A stretch of 50,315 nucleotides of DNA from Acidobacteriota bacterium (GTDB taxonomy: Bacteria > Acidobacteriota > B3-B38 > Guanabaribacteriales > JAGGZT01), in assembly GCA_021161905.1 (NCBI GenBank), contig JAGGZT010000056.1, positions 1 to 50,315 of the forward strand. Direction: 5' to 3'. Shown piece by piece: positions 1-50,315 of this stretch; position 1 is the first letter of the stretch, and each line of letters starts with the position of its first letter. The translations under genes were made by a program, and so were the position numbers. The notes under the pieces were generated by a model. The model did not search any database. It was not told the DNA's origin and saw only the letters and a program-made list of their open reading frames with translations.

Positions 1-937
1 CCCTCATCCTGGGACCCACATCCCCAAAGCGGTTCTCGGTGATATCGTAATCGCATGAGATGGTAAGGGATCTGGTGGCAAGAACGGCTAAGCCCACCCG
101 CCACCGAGGCTTGAGGACAAGCTTATCACCAAGGGCGGTCTTAAAGCTCGGTTTAGAGACATCCTTTCCCACCACCCCCAGCCGAACCCGAGGGCTTAAA
201 ATCGCTAAGAAGCCGAGATCGAAGGAGAAGGAACCCTCCTCCTCCACCCTCCCAGTAAAAGCGCGATGATAAAGCTCCTTCGCCGAAAGTCCGGTCTCAT
301 ACTCCCCAAGCAACCTTTCCTCAAGGAGGTAAGTCCTCCCCTTGATATACTTCACATTCGCCCCAAAGAAGAGATCGGGAAGAAGGGGAAGAGATAAAGA
401 GAAGATATACTCCTTACTCTTAAATCCTCGGTAGCGGAGGACGGTCTCGTTGTTCCCGATGTAGTCGGGAGAGCTCGGATCACCGCTTATCCTTTCGGCA
501 TCGGGAATCGGATAGAGAAGAGCATTCGAGCCATAAAGCACACCGAAGGAATATCCCCCTCCCCCAACAACCCAGGACCAGCCACTTCCTCCAGAAAGGG
601 AGGAGTAGGGAGAAGAAAGTCCAGCAATGACATCAGCAAGCTCGGGGGAGAGGGAGGAAGGATAATCAGAGAGATACCCATCGGCTTGGGAGAGAAGTTC
701 TACCATTTGTCCTCGATTAACAAGCTCCCTCCCCGCAGTAAACAGCATCTCCCCCCGCTGGTAGAGAAAGGAGAGGGAAGCGGGGTTCCAGTAGTAGGCG
801 GTAGCATCATCCACTACGGCAACGAAGGCACCGCCCATCCCCTTCGCCCTCGCCCCATAATGATAGAACTGCTGTCCTAAAAGGGGGAAAGATACAAGGA
901 GAAATAAGGGAAAAAGATAAAAAACACCTCTCCTCAT
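1..937 (-). CDS. Outer-membrane barrel protein, TraF/PorV/FadL-like, 3' end outside window
   Basis: The frame is open from an ATG at 937 to the window edge, giving 312 residues without the C-terminus. Residues 1-21 form a typical signal peptide ending near LLG. The mature protein begins with a GARAKGMGGAFVAVVDD stretch and then AYYWNPA, a pattern known from the TraF (conjugal transfer), PorV and FadL groups of outer-membrane barrels. The rest alternates short aromatic and glycine-rich strands, as expected of a barrel. A GGAGGGA ribosome site lies 5 bases before the ATG. It follows the two DUF507 genes with a gap of 23 bases, so it is probably co-transcribed with them. The family call is good; the cargo or role cannot be told, and a lipid or hydrophobic-substrate channel or a secretion accessory are both possible. 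Confidence 0.75.
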   Translation of the reverse strand, partial: MRRGVFYLFPLFLLVSFPLLGQQFYHYGARAKGMGGAFVAVVDDATAYYWNPASLSFLYQRGEMLFTAGRELVNRGQMVELLSQADGYLSDYPSSLSPELADVIAGLSSPYSSLSGGSGWSWVVGGGGYSFGVLYGSNALLYPIPDAERISGDPSSPDYIGNNETVLRYRGFKSKEYIFSLSLPLLPDLFFGANVKYIKGRTYLLEERLLGEYETGLSAKELYHRAFTGRVEEEGSFSFDLGFLAILSPRVRLGVVGKDVSKPSFKTALGDKLVLKPRWRVGLAVLATRSLTISCDYDITENRFGDVGPRMR

Positions 938-960
938 CACTCCCTCCGAGATCTCCGGTA

Positions 961-1245
961 TTACTCCTCCACCTTACCGAACTTAGAGATCTCCTCCTGA
1001 TAATACCGCCGGAAGAGAACCTCCCACTCCGGGCTTCCCTCGACTATGTTCCGCTTTAATGAACGGATCTTCTCCATCGCCCTCTTTTCCGCTTCCTCAT
1101 CCTTTTTGAGCTCGGCGATTATCACCTTGACGATCTCGTTCCTCACATCGTTTCTCGGCTGATGGAAGATAACCCGGTCGTCATTAGCCAAGGCGTCAAC
1201 AATGAGATGGGAAAGATGAACCACTTTATCCCGACTCAGCTTCAT
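961..1245 (-). CDS. DUF507 family protein (second of a tandem pair)
   Basis: A 94-residue, charged, mostly helical protein beginning MKLSRDKVVHLSHLIVDAL, which matches the start of DUF507 proteins (usually about 90-95 residues). The middle is rich in Lys and Glu and the C-terminus carries WEVLFRRYYQEEISKFG. It resembles the gene just upstream in length and in the order of its blocks, so the pair looks like an old duplication. An AGAGGAGG ribosome site precedes the ATG, and only 13 bases separate it from the upstream copy. DUF507 has no established function that I know of. No signal peptide or membrane segment is visible, so it should be cytoplasmic. Confidence 0.8.
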   Translation of the reverse strand: MKLSRDKVVHLSHLIVDALANDDRVIFHQPRNDVRNEIVKVIIAELKKDEEAEKRAMEKIRSLKRNIVEGSPEWEVLFRRYYQEEISKFGKVEE

Positions 1246-1258
1246 CGAGCATCCTCCT

Positions 1259-1540
1259 CTAAAGTATTATCCCCCGTTCCTTAGCCAGCTTCGCCTTCAC
1301 CATCTTGAATAGCTCGTGGTACTCGGCGTTCTCCCGCCAGATCTCATCGCTGTATTTACTCAGGATCTCCCGTACCTCCTCGTTCAATCGATCTTCGATG
1401 GAGAGCTCCTCGGTGATGACATTCGCCACCTTCTCCAAGATCAATTTCTCATCCTTGGAGATCTCGATGAACCCCTCCTTCTTGAGATGTTTTATTATCT
1501 CGAAGGAAAGAAGCTCAATCTGATCTTTGGAAAGCCTCAT
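1259..1540 (-). CDS. DUF507 family protein (first of a tandem pair)
   Basis: A 93-residue protein beginning MRLSKDQIELLSFEIIKHL, with central EKVANVITEEL and a C-terminal HELFKMVKAKLAKERGI block. This is the DUF507 pattern, and it parallels the downstream copy, although the two are clearly diverged. The ATG follows a GGTGGTGAT ribosome site. A TTAACT/TATAAT promoter lies just upstream and puts the leader at only about 14 bases. The gene heads a probable operon of two DUF507 genes and the outer-membrane protein. Function unknown; it is predicted to be a cytoplasmic helical protein. Confidence 0.8.
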   Translation of the reverse strand: MRLSKDQIELLSFEIIKHLKKEGFIEISKDEKLILEKVANVITEELSIEDRLNEEVREILSKYSDEIWRENAEYHELFKMVKAKLAKERGIIL

Positions 1541-1560
1541 TTTGCATCACCACCAGATTT

Positions 1561-1589
1561 ATTATAACCCCCATGTCAAGAAAAGTTAA
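1561..1589 (-). promoter_or_regulatory. Sigma70-type promoter for the DUF507 pair
   Basis: Read on the minus strand: TTAACT at 1589-1584, 17 bases, TATAAT at 1566-1561. The predicted start is near 1554, about 14 bases before the DUF507 ATG. The -35 element overlaps the stop codon of the upstream TPR gene. Confidence 0.6.
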
Positions 1590-4555
1590 GGATTACCCCC
1601 CTTTTCCCCCTTCTCAGCGAGTTTTTCCTTGAGCTCTTTTATCCTTTTCAGGGCGTAATCACCCTTCTTGCTCCCTTTAAACCTCTTCGCCACCTTCCGG
1701 TAGAGTTTTATCGCCTCCTCATATTTCCCCTCGCCTTCGTAGATTTCTCCAGCGCGGAAACAGGCGGTGAGCGCCCACATCGGGTTTTTTGCATGAAGGT
1801 AGGTCACCTTGAGGTACTCGAGAAGTGCCTCTTCCGTTCTTCCCAGCCGGGCTAAACACTCAGCGAGGTAGAATTGAACCTCGGTCTTTGTCTCCTCGTT
1901 CCTCGTATTGGCTAATATCGAGCGACAGGCTTTAACTGCCTGTTCATACCGTCCGAACGACTGAAGAAGGAGCACGAGGCGCACCCGCTCCTTTATCATC
2001 ACCTTGGGATCGGCTAAATTGGCTAAAAACGCCTCATAATAGGGGATGGCACTGCTTAAATCCCCAAGCTGTTCATAGGAGTAACCGAGGAGATAGAAGA
2101 TCCGATCTCGCACCTTGGCGAATTCAGGATCATTCACTATCTTCAAGAAGTGGGGAATAGCGTCTTTGAACTTCTTCTCTCTAAAGTAGATGTTGCCCAA
2201 CCTCCGCTCAGCGAGAGGGACAAACTTGCTCTCTGGAAAGTCGGTTATCACCTTCTGATAATAGAGGATCGCCTTGCTGTACACCCCTCTCCGCCGGTAG
2301 AGCTCTGCGAGCTCAAAACTCGCCTTATCGGATACCGGGCTTCTGGGAAATTGAGAGAGAAGCTTCTTATAGGTAGCAATTGCTCGCTTTATCCTCCCCC
2401 GGGCGAGAAGGGCATTAGCCTTGTCGAGGAGATCGGAGGCATCGGTCAGGCTTCCCGGGTTCCCAAAGCGGAACTCAGGGATCGAGGAAAGGAGCGATTG
2501 ATAGTCCCCCTTCGTCAAATAGATGTCCTTCAGCCTCTTCTCCGCTATCTGAGCAAACTCTCCCCTGGGGAATTTCGAGAGCAAGCTATTAAACGCCTCT
2601 ATCGCCTTCTTCTCATTCTTCAGGGCGAGGTAGTTGTCGCCGAGCATAATGAGGGAATGCTGGGCAAGTTCGCTATCAGGAAAGCGGGAGACGAGCTTAG
2701 CTAAAGCATCGTTTGACTCTTTAAGCTTCCCGGAAGCAAGATAGGAAAGCCCGAGGAAGTAAAGCCCCTTTGCCCGATATTCGGGGGATCCTCCCTTTCC
2801 CGCGAGCTCGGAGAAGGAGGAACAGGCATCATCATAGGCACCGATCTTATACTGCCCAAAACCCAGGTTGAACAAAGCATCAGGGGAGAGCTTTTTCGCC
2901 TCATCGGAGACCGCCTCCTCGAGCGCTTTCTTGAAATGGAGCACCCCCGCTTCGTACTTTCCCTCCGCATAATAAGCCTTTCCAAGGTAGTAGTGAGCCT
3001 CGGCTATCCGCTCCGAATGGGGAAACTCCTTGATGAAACGAGTAAAGAGATCAACCGCCTTATCCCAGCTTCTTGCATCGTAGTAGCACTTGCCGGAGGA
3101 AAATATCGCCTCCTCCTTTATCTCTCGATCGAGGAAGTGGTCAGCTATGTAGAGATAACCTGAAGCGGCATCGTTGAGTCTCCCCATATCACGGAGAATA
3201 TCCGCCATAAGGAAATAAGAATCAGCCAAAAGGGCGCTCTGAGGATAGTTCTTCACCAACCGGGAAAGAAGCGCCACCGCCTTTTCCTTCCTGCCTGCCT
3301 TAAGCTCTGCCTGAGCTGCCATCATCAGCGCTCTATCGGATAGCTCACCTCGCTCATTGAGGGAAACGACCTTCAAGAAAGCCTTGGAGGCGGACTCGTA
3401 ATCTTCCTTCCTGAAGTAAAGCGTACCCAAGCGATACCACTCGCGATATAGCGGTTCGGGATCATCCTCCATCTTGATGAATCTCTCAATCGCCTCGATG
3501 GCAGAAGCGATTCTTCCCTCATTAGCATAACAATCGGCAAGGGCGATAAGTGCTTTTTTCGCTGGTTCCTCATTCGGGAATTGAGAGACAACCTTACGAA
3601 ATCCCTTTATCGCTGCTTCCCGCTCGTTCATAAAGAGAAATACCCTTGCTTCACGATAAAGCCTCTCCGCCTCGCTTTCCTTCCTCTCCGGCGCCACCTT
3701 GAGGGCGAGCTCATATGCTTCCCTATCCTTCTTCTCCCGATGAAGCGCCCAGGAGAGAGCAATGATCCCCTCCTTGAAATTCGGGTCAATCTCCACCGCT
3801 TTAGCGAAAAGGGTTTCCGCCTTCTTATAATCCTTCCTCCTGTAAGCGATAAGACCTAAGCGGTAGTAAGCCTCCTTCAAAACATCCTTAGCGAGCTCAG
3901 CCCCGCTCTTTTCTACAAGCGAGCGATAACTCCCCTCAGCCTGCTTGTAGTCTCTCAACTCAAAGTAGGTTCGGGCGAGTTTCATTCCATAGGAGAGATC
4001 GTTCGTTTTCTTGTAAATCTCCTTGAGGTAGGGGACAGCCTCCTTAAGCCTTTTCTCCGCCAGGTAGAGCTCGGCAAGTTTCTTCTTCGCCCCGAGCCTC
4101 ACCTCAGGGGAGAAACCTTTCCTTCTCGCTATCTCCTTAAATTTAGCCTCCGCTTGATCAATCTTATCGAGCAGGCGATATGTGGTAGCGAGGAGAAAGG
4201 AAGCCTCCTCCACCCGTCTGCTTTTGGGAAATTTGGCAAGGAACGAGGAAAGCGCCCTCTCCGCCTCGGCGAACTGGTGAAGGCGGAAGTAGCCCTCACC
4301 AAGATAATAAGATAGTTCCTCTACCCTTCTTGATTCCGGATGTTCCTTCAGAAACAGCTCAATCCTCTTAACCGCGAGGTCATAGATACCGTCTGAGATG
4401 AGACCCTTGATAAGGGTGTATTCCTCCCTTTCCGCCCGCGTCTCCCTCGGTGTCTTCCTTACAACCTTTTTCTTCGCCTGGAAGGAGGAAGAAGCCACCC
4501 CAGAAAAAACCAGAATCACCAAAGCTAAAATTAGAGGATATTTCTTCATCTTCAT
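1586..4555 (-). CDS. Large exported TPR-repeat protein
   Basis: A 989-residue protein. The N-terminus is a signal peptide or anchor (MKMKKYPLILALVILVFSG, then ASSS), followed by a basic linker. From about residue 45 to the C-terminus there are some 20 or more tetratricopeptide units with the recurring FP-S--A linker seen in BamD, YbgF/CpoB and Tol-Pal accessory proteins (for example FPNEEPA, FPHSERIAEAHYYLG, FPESKFV). Such arrays are protein-interaction scaffolds of the periplasm or outer membrane. There is no catalytic domain. The gene is convergent with nothing and diverges from the GT87 gene. A role in envelope assembly fits but is inference. It may have its own terminator, but I see none; the DUF507 promoter begins at its stop codon. 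Confidence 0.8.
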   Translation of the reverse strand: MKMKKYPLILALVILVFSGVASSSFQAKKKVVRKTPRETRAEREEYTLIKGLISDGIYDLAVKRIELFLKEHPESRRVEELSYYLGEGYFRLHQFAEAERALSSFLAKFPKSRRVEEASFLLATTYRLLDKIDQAEAKFKEIARRKGFSPEVRLGAKKKLAELYLAEKRLKEAVPYLKEIYKKTNDLSYGMKLARTYFELRDYKQAEGSYRSLVEKSGAELAKDVLKEAYYRLGLIAYRRKDYKKAETLFAKAVEIDPNFKEGIIALSWALHREKKDREAYELALKVAPERKESEAERLYREARVFLFMNEREAAIKGFRKVVSQFPNEEPAKKALIALADCYANEGRIASAIEAIERFIKMEDDPEPLYREWYRLGTLYFRKEDYESASKAFLKVVSLNERGELSDRALMMAAQAELKAGRKEKAVALLSRLVKNYPQSALLADSYFLMADILRDMGRLNDAASGYLYIADHFLDREIKEEAIFSSGKCYYDARSWDKAVDLFTRFIKEFPHSERIAEAHYYLGKAYYAEGKYEAGVLHFKKALEEAVSDEAKKLSPDALFNLGFGQYKIGAYDDACSSFSELAGKGGSPEYRAKGLYFLGLSYLASGKLKESNDALAKLVSRFPDSELAQHSLIMLGDNYLALKNEKKAIEAFNSLLSKFPRGEFAQIAEKRLKDIYLTKGDYQSLLSSIPEFRFGNPGSLTDASDLLDKANALLARGRIKRAIATYKKLLSQFPRSPVSDKASFELAELYRRRGVYSKAILYYQKVITDFPESKFVPLAERRLGNIYFREKKFKDAIPHFLKIVNDPEFAKVRDRIFYLLGYSYEQLGDLSSAIPYYEAFLANLADPKVMIKERVRLVLLLQSFGRYEQAVKACRSILANTRNEETKTEVQFYLAECLARLGRTEEALLEYLKVTYLHAKNPMWALTACFRAGEIYEGEGKYEEAIKLYRKVAKRFKGSKKGDYALKRIKELKEKLAEKGEKGGNP

Positions 4556-4616
4556 CCCTATTCTCCATCCCTTAAGCTATTAGCACAACCAAGGATAAAT
4601 TGCAAGGAAGAGCCGG

Positions 4617-4645
4617 TTGACATAGAAACGGGGACTGGATATAGT
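4617..4645 (+). promoter_or_regulatory. Sigma70-type promoter for the GT87 gene
   Basis: TTGACA at 4617-4622, 17 bases, TATAGT at 4640-4645. The predicted start is near 4652, about 20 bases before the ATG. It sits in the divergent region shared with the TPR gene. Confidence 0.75.
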
Positions 4646-4672
4646 GAACCTGCCATAGTAGAGTAAGAAGAA

Positions 4673-5920
4673 ATGTTATTCCGAATAAACGCTTTTTTAA
4701 AGGACAATTCGCCTCTTTTCGCTGCATTATTCGGCTTAGCCTTCATCTATCTCGGGATAAGCTTCATCCATCGGATAGAAAAAGACGGAGGAACCGACTT
4801 CAATGTCTATTACCAGGCAGGAAAGCTCATCAACAAAGGGATGGCGAACGAACTCTACACCTTCACCACAGGCAGAGGTTGGCACTATAACTACCCTCCT
4901 CTTTTCGCCATCCTCATCTCACCATTAAGTATACTTCCCCTGAGGGAGGCGGGGTTGGTATGGTACCTTTTAAACCTCGTTTTTCTCTTTTTCTCCCTCA
5001 GGCTACTCTTAAGATTGAGGAGCGAGGATTCGCTTCTTCCCTTAGCCTTTACCATCATCTACGGTGCGGGAGCAGTAGGGGAAAACCTTATGGTAGGGCA
5101 GGTGAATATCCTCATCACCCTCATTATCCTCATCTCCTTCAGTCTTATTGAGAAGGAGAAGGGGTTTGCTGCTGGAATACTTCTTTCCCTCGCTTCAACG
5201 ATAAAGGTGATCCCCATCATCCTGTTCTTTTACTTCTTTTTAAAGCCGAAAAGGCGGGTTTTTATGGGAGGATTCGTCGGTTTTCTTCTCTTCCTTTTAA
5301 TAATCCCCTCTCTCTTCCTCGGGGTAAGAGGATGTTTAACCACCAATCTCAAATTCGCCAAGGAGATGATATTACCTCACTTGGGAGCAGAAAGCGGAGG
5401 AACCATCTACGCCCTGAAAACCGATATCACCGCCACTGCCAACCAATCGTTAAATGCGGTATTGGCTCGATTTTTCAGCAGGAGGGGAGAGGTCTTCCCC
5501 TCGATTCATCTTATATCTCTTTCCCCCTCTTCGGTTAAGTTGATCGCGAGCCTAACTCAATTCCTTCTCTTCTTCCTCACATTATTCTTCACCCTGGTAA
5601 AAAGAAGAAGGGCAACCCTCCTTGAGCTCTCGCTCTTTATCCCCCTTATGTTCCTTCTATCTCCAGAGATCAAACTGAGACAGCTTCCGCCACTTGCCAT
5701 CGTCCCCTTCTTCCTTATAGGTGATGGCCTTCTTAAAACTAATCCCCCTAAAAAACACCGTCTCCTCGCGATCATATTTCTTCTCTTATCCTTCGTCTCT
5801 CTATCCCTAATTGGGATGAGGTACTTCCAGCTTTTCGGGGTGGGGCTCGCTGGGGTGTTTTTCCTCTGGTTATCCCTCTCCCTTTTGCTTCTCGGGATGG
5901 GAAAGGAGCTCTCCAATTGA
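4673..5920 (+). CDS. GT87-family (DUF2029) integral membrane glycosyltransferase
   Basis: A 415-residue polytopic protein with about 10 hydrophobic segments. After TM1 come DFNVYYQAGK, the loop carrying the candidate catalytic Asp of GT87 enzymes, and NYPPLFAILISPL, both characteristic of the family. Known GT87 members, such as mycobacterial PimE, are polyprenyl-phosphate-mannose-dependent mannosyltransferases acting on the outer face of the inner membrane. A later GQVNILITLII helix followed by ASTIKVIPIIL is also typical. Only a weak GAAGAA ribosome site precedes the ATG, but the promoter position supports this start. The donor and acceptor are not known; the polysaccharide genes farther right could use the same lipid-linked sugar pool, which is inference. 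Confidence 0.75.
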   Translation: MLFRINAFLKDNSPLFAALFGLAFIYLGISFIHRIEKDGGTDFNVYYQAGKLINKGMANELYTFTTGRGWHYNYPPLFAILISPLSILPLREAGLVWYLLNLVFLFFSLRLLLRLRSEDSLLPLAFTIIYGAGAVGENLMVGQVNILITLIILISFSLIEKEKGFAAGILLSLASTIKVIPIILFFYFFLKPKRRVFMGGFVGFLLFLLIIPSLFLGVRGCLTTNLKFAKEMILPHLGAESGGTIYALKTDITATANQSLNAVLARFFSRRGEVFPSIHLISLSPSSVKLIASLTQFLLFFLTLFFTLVKRRRATLLELSLFIPLMFLLSPEIKLRQLPPLAIVPFFLIGDGLLKTNPPKKHRLLAIIFLLLSFVSLSLIGMRYFQLFGVGLAGVFFLWLSLSLLLLGMGKELSN

Positions 5921-5946
5921 CACAGCAACTTAGCCTCTGGTAGCAT
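5917..5946 (+). promoter_or_regulatory. Sigma70-type promoter for the HAD gene
   Basis: TTGACA at 5917-5922 overlaps the GT87 stop codon. An 18-base spacer follows, then TAGCAT at 5941-5946. The start would be near 5953, leaving a leader of roughly 28 bases with a strong ribosome site. Confidence 0.5.
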
Positions 5947-5980
5947 ATCCCCTGGTTTCATAAACAGCAAGGAGGAGGCT

Positions 5981-6493
5981 ATGATCGAAGCGGTCATTTT
6001 CGATTTCGGTGATACCCTGATGGTGGAGTACGACGATATCAAGAACATTCCCCTCTGGGAGATGGAGCTAACCAAGATGGAGTATGCTGACGAAGTACTT
6101 GCGGAACTGAAGAAGAAATACCGCTTAGGCTTGATAAGCAACACCGACCAATCGGGGGAGAAAGAGCTCCGCGATGCGCTAAGGAGGCTCGGCATCGAGC
6201 ACTACTTCGATGTGGTGATCGCCACCAAAGATGTGGGGGTGAATAAACCGGATCCCCTTCCCTTCAAGAAGGCGCTTTCCGCCCTTGGGGTAGCTCCGGA
6301 GAAGGCGGTGATGATAGGGGACAGGGCAGCCTGCGACATCCTGGGGGCAAAGAGGGTGGGGATGAAAACCATCCTCTTCCGCTTCCGCGACCGCTACCCA
6401 GAGCCAAAGGGGGAGGAGGAAGAGCCGGATGCCCGGGTCCACTCCCTAAAGGAGATACCCAAGATAATCGAGCGCCTAAGCAACGAAGATTAA
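5981..6493 (+). CDS. HAD-superfamily hydrolase with minimal cap
   Basis: A 170-residue protein with the HAD motifs in order: motif I FDFGDTL (nucleophile Asp8), motif II LISNTD (Ser53), motif III Lys89 in GVNKPDP, and motif IV GDRAACDILGA (Asp114, Asp119). The region between motifs I and II is too short for a cap domain, so this is a C0-type or very small-cap enzyme, which often acts on large substrates such as phosphoproteins. The second Asp of the usual DxDx(T/V) motif, the general acid/base, is Gly10 here; such DFG variants exist among HADs, and activity may differ. A strong AAGGAGGAGG ribosome site precedes the ATG. Substrate unknown. Confidence 0.75.
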   Translation: MIEAVIFDFGDTLMVEYDDIKNIPLWEMELTKMEYADEVLAELKKKYRLGLISNTDQSGEKELRDALRRLGIEHYFDVVIATKDVGVNKPDPLPFKKALSALGVAPEKAVMIGDRAACDILGAKRVGMKTILFRFRDRYPEPKGEEEEPDARVHSLKEIPKIIERLSNED

Positions 6494-6500
6494 AAACAAC

Positions 6501-6537
6501 CCCTGCCTCAGTAGTAAATCCACCCTCAAAGGCAGGG
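6501..6537. terminator. Possible bidirectional terminator hairpin between convergent genes
   Basis: CCCTGCCT at 6501-6508 pairs with AGGCAGGG at 6530-6537 around a 21-base loop. On the plus strand a T-rich but interrupted tail follows. The right arm lies inside the last codons of the CPBP gene. Stem and tail are weak, so this is tentative. Confidence 0.35.
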
Positions 6538-7521
6538 TTTCCCTTTATCGTCTCTTTTGATGAATGAGATGCCGAGAAGTGAAGCGCCCAACAAAGCGGA
6601 ATAAAGATGAGGTATAGAAAGAGAGCCCAGAGAAAGAAGGGCTCCTCCTATCCCTAATCCGAGAAGAGTACTTATAACCGGCTTCTGAGAAAACATCTTA
6701 GAAGTGACGGAGAAGAATTCTCTTACTTCCTTCTGCCATCTAATGGCGATCAAAAAGATGAAAAAAAGAGCGAAAACGAAGATCAAGCTAAGGGAAAGGG
6801 CTTTGTTTTTGGTCACAGCGTAAACGAGCGGAGGATAGAAACTGATCCAGTTCAATAGGGTATGGGTGGTCATAACAACCACCAGACTGCCGGTAGCGTT
6901 ATAAAGAAGAGAAAGACCGATCCCGGGTATGATAGTGGCTACTACCTGACTGATATGCCACTCAGGATGGGAAAAGTAATGGCCAAAGGAAAAAGGAATA
7001 AAAGCAATGACAAAACCGGCAAGGGGGGAAAGCTCCATACTCCCCACCCCCTGGTAGTATCCCCGAAATCTGATCTCCTCAGGGAATGCCCCGGTGAAAA
7101 AACCCATACCGAGGACCACAAGACCACCTAAGAGGAGAACCCGGGTAAGAGAGGACGATAATCCCAACTGAGCAATTAACTCTCCTGCCATCTTGGCTCT
7201 CGGGGACAAAGCAACGAGGTCAATGGGAAGGGAAAGAATATATATCAAACCGTACCCAAGAACCCCATACCACACATCGGCTAAAAAACCTTTATGAAGA
7301 TGGAAGCCAAGCTCCTTCAGCCCTCTACCCCGTCTTATTCTATTTAGAAGCCAAGCAAAAAGAAGGGTTACGAAACCAGAGCAGAGCCAAGCAAAAGGAC
7401 CGAGAAGATAGCCCCTCCCCCCTACCAATTTAGCCAGTAGAGAAAAAGAGGATTGAGAAAGGAGAATAGATAGAAGTAAGGTAAACCCAAGAAACTCAAA
7501 GAGAAGGAAAATCGCCCTCAT
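6526..7521 (-). CDS. CPBP-family intramembrane glutamic metalloprotease (CAAX protease-like)
   Basis: A 331-residue protein with about 8 membrane helices. The three CPBP/Abi motifs are all present: EEIRFRG (EExxxR) after the fourth helix, FSFGHYF (FxxxH), and HTLLNWI (HxxxN/B). Eukaryotic relatives (Rce1) cleave prenylated CAAX proteins; bacterial relatives process peptides or bacteriocins, or have unknown substrates. The ATG has an AAGAGGT ribosome site. It stands 122 bases downstream of the YdjM-like gene, long enough to be a separate unit, but I see no convincing promoter in that gap. The C-terminal 60 residues contain extra hydrophobic segments after a charged loop. Confidence 0.8.
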   Translation of the reverse strand: MRAIFLLFEFLGFTLLLSILLSQSSFSLLAKLVGGRGYLLGPFAWLCSGFVTLLFAWLLNRIRRGRGLKELGFHLHKGFLADVWYGVLGYGLIYILSLPIDLVALSPRAKMAGELIAQLGLSSSLTRVLLLGGLVVLGMGFFTGAFPEEIRFRGYYQGVGSMELSPLAGFVIAFIPFSFGHYFSHPEWHISQVVATIIPGIGLSLLYNATGSLVVVMTTHTLLNWISFYPPLVYAVTKNKALSLSLIFVFALFFIFLIAIRWQKEVREFFSVTSKMFSQKPVISTLLGLGIGGALLSLGSLSIPHLYSALLGASLLGISFIKRDDKGKPCL

Positions 7522-7643
7522 CGCTCATTACCTCTTCTCACCAAAAGAGATCCAAGAATCAGCTTCCTTGGGTAAAAACGCATCCTCAAGGAGAAGGTTC
7601 AAGCCAAAGGGGTAATAAAGTATCATCGATTGTTATTTAATGA

Positions 7644-8594
7644 TCAAAACCGTGCTGGCGATTTTTTCAGAAGATGCCCCTTATCGTCCAGGATAAGGGT
7701 TATATGAAATGGCGTCCTCTTCCCACCGGGACCACCGAAGCGGAGAGCCCAGAGTTCCACAATGTGTTTCCCCCTTCCGTCCTCGCGGTAATCGATGAAG
7801 AGATAATCGGCGAACCAACGAAAGATGCGGCCCGCCTTATCAGCGAGAGCCCGTTTTATATATTTATTTTCCCCGATCTTGGGATAGGCCTTATAGGGAT
7901 CCTTCCCCCCTTTGAATATATCCACCCTGGGGAAATAGTAGAACGCCCTCTCCCCCTCTGCCACCCCATACCATCGGGTTACTGGGCCGAACATCGCGGG
8001 GTAGGGGGTAACCCGTACTACCCTGATTCCCTCCTTATTTAGCTCTCCTACCAATTTCTGATAAGCCTTGTGATGGAAAAAGAGGGCGAAGAGAAGGTAG
8101 CAAGCCAAAACAGCAATACCTACCCTGCTGTAGAACGCCGATCTCTTCCCTCCTCTAAGGGAAAGGAAGATAGAGACAAGAAGAATAAGGAGGACATAAC
8201 GATCTACTATCGAGATGATTCCCCAGCCATACCGCTTGGAAGAAAACGGGGCGAATATCTGGGTCCCCCAGGAGGTAAGGAGGTCGAGGAATATGTGGGA
8301 ATAAAGACCCAAGGCAGAAAGCCCCACCAAAAGCCAGAACCTTTTAAGGGGTGTAAGGAGATAGATCACCCCGCCAAGCAAGAAGGACAAGGCGCAAGCC
8401 CCAATGAACGAATGAGTAAGTCCTCGATGATGGCGTAATGCATCCCATGGTCCACCAGCACGATAAAATACATCAATATCGGGAAAAACGGCACTTATCA
8501 TAAGGGTCATCATCGCGACCCAGCCATACCGGCTTCTAAAGCCAGATTTAGCAATAAGGGTTCCCGTAAAAAAATGGGTGAATGGATCCGGCAC
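7644..8594 (-). CDS. YdjM-type membrane metal-dependent hydrolase
   Basis: A 316-residue protein starting MPDPFTHFFTG, with the conserved pattern of the YdjM / LexA-binding inner-membrane hydrolase family (PF04307): an early THFFTG, FPDIDVFY, HHRGLTHSF and YSHIFLDLLTSWG, all supplying His and Asp residues for metal binding on the membrane face. Four to five hydrophobic helices occupy the first half; a soluble C-terminal portion of about 130 residues follows and is of unknown role. The start codon is GTG, supported by a GGAGGTGAT ribosome site 8 bases upstream. It is the last gene of a tightly packed group (21-base gap). Substrate unknown; a phospholipid or prenyl target is possible. Confidence 0.75.
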   Translation of the reverse strand: MPDPFTHFFTGTLIAKSGFRSRYGWVAMMTLMISAVFPDIDVFYRAGGPWDALRHHRGLTHSFIGACALSFLLGGVIYLLTPLKRFWLLVGLSALGLYSHIFLDLLTSWGTQIFAPFSSKRYGWGIISIVDRYVLLILLVSIFLSLRGGKRSAFYSRVGIAVLACYLLFALFFHHKAYQKLVGELNKEGIRVVRVTPYPAMFGPVTRWYGVAEGERAFYYFPRVDIFKGGKDPYKAYPKIGENKYIKRALADKAGRIFRWFADYLFIDYREDGRGKHIVELWALRFGGPGGKRTPFHITLILDDKGHLLKKSPARF

Positions 8595-8615
8595 CTCTCA
8601 TCACCTCCCCTTCTA

Positions 8616-9038
8616 TTATATCACTCCTTCCGGGACCTTGAGCGGGGGAATATCGAAATCCACTATCCTCCATCTTCCTTTCTCAAATTTCAAGAAGAAG
8701 CTCACCTCCACTCTCTTCTCACCCCTTATTATTACCCCCCCTATCTTCGCCCTGGAATTAGCTATATTGATAGAATGGATCCGTAAGCGCCACTTTCCCT
8801 TGGAAAGTCGCTTGGCGAGCATCTCGAGGTCCAACTGGCCTATTTTAGTATCAGAAGCAAGATAATAGGAAGCCCGTTGGTAGTCCAATTGAGACACATA
8901 TTTTAAGAAACTCCTTACCACATTGCGAGGGACGAAAAATATCCGGTAGAAGGCAAAGACCCCAAGGATGATCACAACGATAACAAATATCCCAAAATAC
9001 CCGAAGCAACCAAATCTCTTCTTTCTTTCTTCGCCCAT
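8616..9038 (-). CDS. Small membrane-anchored protein with NTF2/DUF4878-like domain
   Basis: A 140-residue protein. A basic start (GEERKKRF) precedes a single transmembrane helix at about residues 12-32; the remainder should be outside the cytoplasm. The soluble part has the order 'VVRSFLKYVSQLDYQRAS... VSFFLKFEKGRWRIVDFDI', which resembles the DUF4878 or SnoaL-like NTF2 fold: one helix followed by a curved sheet ending in a conserved W-I-D strand. No catalytic residues are recognisable. It lies 11 bases after the antiporter gene and 21 before the YdjM-like gene, so it belongs to the same operon. Function unknown. Confidence 0.6.
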   Translation of the reverse strand: MGEERKKRFGCFGYFGIFVIVVIILGVFAFYRIFFVPRNVVRSFLKYVSQLDYQRASYYLASDTKIGQLDLEMLAKRLSKGKWRLRIHSINIANSRAKIGGVIIRGEKRVEVSFFLKFEKGRWRIVDFDIPPLKVPEGVI

Positions 9039-9049
9039 CGTGATCCCTC

Positions 9050-10465
9050 TTAAAGGAACAGAAATCCGAGAACAAGATAAAGTATAAAAGCAATGGAAGC
9101 AGCGATCACCGCATAGGGGAGTTGGGTCCTCACATGGTCGATATGATCACAGGCAGAAGCCATCGAGGAAACAAGGGTGGTATCGGAGATAGGCGAGGCG
9201 TGGTCACCAAACACCCCACCGCCAAGGATAGCAGCTAAGATGAGGGGGAGATTCCCTCCTATCGCGGACACCAAGGGAACCCCTATGGGAATAAGAATGG
9301 CAAATGTACCCCAGGAAGTACCGGTAGCAAATGAGATGAAGCAAGCGGTAAGGAAGAGAAGCGCTGGAACAAAGAAAGGAGGAAGCCCCCTGGAGAGAAG
9401 GGAGGCAGTATATACCCCAGTACCAAGAGCGCGACAAGTCTCCCCAATGCCGAAGGCAAGGGCGAGAATGATGACCAACGACATCATTCCCCTCATCCCT
9501 TTAACGATTAGGGAGCTTATTTCCTTAAGGTTGAATATTCTCTGTCCGAAATAGATGAGAGAAGCTACCCCAACCGCTGTCGCCACCGCCCAAAGGACAG
9601 AAAGTCCCCCTGCCCCTCTCATTATATCCCCTTTGCCCGTTATATAAAGGCTTATCGGCATCATCCCAAGCATCACTATCACAGGGAGGAGCATATTTAC
9701 TGCTCTCGGTTTAACCCCTTCCTTGGGAGAAAGGGCGGTTACCTCAGCAGAGATAAGGGGAACTGCTCCATCACGAAGGAGCTTTCCTGTGGTTCTCGCT
9801 CTCTTCTCCGCTTCAACCATCGGTCCTATATCTCTTCCCGTCAGGATCACAAAAAGAAGGATAAGCAGAGCAAATAGGGGGTAAAAATTAAGGGGGATGG
9901 AGCGAAGGAGGAAAAACAACGGCTTATCTACCCCCTCGTTTGCAAGAAGGGCGATTATATAGGCACCCCAGGCGTTCAGGGGGATGAGGATGCAGACGGG
10001 AGCAGCAGTAGAATCGCAGACATACGCCAACTTCTCCCTTGGGATCTTGAGGCGATCAAATATAGGCCGAGACACCGTGCCGATGACTAAAGCGTTTATG
10101 TTAGACTCGATGAATACGAAAACACCAATAAGAAACGAAAGGATACCAGCGCTTCTCCTTCCCCGGACCAATCCTCTTCTCGTAACCAATCTCACAAACC
10201 CCTCCATCCCTCCGGAACCCTGGATCAAGGCAATCAAGGCACCAACAAGAAAGCTGAAGGCGAGGACCTCAGTATTGCCCTCCTTTCGGGTTACCTTGAG
10301 CAATACCGCCACTGTAGAGGAAGCTGCGTGGATAGGATTCCAATGCTCCACTATCAGCCATCCGATATAAATGCCGAAGAGGAGGGAAAAAAGGACCTCC
10401 CTCGTCTTTATGGCGAGGATGATAGCGATTAGCGGAGGAAGAAGGGAAAGCCAACCGTAATCCAC
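9050..10465 (-). CDS. NhaC-family Na+/H+ antiporter-like transporter
   Basis: A 471-residue protein with about 11-12 hydrophobic segments. Strong family signals are CDSTAAPVCILIPLNAWGAY in the middle and a repeated equivalent, TGTSWGTFAILIPIGVPL then GGGVFGDHASPISDTT, toward the C-terminus; this two-fold repeat is typical of the NhaC/ion-transporter superfamily. Members exchange sodium for protons or organic acids (malate/lactate in MleN). The start is GTG, with GAGG in the tail of the upstream TPR gene as ribosome site, so translation may be coupled (7-base gap). The transported ions cannot be fixed from sequence. Confidence 0.8.
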   Translation of the reverse strand: MDYGWLSLLPPLIAIILAIKTREVLFSLLFGIYIGWLIVEHWNPIHAASSTVAVLLKVTRKEGNTEVLAFSFLVGALIALIQGSGGMEGFVRLVTRRGLVRGRRSAGILSFLIGVFVFIESNINALVIGTVSRPIFDRLKIPREKLAYVCDSTAAPVCILIPLNAWGAYIIALLANEGVDKPLFFLLRSIPLNFYPLFALLILLFVILTGRDIGPMVEAEKRARTTGKLLRDGAVPLISAEVTALSPKEGVKPRAVNMLLPVIVMLGMMPISLYITGKGDIMRGAGGLSVLWAVATAVGVASLIYFGQRIFNLKEISSLIVKGMRGMMSLVIILALAFGIGETCRALGTGVYTASLLSRGLPPFFVPALLFLTACFISFATGTSWGTFAILIPIGVPLVSAIGGNLPLILAAILGGGVFGDHASPISDTTLVSSMASACDHIDHVRTQLPYAVIAASIAFILYLVLGFLFL

Positions 10466-10472
10466 GGACGCC

Positions 10473-11063
10473 TCAATCCTCTTTTTTTTGTTTGGTTTTT
10501 ATCCCCTTCTTGCGAAGAAGCTTGCGATACCGCGGATCCTTCCTCAGGTTGTTAAGATCGGGATCGGTGGTAAGCAACTTGAAGTTATCGTAACCGAGAT
10601 CGAGCGCCTTCTTCAGGTTTTTAAACGCCTCGTCTATTTTCCCCATCAGGGAGTAGTAGCAGGCGAGATTGTAGTAGGCATTAAAGTTATCGGGATTCAC
10701 TTTTATCGTCTCATATAGCTCCGTTATCGCCCGCCCATTATCCTTCAGCTTATGGTAGGCAATGGCGAGGTTGTAATGAGCCATCCCGTAGTTCGGGTCG
10801 AGTTCGAGAGCGAGCTTGATCGCCCTCACCGCTTTCTCGTACTCCTCCTTCATTAGGTAAGCCACCCCCAGATTATTATGGGCTTCTTTGAGGAAGGGGT
10901 TTATCTTTATCGCTTTTTTAAACTCCACTATCGCCTCATCTACCTTACCCTTGCGGAGGAACTCCGCTCCCTTCCGGTTATGCTCCTCGGAGAGGCTCCC
11001 CTGAGGTAAAGCAGAGGAGGCAAGAAGAAGGGATAAGATCAAGATACCGATCTTTAGTTTCAT
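10473..11063 (-). CDS. Exported TPR-repeat protein
   Basis: A 196-residue protein with a signal peptide (MKLKIGILILSLLLASSAL, cleavage near LPQ) followed by four TPR units, each with the usual A-hN-G-h and Y--A pattern (for example AHNNLGVAYLMKEEYEKA, AHYNLAIAYHKL, AYYNLACYYSLMGK). The C-terminal 40 residues, with the PDLNNLRKDPRYRKLL motif, are common after TPR arrays in exported proteins. It heads a four-gene group with the NhaC-type antiporter and may scaffold an envelope complex. The ATG has a GGGGGAG ribosome site. Partner unknown. Confidence 0.75.
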   Translation of the reverse strand: MKLKIGILILSLLLASSALPQGSLSEEHNRKGAEFLRKGKVDEAIVEFKKAIKINPFLKEAHNNLGVAYLMKEEYEKAVRAIKLALELDPNYGMAHYNLAIAYHKLKDNGRAITELYETIKVNPDNFNAYYNLACYYSLMGKIDEAFKNLKKALDLGYDNFKLLTTDPDLNNLRKDPRYRKLLRKKGIKTKQKKED

Positions 11064-11080
11064 TTTTCTCCCCCAATTTT

Positions 11081-11108
11081 AGACTATTCTACCGCAAAAA
11101 GGGGTCAA
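11081..11108 (-). promoter_or_regulatory. Possible promoter for the TPR/antiporter operon
   Basis: Minus strand: TTGACC at 11108-11103, 16 bases, TAGTCT at 11086-11081. The -10 is poor. The position, about 11 bases before the ATG of the TPR gene by predicted start, is reasonable. Confidence 0.4.
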
Positions 11109-11110
11109 AG

Positions 11111-12013
11111 TTAAACCTGTTCGATACCTCTGCGGAATCTAACCAGATATACCCCCAACCCCACCACTAAACCGCCGATCAATTGGGTATAACTAAGTTC
11201 TTCCCTAAGGATAAGGAAGGAGAAGATGATGGCGAATATTGGGGTAAGGTTGGAATAAACGGCTGTTCTCACCCCGCCTATCCTCCCTACCCCACGATAC
11301 CAGATGACATACCCCAAAGCGATGGCGAGGGAAAAGGAATAACCGAGAATGAGCCAACCCGAGGTGGTGATTCTTCCCCAATCTTGCTGCTTAAGATCGC
11401 TAATGGCAAAGGGATAAAGGAAGATGGTTCCGATGATCATCGCGTAGGAGGTGAGGATAAGCGGGGGGTATTTTTTGAGCATCGGTTTGGCGAGCACCGT
11501 GTACAACGCCCAGGATAGAGTGGAGGCGAGGATCATCACATCACCTATCGTTTCCCCAACGAGAAGGGGGTCCCCTCCTCCCTTTCCCTTAATGATCAGG
11601 AAGATGCCGAGGAAGGAGCAGGATATCCCCACCCAACCTATCAACCTGATCCGTTCGTACCTCAAAAGGGCGGAGAAGATGCCGGTGAAGATGGGGATGG
11701 TTGCTGCAATCAAGGAAGCGCTCGAGGCGGTGGTTTTATTTATCCCGTAGATAAAGAGGAGTTGATAGGTGGTGTTTCCCAAGATGGCAAGGAGGAAAAG
11801 ACGAGGGAGATCAGCCCGGCTAAACCTGAACCCCTTAGGTTGAAACAACCGCACTATAAAGAGAAGGAGGAGGCTTGCCAAACTGAACCGAAGGATATTG
11901 AAGCTCATCGGGAGGAACTGATAAAGTACCAGCTTGATGAGGGGGTAGTTTATCCCCCAAACGAGAACCATACAGAGGATGAGAAGATCGGTACCGGTTA
12001 ATTTATCCTTCAT
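11111..12013 (-). CDS. EamA/DMT-family transporter
   Basis: A 300-residue protein with ten hydrophobic helices arranged as two EamA repeats (about 1-135 and 150-285). Each repeat has the family pattern: WGINYPLIKLVL and RFSLASLLLL early in the first; LSWALYTVLAKPML opening the second. The C-terminus has LREELSYTQLIGGLVVGLGVY, a hallmark of the RhaT/EamA group. Family members export amino acids, drugs or nucleotide sugars; the substrate here is unknown. It stands alone, with its own upstream promoter and a leader of about 110 bases, and diverges from the ribbon-helix-helix gene. Confidence 0.8.
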   Translation of the reverse strand: MKDKLTGTDLLILCMVLVWGINYPLIKLVLYQFLPMSFNILRFSLASLLLLFIVRLFQPKGFRFSRADLPRLFLLAILGNTTYQLLFIYGINKTTASSASLIAATIPIFTGIFSALLRYERIRLIGWVGISCSFLGIFLIIKGKGGGDPLLVGETIGDVMILASTLSWALYTVLAKPMLKKYPPLILTSYAMIIGTIFLYPFAISDLKQQDWGRITTSGWLILGYSFSLAIALGYVIWYRGVGRIGGVRTAVYSNLTPIFAIIFSFLILREELSYTQLIGGLVVGLGVYLVRFRRGIEQV

Positions 12014-12130
12014 CGTTGAAGATAAACCCTTCTTTTTGGAGCCTCCTGCCGACCGATCCTGTTAGAAAAAACTCTTTCCTCTTCCACCCATAGCTCCTCT
12101 ACCATTTATCGTCGTTCCTCTCTTCGTTTC

Positions 12131-12159
12131 ATCCTATCCATCGTCTTTAATTTTGTCAA
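12131..12159 (-). promoter_or_regulatory. Sigma70-type promoter for the EamA gene
   Basis: Minus strand: TTGACA at 12159-12154, 17 bases, TAGGAT at 12136-12131. The predicted start is near 12124, giving a leader of roughly 110 bases. I found no riboswitch fold by eye. Confidence 0.5.
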
Positions 12160-12174
12160 CGGGCGAAAAAAAAC

Positions 12175-12203
12175 TTGACATTTGAGGTACAATCGATTAC
12201 ATT
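12175..12203 (+). promoter_or_regulatory. Sigma70-type promoter for the ribbon-helix-helix gene
   Basis: TTGACA at 12175-12180, 17 bases, TACATT at 12198-12203. The start would be near 12210, about 35 bases before the ATG. It is back to back with the EamA promoter; the two -35 elements are 15 bases apart, so one regulator could affect both. Confidence 0.6.
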
Positions 12204-12245
12204 TAGTAGTGGAATATGTAATTTGTAAGAAGGGGGTGATAAGTT

Positions 12246-12596
12246 ATGGTGGATGCGGCAAGATTTGAAGATAAGATTCACGAAAAGACAAGCCAATTTA
12301 TCAAGAAAAGCAAGGAAACGATAGATAAATCTTCGGAAAAGGTAGCGGAGGTAATCACCAAGGCGTTAAGGGAGAAGGTGTTGATGGTGCGGGTCGATGT
12401 AGAGACTCTGAGGAAGATCGACGCCCTGGTTGCCGGGGGTGTCTTCAGAAGCCGATCCGAGTGTGCTGCCTTCCTCATCGGGGAAGGGCTTAAGACCCAA
12501 AAGGAGCTCCTCACCAAGATGAAGGAGAAACTGGTTGAGATAGAGAGGCTGAAGCAAGAACTTAAGGAGATGGCTAAGGGAAAGATAACGAAGTAA
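12246..12596 (+). CDS. Ribbon-helix-helix-like DNA-binding protein with helical flanks
   Basis: A 116-residue protein. Residues about 47-80 (VLMVRVDVETLRKIDALV then GVFRSRSECAAFLIGEGL) fit the CopG/MetJ-Arc ribbon-helix-helix fold: a beta strand, helix A, a turn with Ser-Arg-Ser and helix B. The first 45 residues and the last 35 are amphipathic, Lys/Glu-rich helices that could form coiled coils. The ATG follows a GGGGGTGAT ribosome site. It has a strong promoter and its own terminator, and is monocistronic with no toxin gene beside it, which argues against an antitoxin. It might be an autoregulator or an abundant DNA-associated protein; target unknown. Confidence 0.6.
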   Translation: MVDAARFEDKIHEKTSQFIKKSKETIDKSSEKVAEVITKALREKVLMVRVDVETLRKIDALVAGGVFRSRSECAAFLIGEGLKTQKELLTKMKEKLVEIERLKQELKEMAKGKITK

Positions 12597-12598
12597 CC

Positions 12599-12632
12599 AA
12601 ACCGCCCCGGCGGTTTCCCTTCTTGCTTTTTT
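12599..12632 (+). terminator. Rho-independent-type terminator after the ribbon-helix-helix gene
   Basis: AAACCGC pairs with GCGGTTT (12599-12616, loop CCCG), beginning 2 bases after the stop codon. A pyrimidine-rich stretch ends in six T at 12627-12632. The T-run is displaced by about 10 bases, which lowers certainty. Confidence 0.6.
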
Positions 12633-12659
12633 AAGGAAAATAGGCTATCCTAAAAAAGC
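12625..12659. repeat. A/T-rich inverted repeat between terminator and methyltransferase ribosome site
   Basis: GCTTTTTTA at 12625-12633 is an exact complement of TAAAAAAGC at 12651-12659. An adjacent AGGA/TCCT pairing (one bulged base) lengthens the stem. It ends two bases before the GGAGG ribosome site of the next gene. It could act as a terminator in both directions or fold over the leader. Confidence 0.5.
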
Positions 12660-12668
12660 GGAGGGGAG

Positions 12669-13180
12669 ATGAGGTTTTTCCTTACGGTAGTGCACCTAAT
12701 AGTATCCGGGGCGGTCCTTTTTATTTTATTCCCTCTCCTCGCTCTCTCCCTGGACAAGCGGTTCGCTTTTCCTTCTTTTTCTTTTATCTCATTAAAGATA
12801 ACGGGCGGAGCTCTGGCGCTATTGGGCACCGTTTTCGCCTTTGTTGCCAGCTATCTTCTTGGAGTTAAGGGGAAAGGGACACCCAATCCGATAAAGAAAA
12901 CGAGGCTCCTGGTTCGAGAGGGGATCTATTGCTATATGAGGAACCCAATGCTCGCCGGGGCGATATTGATATCTCTCGGCTCTTCTCTCTTTCTCGGCTC
13001 AACCAGTCTCTTGGGTATTACAGGGGGAATAGTCATTTCCGCCTTCCTCTACTCCATTTTTACGAGGAGCGAGAGCTTGAGCATCGTTTTGGTGAGGAGT
13101 ACCTCATATACAAAAGGGAGGTACCTCGATTCATCCCCAAATTTAGCGGTTGGCTTAAAAATAAGGGACGGAAAAGATGA
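12669..13180 (+). CDS. ICMT/PEMT-like membrane methyltransferase, apparent frameshift near 13055
   Basis: The first ~130 residues show four to five hydrophobic helices and GIYCYMRNPMLAGAILISLG, the R-NP-- motif of isoprenylcysteine/phospholipid methyltransferases. The expected C-terminal motif (E--L---FG--Y--Y---V-RFIP) is not in this frame. It occurs in the -1 frame as YEERELEHRFGEEYLIYK then VPRFIPKF, ending at 13180 with an ATGA overlap with the rhomboid gene. The switch falls at a run of five T (ATTTTTAC); six T would restore one continuous protein of about 170 residues. Without the shift the protein runs to 13208 with an unrelated tail. So this is either a one-base deletion, a sequence error or slippage during expression. 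A GGAGGGG ribosome site precedes the ATG. Substrate unknown. Confidence 0.7.
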
Positions 13181-13863
13181 TACCATTGAAGGACGAAAAC
13201 CCGACTGAAACCACTCCTTATGTCACCATCGCCTTGCTCTTGGTGAACACCGTCATCTTCTTTTATGAGCTTTCCTATGGGTTAGGGATGGGAAGGTTTA
13301 TCTTCCGCTTTGGAATGATACCCTACGAGTTCACTCAGGGGATGGAGCTTGCCCCTCCATCCCCCATTCCTGCGGGATTAACCATCCTCACCTCGATGTT
13401 CCTTCACGGGGGGCTTTTCCATCTCGGAGGGAATATGCTTTACCTCTGGATATTTGGCAATAATGTCGAAGATGCCTTAGGGCATTTTCGGTTCCTCATC
13501 TTCTATTTCATCTGCGGCTTTGCTGCCGCTTTTACCCACATCTTAGCGAACCCCCTCTCCAAGGTGCCCACGGTTGGGGCAAGCGGGGCGATCGCCGGCT
13601 TATTGGGCGCCTATCTTATCCTCTACCCCTATGCCCGGGTGCTAACCTTGATCTTTTTCTTCTACTTCGTCCGGATAGTTCCCCTTCCTGCTTACTTCAT
13701 TATCGGCTTCTGGTTCATCCTTCAGCTTTTGAACGGGATGATCGGTGGAGGCGGAGTTGCCTGGTTCGCTCACATCGGAGGCTTCCTTGCTGGACTCCTC
13801 TTGGTGAAGCTCTTTGCTCGTCCTGATAGAGGCCATCATCGATTCCGCTATTGGGAAACATAA
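13177..13863 (+). CDS. Rhomboid-family intramembrane serine protease
   Basis: A 228-residue protein with six membrane helices. The catalytic pair is visible: Ser136 in GASGAIAGLLGAY and His199 in WFAHIGGFLAG. The first-loop and helix-2 signatures are also present (FLHGGLFHLGGNMLYLWIFG, with His82 and Asn86), as is the helix-6 GG-LAG face. Rhomboids cleave membrane proteins within or beside the bilayer. The N-terminus (MIPLKDENPTETTPYVT) is the standard short cytoplasmic start of this bacterial subfamily. It overlaps the preceding methyltransferase by ATGA when the frameshift is corrected, which implies translational coupling. Substrate unknown. Confidence 0.85.
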   Translation: MIPLKDENPTETTPYVTIALLLVNTVIFFYELSYGLGMGRFIFRFGMIPYEFTQGMELAPPSPIPAGLTILTSMFLHGGLFHLGGNMLYLWIFGNNVEDALGHFRFLIFYFICGFAAAFTHILANPLSKVPTVGASGAIAGLLGAYLILYPYARVLTLIFFFYFVRIVPLPAYFIIGFWFILQLLNGMIGGGGVAWFAHIGGFLAGLLLVKLFARPDRGHHRFRYWET

Positions 13864-13955
13864 ATGTTAAAAGCTTTCCCTGCTTTTGTCGATTATATAT
13901 ATTAGTGGAGGATGGGGCTATCTCGATCGGAGAAAAGAAAGGGGATTTTACCCCA

Positions 13956-15821
13956 ATGACGATAAAGGGAAAGGATAAAAGGGGGGTTCTCGCCCCTCTT
14001 TCGGGGATAACGGGGAGGGTTTTGTTCATTTCCCTTTCTATCCTCTTAGCCATCCTTCTCTTCCTTGGTGGGAGCTATTATCTGGGAGAAAAGAAGGTAA
14101 TAACCAGGTTCATCTTCTCTCAGCTCAATCTGGTAGCGGAACAGGATAAAAAGATAATCTTAGGTTGGATTGAGAGCACGGTGGCGAAAACAGAGAGAAT
14201 AGGAGCGATCCTCGGTGGTAAATATATCGAAAACATCAAGCAAGAGAACCTAAACTTAGGGGACTTAGAGAAGCATTGTTATCTTTTCATCCAGGGAAAA
14301 GACGGAGAACTATCACCCCTTATCCCCTCTCCCGCCTCCTTTCGTCTTCTCCAAAGATACGGAAAGCAATTGAAGCGAGTAGGAGAAAGTAGAAAACCGC
14401 TCATCCTCTCCCAAGGAAAGAGCCCCAAGAACAAGCCAATGCTGATAATAGCGGTACCCTTCATCCTCAAAGGGGCTATCTATGGCGTAATGGTTAATCC
14501 GGTAGATGTGGAGAAAGAACTCCTTCCCTTACTTAGACGGTATTTAGAAGGGGAGGAGCTCCGGATAATCTTGGTTGATAGGAGAGGGGGGCTACTGATC
14601 AAGATCGGGGATGAAGGGTGGGTACCACCATTAAGTTTAGCCCTTTCCGCGGCAAAGGGAGAGGAGGGGATAACCGAGGCGGAGAGTAAAGAGGGTAAAT
14701 CTTTAGCCTCTTACCGCCACATCCCTTCTGCCTCGTTAGGGTTGGTGGTGATGGAGGACGAGAAGAGAGCCCTTCTTCCTCTCTTCGCCCTTAGGAGAAG
14801 AACTATCACCTTTGGAATCGTAGGCTTCGCCATCTTCGCTACCATAATCTGGATCACTGCAAGGAGACTAACGAAGCCAATAATAAAGCTTACCGCTGGA
14901 GCAAAGAAGATAGCGGAGGGGAATCTTGATGCGCGGATTGAGATAGAACGGGATGACGAATTGGGAGAGCTTGCCCGCGCCTTCAATCTGATGGTCAGTC
15001 AGTTGAACCTCTCCCTTTCTGCCCTAAAAGCGAAATCGGAGGCTTTGGAGAAAACGGTAACTGAGCTTGAAAAGGTAAACAAAAGCCTCAAGGATAAGAC
15101 AAAGGAATTGGAGAAAACCCAGGAGAAGCTGGTAAAGCAGGAGAGATTGGCGGTGCTCGGGCAGTTAGCCTCGGTGATAAGCCACGAGTTGAGAAACCCG
15201 CTCGTGGTTATAAACAATGCTTGTTATTACCTGAGGGAGAAAATAGAGGACGAAGAGCTAAAGAAATTCATCGATATGATATCCCGGGAGACGAAGATAG
15301 CGGATGGGATAATCGCCCATGTGCTGAGCTTCGCCAAACCTCGTCCTCCTGTTTTTCTCCCGGTGAACCTTGGTGAGGTGGTATCAGATGCCTTATCTGT
15401 GGTCAAGGAACGGGGGGAATGCAAAAGAGCCGAGATAAAGATGGAGCTACCTTCATCGCTTCCTAAGCTTAAGGGAGATCCGGAAAAACTGCGAATAGTT
15501 TTGGTAAATCTTATCCTAAACAGCTGTCAGGCGATGCCCAAGGGGGGAAAGGTAACCATAAGTGCGGAGAGCAAAGGGAAGGAATTGATCCTTACGGTAA
15601 GCGATGAGGGAGAAGGGATATCAAAAGCGAAGATATCCTCGATCTTTGAGCCCTTTTACACCACTAAGAAGCGTGGAGTAGGGCTCGGTTTATCCATATG
15701 TAAGCGCATCATCGAGGAACATAAGGGGAGGATAAGGGTCGAAAGCAGACCGGGAAAAGGGACGACCTTTTTTATTTCCCTTCCCTTAGGGAGAAATGAT
15801 GACCGAAGAAAGAAAACCTAA
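13956..15821 (+). CDS. Membrane sensor histidine kinase (Cache-like sensor, HAMP, HisKA, HATPase)
   Basis: 621 residues from this ATG. Order: TM1 (about 16-40), an extracytoplasmic domain of about 230 residues that looks like a Cache/PAS-like sensor, TM2 (GIVGFAIFATIIWITA), a HAMP domain (RLTKPIIKLTAGAKKIAEG), a coiled coil, a HisKA domain with phospho-acceptor His410 in SHELRNP, and an HATPase domain with N-box, DEGEGISK, and GLGLSICKRI. In-frame starts farther upstream (13851, overlapping rhomboid; GTG at 13905) would add a non-membrane stretch that looks non-coding, so I prefer this one, although its ribosome site is weak. Its 3' end overlaps the next gene by 26 bases; together they form a sensor pair. 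Confidence 0.8.
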   Translation: MTIKGKDKRGVLAPLSGITGRVLFISLSILLAILLFLGGSYYLGEKKVITRFIFSQLNLVAEQDKKIILGWIESTVAKTERIGAILGGKYIENIKQENLNLGDLEKHCYLFIQGKDGELSPLIPSPASFRLLQRYGKQLKRVGESRKPLILSQGKSPKNKPMLIIAVPFILKGAIYGVMVNPVDVEKELLPLLRRYLEGEELRIILVDRRGGLLIKIGDEGWVPPLSLALSAAKGEEGITEAESKEGKSLASYRHIPSASLGLVVMEDEKRALLPLFALRRRTITFGIVGFAIFATIIWITARRLTKPIIKLTAGAKKIAEGNLDARIEIERDDELGELARAFNLMVSQLNLSLSALKAKSEALEKTVTELEKVNKSLKDKTKELEKTQEKLVKQERLAVLGQLASVISHELRNPLVVINNACYYLREKIEDEELKKFIDMISRETKIADGIIAHVLSFAKPRPPVFLPVNLGEVVSDALSVVKERGECKRAEIKMELPSSLPKLKGDPEKLRIVLVNLILNSCQAMPKGGKVTISAESKGKELILTVSDEGEGISKAKISSIFEPFYTTKKRGVGLGLSICKRIIEEHKGRIRVESRPGKGTTFFISLPLGRNDDRRKKT

Positions 15822-18687
15822 GGTCTTGATCGCCGATGATGAGGAGGGGATAAGGTCCACTCTAAGCGCTATCCTCTCTTCTGAGGGATACTCCGTTTAC
15901 TCCGCAGGAACCGCTGATGAGCTTTTCTCCTTTCTAAGGAAGGAGGAATTCGACCTAATCCTCCTCGACATAGTGCTTCCCGATGCCGATGGCCTTAGCC
16001 TCATCCCGGAGATAAAGAAAGTTGCTCCTATGGCAGGGATCATCCTCATCACCGCCTACGCCTCCCTCGAGAGCGCCATCTCCGCCCTGAATCTGGGGGC
16101 TAATGGGTATCTCCCCAAACCAATAGATATCCCTATGGCGAAACAGATCATAGCAGGAACGATAACCCAGATGGAACTCGAGAGAAAGAAGAAAGAGCTG
16201 GAGGATAAACTGCGATATATGGCGGAGAGATACCGCTCATTGCTCGACAACCTCCGCGAGGGGATCTACATCAGCACCCCAGAAGGAAGGTTCAAGGAGG
16301 TGAATGAGGAACTGGTGAGAATAGACGGCTATAGCTCTAAAGAGGAACTTCTCAAGGTCAACATAGCGGATCTTTATGTCTCTCCTGAGGAAAGGGAGAA
16401 ATTCAAGAAGATACTTGGAGAAAAGGGAGCGGTAAAGAACTACGAGATCCGTTATCGGAGGAAAGATGGGAAGATAATCTATTGTCTCGAATCCTGCGTC
16501 GCCATAAGGGACGAGACGGGGAGAATCATAGAGTATCAAGGTACGATAACCGACATCACTGAGCGGAAACAGTTGGAGATGAAGCTCGAGGAATATGCCC
16601 ACCAGCTGGAGCGAAAGGTGGAGGAGCGGACAAAGGAGATAGAGAGAAGAAAAGAGGAGTTGCAGACGATAATAAACACGATGAATGAAGGTTTGGCAAT
16701 CCTCAATCGAGATCTAACGATCACCGGTTTCAACAGGAAGCTGATCGAGCTATTGGGGTATGAGGAGAAAGAGGTCTTGGGTAGAAGCGCCCTTGATTTC
16801 TTCACCGAGGAAAGCAAAGAGCGAATAAAAAATGAGATGAGTAAGAAACGATTAAAGGGACTCCCCTCAACTTATGAGGCGGAAGGGTTCACTAAAGATG
16901 GAAGGAGGGTCCATCTACTCATCTCTGCTGCGCCACTTTACAATGAAAAGGGGGAGATAACGGGATCGGTCGCCGTGCTCACCGAGATCACCCATCTCAA
17001 GGAGATGGAGAGAAAACTCAAGGAGTATGCGGAGAAGCTCGAGGAGAAAGTGGAGGAGAGGACGAGGAAACTTAAGGAGACGGAAGCGAGGTATTCCACC
17101 CTCTTCCAGAATGTTCGGGAAGGGGTGTTTATCGCAGACGAAGAGGGAAGGATAATCGAGGCAAATTCCGGGTTTATCTCACTTTTCGGCTACCAATCAA
17201 AGAAAGAGGTATTAAGAAAAAAGGTTCTCTTAAACCACTCCGTCAATAGGGAAATTTACCAGAGAATAAAAGATAGGATGACGGAAGAAGGGGAGATCAG
17301 TGGTATTGAAACCTCCTTTAAACGAAAGGATGGCACCACTTTCTATGCTTTCATCTCGGGTGCGGTGATAGAGGAGAAGGAAAAGGAGAAAAAGAGATTT
17401 TTCGGCACTATAACCGATATTACCGAGCGAAAGCTATTGGAAAATAAGCTCAAGGAAGCACTCGATTATGTAGAGAATATCATCGAGAGCTCCCACGATA
17501 TCATCATCACTCTGGATCTTTCCCGCCGTATTGTCACCTTCAACCGGGCAGCTGAGTTAGCCTTCGGCTACCTCCGGGATGAGGTCTTGGGGCAATCCAG
17601 CGATATCCTTTACGCTGAGAAAGAAGTGGGAGAAAAGATCTTTAAAGCCACTCTGAATAAGGGAAGGTTCGAAGGCGAGGTGGTGAACAAAAGAAAAAAT
17701 GGGGCGATATTCTACTCCTATCTAAGCTCCTCCTGTCTCAAAAACCGGGCAGGAGAGGTAATCGGTGTGATGGGCGTTTCCCATGACATAACCAAAGAGA
17801 AGGAGCTCGCAGAGGAAAAGGAGAGATACACCAAGGAGCTCGAGCGGTCGCTAAAGGAGCTCAAGAAGACCCAAGACCAGCTCATTCAGGCGGAGAAAAT
17901 GGCTTCCTTGGGACAGCTACTTGCCGGCATCGCCCATGAGCTGAACACCCCAATAAGCTTCATCTCAGCCAACTTAAGGGCACTGACCGAATACCAACCG
18001 ATCTTAGAGGAGCTTGTTTCAATTTGCGAATCCGGAGCGAAAAAACTCATAGAAGCTAAGAGAAAGGAAGAGGGAGAAAAAGCCCTTTCTTTCTTGAGGG
18101 AAAACAAACTCAAAGAGATAATAGACGACATCGCTCTCCTTGCTTCTCAGTCGCTTAAAGGAGCAGAGAGGATGATCCGTCTTATCTCCGATCTACGGAA
18201 GTTCTCCCGGATGGATCGGGGAGAGCTTATCTCCACTGATGTCAACGCCTGCCTCGACACTGCTCTGGCGCTCCTCCATAATGAGATCAAATATAAAGCA
18301 GAGGTAATAAGGGACTATGGGGATATCCCCCAGATCCTCTCTGCAGCAGGGAGACTGGAGCAGGTATTCGTGAACCTGCTTCTAAACGCCGCCCAAGCCA
18401 TAAAGGAGAAAGGGAAGATAACCATAACCACCAGGAAAGAGGGGGAGAATGTGGTAATAAAGATAAGCGACACCGGCTGTGGCATATCAAAGACGGATCT
18501 TCCTCACATCTTTGATCCCTTCTTCACCACTAAGCCAAGAGATAAAGGGACGGGCCTCGGCCTTTCCATTGTCTACAACATAGTCAAACAGCATGGAGGA
18601 GACATAAAGGTAGAAAGCCGAAAGGGGGTGGGAACGACTTTCACCATAACTCTCCCCAAAATACCCCCTACCCCACCGACATCTTAA
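15796..18687 (+). CDS. Receiver-led hybrid kinase: REC, four PAS, HisKA, HATPase
   Basis: A 963-residue soluble protein. Residues 8-122 are a receiver domain (acidic pair Asp14/Asp15, phospho-acceptor Asp58 in LLDIVLPDADG, Thr86, Lys108). Four PAS blocks follow at roughly 145-260, 285-405, 425-545 and 555-680; three end in TDITERK or an equivalent PAC motif and are joined by helical linkers (KVEERTKEIERRK, KVEERTRKLKE). Then come a HisKA domain (His714 in IAHELNTP) and an HATPase (DTGCGISK, GTGLGLSIVYNI). It has no membrane segment and no DNA-binding output. The neighbouring membrane kinase probably phosphorylates Asp58, making this a relay or integrator; the final target must lie elsewhere. 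The start is one of two adjacent ATGs, after AGGGAG. Confidence 0.85.
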   Translation: MMTEERKPKVLIADDEEGIRSTLSAILSSEGYSVYSAGTADELFSFLRKEEFDLILLDIVLPDADGLSLIPEIKKVAPMAGIILITAYASLESAISALNLGANGYLPKPIDIPMAKQIIAGTITQMELERKKKELEDKLRYMAERYRSLLDNLREGIYISTPEGRFKEVNEELVRIDGYSSKEELLKVNIADLYVSPEEREKFKKILGEKGAVKNYEIRYRRKDGKIIYCLESCVAIRDETGRIIEYQGTITDITERKQLEMKLEEYAHQLERKVEERTKEIERRKEELQTIINTMNEGLAILNRDLTITGFNRKLIELLGYEEKEVLGRSALDFFTEESKERIKNEMSKKRLKGLPSTYEAEGFTKDGRRVHLLISAAPLYNEKGEITGSVAVLTEITHLKEMERKLKEYAEKLEEKVEERTRKLKETEARYSTLFQNVREGVFIADEEGRIIEANSGFISLFGYQSKKEVLRKKVLLNHSVNREIYQRIKDRMTEEGEISGIETSFKRKDGTTFYAFISGAVIEEKEKEKKRFFGTITDITERKLLENKLKEALDYVENIIESSHDIIITLDLSRRIVTFNRAAELAFGYLRDEVLGQSSDILYAEKEVGEKIFKATLNKGRFEGEVVNKRKNGAIFYSYLSSSCLKNRAGEVIGVMGVSHDITKEKELAEEKERYTKELERSLKELKKTQDQLIQAEKMASLGQLLAGIAHELNTPISFISANLRALTEYQPILEELVSICESGAKKLIEAKRKEEGEKALSFLRENKLKEIIDDIALLASQSLKGAERMIRLISDLRKFSRMDRGELISTDVNACLDTALALLHNEIKYKAEVIRDYGDIPQILSAAGRLEQVFVNLLLNAAQAIKEKGKITITTRKEGENVVIKISDTGCGISKTDLPHIFDPFFTTKPRDKGTGLGLSIVYNIVKQHGGDIKVESRKGVGTTFTITLPKIPPTPPTS

Positions 18688-18744
18688 GCTAAGGATTGAA
18701 ATCGAAGAAAAGATGAAATAAGCTCTTAAGGAAAAGGAGGGAAT

Positions 18745-19989
18745 ATGAACCTTAAGAGATGGAAGTTTATCCTGCCCTTAATGCTCATCGTCGGTATATT
18801 TTTCGGGTTTCAAGAAAAAAAAGCCGAAACACCCTCACTAAATATACCCGAGCTTCTTACCAAGGCGAGTGAGCTATCCGGGCTTCCCCTGAAACATCCG
18901 GTCTCCTTTGGTGAAAAAAGCCGGACTGAACTCCTCGATTATCTCAAAAAAACGCTCGATACCGAGCTACCACCGAAGAAAGCGGAGGCAATATCCACCT
19001 CTTGGGCGCTACTTGGGCTTATCCCAGAAGGGGTGGACCTGCGGAGGCTTCTCCTCTCCGTTCTCCTTGAACAGGCAGGGGGATATTACGACCCGAAGGC
19101 AGGCAAGCTCTTTCTGATAAAGGGCTACGACCCTTTGATCGAGCGGATAATCGTCATCCACGAGCTCGTCCACGCCCTGCAGGACCAGACAATAAGCCTG
19201 AAAGAACTCGAGGAGAAAACAAAGGACAACGACGATCTCGCCCTCGCCTGGCAATCGGTAATCGAGGGACAAGCAACAGCGGTAATGTTTGAATTCATCT
19301 CGGGAAAGAAGATCACCGAGCTACCGGACCTCTCCAGGATGAGCGCGGGGCTTCTCTCCCTCCAGTTCACCAGCTACAAGGCTTTCACCAATGCTCCCCG
19401 CTACCTGAAGCTCAGGCTCATCTTTCCCTATCTTTCTGGATGTTCTTTCATCAGGAGCTACGCCCAAAAGGAAAATAAAAGAGGGAATTGGGTTTACCTC
19501 CTGACCCATCTGCCCCCCTCAACGGAACAGATCATCCATCCGGAAAAATATGGGCTTGACCCACCAAAGATGGTGAAAAAACCAGGGCTTTCCTTTCCGC
19601 TTATCTACAGCGACACCTTAGGGGAGCTTGGGATCTACGGTGTATTATCCCAGTTTCTCCCCGAAGAAGAGGCAAGGAAGGGTTCTTCCGGCTGGGGAGG
19701 AGGAAGGTATTTCACCTACAAAACTAAGGAGGGGAAGCCATTCCTTCTCACCATCACCCTATGGGACTCCGAAAAAGAAGCAGAGGAATTCGCCTCATTA
19801 TACAGGGAGGCGGTAAAAAGGAGATATCCTAAGGCGCTTCTCCTTAAAGAAACCCCTTATACCCTCTTCAAGGTGGGAGATCGGTTCACCCTTATAGAGA
19901 AAATAGGGGCTAAGGTGATAACGGTGGAACAAGCCAAGGGAACCATTATCTCCCTTATCAGGCGGAGGATCAGCTCCTCTTACAACTGA
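18745..19989 (+). CDS. Exported gluzincin-like zinc metalloprotease
   Basis: A 414-residue protein with an N-terminal signal or anchor (MNLKRWKFILPLMLIVGIFFG). The core has IHELVHALQDQ (His139, Glu140, His143) and, 31 residues later, VIEGQATAV, where Glu174 is the likely third zinc ligand. That layout is a gluzincin. Before the site is the segment LEQAGGYYDPKAGKLFLI, a pattern seen ahead of the zinc helix in several uncharacterised bacterial proteases. The C-terminal third (ITLWDSEKEAEEFASLY) is a separate alpha/beta domain. AAGGAGGG precedes the ATG. The next gene, nth, starts 8 bases after its stop. Substrate unknown; the cell location should be periplasm or outer face of the inner membrane. 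Confidence 0.65.
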   Translation: MNLKRWKFILPLMLIVGIFFGFQEKKAETPSLNIPELLTKASELSGLPLKHPVSFGEKSRTELLDYLKKTLDTELPPKKAEAISTSWALLGLIPEGVDLRRLLLSVLLEQAGGYYDPKAGKLFLIKGYDPLIERIIVIHELVHALQDQTISLKELEEKTKDNDDLALAWQSVIEGQATAVMFEFISGKKITELPDLSRMSAGLLSLQFTSYKAFTNAPRYLKLRLIFPYLSGCSFIRSYAQKENKRGNWVYLLTHLPPSTEQIIHPEKYGLDPPKMVKKPGLSFPLIYSDTLGELGIYGVLSQFLPEEEARKGSSGWGGGRYFTYKTKEGKPFLLTITLWDSEKEAEEFASLYREAVKRRYPKALLLKETPYTLFKVGDRFTLIEKIGAKVITVEQAKGTIISLIRRRISSSYN

Positions 19990-19997
19990 GCGAGAAA

Positions 19998-20660
19998 ATG
20001 ACCTCCGAGGAGAAACTAAAGAGGATCGCTAAAATCCTCGAGGATGAGTTCGGCATCCCGAAAAGGGAAAGAAAGGACCCCTTAGAAACGCTGATAAAAA
20101 CCATCCTCTCCCAGAATACGAACGACAAGAACCGGGACACCGCTTACGAGGGGCTTAAGAAGAGGTTTCCAACCTGGAAGGAGGCAGCAGATGCTTCTCC
20201 TTTCGAGATCGCCCGCGTCATCCGCCCCGGTGGCTTACATAACCAAAAAGGGGAGAGGATAAAAAACCTCCTCTTATGGGTGAGGAAGAATTACCCCTCC
20301 TTCGATATCTCGCCCCTATGTAAGCTGAGCTTTGAGGAGCTGGAAGAGAGATTGGGAAGGCTTCCCGGTATGGGGGCGAAGACCCTCGCCATCCTGATGC
20401 TCTTTTCCTGCGGCAAGGAGGTCTTTCCCGTGGACACCCACATCAATCGGATTATGAAAAGGCTGGGCATCGTCCCTGAGCGAGCCACCGCAGAGAGGAC
20501 CTTCCGTCTCCTCAAGGGAAAGATACCTGAAGGAAAATCCTACTCCCTCCATCTAAATCTCATCAACCTGGGAAGGACAATTTGCCGGGCGAAAAAGCCA
20601 CTCTGCTCCCATTGCCCCATTTCCTCTTTTTGTCTATACTATCAGAGAAAAGGGAGGTGA
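19998..20660 (+). CDS. nth: Endonuclease III (DNA glycosylase/AP lyase)
   Basis: A 220-residue member of the HhH-GPD family that removes oxidised pyrimidines and cleaves at abasic sites. Visible features: TILSQNTND (active-site helix), the helix-hairpin-helix LPGMGAKTL with catalytic Lys128, VDTHINRI with catalytic Asp146, and the iron-sulfur loop Cys196-x6-Cys203-x2-Cys206-x5-Cys212. Length matches the family (about 210-220). The ribosome site is weak. The gene sits in a plus-strand series between the metalloprotease and the LUD gene with small gaps, so it is probably co-transcribed rather than separately damage-regulated. Confidence 0.92.
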   Translation: MTSEEKLKRIAKILEDEFGIPKRERKDPLETLIKTILSQNTNDKNRDTAYEGLKKRFPTWKEAADASPFEIARVIRPGGLHNQKGERIKNLLLWVRKNYPSFDISPLCKLSFEELEERLGRLPGMGAKTLAILMLFSCGKEVFPVDTHINRIMKRLGIVPERATAERTFRLLKGKIPEGKSYSLHLNLINLGRTICRAKKPLCSHCPISSFCLYYQRKGR

Positions 20661-20664
20661 TAAG

Positions 20665-21315
20665 GTGAACGAGCTGAAGGCTAAGGTTATGGAAAAACGG
20701 GCGGAGAAAGCGGTTTCCGCCTTGAGAAAGAGAAACATAGATGCTCACTTCATAAAGAACAGGGAGGAGGCGCTCAAACTTATCTTAGGGATGATACCCA
20801 AGGGAGCCACCGTCGCCCTTGGAGGATCGGTCACCCTCATCGAAACCGGTCTTCTCGATCTCCTAAGAAAGAAGGAGGGGATCACCCTTCTCGACCGCTA
20901 TAAGCCGGGAATATCGAAGGAAGAAGTAGCCAAGATGCGTCTTGCCGGGCTTACTGCCGATTGCTTCATCTCCGGAACCAACGCCATCACCCTCGATGGG
21001 AAGCTGGTCAACATCGATGGCATTGGCAATCGAGTGGCGGCAATGGCTTACGGTCCTGATAAGGTAATCATCATCGCCGGTTATAACAAAATAGTGAGGG
21101 ATGTCGAGGAAGGGATAAGAAGGATAAAGGAGGTAGCTGCTCCCCCAAATACGGTAAGGGTAGGAGCCAATACCCCCTGTAGTAAAACTGGCTTCTGCAA
21201 CGAGAGCGCCTGCTTTCCTCCAGAGCGGATCTGCAACATCACCACCATCATCGAGGGGCAAAGGGTCTCTGGGAGGATGAGCGTGGTCATCTTGGCTGAG
21301 GAGCTCGGCTTTTAA
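20665..21315 (+). CDS. LUD-domain protein (LutC/YkgG-like) with four C-terminal cysteines
   Basis: A 216-residue LUD/DUF162 protein: VALGGSVTLIETGLLD, FISGTNAITLDGKLVNIDG and NRVAAMAYGPDKVIIIAGYNK are the family core. The C-terminal part has Cys172-x5-Cys178-x4-Cys183-x6-Cys190 (PCSKTGFC then RICNITTI), seen in a subgroup and able to bind an iron-sulfur cluster or zinc. LutC in Bacillus takes part in L-lactate oxidation with LutA and LutB, but neither partner is nearby. The start is GTG, with AGGGAGGTGA straddling the nth stop 4 bases upstream. The exact role is therefore unknown. Confidence 0.8.
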   Translation: MNELKAKVMEKRAEKAVSALRKRNIDAHFIKNREEALKLILGMIPKGATVALGGSVTLIETGLLDLLRKKEGITLLDRYKPGISKEEVAKMRLAGLTADCFISGTNAITLDGKLVNIDGIGNRVAAMAYGPDKVIIIAGYNKIVRDVEEGIRRIKEVAAPPNTVRVGANTPCSKTGFCNESACFPPERICNITTIIEGQRVSGRMSVVILAEELGF

Positions 21316-21331
21316 AAGGAGAGATTACCTA

Positions 21332-21589
21332 ATGGAAGAAGAAAGAGAAAAAGCGATAAAGGAGGAGAATAAAAAGATATTCTATCTCCGGATGTTGGTC
21401 GATCTTACCACCAATATCCTCTATCAGAGCAACCTACCCCTATCTGAAGCCCTCGAATTGGTTAAAAGCACGAAGGAGGCTGCCCTGAAGCTCTTCCCGG
21501 AAAAGGAGGGAACCTACGAGATAATCTATCAGTCCCGGTTTAACCGTATCCTCAAGGAGCTTTACGGCTATCCCAAAGAAGAAGTGTAA
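21332..21589 (+). CDS. Small conserved-looking hypothetical protein
   Basis: 85 residues, soluble, largely helical: a charged start (MEEEREKAIKEENKK), then LRMLVDLTTNILYQSNLPLSEALELV and a C-terminal block YEIIYQSRFNRILKELYGY. It has the feel of a conserved small protein, and I recall similar sequences in acidobacteria-like and delta-type genomes, but I cannot name a family. An AAAAGGAGAG ribosome site lies before the ATG. It is 16 bases after the LUD gene and 6 before the phosphoesterase, so it belongs to the same transcription unit. Confidence 0.6.
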   Translation: MEEEREKAIKEENKKIFYLRMLVDLTTNILYQSNLPLSEALELVKSTKEAALKLFPEKEGTYEIIYQSRFNRILKELYGYPKEEV

Positions 21590-21595
21590 GAAAGA

Positions 21596-22120
21596 ATGGA
21601 GAACCAGATAAAGCTGGGGGTGATAAGTGACACCCACGGGAATGAAGAACTTCTCACCCTCGCCTCCTCTTATCTCATCGATATTGTCTCCGTCAAAAAG
21701 ATATACCATCTGGGTGATAATTATTATGATGCTGATCCCCTCTTAAAAAGGGGCATAGTCCTCCTGCGGGTACCCGGTATCTTCGAGGAGGGGTATATCA
21801 GAGGAACCCTTCCCAAAATAGTGAAGGATGAGGTCCTGGGAAAGAAGATCGTCCTCGTTCATCGGCTCGAGGACTTGAAAGAAGGGGGCGATGTGATACT
21901 CTACGGTCATACCCACAACTTTGCCCTTTATGAGAAAGAAGGGAGGATATTTATCAACCCGGGGCATCTTAAGGAGAAGAGCCATAAAGGGAGGGAAGCG
22001 ACCTTCGCCCTCGTAGAACTTACCTTCTCATCACTTAATGCGATCATCTATAACACCCGCTACCAAGAGGTCTTACGAAAAACCTTCTATTTTAAGCGAC
22101 CTCCTCATCTATTGAAATAG
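21596..22120 (+). CDS. YfcE/MJ0936-type metallophosphoesterase
   Basis: A 174-residue calcineurin-like phosphoesterase of the small YfcE group. Motifs: GVISDTHGN (Asp12, His14), YHLGDNYYD (Asp41), a His at 89 in LVHR, YGHTHNFA (His105, His107) and INPGH. The usual GN(H/C)D motif that supplies an Asn metal ligand is replaced by PGIFEEGY (Ile62), so one ligand position is missing or supplied otherwise. Family members hydrolyse phosphodiesters or p-nitrophenyl substrates with Mn/Ni; the natural substrate is unknown. It is the last gene in its series. Confidence 0.75.
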   Translation: MENQIKLGVISDTHGNEELLTLASSYLIDIVSVKKIYHLGDNYYDADPLLKRGIVLLRVPGIFEEGYIRGTLPKIVKDEVLGKKIVLVHRLEDLKEGGDVILYGHTHNFALYEKEGRIFINPGHLKEKSHKGREATFALVELTFSSLNAIIYNTRYQEVLRKTFYFKRPPHLLK

Positions 22121-22162
22121 AACATCAATTTTGAGTTAACCGCTGTAAAGGTGAAGACATTC

Positions 22163-22191
22163 TTGACTGAAGGGTAAATCTATGTTATTAT
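22163..22191 (+). promoter_or_regulatory. Sigma70-type promoter for the MBL-fold hydrolase
   Basis: TTGACT at 22163-22168, 17 bases, TATTAT at 22186-22191. The predicted start near 22198 lies downstream of an earlier in-frame ATG at 22195. This supports translation from the ATG at 22246. Confidence 0.65.
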
Positions 22192-22245
22192 GGTATGGTT
22201 TTTACTTCAGGCTCCGGCATTAAAGAGACCTCTCAAGGAAAAAGG

Positions 22246-23013
22246 ATGAACTTCCGGGTCCTTGGCTGTTATGGCGGTAATATGCCAGGAAAATTTACCA
22301 CCTCTTTCCTCCTCGATGAGGAAATAGCTATAGATGGGGGCGCCATATCATTGGCTTTGACTCTTCCGGAACAGTTAAAACTCCGTTATGTCCTCCTCAC
22401 CCATACCCACATCGATCACACCTATTCTCTCCCTTTCTTCGTCGACAACATCTTCAGCCGGGCGAAAGAGAGGGGGATCAAGATAACTATCTATTCTCAC
22501 AAAGCTGCCATTTCTGCTTTGAAGGAGCACTTATTCAACAACTCCTCTTGGCCCGATTTCACCCTCATCCCTGAGAAGAACCCTCTCTTAAACTTCGTCG
22601 AGATAAAAGAGAAAGAGGAGTTTCGCATCGGAGAGTTCACCGTCACGCCAATCTATGTAAACCACATCATCCCCACGATGGGTTTCTTGATAGATAAAGG
22701 GGATAAGACCGCCATCTTCGTCGGTGATACCAAAGCTACCAAGGAGATATGGAAAGAGGCAAATGGGAGAAGGAAGATAGACGTCCTCTTTATTGAAACC
22801 TCCTTCCCCAACAGACTAAAAGAGCTCGCTGATAGAAGCGGTCATCTCACCCCTATTGGGCTCGCTGCCGAGCTTGAGAAATTTCAGCATAGACCGCGGA
22901 TCATCGTGTACCATCAGAAGCCGGAGTATATCAAAGAGATAGAAGAAGAGCTTTCCGCCCTCGGAAACCCGGAGCTCGAGCTTGCCCGTCAGGGGGCTAC
23001 CTATCGCTTTTAG
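22246..23013 (+). CDS. MBL-fold hydrolase, class II cyclic-nucleotide phosphodiesterase-like
   Basis: 255 residues from this start. The metal motif is LLTHTHIDHTYSLP (HxHxDH), followed by VNHIIPTMGF, FVGDTK (Asp ligand) and a final VYHQKPEY. The N-terminus, LGCYGGN then TSFLLDEEIAIDGG, matches the low-affinity (class II) 3',5'-cyclic-nucleotide phosphodiesterases and related hydrolases. I chose the inner ATG because the promoter start falls after the upstream ATG and because AAGGAAAAAGG is a usable ribosome site. It is monocistronic and its stop codon overlaps that of ftsX from the other strand. Whether it acts on cAMP, cGMP or another ester is unknown. Confidence 0.75.
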   Translation: MNFRVLGCYGGNMPGKFTTSFLLDEEIAIDGGAISLALTLPEQLKLRYVLLTHTHIDHTYSLPFFVDNIFSRAKERGIKITIYSHKAAISALKEHLFNNSSWPDFTLIPEKNPLLNFVEIKEKEEFRIGEFTVTPIYVNHIIPTMGFLIDKGDKTAIFVGDTKATKEIWKEANGRRKIDVLFIETSFPNRLKELADRSGHLTPIGLAAELEKFQHRPRIIVYHQKPEYIKEIEEELSALGNPELELARQGATYRF

Positions 23014-23903
23014 ATCTTAAGAAGTCCTCCCAAAGAGAAGAAACTGGCTATCATCCCCACCATTCCGCCTCCTGCTATTATCCCCAAGATCGCTTTTTTT
23101 GAGAGGAATGTCGCCACTAAGAACTCGGAGATAAACGACGAAGCGAGATAAGGACGAACAAAGTGGTAGGAGAGGAAAAGCAAGAGAAGGGCAAACGCCC
23201 CAGCGAGAACCCCCTGAACCATACCTTCAACCACAAAGGGACCCTTGATGTAGGCGTTTGAGGCACCGACCAAGCGCATTATCTCGATCTCCTCCCTCCT
23301 TGCGTAGACGAGGAGCTTGATCACATTGGCGGTAGTGGAGATGGCAGCGAGGACAAGCACCCCGCCGAAGAAGATGCCCGCCAGTTTAAGAAGCCCAATG
23401 ACCGCTTGAAGCCTCCTTATCCAGGTGAGATCACAAGCGACCTCATCCACTCCGGGAAGGCGAGAGAAGGTGCGGATGAGGTCCTCGACAAACTCCGGCT
23501 TCTGGTATTCTGGGTCTATTGCTATCTCAAAAGAGGCGGGGAAGGGAACCTTTCCCAGATCGGAAATAAGCGGAGCGAGGCTGGGGAAAAACTCCTTGAA
23601 CCGGGCAAGCGCTTCCTCCTCCGAAATGAAGCGATAGCTGGCGATGATCGGGCTTCTTTTTATCCTCTCCTCGATCTTAGCGATTTTTTGCTTCTTTAGC
23701 CCCGGCTTGAGGAAGACATTCATCTGAACCTCCTTCTGCCAGCGATGGGCGATCAAGGAGAGGTTCGCATTGAGCAGGAGGAATATACCCACCACATAAA
23801 GGGAGATCGCCATAACCGAAATGGCAAGTAGATTTGCAGACTTATGTTTTACTAAACCGGCAAATCCTTCCTCGATAAAGTAAAAAAGGGCACGAAACAT
23901 CAT
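23010..23903 (-). CDS. ftsX: Cell-division ABC transporter permease FtsX
   Basis: 297 residues, four membrane helices. TM1 is followed by a large extracytoplasmic domain (about residues 50-165, including EVQMNVFLKPG, FISEEEALARFKEFFP and SLPGVDEVACDL-like text), then three C-terminal helices with YARREEIEIMRLVGASNAYIKGPF, the FtsX signature. FtsX transmits FtsE ATP hydrolysis across the membrane to activate peptidoglycan hydrolases at the septum. The ATG shares a base with the ftsE stop (TGATG), so translation is coupled. No envC-like or M23 peptidase gene follows; the peptidase gene on the other side of ftsE may be the partner. Confidence 0.9.
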   Translation of the reverse strand: MMFRALFYFIEEGFAGLVKHKSANLLAISVMAISLYVVGIFLLLNANLSLIAHRWQKEVQMNVFLKPGLKKQKIAKIEERIKRSPIIASYRFISEEEALARFKEFFPSLAPLISDLGKVPFPASFEIAIDPEYQKPEFVEDLIRTFSRLPGVDEVACDLTWIRRLQAVIGLLKLAGIFFGGVLVLAAISTTANVIKLLVYARREEIEIMRLVGASNAYIKGPFVVEGMVQGVLAGAFALLLLFLSYHFVRPYLASSFISEFLVATFLSKKAILGIIAGGGMVGMIASFFSLGGLLKI

Positions 23904-24562
23904 CAACCTCTATAGGGAACGAGCCGCCCTTTATCCAGGGCGATGACCCGACGGTTGAGAAACCGAATGAGAGTGGGGTCGTGAGTGGCGACCACCACCG
24001 TGGTTCCCTTCTTGTTTACCTCGTCGAATATCCTCATAATCTCGAGGGACATCTCCGGATCGAGATTGCCCGTCGGCTCATCAGCCAGGATAAGGCTCGG
24101 GTTATTGACCAACGCCCTCGCTATCGCCACTCGCTGTTGCTCCCCCCCGGAGAGCTGAAGGGGATACGCCTTTAATCTATCCTGCATCCCCACCATCCGA
24201 AGAATATGGTAGGCGCGGTGCTTTCGTTCCTTCAAGGGGACACCGAGCACCTTGAGGACAAAGGTAACATTATCGAAAACCGTCTTGTGGGGAAGGAGCT
24301 TGAAATCCTGAAACACTATCCCCATCTCCCGCCTGAGGAAAGGGACCTTTCTATTCGGGATCGAGGCTAAATTCCTCCCCGAAACCAGGATCTGCCCCTG
24401 GGTAGGGAGTATCTCCCGATACACCAAGCGGAGGAATGTCGTCTTTCCCGCCCCACTCGGTCCGGTTAGGAAAACGAACTCTCCCTTTTCTATGTGGACA
24501 TTTATATCCCTAAGGGCAGGGGTCTTCCCATAACTCTTATAGACATGAAACATCTGGATCAT
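23903..24562 (-). CDS. ftsE: Cell-division ATP-binding protein FtsE
   Basis: A 219-residue ABC ATPase: Walker [10 protein letters not shown] (34-42), Q-loop Gln85, signature LSGGEQQR (137-144), Walker [10 protein letters not shown] with Asp161/Glu162 and H-loop His194. Length and the start [17 protein letters not shown] fit FtsE rather than other transporters, and ftsX follows directly. It works in the cytoplasm as a dimer bound to FtsX and to FtsZ. It overlaps the upstream peptidase gene by 4 bases (ATGA) and ftsX by one base, so the three proteins are likely made in fixed proportion. Confidence 0.93.
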
Positions 24563-25470
24563 CGGAACTCACCCCAGTCGCCTGAGGTTTCCTCCTCGTC
24601 AAGCCGACGAAGGAGCTCCTTAGCCCTCGCCCTCTTTCTCAAATAGGCGATGAGGAACAGGAGAGTAATAAGAGAGAAAATACCGAAAGCGCTCGTCACC
24701 GTAGGCATCCATTTATACCAGAAATTAAGGCTCAAAAGCCATCGCTCCTCAAACCTCTCGGGCGTCTCCCCGAAAGCGCGGTAAAAGGCAGTCCTAAAAT
24801 CGTCCCCTTCCTTGAGATAGCGGAGAACCCTCCTTATTCCCTCCTCACCCTTCTTGTCTCTAAGATAGAGGAAGAAACTGAGCGCCTCAGTATAAGCGAG
24901 CCTCGCCCGCTGATAGTCCTCGGGAAAGGAAGCCTTGAGCTCTCCTAAGGGGATGAGCGAGTGGAAGATCAGCGCCCGGGAGAGAAGATAGCCGTCGTCA
25001 AAGCTCCACTCCTTAGCCTGCCACATCGCTACCGCTTCGTTGAACCAGGTAGGAAGGGAATAATAGTTCGCCCCGAGATATTGATAAAGGAGGAGGTGGG
25101 TAAGCTCATGGCGGAAGATGACGATGAGCCCCTTATGCTCCAGATCGGAAAAGGAGGCGGTGCGGATGACGATCAGGTTCTGACCCAGCGAGGCGAAACC
25201 CGCTGCCCAGCCGGGAACCCCTATCCTCTCCTCCCGTCCCTTGTCCTCAGCGAAAGGAGGGAGGATCAATACCCGAACCTTGCCTGGAGGTAGGGCTCTC
25301 ATCCCTATTCCTCCAGCGATCTTCTTCAGGATGGGGATCGACTCCTGCTCCAAGGTTCTTTCTGCCAACTTGCATTCCTCGGGATAACGGAAGATAAAAT
25401 AGACGTTCTCCCTTTGCGCTAAGTTTCCACCCTGAATAAGGGCAAAAAAAGCGACTATGAAGAAAACCAC
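24559..25470 (-). CDS. Membrane-anchored MA-type zinc peptidase upstream of ftsE
   Basis: 303 residues from a GTG start. An N-terminal hydrophobic segment (VFFIVAFFALIQGG) serves as signal or anchor; the central domain has IFRHELTHLLLYQYLG (HExxH) and PTWFNEAVAMW, whose Glu is the third zinc ligand as in the peptidase MA group; a C-terminal helix (FGIFSLITLLFLIAYL) and a charged cytoplasmic tail end it. A TTG 45 bases farther upstream lies inside gatB and would precede a long basic stretch; the GTG with AAAGGGA just after the gatB stop is more likely. It overlaps ftsE by ATGA. A job at the division site or in envelope remodelling is inference; the substrate is unknown. Confidence 0.7.
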   Translation of the reverse strand: MVFFIVAFFALIQGGNLAQRENVYFIFRYPEECKLAERTLEQESIPILKKIAGGIGMRALPPGKVRVLILPPFAEDKGREERIGVPGWAAGFASLGQNLIVIRTASFSDLEHKGLIVIFRHELTHLLLYQYLGANYYSLPTWFNEAVAMWQAKEWSFDDGYLLSRALIFHSLIPLGELKASFPEDYQRARLAYTEALSFFLYLRDKKGEEGIRRVLRYLKEGDDFRTAFYRAFGETPERFEERWLLSLNFWYKWMPTVTSAFGIFSLITLLFLIAYLRKRARAKELLRRLDEEETSGDWGEFR

Positions 25471-25480
25471 CTTGTCCCTT

Positions 25481-26932
25481 TTACGAGGGCTCCCTTTTCT
25501 TAAGCTCTTCCTCAAGGAGCCTGTTCACTATCTCCGGATTTGCCTTCCCCCGTGATCTCTTCATCACCTCGCCGATGAAGAAGCCGAAGAGGCCCCTCTT
25601 CCCCCTGTGGTAGCGGGTTACATTCTCCTCATTCGCCTCGAGCACCTCGACGACCATCTTCCTTATTTCATCAGGATCGTTAACCTGAACCCACCCCTTC
25701 TCCCTTACTATCTCCTCCGGGGAGCGTCCCGTCTTATACATCTCGGAAAAGAGGCTCTTTGCGATCTTCCCGCTTATCACCTTCTTATCGATGAGCCTTA
25801 TCATCTCTGCCAAATGAGCCGGGGTGATGGGGCACTCCTTGATATCGATCTCATCCCGCTTGAGCTCCCGTAATATCTCCCCCATTATCCAGTTAGACGA
25901 TGCCTTTGGGTTTCCAGAGAGCTTAGCGCATTCCTCGAAGTAATCAGCCACTCCCTTATCTACGGTGAGAACCCCAGCATCGTAGGCTGGAAGGTGATAC
26001 TCCTTGATGAACCGCTCCCTTTTCGCCAGCGGGAGCTCAGGGATCGTCCGCTCAATCTCCTTGATCCATTCTCCGCTCACCGATAAGGGGAGAAGGTCTG
26101 GTTCCGGGAAGTAACGGTAATCGGGTGACTCCTCCTTGGTGCGCATAGGACGGGTCTCCTCGCGATCAGCGTCCCAGAGCCTCGTCTCCTGCACCACCTT
26201 TCCCCCCTGAGAGAGGATTTTTCCTTGCCTTTCTATCTCGTAGGCTAACGCTTTTTCCACCCCATGGAACGAGTTCAGGTTCTTAATCTCGGTCTTGGTC
26301 CCCTTCCCCTTTGATCCCTTTGGGCGAAGGGAGATATTGGCATCACAACGGAGACTGCCCTCCTCCATATTGCAGTCCGATACCCCAAGGTATTCGAGGA
26401 TCATCTTGAGCTCCCTTAGGTAACGATACGCCTCCTTCGGGGAGCTCATCTCCGGTTTGCTCACGATCTCGATCAGGGGAACACCCGAGCGATTGAAATC
26501 GACATAACTCTTACTCCCGCAATCAGGGAAACCCTCGTGCACCAACTTTCCCGCATCCTCCTCAAGATGGAGTCGTTCCACCCCGATCCTCTTCTTCCCA
26601 TCCTCCGTCTCTATCTCGATATAACCGTCCACAGCCAGGGGGCGATCGTACTGGGATATCTGATATCCTTTGGGGAGATCGGGGTAGAAGTAATTCTTCC
26701 GGGCAAAGATCGAGCGCTCATTTATCTGGCAATTTAAGGCTAACCCCGCCTTTATCGCGTATTCCACCGCCTTCTTATTGAGAACGGGGAGCACCCCGGG
26801 CATCCCCAAACAAATGGGGCAGGTGTTCGTGTTCGGAGGGTCACCGAACCTGGTACTACAGCCACAGAAAAGCTTGGATTTGGTGAGAAGCTGAGCATGG
26901 ACCTCAAGCCCGATTACCACTTCATATTCCAT
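25481..26932 (-). CDS. gatB: Asp-tRNA(Asn)/Glu-tRNA(Gln) amidotransferase subunit B
   Basis: 483 residues, the normal GatB length. The N-terminus ([17 protein letters not shown]), the zinc/cysteine region ([10 protein letters not shown] then [11 protein letters not shown]) and the kinase-like core [15 protein letters not shown] and [14 protein letters not shown] are all diagnostic. The C-terminal YqeY-like tail ([18 protein letters not shown]) is present. With GatA and GatC it converts mischarged Glu-tRNA(Gln) or Asp-tRNA(Asn); gatA and gatC are not in this window. The ATG follows GGAGGGAAAGCT, with its own promoter. Probably it begins the peptidase/ftsE/ftsX unit, since only 10 bases separate it from the peptidase. 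Confidence 0.95.
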
Positions 26933-26970
26933 AGCTTTCCCTCCACTCGATTTAGATGGGCAACGAAAAG

Positions 26971-26999
26971 ATTATACCAGAAAAAGATTATCCGGGGAA
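26971..26999 (-). promoter_or_regulatory. Extended -10 promoter for gatB and the genes after it
   Basis: Minus strand: TATAAT at 26976-26971 with an upstream TGG (extended -10), 17 bases from a poor -35, TTCCCC. The start would be near 26964, giving a leader of about 32 bases. Confidence 0.6.
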
Positions 27000-27003
27000 G
27001 GCT

Positions 27004-27591
27004 TCAGGAGGAAAGCTCCTCGATAATGGGGATAATCCCCTCCAGGCTATCTACCAGATAATCGTAAGGAACACCCTCAGGGACAGGCTTTCCATTGGTG
27101 AGATAGACCGTCTTTGCCCCAGCCCTCTTTCCCGCCAAGATGTCGAAGGCGTAATCCCCCACCACTAAAAGCTCCTCTGGAGGGATGCCAAGTTTCTGGC
27201 TCACTGTTATAACCGGCTCCGGGGACGGCTTCGGCTCCGCATCCTCACGGCAGATGACGACATCAAAGGCGAGGCTATACTTGGAAAGGACTATCTCGCA
27301 GGAGCGGCGGGAGTTCCTGGTGATGATCCCCGTTTTCAACCCCCGATCAGCAATAAAGAAAAGAAGTTCCCTCGCCCCCTTGTTAAGCTCTGAGTTCTCC
27401 GCTGCTTCAAGCTCGTGCCGTTCGAGTATCCCCTCTGCCCTTTTTCTCTCCTCATCCGATATACGATCGAGGTATTCGAGAATGGGTTCATCCTCTGGCA
27501 TCCCGATCTCTTTCTTTATTTTTTTGAAATCAAGGCAGGGCTTAGTAATGGTCCCATCCAAGTCGAAGATTACGCCTCGAATGCCCCCCAT
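27004..27591 (-). CDS. HAD-superfamily phosphatase, phosphoglycolate phosphatase-like
   Basis: A 195-residue HAD with complete motifs: VIFDLDGTI (two Asp at 10 and 12), a helical cap of about 70 residues after it, GIITRNSRR (motif II), a Lys in EPKPSPEP (motif III) and VVGDYAFDILAGK (motif IV). This is the subfamily IA layout of phosphoglycolate phosphatases and beta-phosphoglucomutases, though substrate cannot be fixed by sequence. It begins one base after the stop of the upstream exported protein, so the two are co-transcribed; the ribosome site is weak. Confidence 0.8.
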   Translation of the reverse strand: MGGIRGVIFDLDGTITKPCLDFKKIKKEIGMPEDEPILEYLDRISDEERKRAEGILERHELEAAENSELNKGARELLFFIADRGLKTGIITRNSRRSCEIVLSKYSLAFDVVICREDAEPKPSPEPVITVSQKLGIPPEELLVVGDYAFDILAGKRAGAKTVYLTNGKPVPEGVPYDYLVDSLEGIIPIIEELSS

Positions 27592-27592
27592 A

Positions 27593-28063
27593 CTACTTCT
27601 TTTCTTTCTTATCCTCTTCCTTAGGGATCTTTACCGTTATCTTCTCTTCGCCAAGGAGATGCCACTTCTTCTCCGCATCAAAGAAGATCTTCTCCGACAT
27701 CCCCTTTAAATCTATCTTCCATTCGTTGTTCTCCTTAAGGAGGAGATACGGCGCCTCATAAGGGGTATTCCTTTTGAAAAGGACGATCGCCATCTTCTCC
27801 TTCACCTGGATGAAATACTCCTTGCCGGCGATGTTCTTGTACTCCTTCTTGAGGAGAGAACGGGGAGGTCTATTCCCCTGAAGCAAAGCAAGGGACTCCC
27901 GGGTAAGACATTTAAGGTAAGCCTCGACATCTCCTTTCGCTATCGCCCGCTTGTAGCGCTCAAAGGTAATGGCGGGAGAGGAAAACCCCTGACTCAAGGA
28001 AATGGCAACTGGCAGAAAAAGGGTGAAAATTACTGTTATCGTTGGTGTCGCTTTCTTCCTCAT
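27593..28063 (-). CDS. Exported small protein with NTF2/DUF4878-like domain
   Basis: 156 residues. Residues 1-24 form a signal peptide (PTITVIFTLFLPVAISLSQG). The mature part starts with the helix TFERYKRAIAKGDVEAYLKCLT, a common start of NTF2-like 'lumazine-binding' or DUF4878 domains, and ends with a Lys/Glu-rich tail (KIPKEEDKKEKK). LLLKENNEWKIDLKG is the matching C-terminal W-I-D strand. Function unknown. No ribosome site is visible, and the promoter predicts transcription starting about 3 bases ahead of the ATG, so the mRNA may be leaderless. Confidence 0.6.
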   Translation of the reverse strand: MRKKATPTITVIFTLFLPVAISLSQGFSSPAITFERYKRAIAKGDVEAYLKCLTRESLALLQGNRPPRSLLKKEYKNIAGKEYFIQVKEKMAIVLFKRNTPYEAPYLLLKENNEWKIDLKGMSEKIFFDAEKKWHLLGEEKITVKIPKEEDKKEKK

Positions 28064-28072
28064 AGTGATTTT

Positions 28073-28101
28073 ATCTTAGAATCTTTCCTCAATCGTTTCA
28101 A
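28073..28101 (-). promoter_or_regulatory. Sigma70-type promoter placed at the start codon of the exported protein
   Basis: Minus strand: TTGAAA at 28101-28096, 17 bases, TAAGAT at 28078-28073. The predicted start near 28066 is about 3 bases before the ATG. Confidence 0.6.
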
Positions 28102-28108
28102 GAGCCTT

Positions 28109-30631
28109 TTATGAACCATCGCCGAAGAACCGAGAAAGGGCGGAAAGGATCTCTTTCTTACTCCCCTTTACTATACGGCAGGGGGGAAGGGAACGAAGGA
28201 AGAAAGCGCCATAACTCTTTTCCACTATCCTCCTATCCAAGATGAGGATGGCTCCACGATCGGACTTCCTCCTTATGAGCCGTCCCAGCCCCTGGCGAAA
28301 TTTGATAACTGCCTGAGGAACCGAGAGCTCAAAGAAAGGGTTTCCTCCCTGGTGCTCGATATACTCTATTCGCGCCTCGAGCACCGGATCGGTGGGAACG
28401 CGGAAGGGAAGCTTGGTAAGCACTACGCAGGAAAGCGCCTCCCCAGCGACATCGACCCCCTCCCAGAAGGAATCGGTGGCAAAGAGAACCGAATGAATAT
28501 CTCGCTTGAACCTCTCGAGGAGCTTATGACGGGGCTCATCCCCCTGTTTAAAGGAGACGATCCCCAATTCTGAAAGAAGAGCCTCAAGGGAGGAGAAAGA
28601 GGAAACAAGATGGGAAAAGGAGGTGAAAAGGACAAACGCTCTCCCCCGGGTTATCCTAAGCGCTTCGAGCAGGAACTCATTCACCGCCTCAAGATAACCG
28701 GGTACCTTGGGGGAGGGAATATCGACCGGGATGCCGATTATCGTCTGCTTCTCATAATCGAAAGGAGAGGGAAGAAGAAGTTCGATAACCCTCTCCCTGT
28801 TAAGGAGGTCAAGCCCCAACCGATCCTTTATGAACCCGAAGTTTCCCCCGGTGGTTAGGGTGGCTGAGGTCATTATCACCGTGCCGAATCGGCTGTAGAC
28901 CGCCTCCACCATCTCCGGAGCGATAAGGAGGGGGGATGAATTCAGCTCAACTTTTCTCCTCTTCTCGGATACCACCAGCCACCGCACTCGCTCCTCATCC
29001 TGAGGGGCAAACCCCTCCTTGATGAGGAACGATGCCTCCTCTACCCTGGTAGCGAGCACCGAGAGATCGATAAGCTGATGGGAAAGCTCCTCCTTCATTT
29101 CAGGGGGAAACCGGCGACAGGACTTAGCCAACTTGGTGAGATCATTGGCAAACAGGTTGAGCTTGAGGGAAAGTTCCTCCACCTTCTCTGAAGCGATCCT
29201 CCGGAAGCGCTCCTTCGAGGCGATCTTCTCGGTGATCCGAAGCTTCCTCTCCTCACCTCCTTCATCCTTCGCCTCCTCGCGGACGAATGATGCGATCTCA
29301 TCGAAGACCGAATCAGCAAAATCGATGAGGGAGGAGACGGTGGGGATGAGCTTCTCATCTATCCTCCTTACGATCGCCTCCCCCCCATCAAAGGCGAATC
29401 CTGACCCGAGCTTTATGATCTTCCCCCGGAGGAAAGGAAGAACCCCCTTCCCTTCCTTCTTTGGGTGGTAGAGCTTGAGGAGGAGTCTTCGCAACCCTGC
29501 CCTGGTGATCCTCGTCCCGAAATAGGAGGTGGCGATATCCTCCAGGTTGTGCGCCTCATCGAGTATCAACCGGTGATAGGCGGGGAGGATGGAGAGCTCA
29601 CTCCCTGCACCGATCTCCTTTCGTAAGGAAAGATCAGCGAAGAGAAGATGGTGGTTCACCACCAAGATGTCGGCAGAGGCGAGTCTCCTCCGCGCCTTGT
29701 TCAGGAAACAATCGTTGAAGTAAGGGCATTTTGAGCGGAGACAATAATCGGATTCCGACTTAAGCTCATCCCACACCGATTGTTTGGGGATGAAGTTGAG
29801 ATCGGCAAGATCGCCGGTGGAGGTACTCCTCGCCCAAGCTATGAGGGCATTAAGTAGCTCCTTATCCTCATCATCGGCATAGAGGGTGGGTGATTCCCGA
29901 ACCGCTTCAAGCTTTCTCAGGCAGAGGTAATTCCCCCGCCCCTTGGCGAGCAGAGCGGTAAACTTTATGGGTAGCGTTTCCCCAAGCAGAGGGATATCCT
30001 TATGGATGAGCTGTTCCTGAAGGTTGATCGTATTGGTGGAAATGACCACCCGTTCCTCGTTAGTCTTTGCCCAGTATATCGCCGGGATGAGATAGGCGAG
30101 CGTTTTCCCGGTGCCCGTTCCCGCCTCGATCAAGGCGATCTTATCCTCGTTGAAGGCAGATATCACCGCTCGCATCATCGCAAGCTGTTCCTCCCTTTCC
30201 TCGTATGAGGGGAGAAGCTTGGCGATCGGTCCTCCGGGAAGAAGGAGCTTTGATAGCTCTTCGAAAGAAAGGGGAGTTTTCTCCTTCCTCTCAAAAGGTT
30301 CAACCACCACATAAACCTGGGAAAGCTCGTTGTTTACGATAAAGCACCCTACCCCATTGGCACCGAAGCGAGCAGCAAGGGTGAGATCGGCATCGGATGG
30401 AGAAAGAACCCCTGAGGGGTGGTTGTGGATGATCACATCGCCGGGCTCAGCCAGCTGAGAGATGGCGGGAACCGCGTCTTCGCTCCCCCGGGCTAAGGGG
30501 ATTACCTCCACCACCCGTTTTTTCTCATCGGTCCTGCCCAAAAAGAAAACCTCCCGCCCCTCTGCCTCTGCTATCTCCTTCCTCATCCTCGTCCGTGCTT
30601 CATCACTTATTAGTTCGCTTAGCCTCCTCAT
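28109..30631 (-). CDS. DinG-type helicase fused to an N-terminal JAMM (MPN/JAB) domain
   Basis: 840 residues. Residues 1-115 form a JAMM-type domain: Glu27 and H69-N-H71-x7-Ser79-x2-Asp82 exactly match the zinc-peptidase motif of RadC/Mov34/JAB proteins. From about 140 the protein is a superfamily 2 XPD/DinG helicase: EAGTGTGKT (Walker A, Lys176), DEAHNLED (box II), and one cysteine in YLCLRK plus YCLRSKCPYFNDC as four candidate iron-sulfur ligands; the C-terminal half ends in FRQGLGRLIRRKSDRG (motif VI). DinG unwinds DNA, including D- and R-loops. The JAMM part takes the place of the exonuclease domain found in Bacillus DinG. It overlaps the prenyltransferase gene by ATGA, apparently by position only. 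Helicase call strong; domain fusion seen directly. Confidence 0.88.
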   Translation of the reverse strand: MRRLSELISDEARTRMRKEIAEAEGREVFFLGRTDEKKRVVEVIPLARGSEDAVPAISQLAEPGDVIIHNHPSGVLSPSDADLTLAARFGANGVGCFIVNNELSQVYVVVEPFERKEKTPLSFEELSKLLLPGGPIAKLLPSYEEREEQLAMMRAVISAFNEDKIALIEAGTGTGKTLAYLIPAIYWAKTNEERVVISTNTINLQEQLIHKDIPLLGETLPIKFTALLAKGRGNYLCLRKLEAVRESPTLYADDEDKELLNALIAWARSTSTGDLADLNFIPKQSVWDELKSESDYCLRSKCPYFNDCFLNKARRRLASADILVVNHHLLFADLSLRKEIGAGSELSILPAYHRLILDEAHNLEDIATSYFGTRITRAGLRRLLLKLYHPKKEGKGVLPFLRGKIIKLGSGFAFDGGEAIVRRIDEKLIPTVSSLIDFADSVFDEIASFVREEAKDEGGEERKLRITEKIASKERFRRIASEKVEELSLKLNLFANDLTKLAKSCRRFPPEMKEELSHQLIDLSVLATRVEEASFLIKEGFAPQDEERVRWLVVSEKRRKVELNSSPLLIAPEMVEAVYSRFGTVIMTSATLTTGGNFGFIKDRLGLDLLNRERVIELLLPSPFDYEKQTIIGIPVDIPSPKVPGYLEAVNEFLLEALRITRGRAFVLFTSFSHLVSSFSSLEALLSELGIVSFKQGDEPRHKLLERFKRDIHSVLFATDSFWEGVDVAGEALSCVVLTKLPFRVPTDPVLEARIEYIEHQGGNPFFELSVPQAVIKFRQGLGRLIRRKSDRGAILILDRRIVEKSYGAFFLRSLPPCRIVKGSKKEILSALSRFFGDGS

Positions 30632-31536
30632 CTTACCCCCTTGGAAAGGAGAAAGCCTACGGCATAAAGAAGCCCCACTGAAAGGTAGAGGAGCATCATC
30701 CCTCGATTGGCAGGAAGGAGCCTCTCCCCATCCTCGTAGTTGAGGAGCGTATGTCTAACCACGAAAAAAGCCAGGGGAAGGGGTATTAGGGCGAGAAGCG
30801 TCTTCTTGGGGAATAAACCAAGAAAATGGAAAAGGATGATGAGGAAAAAGGCAAAAGCTATAAGGATCGAAAAGAGGATCGCCCCTCCCCTCTTCCCTAA
30901 CCGAACCACCAAGTTCCTCTTCCCCACCCTATTATCCCCTTCATAATCTGGTATCTCGTTTATCATAAGAAGGGCGGTAATGAGGAGGGAAACCGGTAGT
31001 GAGGCGTAAAGGGGGGAAACTTTAACCTCCCCGGCAAATAGATAATATGAGCCGAGAACGATGAGAACGCCAAAGACTACCCCCACAGCGAGCTCCCCCA
31101 AACCACGCGAAGCCAGCTTGATCGGAGGAGCGGTATAAAAGAAACCTATAAAAGCCCCGCTCACTCCGAGGAGAAAAACCGGGAGCCCACAGGTGAAGGT
31201 GAGATACCCTCCCACAATAAGGGCAACGGCGAACGAGGTAAAACTTATCAGGAGCACCTTCTTAGGAGAGATCAACCCCTCCTTTATCAGACTGCTTCCG
31301 CCGTAAAGATCGGTCTCTTCCCTCTTTTCCTTGAGGTCAGCACCGCTTAGGTAATCATAGTACTCATTGGCGCTATTTGCTCCGCCGTGAAGGGCGATCA
31401 ACCCGAGAATAAGAAGCAGGAAACGCCTCGAACTGAAAGGAAACCCCATAAAGAGGGCTACCGCGGTCCCGAGGATGGCAGGAACGATTACCGCGATGAA
31501 AAAGGGGGCTCTTAATACCCGAAGGATGAGAAGCAT
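30628..31536 (-). CDS. UbiA-family prenyltransferase, MenA-like
   Basis: 302 residues, about nine membrane helices. The two Asp-rich catalytic motifs are clear: NSANEYYDYLSGAD in loop 2-3 and NEIPDYEGDNRVGKRNLVVRLG in loop 6-7. The second text is close to 1,4-dihydroxy-2-naphthoate polyprenyltransferase (menaquinone synthesis) rather than UbiA or heme O synthase, but other UbiA paralogues cannot be excluded. I start it at the ATG with AGGAGG nine bases upstream; an in-frame TTG 10 codons earlier has no ribosome site. No other men genes are present. Its own promoter lies upstream. Confidence 0.75.
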   Translation of the reverse strand: MLLILRVLRAPFFIAVIVPAILGTAVALFMGFPFSSRRFLLLILGLIALHGGANSANEYYDYLSGADLKEKREETDLYGGSSLIKEGLISPKKVLLISFTSFAVALIVGGYLTFTCGLPVFLLGVSGAFIGFFYTAPPIKLASRGLGELAVGVVFGVLIVLGSYYLFAGEVKVSPLYASLPVSLLITALLMINEIPDYEGDNRVGKRNLVVRLGKRGGAILFSILIAFAFFLIILFHFLGLFPKKTLLALIPLPLAFFVVRHTLLNYEDGERLLPANRGMMLLYLSVGLLYAVGFLLSKGVR

Positions 31537-31575
31537 AAAACCCTGCCTCCTATTATTTATACTCAACCATCAGAG

Positions 31576-31604
31576 ATTATATCTCCATCCCCTTTTCTCC
31601 TCAA
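31576..31604 (-). promoter_or_regulatory. Sigma70-type promoter for the prenyltransferase/helicase unit
   Basis: Minus strand: TTGAGG at 31604-31599, 17 bases, TATAAT at 31581-31576. The start would be near 31569, about 32 bases before the ATG. Confidence 0.6.
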
Positions 31605-31675
31605 CATAGAAGAAAAAGCGGCTCTTTATGTTCAGAAAATACCAGAACCAAACGAGTAAGAAAAAAACCTACCTG

Positions 31676-31705
31676 TTGACAAATGCTGAAAATGACCAAT
31701 ATAAT
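31676..31705 (+). promoter_or_regulatory. Consensus sigma70 promoter for the aminotransferase
   Basis: TTGACA at 31676-31681 and TATAAT at 31700-31705 are both exact consensus, separated by 18 bases. The start near 31712 leaves about 27 bases of leader. It diverges from the prenyltransferase promoter. Confidence 0.8.
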
Positions 31706-31738
31706 TAATAAACCGAAAAAAGGCAAGAAGGTGAAGAA

Positions 31739-32863
31739 ATGGATGAGTTATACCTCTTTAGACGGGAATTCCCGGTAATAGCTCGGTGGTACTACTTCAA
31801 CCACGCAGCGGTATCCCCCCTTCCCACCAGAGCGAGAGAGAGGATGGAGAAGCATCTCGAGGAGGCAAACCTCAATGGCGCGGTCAACTGGAGAAAATGG
31901 GAAGAGATGGTGGAGAAAACAAGGGCACTCGCCGCCAAACTGCTGAATGCCTCCTCCTCGGAGATCGCCTTCGTCAAGAACACCTCAGAGGGGCTCAACT
32001 TCGTAGCCCAGGGGATAGATTGGGAGGAGGGGGATAATATCGTCGTTCCAAGGATGGAATTTCCCGCCAATCGCTATCCCTGGATGAATCTGGAGGATAA
32101 GGGGGTAGAGGTTCGGTTTCTCCCTGGGGAGAGGATCACCGTCGATGACATCGCCCGGGCTATCGACCCCCGGACCAGGCTCGTCGCCATCAGCTTCGTT
32201 CAATACCAAAACGGCTTCCGCGCTCCCTTGGCAGAGATATCGAAGCTCTGTCGGGAGAAGGGTATCCTCCTCGCGGTGGACGCCATCCAGGGTTTAGGGG
32301 CGCTCAAGCTCGATCTCTCTGAGACACCGATCGATTTCCTCTCCGCCGATGCCCATAAGTGGCTGCTCGGTCCCGAGGGAATCGGGATATTCTACTGTGC
32401 AAAAAGAGCCCTCGATAAGATCAAGGTCCGCTTAGTGGGTTGGATGAGTGTGGAGGACTATTTCAACTTCTCCTCCTTCGAGATGAAACTTCACAATAAC
32501 GCCCGACGATTCGAATGCGGAACCCCAAACCGGGTGGGGATCGCTGGCCTTTCCGCTTCGCTCGAGATCCTCCTCGAAGCGGGGATAGAGAGGATAGAGA
32601 AAAAGATAATAAGGCTCACCGATTGGCTGGTAGCAGAGCTTATGGAGCGAGGCTACCAGGTGGTAAGCCCCCGGGGCGAGGGGGAGAAGTCGGGCATCGT
32701 CTCCTTCAAAAGCCCAAAGCATAGGAGCGAGGAGATAGTCTCACTTCTCTTCGAGCACAAGGTGGTGGTTTCAGGAAGGGGCGGAGTAGTTAGGGTTTCC
32801 CCTCACTTCTACAATACGGAAAACGACCTTTCTGAACTGCTCAATAACCTACCGAGGCTCTAA
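31739..32863 (+). CDS. Class V aminotransferase-fold PLP enzyme
   Basis: 374 residues of the cysteine-desulfurase/isopenicillin-N-epimerase fold. The N-terminal FNHAAVSPLP, KNTSEGLNFVA, Asp181 in AVDAIQGLGA and the PLP lysine Lys207 in SADAHKWLLGPEG are the family landmarks. The catalytic cysteine loop of NifS/IscS desulfurases is not evident, and the region after the lysine (RFECGTPNRVGIAGL) is closer to the epimerase/selenocysteine-lyase-like subgroup. So the reaction (desulfurase, lyase, epimerase or aminotransferase) is open. It is monocistronic with a consensus promoter. Its stop overlaps that of the racemase gene from the opposite strand. Confidence 0.75.
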   Translation: MDELYLFRREFPVIARWYYFNHAAVSPLPTRARERMEKHLEEANLNGAVNWRKWEEMVEKTRALAAKLLNASSSEIAFVKNTSEGLNFVAQGIDWEEGDNIVVPRMEFPANRYPWMNLEDKGVEVRFLPGERITVDDIARAIDPRTRLVAISFVQYQNGFRAPLAEISKLCREKGILLAVDAIQGLGALKLDLSETPIDFLSADAHKWLLGPEGIGIFYCAKRALDKIKVRLVGWMSVEDYFNFSSFEMKLHNNARRFECGTPNRVGIAGLSASLEILLEAGIERIEKKIIRLTDWLVAELMERGYQVVSPRGEGEKSGIVSFKSPKHRSEEIVSLLFEHKVVVSGRGGVVRVSPHFYNTENDLSELLNNLPRL

Positions 32864-33570
32864 GGGGAAAGCGCCATCCTCACCGCCAGCTCGGCGATCA
32901 CCTCCTTGGGATCGACGAGTAGAACGGGAAGATCCTGAGGCTCGAGGGCTAACGGTACCTCGGTACAGCCCATTATTATAACCTCACTGCCTAAGGCGAT
33001 GAGCTTCCTTCCTGCCTCGATAAGTAACTTCTTTGCTGGAGGGATATCACCGCTCTTCTTCACATATTGGTATATCGCCCGCATCACCAGCTCCTCCTGG
33101 GAGCGTTCGTTCGGGGTGAGGATCTCGATCCCCTTCTCCTCAAAAACGCGGTGATACACTTTGGCTCTTATCGTCCCGGTGGTGGCGAGAAGACCTACCC
33201 TCTTTATACCCGGCTTCTCCCTAAGGATGTAATCCCTCGTCTCGATGATCATATTGACGATGGGGATCGCCACCTCTTTTTCCACCTCGGGGAGGAAATG
33301 ATGGGCGGTATTACAGGGGATAAGGATGAAATCAGCCCCTGCTCGCTCAAGGAGCCTTGCCCCTTCGATGAGATAGGGGACAGGGCTTTCCCCTTCTCCG
33401 ACTATCGCCTCGGTCCTATCCGGTACCTGAGGATAACTGAAGATTATAGTGGGGATGTGTTCCTGATCGCGGGTGGCAGGGGTCTTGTTGATGATCGCCT
33501 GATAGAGGTCGATGGTCGCCTGCGGTCCCATCCCCCCGAGTATGCCGATCACCTTGAACCGCTTCTTCAT
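32860..33570 (-). CDS. Aspartate/glutamate racemase-family protein
   Basis: 236 residues. The family start [17 protein letters not shown], the first catalytic Cys86 in [10 protein letters not shown] and the second Cys202 in [12 protein letters not shown] mark a cofactor-independent Asp/Glu racemase, close to the YgeA/RacD group. It could supply D-aspartate or D-glutamate for peptidoglycan, or racemise another substrate. It is the last gene of the polysaccharide unit and overlaps the decarboxylase gene by ATGA, which suggests co-translation, although its link to polysaccharide synthesis is not obvious. Confidence 0.8.
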
Positions 33571-34511
33571 CTATCGAGCACCGAGCGAAAGTACTTTATC
33601 GTCTCCTTAAGCCCCTTCTCCAAGGGGACCTTCGGTTCCCAGCCGAGCTCCTTTCTGGCGGTGGAGATATCCGGCTGACGGACCTTGGGATCGTCCTGAG
33701 GTAAGGGAAGGAAGCGGATCTTGCTCTTCGTCTTCGTCAACTTGATGATCACCTTGGCGAGATCGAGGATACTCATCTCATTGGGATTTCCCAAGTTCAC
33801 CGGCAGATTGTAATCGGAAAACATCAACCGATAGATGCCCTCCACCATATCAGAGATATAGCAGAAACTACGGGTCTGACTTCCATCACCGAACACGGTG
33901 ATCTCCTCCCCTTTGAGTGCCTGGGTGATGAAATTTGGTATCGCCCGTCCATCGTGGGTCCTCATCCTGGGACCATAGGTATTGAAGATGCGGGCGATCT
34001 TGGTATCTATCTTGTGCACTCGATGATAAGCCATAGTAAGGGCTTCAGCGAACCTCTTTGCCTCATCGTAAACGCCTCGAGGTCCAATTGGGTTGACATT
34101 TCCCCAGTAGCTCTCCGGCTGGGGATGGACCAGTGGGTCCCCATACACCTCGGAGGTGGAGGCAAGGAGGAAAACCGCTCTCTTCTTCTTGGCAAGCCCC
34201 AAGGTGTTGTGGGTGCCCAATGACCCAACCTTAAGGGTTTGAATGGGAAGCTCCAGGTAATCGAGGGGGGAGGCGGGAGAAGCGAAGTGGAGGATGTAAT
34301 GGATATCCTCCTCGATCCTTATCTCTTTGGTCACATCATGCTTTATAAAAAGGAAGTTCTCCTTCCCTTCAAGATGAGAGATGTTATCGAGTGAGCCGGT
34401 AATAAGATTGTCCATACAGATGACCCGATACCCCTTCTTAAGGAGAAACTCGGCGAGATGGGACCCAAGAAATCCCGCTCCCCCGGTTATAAGAACAGTT
34501 TTACCTTCCAT
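33567..34511 (-). CDS. UDP-glucuronate decarboxylase (UDP-xylose synthase)-like
   Basis: 314 residues. The Rossmann motif [11 protein letters not shown], the [10 protein letters not shown] and [11 protein letters not shown] segments, and the SDR pair Tyr-Lys in [11 protein letters not shown] match UDP-glucuronic acid decarboxylases, which convert UDP-glucuronate to UDP-xylose with bound NAD. Related 4,6-dehydratases would lack the ASPASP text. The start is the ATG after GAGGAAG; a TTG seven codons earlier has no such site. It lies 17 bases after the sugar transferase gene and should supply a nucleotide sugar for the exopolysaccharide made by its neighbours. Confidence 0.85.
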
Positions 34512-34528
34512 CGCTTTCTTCCTCAAAG

Positions 34529-35956
34529 TCAATAAGCATTCCTCTGACGGAAAAGGTGTAAAAAGGTCAACCAGATGATCTTCAGGTCGAAGGTGAGCGA
34601 CCAGTTCTCAATGTAATAGATATCATGCTCTATCCTCTTCTTAAGGGAAGTATTCCCTCGCCACCCATTCACCTGAGCCCAACCGGTTATCCCCGACTTA
34701 ACCTTGTGCCGCAACATATATTGCGGTATTCTTTCCTTGAAATCAGTGACGAACTCGGGCCTTTCCGGTCGTGGTCCCACCACGCTCATATCTCCCTTCA
34801 GGACATTGTAGAATTGGGGAAGCTCATCGAGGCTATATCTCCGTAAGAACCGCCCCACCCGGGTACATCGAGGATCGTTCTCCTTCGCCCAAACAGGACC
34901 GGTCTCTCGCTCCGCATCCTTATACATCGAACGGAATTTATACAGGGTAAATACCCTCCCGTCAAGTCCCATCCGCTTCTGCTTGTAGAACACTGGACCC
35001 TCGGAATCGATCTTTATGGCGATGGCAATTAGGGGAAGAAGAACCAGCATAATAATAAGCCCAAAGATGGCGATCACGATATCCATCGCCCGTTTGATAA
35101 GGCTTTTCCATCCTCCGAGGGGAATGGAACAGAGGTTTATTACTGGAAGCCCTCCTAACTCCTCCATCTCCGCCTTTAAGGCAATAAACTCCAAGAGATC
35201 GGGGATGAGATAGACATCGATCCCTTCCTTGTATGCTTCCTTTATCAGAGTAAGTGTCTTCTCATGGGCTCGAAGGGGCAAAGCCACATAAAGCTTATCT
35301 ATCTGGTGCTTTTTGACCAACTGGGAAAATTTAGCCAACTCTCCCAAAACCGGGATATTGTGATAGGAAGTAGCTTGTTTCTTCGGATCATCATCGAGGA
35401 ACCCGATCACTTTCAACCCAAGTTCATCGTGGACGAGTATCCTGTCCGCAAGGGCTCTACCCAAATCACCAGCACCGGCGATAACCACCCGCTGGAGGTA
35501 AAGCCCCTTACGCCAAGCTTCCTCCAAATGACGACGGACCGCTCGACGGAAGAGATAAAGGAAGGAAATATCGAGCACCAAGAATATCGCCAAGACGAGC
35601 TGTGATATCTCATAGCGAGGAGCAACCTCGGGCTGGTACTGGTAATAAATACGATAATAAAGGAGCAAGCCAAGCATAATCACCACTGAGGCGATCACTC
35701 CAATAGCGATGCCGAAAATATCAGCTATCTTGGTCCTCTCCCTTCGAGGTTTATAAAGCCCCTGATAGAAGAATATCAGAGGTAAAATGATCGAGATCAA
35801 AGGTAGGAATCTGAGATACTGCGAGAAGGGAGGAACTCCCTTCCATACTGGAAACAGACGAAAACGGATAAAATAAGAGGCGATAAAAGCAAAATTTGTG
35901 ATCAAAAGATCGCCGGCCAATAACCCAATCTTTATCCAGGAAGGCTGGCGCCGCAT
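34529..35956 (-). CDS. Exopolysaccharide polyprenyl-phosphate sugar-1-phosphate transferase
   Basis: 475 residues. Four N-terminal helices, a CoA-binding-like nucleotide-sensing domain ([18 protein letters not shown]), a further helix ([19 protein letters not shown]) and the C-terminal catalytic domain with [38 protein letters not shown] and [11 protein letters not shown]. These are the WbaP/WcaJ-type transferase signatures. It places glucose- or galactose-1-phosphate on undecaprenyl phosphate, the first step of repeat-unit synthesis. The ATG shares one base with the upstream stop codon (TAATG), with GAAGGGGAG upstream; a farther ATG lies inside the glycosyltransferase gene. Confidence 0.87.
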
Positions 35957-37065
35957 TATTTCTCCCCTTCCTTTAAATGACGCTCCCACCCCTCTTTGAT
36001 GAAAGTAGAAATCCCCTCCTTAAACCTCTCAGGAGAGAAACGGAGAGCGTTCTTCCTTATAACTTCTTTATTAAATCCTAACCGCTGAAATTTGTCAACT
36101 GCAGACACCATAGCGGGAACACTCTGCTCAGGGAAAAGGACGCCCGTTTCCTCGGGGATCACTGTCTCGAGTACCCCACCCTTTCCATAAGCAATCACTG
36201 GACGACCACAGGCTTGTGCCTCGAGGGGAGCAATGCCGAAATCCTCCTCCGCGGGGAAGATGAGTGCCCGACATCCCCGGTAAAGCTCCCTCAGCTTCTC
36301 ATCGGACACCCTGCCCAAGAAGCGGATGTTCTCCTTAGCCATCTTTCTAAGACGACGGGATTCCGGTCCCTCACCCACTATAAGAAGTGGAAGACCAAGT
36401 TGATTGAAGGTGGCGACCGCTAAGTCAACCCGCTTATAGGGGACAAGGGCGGAGACAAGAAGGAAATAACCACCATCCTCCCCCCCAGGGGTAAAAAAAT
36501 CGGTATCGACCGGGGGATGGATCACCTCTGCCTCCCTGCGGTAGTATTTCCTTATTCTCCTTTTGACATTCTTCGAAGAGGCGACAAACAGATCCACCCG
36601 CCTGCTCGAGGCGACATCCCAAGTCCTCAAGTAGTTCATAAACAGAGGAACGATCTTCCGGGAGAAAAAACCAAGTCTATCCTCTCCGAAATAGTGATGG
36701 TACTGGTCCCAGGCATACCTCATTGGAGTAAGGCAGTAGCAGATATGAAGGGAGGAAGGGGGAGAGATAATCCCCTTGGCTACGCAGTGGCTGATACTTA
36801 TTATTAGATCGTACCCCCTGAGATCGAAGAGCTCCACCGCCGCCGGAAAAAGGGGGAGATAATGGCGGTAGATCCTTGAGGAAAAAGGGAGACGATCTAT
36901 GAACGAGGTCTCTATCTCCATCCCCTCGATCCTCGGGGTGAGCCTACCCGCGATATAAAGCAAGGTGAAAATCTTGGCATCGGGAAAGAGTTCACAGAAA
37001 ACCTCGAGCACCCGCTCCCCACCCCGCATTCCGGTGAGCCAATCGTGAATGAGTGCTACCTTCAA
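35956..37065 (-). CDS. GT4-family glycosyltransferase
   Basis: 369 residues of the GT-B fold. The N-terminus after the start is KVALIHDWLTGMRGGERVLE, a typical opening of this group (WbaZ-like mannosyltransferases). The donor-binding half has FLLVSALVPYKRVDLAVATF, FLGRVSDEKLRELYRGC and FPAEEDFGIAPLEAQACGRPVIAYG, the last carrying the E(x7)E motif. The start codon is TTG: GGAGGG lies 10 bases upstream and the protein begins where the family does. An upstream TTG nine codons earlier would add unrelated residues. It heads the polysaccharide unit; acceptor and donor sugars are unknown. Confidence 0.83.
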   Translation of the reverse strand: MKVALIHDWLTGMRGGERVLEVFCELFPDAKIFTLLYIAGRLTPRIEGMEIETSFIDRLPFSSRIYRHYLPLFPAAVELFDLRGYDLIISISHCVAKGIISPPSSLHICYCLTPMRYAWDQYHHYFGEDRLGFFSRKIVPLFMNYLRTWDVASSRRVDLFVASSKNVKRRIRKYYRREAEVIHPPVDTDFFTPGGEDGGYFLLVSALVPYKRVDLAVATFNQLGLPLLIVGEGPESRRLRKMAKENIRFLGRVSDEKLRELYRGCRALIFPAEEDFGIAPLEAQACGRPVIAYGKGGVLETVIPEETGVLFPEQSVPAMVSAVDKFQRLGFNKEVIRKNALRFSPERFKEGISTFIKEGWERHLKEGEK

Positions 37066-37113
37066 ACCGAATAATCCCTCCGTTCCCTCCAAACGATCGC
37101 AATACCATCATCG

Positions 37114-37142
37114 ATGATAACATAGCGGGAAAACTAACTCAA
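37114..37142 (-). promoter_or_regulatory. Sigma70-type promoter for the polysaccharide unit
   Basis: Minus strand: TTGAGT at 37142-37137, 17 bases, TATCAT at 37119-37114, with TGT before the -10 (extended form). The start would be near 37107, about 42 bases before the TTG start. Confidence 0.6.
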
Positions 37143-37161
37143 CCGAAAGGAAAGAACTCAA

Positions 37162-37190
37162 TTGCTCCATTAGGGAATAACTGATATAAT
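37162..37190 (+). promoter_or_regulatory. Extended -10 promoter for purH
   Basis: TTGCTC at 37162-37167, 17 bases, TATAAT at 37185-37190 with TGA just before it. The start near 37197 leaves a leader of about 19 bases. I see no PurR-like or purine-riboswitch element. Confidence 0.65.
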
Positions 37191-37215
37191 CGGCTCTCGA
37201 GGAAGGGAGAAGAAG

Positions 37216-38796
37216 ATGAGAAGGATAAAACGAGCAATCATAAGCGTAGCCAACAAAAACGAAATCATCGAGTTTGCTAAAGGGCTCTCAAACCTCGGGA
37301 TAGAGTTGATTGCCACCGGCGGAACCGCAAAGCTCCTAAAGGATGCCGGTATTTCCCTTACCGAGGTTTCTAAGATAACCTCCTTCCCTGAGATCCTCGG
37401 TGGTAGGGTAAAAACGCTTCATCCGAGGATATTCGGAGGAATACTGGCAAAAAGGAGTGAAGACTCCCACCTTGCTGAGCTCGAAAAGGAGGGAATAGCT
37501 GAAATCGATATGATCGTGGTCAACCTCTATCCTTTTGCCGAGGTAGCGAAAAAGAGAGAAGCCACCTTAGAGGAACTCTTGGAGAATATCGATATCGGTG
37601 GGGTAAGCTTGATCCGGGCAGGCGCAAAGAACTTTGAGGATGTGGTGGTGATAGTCGATCCCGGGGATTATCAGCCGATCCTCGAAACGCTGAAGAAGGA
37701 GGATGGATTTATCGATATAGAAACGAGGCTCAAACTGGCTCAGAAGGCGTTCAACTACACCGCTGACTACGATGCCCTGATCGCGGAAACGATGGAACGG
37801 ATCAAGATTGAGGAGGGGAAGGTTAAACTTGGTGAAAAGCCATCCTTCCCCCACACCTTGAGGCTAAGCCTCAGCCTCAAGCAAAGCCTCCGCTACGGGG
37901 AGAACCCGCACCAGCGAGCTGCCTTATACATCGAGCGAGGAGAAACACCTCCCTACTCGGTGGTAAAGGCGGAGAAACTCCAGGGGAAGGAGCTATCGTA
38001 CAACAACCTGGCCGATTTCGAGGCGGCACTCCTCCTCGCCCGGGAGTTCACCGAGCCGGTGGCGGTTATCATCAAACATACCAACCCCTGTGGTGTCGCC
38101 ATCGGTGATGATATCCTCACCGCTTACCGGAGGGCACGGGAGTGCGATCCGGTCTCTGCCTTCGGGAGCATCATCGCCTTCAACCGGAAGGTCGACGAGA
38201 AACTCGCGGTTGAGATCACCTCCACCTTCGTTGAGGGGGTGATCGCTCCAGAAATAACCGAGGAGGCGCGAGCCATCTTCAGCAAGAAGAAAAACCTCCG
38301 GCTCCTCAGATTACCAATGGATGACCTCGATCTGAAGGGAGATAAGGACTACAAAAGGCTCGTCGGAGGACTTCTGGTTCAGGACCGGGATGAGCTCACC
38401 TGGGACGAGGAGAAGCTCCAAGTGGTGACCAAGAGGAAACCGACCGAGAAGGAGATGAAAGCCCTCTATTTCGCCTGGCGGGTGGTAAAGCACATAAAGT
38501 CGAACGCCATCGTCTTCGCCAACGAGAAGCAGACAGTGGGAATAGGTGCAGGGCAGATGAGCCGGGTGGATTCGGTAAAGCTGGCAGCGGAAAAAGCTCG
38601 GCTTCCCCTTGAAGGCACGGTCCTCGCCTCCGATGCCTTCTTTCCTTTCAGGGACGGGGTGGATGCCGCCCATCAGGCTGGAGCAACCGCTATAGTCCAA
38701 CCCGGGGGGTCAATAAGGGACGAGGAGGTCATTGCCGCTGCCGATGAGCATGGGATGGCGATGGTGCTTACCGGGATTCGCCACTTCCGCCATTAG
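37216..38796 (+). CDS. purH: Bifunctional AICAR transformylase / IMP cyclohydrolase
   Basis: 526 residues, the standard PurH length. The cyclohydrolase half (1-200) has [44 protein letters not shown] and [14 protein letters not shown]. The transformylase half has [29 protein letters not shown] and the catalytic KHTNPCGVA, then [11 protein letters not shown] and a C-terminal RHFRH. Together the two activities complete de novo IMP synthesis in the cytoplasm. The gene is monocistronic, and GGAAGGGAGA precedes the ATG. The next gene is convergent, 55 bases away, without an evident terminator hairpin. Confidence 0.96.
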
Positions 38797-38851
38797 CGCT
38801 CTCTCAGATATCAGAAGAACATCGTCGAAGTGAAAACTAAGGAAGGGGAAA

Positions 38852-39910
38852 CTATCTAATTAAAAGCTCTACCCTGGTGGAGGCGAGCTTATCCGGTATT
38901 CCCCGAGCTTCAGGATCGGATAGAGTAAAAAGATGGCCAAGAAGGAGGGGAAGCGAGGAGATTAGCCCGCCAAACCAGCGAAGAAAGGCACGGAAGAAGC
39001 TCACCCGGTCATAGTCTTCGGACACAACCCTGATTCCAGCTATCATCCTTCCAATGGTCTGGCCCGAGGCAGAGACAAAGAACACCGAATAGACCATATT
39101 AATAAGGAGATAAAGGGCAGAAAGAGGTAGGGGCAACTTAGTAAAGAGTTCCAGGGGAGGAACGGAGGTAAGCCTCACCACCCCATAGAAGGCACCCGCA
39201 AATAAAGAAGAGCTGATGATGAAATCGATGATGGAGGCAACTATCTTCCCCCGAATTATGAGATCGCGTTCTCCTTCGGCCACCTCCTCAGGAAGGGGAG
39301 CGGAGGCGAATGATTCGTCAACTTCTTCCCCTACCTTCTCCATCTCCCCTATTGGCTGGTAGGTATCTAATGGACGATAGTCATCCTTTGGGGAGGGCTT
39401 CGGCTTAACCTCTTGAGTTATAGTAGCTTCTAAGAAAGAAGGAAGTTCACCTTCTTTCCCCTCCGCCTTTGGCTCCTCTTTTTTTTCTTCCTGTTTGTCC
39501 TCAAAGGAAAGTGGAGGAAGGGGAGGAAGTATTTCTTCCTTCTTCGTCTCCTCCTTTTCCTTCTTCTCCTTAATTTCCTCAGAAGGCGTAGAGGCTATCT
39601 TGGCCGCTTCCTCCTTTGCCCGTTTGATCTTGAACTCCTGCCACTCAGGACCAAGGGTCTTTTCAAACTCGCGCTTCCTCCTTATCTCCTCTACCCTTCG
39701 CCGTAGTTCCTCTCGCCAATCGCTCTCCTTAGCCCCGGTGGGCATCCCCTTCTCCTTCATCTTCTCTTCAATGGGATAGACAGAGCCTTTCGTCTCCCCG
39801 CCACCCTCCCCTGCCGGAGTATCGGTGGGGTTAAGCTCCATCATCATCCCGCATTTCTTGCAGAGGACCTGCCCCTCTTCATTCTCCGTACCACAATAGG
39901 GGCACCTCAT
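38852..39910 (-). CDS. RDD-family membrane protein with N-terminal zinc ribbon
   Basis: 352 residues. The first 20 carry a zinc ribbon, CPYCG then CKKCG (Cys3, Cys6, Cys17, Cys20). The central 170 residues are low-complexity and rich in Glu, Lys and Pro, probably a disordered linker. The C-terminal ~130 residues form an RDD domain with three to four helices (GKIVASIIDFIISSSLFAG, SGQTIGRMIAGIRVV, RAFLRWFGGL). RDD proteins are often antiporter- or transport-linked, but most are uncharacterised. I chose the ATG after GGAGGAGG, which makes the zinc ribbon start at residue 3. It diverges from the DUF885 gene with a promoter in between. Confidence 0.7.
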   Translation of the reverse strand: MRCPYCGTENEEGQVLCKKCGMMMELNPTDTPAGEGGGETKGSVYPIEEKMKEKGMPTGAKESDWREELRRRVEEIRRKREFEKTLGPEWQEFKIKRAKEEAAKIASTPSEEIKEKKEKEETKKEEILPPLPPLSFEDKQEEKKEEPKAEGKEGELPSFLEATITQEVKPKPSPKDDYRPLDTYQPIGEMEKVGEEVDESFASAPLPEEVAEGERDLIIRGKIVASIIDFIISSSLFAGAFYGVVRLTSVPPLELFTKLPLPLSALYLLINMVYSVFFVSASGQTIGRMIAGIRVVSEDYDRVSFFRAFLRWFGGLISSLPLLLGHLFTLSDPEARGIPDKLASTRVELLIR

Positions 39911-39944
39911 TGTCGTTATCCTCCTCCCTTTATGGCTGTTTTTT

Positions 39945-39973
39945 ATTTTAACAGGGGGCGAAGCGATGTTCAA
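39945..39973 (-). promoter_or_regulatory. Sigma70-type promoter for the RDD gene
   Basis: Minus strand: TTGAAC at 39973-39968, 17 bases, TAAAAT at 39950-39945 with TGT before it (extended -10). The start would be near 39938, about 28 bases before the ATG. Confidence 0.65.
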
Positions 39974-39984
39974 CCAAAATATTA

Positions 39985-40013
39985 TGGTCGTAGAAGGTAG
40001 GGTATGCTATAAT
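39985..40013 (+). promoter_or_regulatory. Extended -10 promoter for the DUF885 gene
   Basis: TATAAT at 40008-40013 is preceded by TGC (extended -10). The -35 match, TGGTCG at 39985-39990, is poor and 17 bases away. The start would be near 40020, about 30 bases before the ATG at 40050. Confidence 0.6.
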
Positions 40014-40049
40014 AAAAATAGCTTCAATCCAACAAAGAAGGAGAAAAAA

Positions 40050-41825
40050 ATGATTAAAAAGAAGGGTATAACACTCCTTCTCGTCGCTATGTGTCTCCTT
40101 CTTCTTTTCTCCTCCATCGGCTGTAAGAAAAGAAAGGTAGAAAAAGAGTTCAACTCCATCGTTAAAGGCTTTTTCGAGGAGTACTTCAAGCTACATCCAT
40201 CATTTGCAACCTGGTGTGGGGTCCATAAATATGACGCTGAGCTCGAGGACATCTCTCCCGAAAGCATCAAGAAAGAAATAGCCTGGCTCGAAGAGGTAAA
40301 GAAGAAGCTTGAAGGGTTAGACAAAGACAACCTTTCCCTCGAAAGTAGGATCGACTACGAGATATTAAAGGATCAGGTGGAGGGAAGGCTTTTCTCCCTG
40401 AAAGAACTGAGAGAAGCAACCTGGAACCCCCTTACCTACACCGGGCTTGTCGGCAATTCATTGATGGAGCTCATAAGCCGTGATTTCGCTCCGCTCGATG
40501 AACGGCTGATAAATGCCGCCTCCCGAATAAAAAAACTCCCCTTGTTTCTCGAGCATGCAAAGAGCACCCTGACCACCGCCCCTAAGGTGCACACCGAGGT
40601 GGCGATAAAACAAAACCAAGGAAATCTTGAATTGGTGACCACGGTCATCCCCGAGCTCGCCAAGAAGGCATCGCCAGATGTCCAGAAGAAAGTAAACGAC
40701 GCCTCCCGGATGGCAAGGCACGCCATCATCTCCTTTGGAAAGTACTTAGAGGAAAACCTTCTAAAGAAGGCGGATAAGGACTTTAGATTAGGAGAACCCC
40801 TTTATCGGAAAAAACTCCGTTACACCCTGGGCGAAGATGTCGACCCTGATGCCCTCCTCTCCTCTGCCAAACACGAGGTGGCGAAGGTTCAGGAGGAGAT
40901 GTTCGATATCGCCCTGCCCCTTTACAAGGGATATTTCCCGGAGAAGAAGCTCCCCGAGAAGATCAGCCCAAAGGTCAAAAAAGAGGTCATCCGGGCGGTC
41001 CTTGCCCAGATCGCAAAGAACCATCCTAAAAAGGAGGAATTAATAGCCAAAGTAAGGGAGTTCGCCACCGGTATTGAGGCATTCATAAAGGAGAAGGACC
41101 TCATCACCCTCGATCCCAACCAGCCCCTTATAATCAGGGCAACACCGAAATTTATGCGGGGGGTGGCGATTGCCGGGATGGAAAGCAGCGGACCATTAGA
41201 AAAAGCAAAGGTCGCCTCCTTCTTCGATGTCCAACCGATACCCGATGATTGGACAAAAGAACAGGTGGAATCCTACCTCAGAGAGTACAACAACTACGCT
41301 CTTCGGGAGCTCATCATCCACGAGGCGCTTCCAGGACACTTCGTCCAGGGCTACTATAACAAACGATGCCCCTCAATGGTGCGGAAGGTTCTCGGCAACG
41401 GGGCGATGATCGAGGGATGGGCGGTCTATGCTGAACGGATGATGATAGAAAACGGATATATGGCGAATGATCCCCGGATGCACCTCATCCAGCTCAAATG
41501 GTATCTCCGGACGATCGTCAACTCAATAATCGATCAGGGCGTTCACCTTCGGGGGATGAGCAAGGAGGAAGCTATCCGCTATATGGTGGATGAGGCGTTT
41601 CAGGAAAAGGCAGAAGCAGAGGGCAAATGGGTTCGTGCCTCCCTTACCTCGGCTCAGCTCTCCACCTATTTCTATGGAGTAAAGGAGGTGCTAAAGCTGA
41701 GGGAGGAGTATAAAAAGAAGGTCGGGGTTTCCTTCAAGGTAAAGGAGTTTAATGAAAGGCTCATCTCCTATGGCTCACCGCCGATGAAATACCTTCGAAA
41801 GTTCCTCCTCTCTGAAGGGAAGTAG
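40050..41825 (+). CDS. DUF885-family lipoprotein (predicted metallopeptidase-like)
   Basis: 591 residues from this ATG. The signal sequence MIKKKGITLLLVAMC...FSSIGC ends in a plausible lipobox with a Cys at about residue 26, so it should be lipid-anchored in the envelope. DUF885 signatures: a long helical N-terminal region (DYEILKDQVEGRLF), RELIIHEALPGHFVQGYY with an HExxxGH site, and IEGWAVYAERMM. These resemble M32/thermolysin-like helical peptidases, and the family is thought to include peptidases, but proof is limited. The start is chosen from the AAGGAG site 9 bases before the ATG and the promoter; an earlier in-frame ATG at 39966 precedes the promoter. Confidence 0.8.
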   Translation: MIKKKGITLLLVAMCLLLLFSSIGCKKRKVEKEFNSIVKGFFEEYFKLHPSFATWCGVHKYDAELEDISPESIKKEIAWLEEVKKKLEGLDKDNLSLESRIDYEILKDQVEGRLFSLKELREATWNPLTYTGLVGNSLMELISRDFAPLDERLINAASRIKKLPLFLEHAKSTLTTAPKVHTEVAIKQNQGNLELVTTVIPELAKKASPDVQKKVNDASRMARHAIISFGKYLEENLLKKADKDFRLGEPLYRKKLRYTLGEDVDPDALLSSAKHEVAKVQEEMFDIALPLYKGYFPEKKLPEKISPKVKKEVIRAVLAQIAKNHPKKEELIAKVREFATGIEAFIKEKDLITLDPNQPLIIRATPKFMRGVAIAGMESSGPLEKAKVASFFDVQPIPDDWTKEQVESYLREYNNYALRELIIHEALPGHFVQGYYNKRCPSMVRKVLGNGAMIEGWAVYAERMMIENGYMANDPRMHLIQLKWYLRTIVNSIIDQGVHLRGMSKEEAIRYMVDEAFQEKAEAEGKWVRASLTSAQLSTYFYGVKEVLKLREEYKKKVGVSFKVKEFNERLISYGSPPMKYLRKFLLSEGK

Positions 41826-41833
41826 TCTTAGGG

Positions 41834-41880
41834 GAGGTTCGGCTTAATCCGTTTTTATAAGCCGGGCTTCCTCTCTTATT
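41834..41880 (+). terminator. Terminator hairpin after the DUF885 gene
   Basis: GAGGTTCGGCTTA at 41834-41846 pairs with TAAGCCGGGCTTC at 41858-41870 over 13 positions, with three G-U pairs and an 11-base loop. It is followed by a pyrimidine-rich tail (CTCTCTTATT), not a perfect T-run. The next promoter overlaps the end of the tail. Confidence 0.6.
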
Positions 41881-41908
41881 GACAATGAAGAAGGGAAAAA
41901 GTTATCAT
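41879..41908 (+). promoter_or_regulatory. Sigma70-type promoter at the start codon of the first glycosyltransferase
   Basis: TTGACA at 41879-41884, 18 bases, TATCAT at 41903-41908. The predicted start, about 41915, lies 3 bases ahead of the ATG, and no ribosome site is present. Confidence 0.65.
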
Positions 41909-41917
41909 TAACTCCTA

Positions 41918-43525
41918 ATGGCTAAAGAGGAAATAAACCTTTCACAGGAGAGATGGCGTCTTTATACCGCCGCTGCCATCGCTGTTATCACCCTCATTTA
42001 CTTAGGGACGAGATCCCAGGCTTACAACTTCGACGGTACGGTATTCGCTCTTTATCTCCGCTACAGCACCGCCACCGGGGATTTGATACGGGTAGTTCAT
42101 CCCCATCACCTCCTCTATCAACCGCTCGCCCATCTCTTCTACCGGGCACTTGAACTCCTCTCCTATGAACCAGTGACCATCTTCGCCCTCGAGCTTATGA
42201 GCACCCTCTTTGGTCTTTTTGGATTGATCCTATCCCTCAGCCTTCTAAAGAAATTGGGCCACCCCCCGATGATTCGTTTCTTCTTCCTCCTCGTTCTCGC
42301 CTTCTCCTTCGGGTATTATCTCTTCAGCCTTGAGGCAGAGGTCTATATCATCTCTTGCTTTTTCCTCACCGCCACCTTTCTCTCCTTCATTACTGCCCTC
42401 GAGAAAAAATCAGCCCCGCTCTTGCTTCTCGCTGGTATTCTTTTTGGGCTAAGCGTTCTTGCTCATATCACTAACTTCCTTCTTCTTCCTGCCTGTCTCT
42501 ATCTCTTGAAGAAAAGAGAGCCAAAATCATACCTCTGTTTCATAGGACCTGCGCTGTTACTGCCAGCCTCTGCTTACGGTATCGTCATTATGTCGAAGGG
42601 TTTCCCCAATCTGAGCGCTACTCTATCCTGGTTCTTGGGAGCAGCGGCAAACCAGATGCCAGGAACCACAATAAACCGTTGGAGTGCCTCGCCGATAAAT
42701 CCCTGGATCTCCCTTAAAACCCTGGGCGAAGCGGTGGTGACTTCTAAGCTCTATCCTGAAAAATCGCTTCCTCTCTTATCCCAAATTGTCCGCTATCTCT
42801 TTCTCCTTTTCGCCTTCCTCCTCTTCCTTCTTCCCCTCTTGAGGATAAGAAAAAAGGAGAAGATATTCATCGCCAGCCTAATCTGGTTCTCCTCCTATCT
42901 CGTTTTCTTCTCCTTCTGGGATGTGGGCGCTCTCGAGTTCTTCATTGCTATCCTCATTCCATTTACCATCATCCTCTCCTTCGGGGGAAGGGAACTTCTA
43001 AAGAGCCTAAGTTTTCGGCGAGGGATAGCCCTATTTTCCCTCTTCATCGGTCTTCTCTTCTTAATAAACTTCACCTATGGGATAAAGCCGCGAACAAAAG
43101 CAGAAAATAACCTCAATTATCAGAAAGCTTTGTTTGTAAAAGAAAAAACCAAGCCGAGCGATGTGGTGGTGATCCTTGGATATCCCGGGATCGGCTTCAA
43201 TTATGGTAAGATATACATTCCCTACTTTGCAGAACGGGAGGTAATCATCCTCGATTGGCTGGTGGGGAAGGGAGATGAAAAGGCGCTATCTCGATTCGAG
43301 AATCTGCTCCGGGGGAAGCTCGCCGCGGGGAAACGGGTTTTCCTCCTTTCCGAGGTGATCGATGATTGCCCGGCAAGACGGGCATTCTTAAAAAGCCATA
43401 GGATAACCAAAGAGATATTTGAGGGGTTCATCCATCGATTTGTCTTGATCCCGGAGGCGGAATTCTCACCCGATTTCCGACTTATCCGCCTCCTTCCACC
43501 ACCAAATTACCTCAAGGAGAACTAA
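41918..43525 (+). CDS. Large GT39-like membrane protein (first of two)
   Basis: 535 residues with about 11-12 hydrophobic segments and a soluble C-terminal domain of about 150 residues. The first periplasmic loop after TM1 has NFDGTVFALYLRYST and VVHPHHLLYQPLAHLFY, the sort of acidic loop with a candidate catalytic Asp seen in ArnT/PMT (GT39 and GT83) enzymes. SLEAEVYIISCFFLTATFLS is a further typical helix. Such proteins use polyprenyl-phosphate sugars. No ribosome site precedes the ATG, and the promoter lies immediately upstream (possibly leaderless). The next gene starts with no gap after its stop. Sugar and acceptor unknown. Confidence 0.65.
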   Translation: MAKEEINLSQERWRLYTAAAIAVITLIYLGTRSQAYNFDGTVFALYLRYSTATGDLIRVVHPHHLLYQPLAHLFYRALELLSYEPVTIFALELMSTLFGLFGLILSLSLLKKLGHPPMIRFFFLLVLAFSFGYYLFSLEAEVYIISCFFLTATFLSFITALEKKSAPLLLLAGILFGLSVLAHITNFLLLPACLYLLKKREPKSYLCFIGPALLLPASAYGIVIMSKGFPNLSATLSWFLGAAANQMPGTTINRWSASPINPWISLKTLGEAVVTSKLYPEKSLPLLSQIVRYLFLLFAFLLFLLPLLRIRKKEKIFIASLIWFSSYLVFFSFWDVGALEFFIAILIPFTIILSFGGRELLKSLSFRRGIALFSLFIGLLFLINFTYGIKPRTKAENNLNYQKALFVKEKTKPSDVVVILGYPGIGFNYGKIYIPYFAEREVIILDWLVGKGDEKALSRFENLLRGKLAAGKRVFLLSEVIDDCPARRAFLKSHRITKEIFEGFIHRFVLIPEAEFSPDFRLIRLLPPPNYLKEN

Positions 43526-45532
43526 ATGGGAACTAAAACATCTCTCAAACGGAATCTCGTCGAGTTCTCTCTTCTTTCCTGGTCACTTATACTATTCTTC
43601 CTCCTTCTCTTCCTCATCCCTTCGCTCAAGATAATCTTTGTAAGCCTTACATCCCTTTTTACCGCGACGGCGATCTTCCTCTCCGCCTATCTTATAGGAA
43701 GGTTCATCTTCAGATTGCTCTCTTTTCATTGCTCCTTCAGCCTGATCGAGGAAACGGTTATCTCAGTGGGGATCGGCTTGGGAGTGTGCTCTTACATCGT
43801 ACTGCTTCTCGGATCTATAGGCTTTCTATCACCCTTAATCCTCTACTTACTTCTCGGCTTGGGTATAGCCTTAAATTTCCCGGAGATCCTCTCCTTCCTT
43901 AAAAGGGAGATAAAACTCGAGGAGAAAAAGGAAAAAGAACGGGTCACCACCTTCCAGTGGGTAATGCGGGTGGTGGTGGTTTCTGTCTTCATTCTCGGTT
44001 TCTTCCTCGCCCTCTCTCCTCCCAAGTTCTACGATGTTCTTGACTATCACTTCGGGGTGCCTCATCAGTACATCCTCCAGGGCAGGATCGGCTATCTCCC
44101 CTATACTGCCACATCGAACTATCCCCTATTGATTCAGATGTTATATACTCTGGCACTATTGGTTAAAGGTGGTATTGCGGGCAAGCTGGTAAACTATCTC
44201 ATAGGGGCTTTCGCCATCTTCACCCTTTATGCCATCGGAAGAAGGTTCTTCAAACCACCAACACCCATTATAGGAAGCGCCATCCTCGCTTCGAGCCCCG
44301 CCTTTATTCAGCTACTCGCTGTTCCTACCTCCGACCTCGGTTTTCTCCTCTATACCCTCCTCTTCCTCCTGGTGCTCCTCATCTGGTGGGAGAAGGGTGG
44401 GCGATCTCTTCTCATCCTTGTCGGTATCCTTGCCGGGCTCTCGCTCGGCACCAAATATACTGCTGTCCTCTATACCCTGGGCTTGGGCGGAGCAATGGTG
44501 CTGATAAAGAGCACTCGCCGGGATAGATTCCACCGAGGGCTGATTCATCTTTTCATCTTCATGGTGGTAGCCATCGTGGTCTTTTCCCCTTGGCTGGTGA
44601 GAAATTATATCCATACCGGCAACCCAATCTTCCCCGCCGGAACCTCCTATTTCGGCGGAAAAAACTGGAGCCCTGCCCACGAGAAACAGCTATTGAACAC
44701 CACGAGGAACAAGGTGATATCAGCAGGAAGCCCTCTATCGATACTTCTTCTCCCCTTTGACCTCACCTTACATCCAGAGAGGTTTGGCACCATTGGGGCA
44801 AATCCCGGCCTCGTATTCCTCATCTTCCTCCCCCTTCTCATCTTTCTCTATCTCAGGAAGAATTGGATCTCACCGCTCCTCGTCCTTTATGCGGGTGGTT
44901 ATTTCGCCATCTGGATCTTCTCCTTCCAGCAGACGCGATTCGCCCTTCCTGCCTTTGCTGCTCTCTCTCTGGTGCTCGCCTCTCAGCTTTCGGCGGTGAT
45001 GAGCTACCACTTTGGGAGGATCACTCCCTTTCTCCGCCTCCTCTTGATCGGAACGATGATCCTGGGGATACCGCTCTTCCTTTCCTCACACACCAGGGTA
45101 TTCGATCCCATACCGTATATCATCGGGCTCGAGGATGAAGCTCACTACCTGGAGCGAGCTGTCTCTTCCTACCCGGCGATGCGCTATATCGACGAGAAGC
45201 TACCCAAGGAGGGAAAGGTCCTCTTCATCGGTGAGACGAGGAGTTACTATCTCAATCATCCCTTCATCTGCGTAAGCGCATATAACACCCATCCTCTAAG
45301 CAAGATCGTGCGGGAGGCGAACGGCACAAAGGAGATAGGGGAAAAACTAAAAGAGATGGGGATACGCTACCTCCTCTTCAGCCAGCAGGAGACGGCTCGG
45401 CTCGATCGCTATTTTCCCCTTCACTTCCAGTTCAATCGGTTCGACAAGATAAAGTTCACGATGTTCCTGAACGAGGGGACGACCATTCTCTTTAATAAGA
45501 ACAATGTATTCGTCCTGAAGATAAAGGATTAG
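43526..45532 (+). CDS. Large GT39-like membrane protein (second of two)
   Basis: 668 residues with about 13 hydrophobic segments. After a basic linker comes a helix and then SPPKFYDVLDYHFGVPHQYILQG, a loop carrying Asp residues that corresponds to the catalytic loop of GT39/GT83 enzymes, then YPLLIQMLYTLALLVKG. The C-terminal ~170 residues are soluble and outside the membrane, ending in an alpha/beta domain (KVLFIGETRSYYLNHP). It begins directly at the stop of the preceding gene (TAA then ATG), with AAGGAG upstream. It is probably a partner rather than a copy of it; the sequence similarity between the two is low. Function by family only. Confidence 0.65.
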   Translation: MGTKTSLKRNLVEFSLLSWSLILFFLLLFLIPSLKIIFVSLTSLFTATAIFLSAYLIGRFIFRLLSFHCSFSLIEETVISVGIGLGVCSYIVLLLGSIGFLSPLILYLLLGLGIALNFPEILSFLKREIKLEEKKEKERVTTFQWVMRVVVVSVFILGFFLALSPPKFYDVLDYHFGVPHQYILQGRIGYLPYTATSNYPLLIQMLYTLALLVKGGIAGKLVNYLIGAFAIFTLYAIGRRFFKPPTPIIGSAILASSPAFIQLLAVPTSDLGFLLYTLLFLLVLLIWWEKGGRSLLILVGILAGLSLGTKYTAVLYTLGLGGAMVLIKSTRRDRFHRGLIHLFIFMVVAIVVFSPWLVRNYIHTGNPIFPAGTSYFGGKNWSPAHEKQLLNTTRNKVISAGSPLSILLLPFDLTLHPERFGTIGANPGLVFLIFLPLLIFLYLRKNWISPLLVLYAGGYFAIWIFSFQQTRFALPAFAALSLVLASQLSAVMSYHFGRITPFLRLLLIGTMILGIPLFLSSHTRVFDPIPYIIGLEDEAHYLERAVSSYPAMRYIDEKLPKEGKVLFIGETRSYYLNHPFICVSAYNTHPLSKIVREANGTKEIGEKLKEMGIRYLLFSQQETARLDRYFPLHFQFNRFDKIKFTMFLNEGTTILFNKNNVFVLKIKD

Positions 45533-45534
45533 GG

Positions 45535-46548
45535 ATGAAGATAAGGGCTAAGGCGCCAACGAGGATCGACCTTGCGGGTGGTACCCTCGATATCTGGCCC
45601 CTCTATCTACTCCATCCGGGCTCGATCACCATCAACCTCGCCATATCGCTTGCCACCTCGGTCGAGGTGGAAAAAAGAAGGGACGGAAGGATAATAATCA
45701 TATCAAAGGATAAAGGGGAAAGGCTTGAAGCAGAGGGGGTGGATTTCCTTCCGGACGAGACCTCGCTCGATCTCCTGGTTCAGGCAGTTAAGCATATGAA
45801 GCCGAAGTCGGGGCTCACCATTACCACCCACTCGGATACACCTGAGGGCTCCGGTCTTGGTAGCTCGTCGAGCCTCCTCATCGCCCTTCTTGCTGCCCTT
45901 GAAGCGGTATCGGGCAAGAGGATGACCCCTGAAGGAAGAATAAGGCTGGCGATGAACCTCGAGGCGAGGGTGATCAGGGTCCCTACCGGATGTCAGGACT
46001 ACTTTCCCGCCACCTTCGGTGGTCTTTCCGCCATCCACCTCGGTCCTGAAGGACCGGAGAGGGAAAAACTTCCTCTCCCTTCGGCTCTACCGGCACGCCT
46101 CCTCTTAGCCTATTCCGGGGTTTCCCATTTCTCCGGCTCTCCCAACTGGAGGGTAGTAAAACAAAGGATCGAAGGAAAAAACGAAATAAAAACCATCCTG
46201 GATGAACTAAGGAATATATCGCGGGAGATGTACCGGGCGCTGAAAAAGGGCGATTATAAAGCGATCCCCAAGCTATTTACCGCCGAGTTCGAACTCAGAT
46301 CTTCTCTTCCCGGGAAAGCCCTTCCCAAAAGGATAAACGAGATAGTCGTCGAAGCGAAGAGGATGGGGGCAAGCGCCAAGGTGATGGGCGCAGGTGGTGG
46401 CGGGGCAATACTCTTTTTTGTCGAACGAGATAAGAAGGAGGAACTCTCCCGATTTCTCCTCACGAAGAAGCTCTCCATTCTCGCCTTCTCTCCAAGCAGG
46501 CAAGGGCTAACCGTGGAAAAGACGATGATTCCCGGCTTTGGTAAATAA
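45535..46548 (+). CDS. GHMP-family sugar kinase
   Basis: 337 residues. The GHMP motifs are present: KAPTRIDLAGGTLDIWP (motif 1), PEGSGLGSSSSLL at 103-115 (ATP loop) and KVMGAGGGGAILFF (motif 3). Its N-terminus resembles D-glycero-D-manno-heptose-7-phosphate kinase and related sugar-1-kinases such as fucokinase, more than homoserine or mevalonate kinases. It starts 2 bases after the second glycosyltransferase stop, so it is probably co-transcribed, and may supply an activated sugar for that pathway. No nucleotidyltransferase or epimerase gene sits beside it. Substrate unknown. Confidence 0.72.
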   Translation: MKIRAKAPTRIDLAGGTLDIWPLYLLHPGSITINLAISLATSVEVEKRRDGRIIIISKDKGERLEAEGVDFLPDETSLDLLVQAVKHMKPKSGLTITTHSDTPEGSGLGSSSSLLIALLAALEAVSGKRMTPEGRIRLAMNLEARVIRVPTGCQDYFPATFGGLSAIHLGPEGPEREKLPLPSALPARLLLAYSGVSHFSGSPNWRVVKQRIEGKNEIKTILDELRNISREMYRALKKGDYKAIPKLFTAEFELRSSLPGKALPKRINEIVVEAKRMGASAKVMGAGGGGAILFFVERDKKEELSRFLLTKKLSILAFSPSRQGLTVEKTMIPGFGK

Positions 46549-46566
46549 ACTCCTTCCCCTCTTCTA

Positions 46567-46582
46567 ATACAAGTTATCGCGG
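46567..46582 (+). promoter_or_regulatory. Candidate NrdR box 1
   Basis: ATACAAGTTATCGCGG keeps the core C4, A6, T9 and G13 of the NrdR consensus but is only a moderate match (about 10 of 16). It starts exactly 31 bases before the stronger box, the normal spacing of paired NrdR sites. Confidence 0.5.
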
Positions 46583-46597
46583 TAATATGAAAATAAA

Positions 46598-46613
46598 ATA
46601 CAACATATAGTAT
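46598..46613 (+). promoter_or_regulatory. Candidate NrdR box 2
   Basis: ATACAACATATAGTAT matches the NrdR consensus acaCwAtATaTwGtgt at about 13 of 16 positions, including all strongly conserved ones. It is the centre of an AAATAC/GTATTT palindrome and sits just upstream of the nrdJ -35 element. NrdR with ATP/dATP represses ribonucleotide reductase genes. Confidence 0.65.
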
Positions 46614-46620
46614 TTCCCCC

Positions 46621-46649
46621 TTGACAAGGGGAGAAAACTCCTCTACACT
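46621..46649 (+). promoter_or_regulatory. Sigma70-type promoter for nrdJ
   Basis: TTGACA at 46621-46626, 17 bases, TACACT at 46644-46649. The spacer itself holds a short imperfect palindrome, GGGGAG-AAAA-CTCCTC. The start would be near 46656, about 66 bases before the ATG. Confidence 0.65.
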
Positions 46650-46721
46650 AAGAATTAGCCCGCAAAGGGTTGGTCTTAAGCAGAAAATTGAAGATATCGT
46701 AGAAAAGGGGGGAGGAGGATA

Positions 46722-49025
46722 ATGGGTCGTACTCTCGATATAAAGGAAAAAACGAAAAAGGAGACGGAATCCCTCTTCCGGGGGAAGGCGGGTCTTTCTT
46801 CCGACGAGATGAAGAGGTTCACCCCAAACGCCCTTCGGGTGCTCGCCCGAAGGTACCTAAGGCGCGACGCCAAGGGGTATCCTATCGAGACGCCTCGAGA
46901 GATGTTCCACCGGGTGGCGGAGAACATCGCCTCGGTGGAGAAACGCTACGACCCTTCAGCCGATGTAAGGGAAATCGCTAAAATCTTCTTCGACCTTATG
47001 TATAATCTCGAATTCCTCCCCAATTCCCCTACCCTGATGAACGCCGGAAGGGAGCTTCAGCAACTCTCCGCCTGCTTCGTTCTTCCGGTGGACGACTCAA
47101 TGGAGTCGATATTCGATGCGATAAAACATACCGCCTTAATCCACAAAAGCGGTGGGGGGACTGGCTTTTCCTTCTCTCGGATCCGTCCCAAGAACGACTA
47201 TGTGAAGAGCACCCAGGGGGTATCGAGTGGTCCCATCTCCTTTATGACCGTTCGCGATGCTGCTACCGAGACAATAAAACAGGGGGGCACGAGACGAGGT
47301 GCGAATATGGGCATCCTCCGGGTGGACCATCCCGACATCCTCGAGTTCATCACCGCCAAGGCGGAATCGGGGAGGCTCAACAACTTCAATATCTCGGTGG
47401 CAGTGACGGAGTCATTTATGAAGGCGGTATTGGCGGATAAGGAATATCCCCTGGTAAACCCGCGGACGAAAAAGGAGGTAAAGAGGCTAAAGGCGAAAGA
47501 GGTCTTCAGGAAGATCGTGGAGATGGCGTGGAGGACCGGGGACCCGGGGATAATCTTCATCGATCGGATAAACCGGGACAACCCCACCCCGGAGCTCGGC
47601 GAGATCGAGAGCACCAATCCCTGCGGGGAACAGCCACTTCTCCCCTTTGAGTCCTGCAACCTCGGCTCGATAAACCTCGCCCGGATGGTAAAGGAGGAGA
47701 AGGGGAAAACGACGATCGATTACGAAAAGCTAAGAAAAACGGTTCATCTCGCGGTCCGCTTCCTCGACGATGTGATAGATGCGAGCAGATTCCCCTTAAA
47801 GGAGATCGAGGAGATGACCAGGGGGAACCGGAAGATAGGGCTCGGGGTGATGGGCTGGGCGGATCTCTTAATAAAACTCGGTATCCCTTACAACTCCAAA
47901 GAGGCGATCGCCTTGGCGGAAAAGGTGATGGGCTTCATCGACGAGGAATCGAAGAAGGCATCCCAAGAACTCGCCAGGGAGCGCGGACCGTTCCCCAACA
48001 TAGGAAAAAGCATTTACAAAGACAAAGAACCGATAAGAAACGCCACCACTACCACCATTGCCCCTACCGGGACGATAAGCATCATCGCCGGCACTTCAAG
48101 CGGTATCGAGCCTATCTTCGCCATTTCCTACATCAGGAAGAACATATTGGGCGGGGAGCGGATGGTGGAGGTTCATCCCCTATTTGAGGAGATCGCCCGG
48201 AAGCGGGGATTTTTCTCTGAGGAACTGATGGAGAAGATAGCGGAAACAGGGACTATCGCCGATCTCCCCCAAGTTCCCGACGATGTGAGGCGGATCTTCG
48301 TCACCGCCCATGAGATAAGCCCGGAATGGCATGTGGAGATGCAAGCTGCCTTCCAAAAACATACAGATAATGCGGTCTCCAAAACAATAAACTTCCCCCA
48401 TACCGCTACCATCGAGGATGTGGAGCGGGCATATCTCTTAGCTTACAAAAAGGGGGTAAAGGGGATAACCATCTATCGCGACCGGAGCAAAGAGGAGCAG
48501 GTGCTCACCACCAAAAGATCGGAGGAAGAAAAGACGAGGAGAAAAAGGCTCCTCCCCCGGGAAAGACCCTATGTTACCCGGGGGGTAACCCAGAAGATAA
48601 CCACCGGATGCGGAAACCTCTATGTAACCATAAACGAGGATGAAGAGGGACCCTGCGAGATATTCGCCTCAATGGGAAAATCAGGAGGATGTCCCGCTTC
48701 CCAAAACGAGGCGGTGGGAAGGCTCGTCTCCCTTGCCCTTCGCTCCGGGGTGGACATAAGGGCGATAATCGAACAACTACGGGGAATACGCTGTCCCCAG
48801 CCTCTTTGGTCCAATGGAGAGATGGTCCTCTCCTGTGCCGATGCCATCTCCCGGGCACTTGAGCGCTATTTAGAGGGGAAGGGAAGACCGGAGGAGATGG
48901 CTAAGGTCAAGCTCAAGAAGAAAAAGACAGGCACTCCGCCAACCTGTCCTGAATGCGGGGGAATGCTTGAGTTCGCCGAAGGGTGTGTTACCTGCCGTGC
49001 CTGCGGCTATACCAAATGTGAGTAA
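46722..49025 (+). CDS. nrdJ: Class II (adenosylcobalamin-dependent) ribonucleotide reductase
   Basis: 767 residues. The catalytic cysteine and acid residues of class II enzymes are visible: Cys118 in [22 protein letters not shown] with Cys301 and Glu303, and Cys312 in [12 protein letters not shown]. The C-terminus holds a TSCPD-type block ([18 protein letters not shown]) and a zinc ribbon (CPECGG then [10 protein letters not shown]), common in NrdJ. It reduces ribonucleotides to deoxyribonucleotides using coenzyme B12 and no oxygen, in the cytoplasm. A strong GGGGGGAGGAGG site precedes the ATG. The upstream region shows two NrdR-like boxes. It is followed by an AT-rich segment with a different composition. 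Confidence 0.94.
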
Positions 49026-49030
49026 ACAGC

Positions 49031-49060
49031 TTGATACCTTGAAAGGCTTTAATCTATAAT
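49031..49060 (+). promoter_or_regulatory. Sigma70-type promoter for the restriction-modification genes
   Basis: TTGATA at 49031-49036, 18 bases, TATAAT at 49055-49060. AGGAGGT follows at 49067-49073, about 13 bases before the ATG, a little far. Composition is already AT-rich here. Confidence 0.7.
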
Positions 49061-49085
49061 ATCTACAGGAGGTTTAATTAAAAAG

Positions 49086-49880
49086 ATGGAAAAGGGGGAT
49101 AGACTTTTCTTTCAAACTGAGGATGTTCTAATATATAATGATGATTTTTTAAATACTAATTTACTAAAAGAAAATACCATAGATTTGATAGTAACTTCTC
49201 CCCCTTATAATATTGAGGTCTGTTACCACTCTTACAACGATAGGATTTCCTATGTTGATTATCTAGATTTTACAGAAAAATGGCTTGAAAAAGCGTATAA
49301 ATTATCAAAAGATGTCGGAAGACTTTGTTTAAACATCCCTTTAGACAAGAATAAGGGCGGGCAGCAGAGTGTTTATGCTGATGTTGTCACAATTGCGAAA
49401 AGAATCGGTTGGAAATACCACTCTACTATTGTGTGGAATGAACAAAACATCTCAAGAAGAACTGCCTGGGGTTCCTGGCTCAGTGCTTCGGCTCCTTATG
49501 TGATTGCACCTGTGGAAATGATTGTGGTTCTCTATAAAAAAAGATGGAAAAAACCATCTAATGGGAGGGAATCAGATATCACGAAGGAAGAATTCGTCGA
49601 ATGGACAAACGGGGTATGGAGCTTTATGGGAGAAAGTAAAAAGCGAGTAGGCCATCCTGCACCTTTTCCTATTGAACTTCCAAAACGCTGTATAAAACTT
49701 TTTACTTTTAGAGGCGATATTGTCCTAGATCCTTTCCTGGGTAGTGGAACAACTTTAATAGCTTGTGCTTTGACAAAACGGAAAGGGATTGGAATAGAAA
49801 TTGACAAAGAGTATTGTGAAATTGCTAAGAAAAGACTCGTAAATGAAGCAAGAATTCAGCAACTTACTTTGGAAATATAG
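49086..49880 (+). CDS. DNA methyltransferase, SPPY-type (N4-cytosine or N6-adenine)
   Basis: 264 residues. Motif IV is TSPPYNIEV near residue 38, and motif I, DPFLGSGTTLIACAL, lies near the C-terminus, giving the beta-class order of amino-methyltransferases (catalytic region before the AdoMet site). SPPY is the form most often found in N4-cytosine methyltransferases, though N6-adenine enzymes also have it. It lacks a recognisable target-recognition domain beyond the middle 130 residues. The codon choice (ATA, TTA, AGA, AAT) and AT content differ clearly from nrdJ, a sign of transfer. The HNH-type gene starts 12 bases downstream, so it is probably the methylase of a type II system. Confidence 0.83.
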   Translation: MEKGDRLFFQTEDVLIYNDDFLNTNLLKENTIDLIVTSPPYNIEVCYHSYNDRISYVDYLDFTEKWLEKAYKLSKDVGRLCLNIPLDKNKGGQQSVYADVVTIAKRIGWKYHSTIVWNEQNISRRTAWGSWLSASAPYVIAPVEMIVVLYKKRWKKPSNGRESDITKEEFVEWTNGVWSFMGESKKRVGHPAPFPIELPKRCIKLFTFRGDIVLDPFLGSGTTLIACALTKRKGIGIEIDKEYCEIAKKRLVNEARIQQLTLEI

Positions 49881-49892
49881 GAAATAAATACA

Positions 49893-50315
49893 ATGGGGGA
49901 AAAATCACGTAAAACTATTTCGGATCTTATTCTTGAATATTTCAAAAAACACCCGAGAAAAGAACTACGCCATGGGCCGGTAGTGGACTGGGTAGAGAAG
50001 GAATATCTAAAATTGTACAATAAAAAGCCCAGGGATCCTTGGCGCGAAATTCGAAGATTGTATCAAGAAGGAATTCTTATAAAAGTGAGGAAAGGCGTTT
50101 ATAAATACGATCCTAACCTGACTAATAAGAGAGAACTGAATGAATTTCCGCCAGAAGTGAAAGAAAAAATATTTAAACGAGATAACTATAGATGCGTCGT
50201 TTGTGGAAGAGGAATAGAAGATGGAGTAGAAATACACGCTGACCACAAGATACCTCTTGATAAAGGCGGGACGAACAACGTGGATAACGGTCAAACTTTA
50301 TGTTCGGAACACAAC
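49893..50315 (+). CDS. HNH-type endonuclease with N-terminal winged helix, 3' end outside window
   Basis: The frame is open from this ATG to the last base, 141 codons. The first ~75 residues look like a winged helix (TISDLILEYFKKHPRKEL, then WREIRRLYQEGILIKV). After that, CVVCG (Cys101, Cys104), HADHKIPLDKGG (the His of the HNH core, His118), NNVDNGQTLC (Asn132, Cys137) and SEHN (His140) form an HNH/zinc nuclease motif. No stop has been reached, so length and any target-recognition domain are unknown. Placement directly after a DNA methyltransferase with the same AT-rich base use argues for the restriction enzyme of that system. The ribosome site is weak. Confidence 0.75.
   Translation, partial: MGEKSRKTISDLILEYFKKHPRKELRHGPVVDWVEKEYLKLYNKKPRDPWREIRRLYQEGILIKVRKGVYKYDPNLTNKRELNEFPPEVKEKIFKRDNYRCVVCGRGIEDGVEIHADHKIPLDKGGTNNVDNGQTLCSEHN

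Follow-up and report, generated by a model that had tools for sequence, protein, structure and literature searches.

A RadC-Like JAMM Domain Fused to a YoaA/DinG-Type Helicase: Distribution, Active-Site Conservation and Possible Function

Introduction

The locus described in this article raises the question of why a JAMM (MPN) domain, the fold of a family of metal-dependent hydrolases, should be joined in one chain to a DinG-family iron-sulfur helicase, and what it might do there. The first-pass annotation of the window (the whole stretch of 50,315 nucleotides analysed) was aware of no described function for this arrangement. As regards function, this statement stands within the literature searched; the arrangement itself is already described, having been named by Cheng 2025 (PMC11981726) and mentioned in an earlier paper (PMC5512222), as far as the cited parts of these sources go.

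Cheng 2025 defines "RadC-like DinG" as one among ten subgroups (PMC11981726, section 3.8), with a YoaA-like core, without HolC, and with an E, two H and a D as the putative centre; the modelled example is from Desulfuromonas soudanensis, and the function of the subgroup is said there to have been the subject of no research so far. A 2017 paper from a different group mentions that RadC is found fused to DinG/RAD3-like helicases and, in the passages cited, makes the case for a nucleic-acid-processing role (PMC5512222), which a 2012 paper advances for the whole RadC clade (PMC3482391). In the literature searched, no activity is described for any domain of this clade. What is new in this analysis is a census of the domain and its active site.

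Gene and Domain Architecture

Positions 28109-30631 form one unbroken open frame of 840 amino acids, determined here to lie on the minus strand, which the first-pass annotation had not given. Its features are the following.

28109-30631, minus strand: gene of the RadC-like JAMM / DinG (YoaA)-type helicase, 840 aa, from the ATG start through the stop
30287-30631, minus strand: predicted N-terminal JAMM/MPN domain, residues 1-115 (Pfam RadC; AlphaFold2 pLDDT 92; MPN matches)
30551-30553, minus strand: E27, putative catalytic Glu in the JAMM motif (codon check; invariant in 231/231 detected domains)
30419-30427, minus strand: H69-N70-H71, with the two putative zinc-ligand His (codon check; invariant in 231/231)
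30386-30397, minus strand: JAMM-motif residues S79 and D82 (codon check; invariant in 231/231)
28112-30205, minus strand: DinG/YoaA-type helicase, residues 143-840 (Pfam, NCBIfam; full-length AlphaFold2 model; alignment to DinG 6fws)
30101-30127, minus strand: Walker A, E169-T177, EAGTGTGKT (codon check; alignment of full-length proteins)
29708-29923, minus strand: stretch with Cys237, 297, 302 and 308, candidate [4Fe-4S] ligands (invariant in 54/54; codon check)
29549-29560, minus strand: DEAH box, residues 358-361 (codon check)
30628-31566, minus strand: UbiA-family prenyltransferase gene, upstream, context only, not a conserved partner

The claim that residues 1-115 carry a complete JAMM motif (Glu27, H-N-H at 69-71, Ser79, Asp82), and that the remainder is a DinG-family helicase bearing Walker A, a DEAH box and four candidate cluster cysteines, was borne out by Pfam, NCBIfam and a codon-by-codon check of E27, H69, H71, S79, D82, Walker A, DEAH and Cys237/297/302/308. 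The protein has the JAMM/MPN+ pattern E ... HxHx7Sx2D. Pfam RadC (PF04002) matches residues 14-89 (profile 9-91 of 121) with 24.4 bits in the whole protein (cut-off 22.1) and with 31.0 bits when the N-terminus is isolated, and Helicase_C_2 (160 bits), DEAD (42.7) and DEAD_2 (22.5) lie above their cut-offs. In NCBIfam the best match is YoaA, with 599 bits against an equivalog cut-off of 680, and the RadC cut-offs are missed (20.8 vs 180 and 17 vs 133.85 bits).

Other identities were considered and rejected. CasDinG (Csf4) gave 123 bits to NCBIfam csf4 against a cut-off of 400, and Prok-JAB (PF14464) was below the Pfam cut-off for the window protein and had zero matches across the window's own genome. 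A link to defence was set aside as well, the strong PADLOC matches being type IV DinG helicase models that fall on the helicase part; there are also weak matches to other families.

The stop of the UbiA-family gene and the helicase ATG overlap as ATGA. These two genes, adjacent in the window, are separated by a beta-lactamase-like gene in another genome of the same order (L003:3426-4403).

Predicted Fold

The AlphaFold2 model of the whole protein, built with 54 sequences, has a mean pLDDT of 90.4 and a C-terminal helix at residues 825-837. Its helicase part aligns to 6fws (Z 27.8), which we take to be the E. coli DinG structure, and to S. aureus DinG; since the whole-model structure search covers the helicase part only, the N-terminal domain was folded separately. 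Residues 1-139 alone gave a pLDDT of 92.1. With this model, Foldseek placed RadC 2qlc at the top of the PDB matches (E 3.1e-5), with BubCD and Rpn11 next, and VIA-align gave Z 9.8 for BubCD, 9.7 for Rpn11, 9.5 for PfJAMM1 and 8.6 for RadC 2qlc, where rows differing by less than about 1 Z count as ties. When PDB sequences were searched with a profile, 2qlc again ranked first (E 3.5e-5). In the predicted structure the N-terminal domain is thus a JAMM/MPN fold and not something else, the point that the first-pass annotation had proposed to check by structure prediction, and judged from sequence it is closest to RadC; the later D-H motif of RadC is D/N-N in the fusion domain.

Distribution and Genome Context

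That other genomes may hold the arrangement, as suggested at first pass, is confirmed by a scan of genome contigs, which returned 158 related stretches of which 80 were kept, and by phylum samples. The kept loci come from Geobacter and kin, Desulfuromonas, Dadabacteria, Acidobacteria, Spirochaetes, Brocadia, Sumerlaeota and others, and the motif-bearing frame continues into the helicase Walker A at 80/80, some being interrupted by contig ends or frame breaks. Two metagenome-assembled loci (L053 and L110) have the helicase frame broken between its N and C halves, by sequence error or a real frameshift.

The fusion domain occurs in 11/396 sampled genomes of the window's own phylum, the window's included; by shared contig coordinates this phylum includes L053, an Acidobacteria MAG. 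A clean gap separates the fusion domains (146-214 bits) from plain RadC, which reaches at most 37 bits. The phylum around G071 includes a Dadabacteria MAG, and 34/57 of its genomes match over the full length from residue 20 or earlier; in the phylum of a Treponema MAG the domain is found in 123/296 sampled genomes (rows of at least 44 bits counted). The fusion architecture is real, widespread in bacteria and already named "RadC-like DinG". A further locus of the own phylum (L125, G215:C1 288865-289050) is possibly another fusion: there, a 759-codon open frame has a JAB domain of the RadC type close to its end.

A conserved operon partner was sought and rejected: gene clusters other than the helicase are common to at most 17 of the 78 loci with a usable frame, and no top cluster is clearly repair-linked. 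HolC, the partner of YoaA, was not found in the window's genome and was detected in 1/32 fusion-bearing genomes; this sole HolC (chi) match (G052:C26:33127-33525) is either true co-occurrence or contamination. A separate RadC was likewise not found in the window's genome. Canonical RadC (match above 100 bits) coexists in 27/32 of the fusion-bearing genomes reached via the loci, so the fusion is not a simple RadC replacement.

The neighbourhood bears on the proposal that the JAMM domain acts like other JAMM peptidases on a ubiquitin-like or sulfur-carrier protein, with the helicase merely placing it. BubCD and Rpn11 are among the fold matches; nevertheless, no conserved neighbour is seen (best 17/78 loci), and Aravind's group considers RadC unlikely to hold the ubiquitin-tail groove in the parts of their work cited (PMC5512222, PMC3482391), which makes this explanation highly improbable.

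Conservation of the Active Site

The JAMM residues and the four cysteines are kept in 54/54 aligned full-length proteins, that is, the window's and 53 of the 80 fetched loci, partial and near-duplicate rows being excluded. The census is the better test of conservation because the pattern used to fetch the 80 loci itself contained H-N-H. E27, H69, N70, H71, P72, S79 and D82 are identical in 231/231 domains (219 distinct) detected at E 1e-8 or better, two degenerate copies (L196 and L032) lying outside this set, which comprises the 80 named loci, 18/34 of those in the phylum around G071, 121 of the Treponema-MAG phylum, 11 of the window's own phylum and the window itself, with some genomes present twice. 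Only these seven positions, G49 and I98 are fully invariant. In the Treponema-MAG phylum, 122/123 detected domains from the 296 sampled genomes have an intact E-H-N-H-P-S-D, down to about 31-35% full-length identity among the matches listed; as the census profiles were built on intact domains, they could miss strongly degenerate copies, and divergence like that of Fusobacterium (17-20 bits) falls under the thresholds. Five domains of that phylum (L167, L168, L171, L172 and L173) carry insertions between H-N-H-P and S-x2-D and keep all ligands.

The conservation of G49 (full) and R48 (84%) near a strand end is in line with the idea that the JAMM domain acts on nucleic acid: as a metal-dependent nuclease, or as a nucleic-acid hydrolase of another kind, it would cut or trim the strand released by the helicase, as is thought for the exonuclease domain of ExoDinG. 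Its N-terminal position equals that of the nucleases in other DinG fusions, EndoDinG and ExoDinG being on record (PMC11981726), and a nuclease-like role has been proposed for the RadC clade in the passages cited (PMC5512222, PMC3482391). On the other hand, the literature searched holds no described JAMM nuclease, the DALI search of Cheng 2025 gave metalloproteases and zero nucleases (PMC11981726, parts cited), and the fold matches obtained here are MPN proteins, with no nuclease among the matches listed. This activity is considered somewhat unlikely.

Degenerate Copies and Loss of the Domain

Two full-length relatives have lost the site. One (L196, G672:C3:211306-214200) is an independent degenerate copy reading V-S-V-H-R-S-D, with E27 replaced by V and H-N-H-P by S-V-H-R. 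The other (L032:3974-6442, Fusobacterium vincentii) matches over its full length at 35% identity and has S, R-T-T and E in place of E27, H-N-H and D82; its N-terminus matches the fusion-domain profile weakly (17.0-19.6 bits) and gave no match to Pfam RadC. The string "Fusobacteri" is absent from the main text of Cheng 2025 (PMC11981726). The L032 record is a 2.1 Mb "plasmid", probably a mislabelled chromosome because it is chromosome-sized with a single annotated feature. Ligand loss in homologues, named at first pass among the refuting outcomes, does occur in these two, as rare exceptions only.

In a tree of 107 helicases, of which 75 carry the domain, 2 are degenerate and 30 lack it, all domain-bearing helicases fall on one side of a 100% branch; it is a quick LG+G4 tree whose outgroup consists only of plain DinGs from the own phylum, with long branches flagged, four rows without usable frame skipped and rows not drawn at random. 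Ten helicases without the domain are nested inside the domain-bearing clade, which by parsimony implies about nine losses (10 changes, of which 8 are forced by starred branches, one of them being the outgroup split). Extra upstream DNA of six of these domain-less helicases contained no domain, and L183, which retains the last part of it, may be a truncation rather than a whole loss.

The JAMM domain is dispensable to the helicase and, where kept, almost always keeps its active site, which favours catalysis over a mere binding role. Loss of the site usually comes with loss of the whole domain (about nine losses vs two degenerate copies), as expected if catalysis is its use. E27 and S79, which we take to be catalytic residues and not structural zinc ligands, vary no more than the His and Asp do. 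These observations weaken the "DNA-binding device" offered as an option in the first-pass annotation, and they speak against a non-catalytic binding or regulatory module (for DNA, a protein partner or dimerisation) whose ligands would be kept for zinc-supported folding. The degenerate copies that remain in full-length helicases, and pExoDinG with its dead N-terminal domain in the same superfamily (PMC11981726, parts cited), favour such a module, which is nonetheless quite improbable given that whole-domain losses outnumber degenerations.

Proposed Function

By sequence and model, the protein has a JAMM domain ahead of the helicase, a JAMM/MPN fold, an unbroken and very strongly constrained metal/catalytic site and an intact helicase core that includes the cluster cysteines. 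The preferred reading, with a probability of roughly 0.4, is that of a YoaA/DinG-type iron-sulfur helicase with an in-cis catalytic JAMM zinc hydrolase that would act on DNA-bound or crosslinked protein or peptide. The JAMM domain would bind zinc and E27 would activate water; the helicase would track 5'-3' on single-stranded DNA, as is known for DinG/XPD, and carry the hydrolase to opened DNA or stalled forks, where the bound or crosslinked protein or peptide would be cut or trimmed while the helicase exposes it.

Peptidase activity is somewhat more likely than nucleic-acid cleavage and is ranked ahead by little, a balance that rests on family knowledge. It is supported by the match of the MPN fold to the metallopeptidases Rpn11 and PfJAMM1 and by the fact that the JAMM enzymes characterised so far are peptidases (PMC5512222, parts cited); it is weakened by the sequence being nearest to RadC, with the nuclease-like role proposed for it, and by the lack of a conserved neighbour to supply a protein substrate. 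The catalytic reading itself is weakened by the persistence of two degenerate copies in otherwise full-length proteins.

A more specific form, in which RadC-like DinG is a self-contained helicase-metalloprotease that pulls single-stranded DNA while the JAMM domain cuts trapped or crosslinked proteins, is unlikely. If true, many bacteria would have a repair route in which a single chain both unwinds and proteolyses, and this would be the first activity for the RadC clade. A fusion fixed to a helicase of known type is a good place to ask what RadC-clade JAMM domains do, offering an unvarying active site with natural degenerate and domain-less relatives as controls. Some hosts, among them Geobacter and its kin, can be cultured in the laboratory.

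Comparison with Known Systems

The closest known system is RadC-like DinG as delimited in the cited section of Cheng 2025 (PMC11981726), with which the window protein shares the domain order, the E/H/H/D site, the YoaA-like core with its CCCC motif, the C-terminal helix and the absence of HolC, and from which nothing sets it apart; the fusion is thus described, and a known role, which the first-pass annotation had coupled to such a description, is not part of it. RadC (PF04002, 2qlc) has in common the motifs E-V-F, R-G, H-N-H-P-S-G and P-S-x2-D, the H-N-H-P signature of the fusion domain being that of RadC, whereas the window protein covers only part of the profile, scores far under the NCBIfam RadC cut-offs and has a helicase fused. 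With YoaA/DinG helicases it shares the helicase core and the four cluster cysteines; it differs from YoaA in the extra N-terminal domain, a score below the equivalog cut-off and the lack of HolC co-occurrence. The JAMM/MPN+ metallopeptidases (Rpn11, PfJAMM1, BubCD) share the MPN fold and the complete E/HxH/S/D, and carry HSH or HTH where the window domain has HNH; the latter is of RadC-clade sequence and without a known ubiquitin-like partner. Finally, ExoDinG, pExoDinG and EndoDinG, also described as DinG fusions (PMC11981726, parts cited), likewise place an enzyme domain ahead of the DinG core, theirs being nuclease folds and not JAMM, and pExoDinG, with its dead N-terminal domain, is a parallel to the degenerate JAMM copies.
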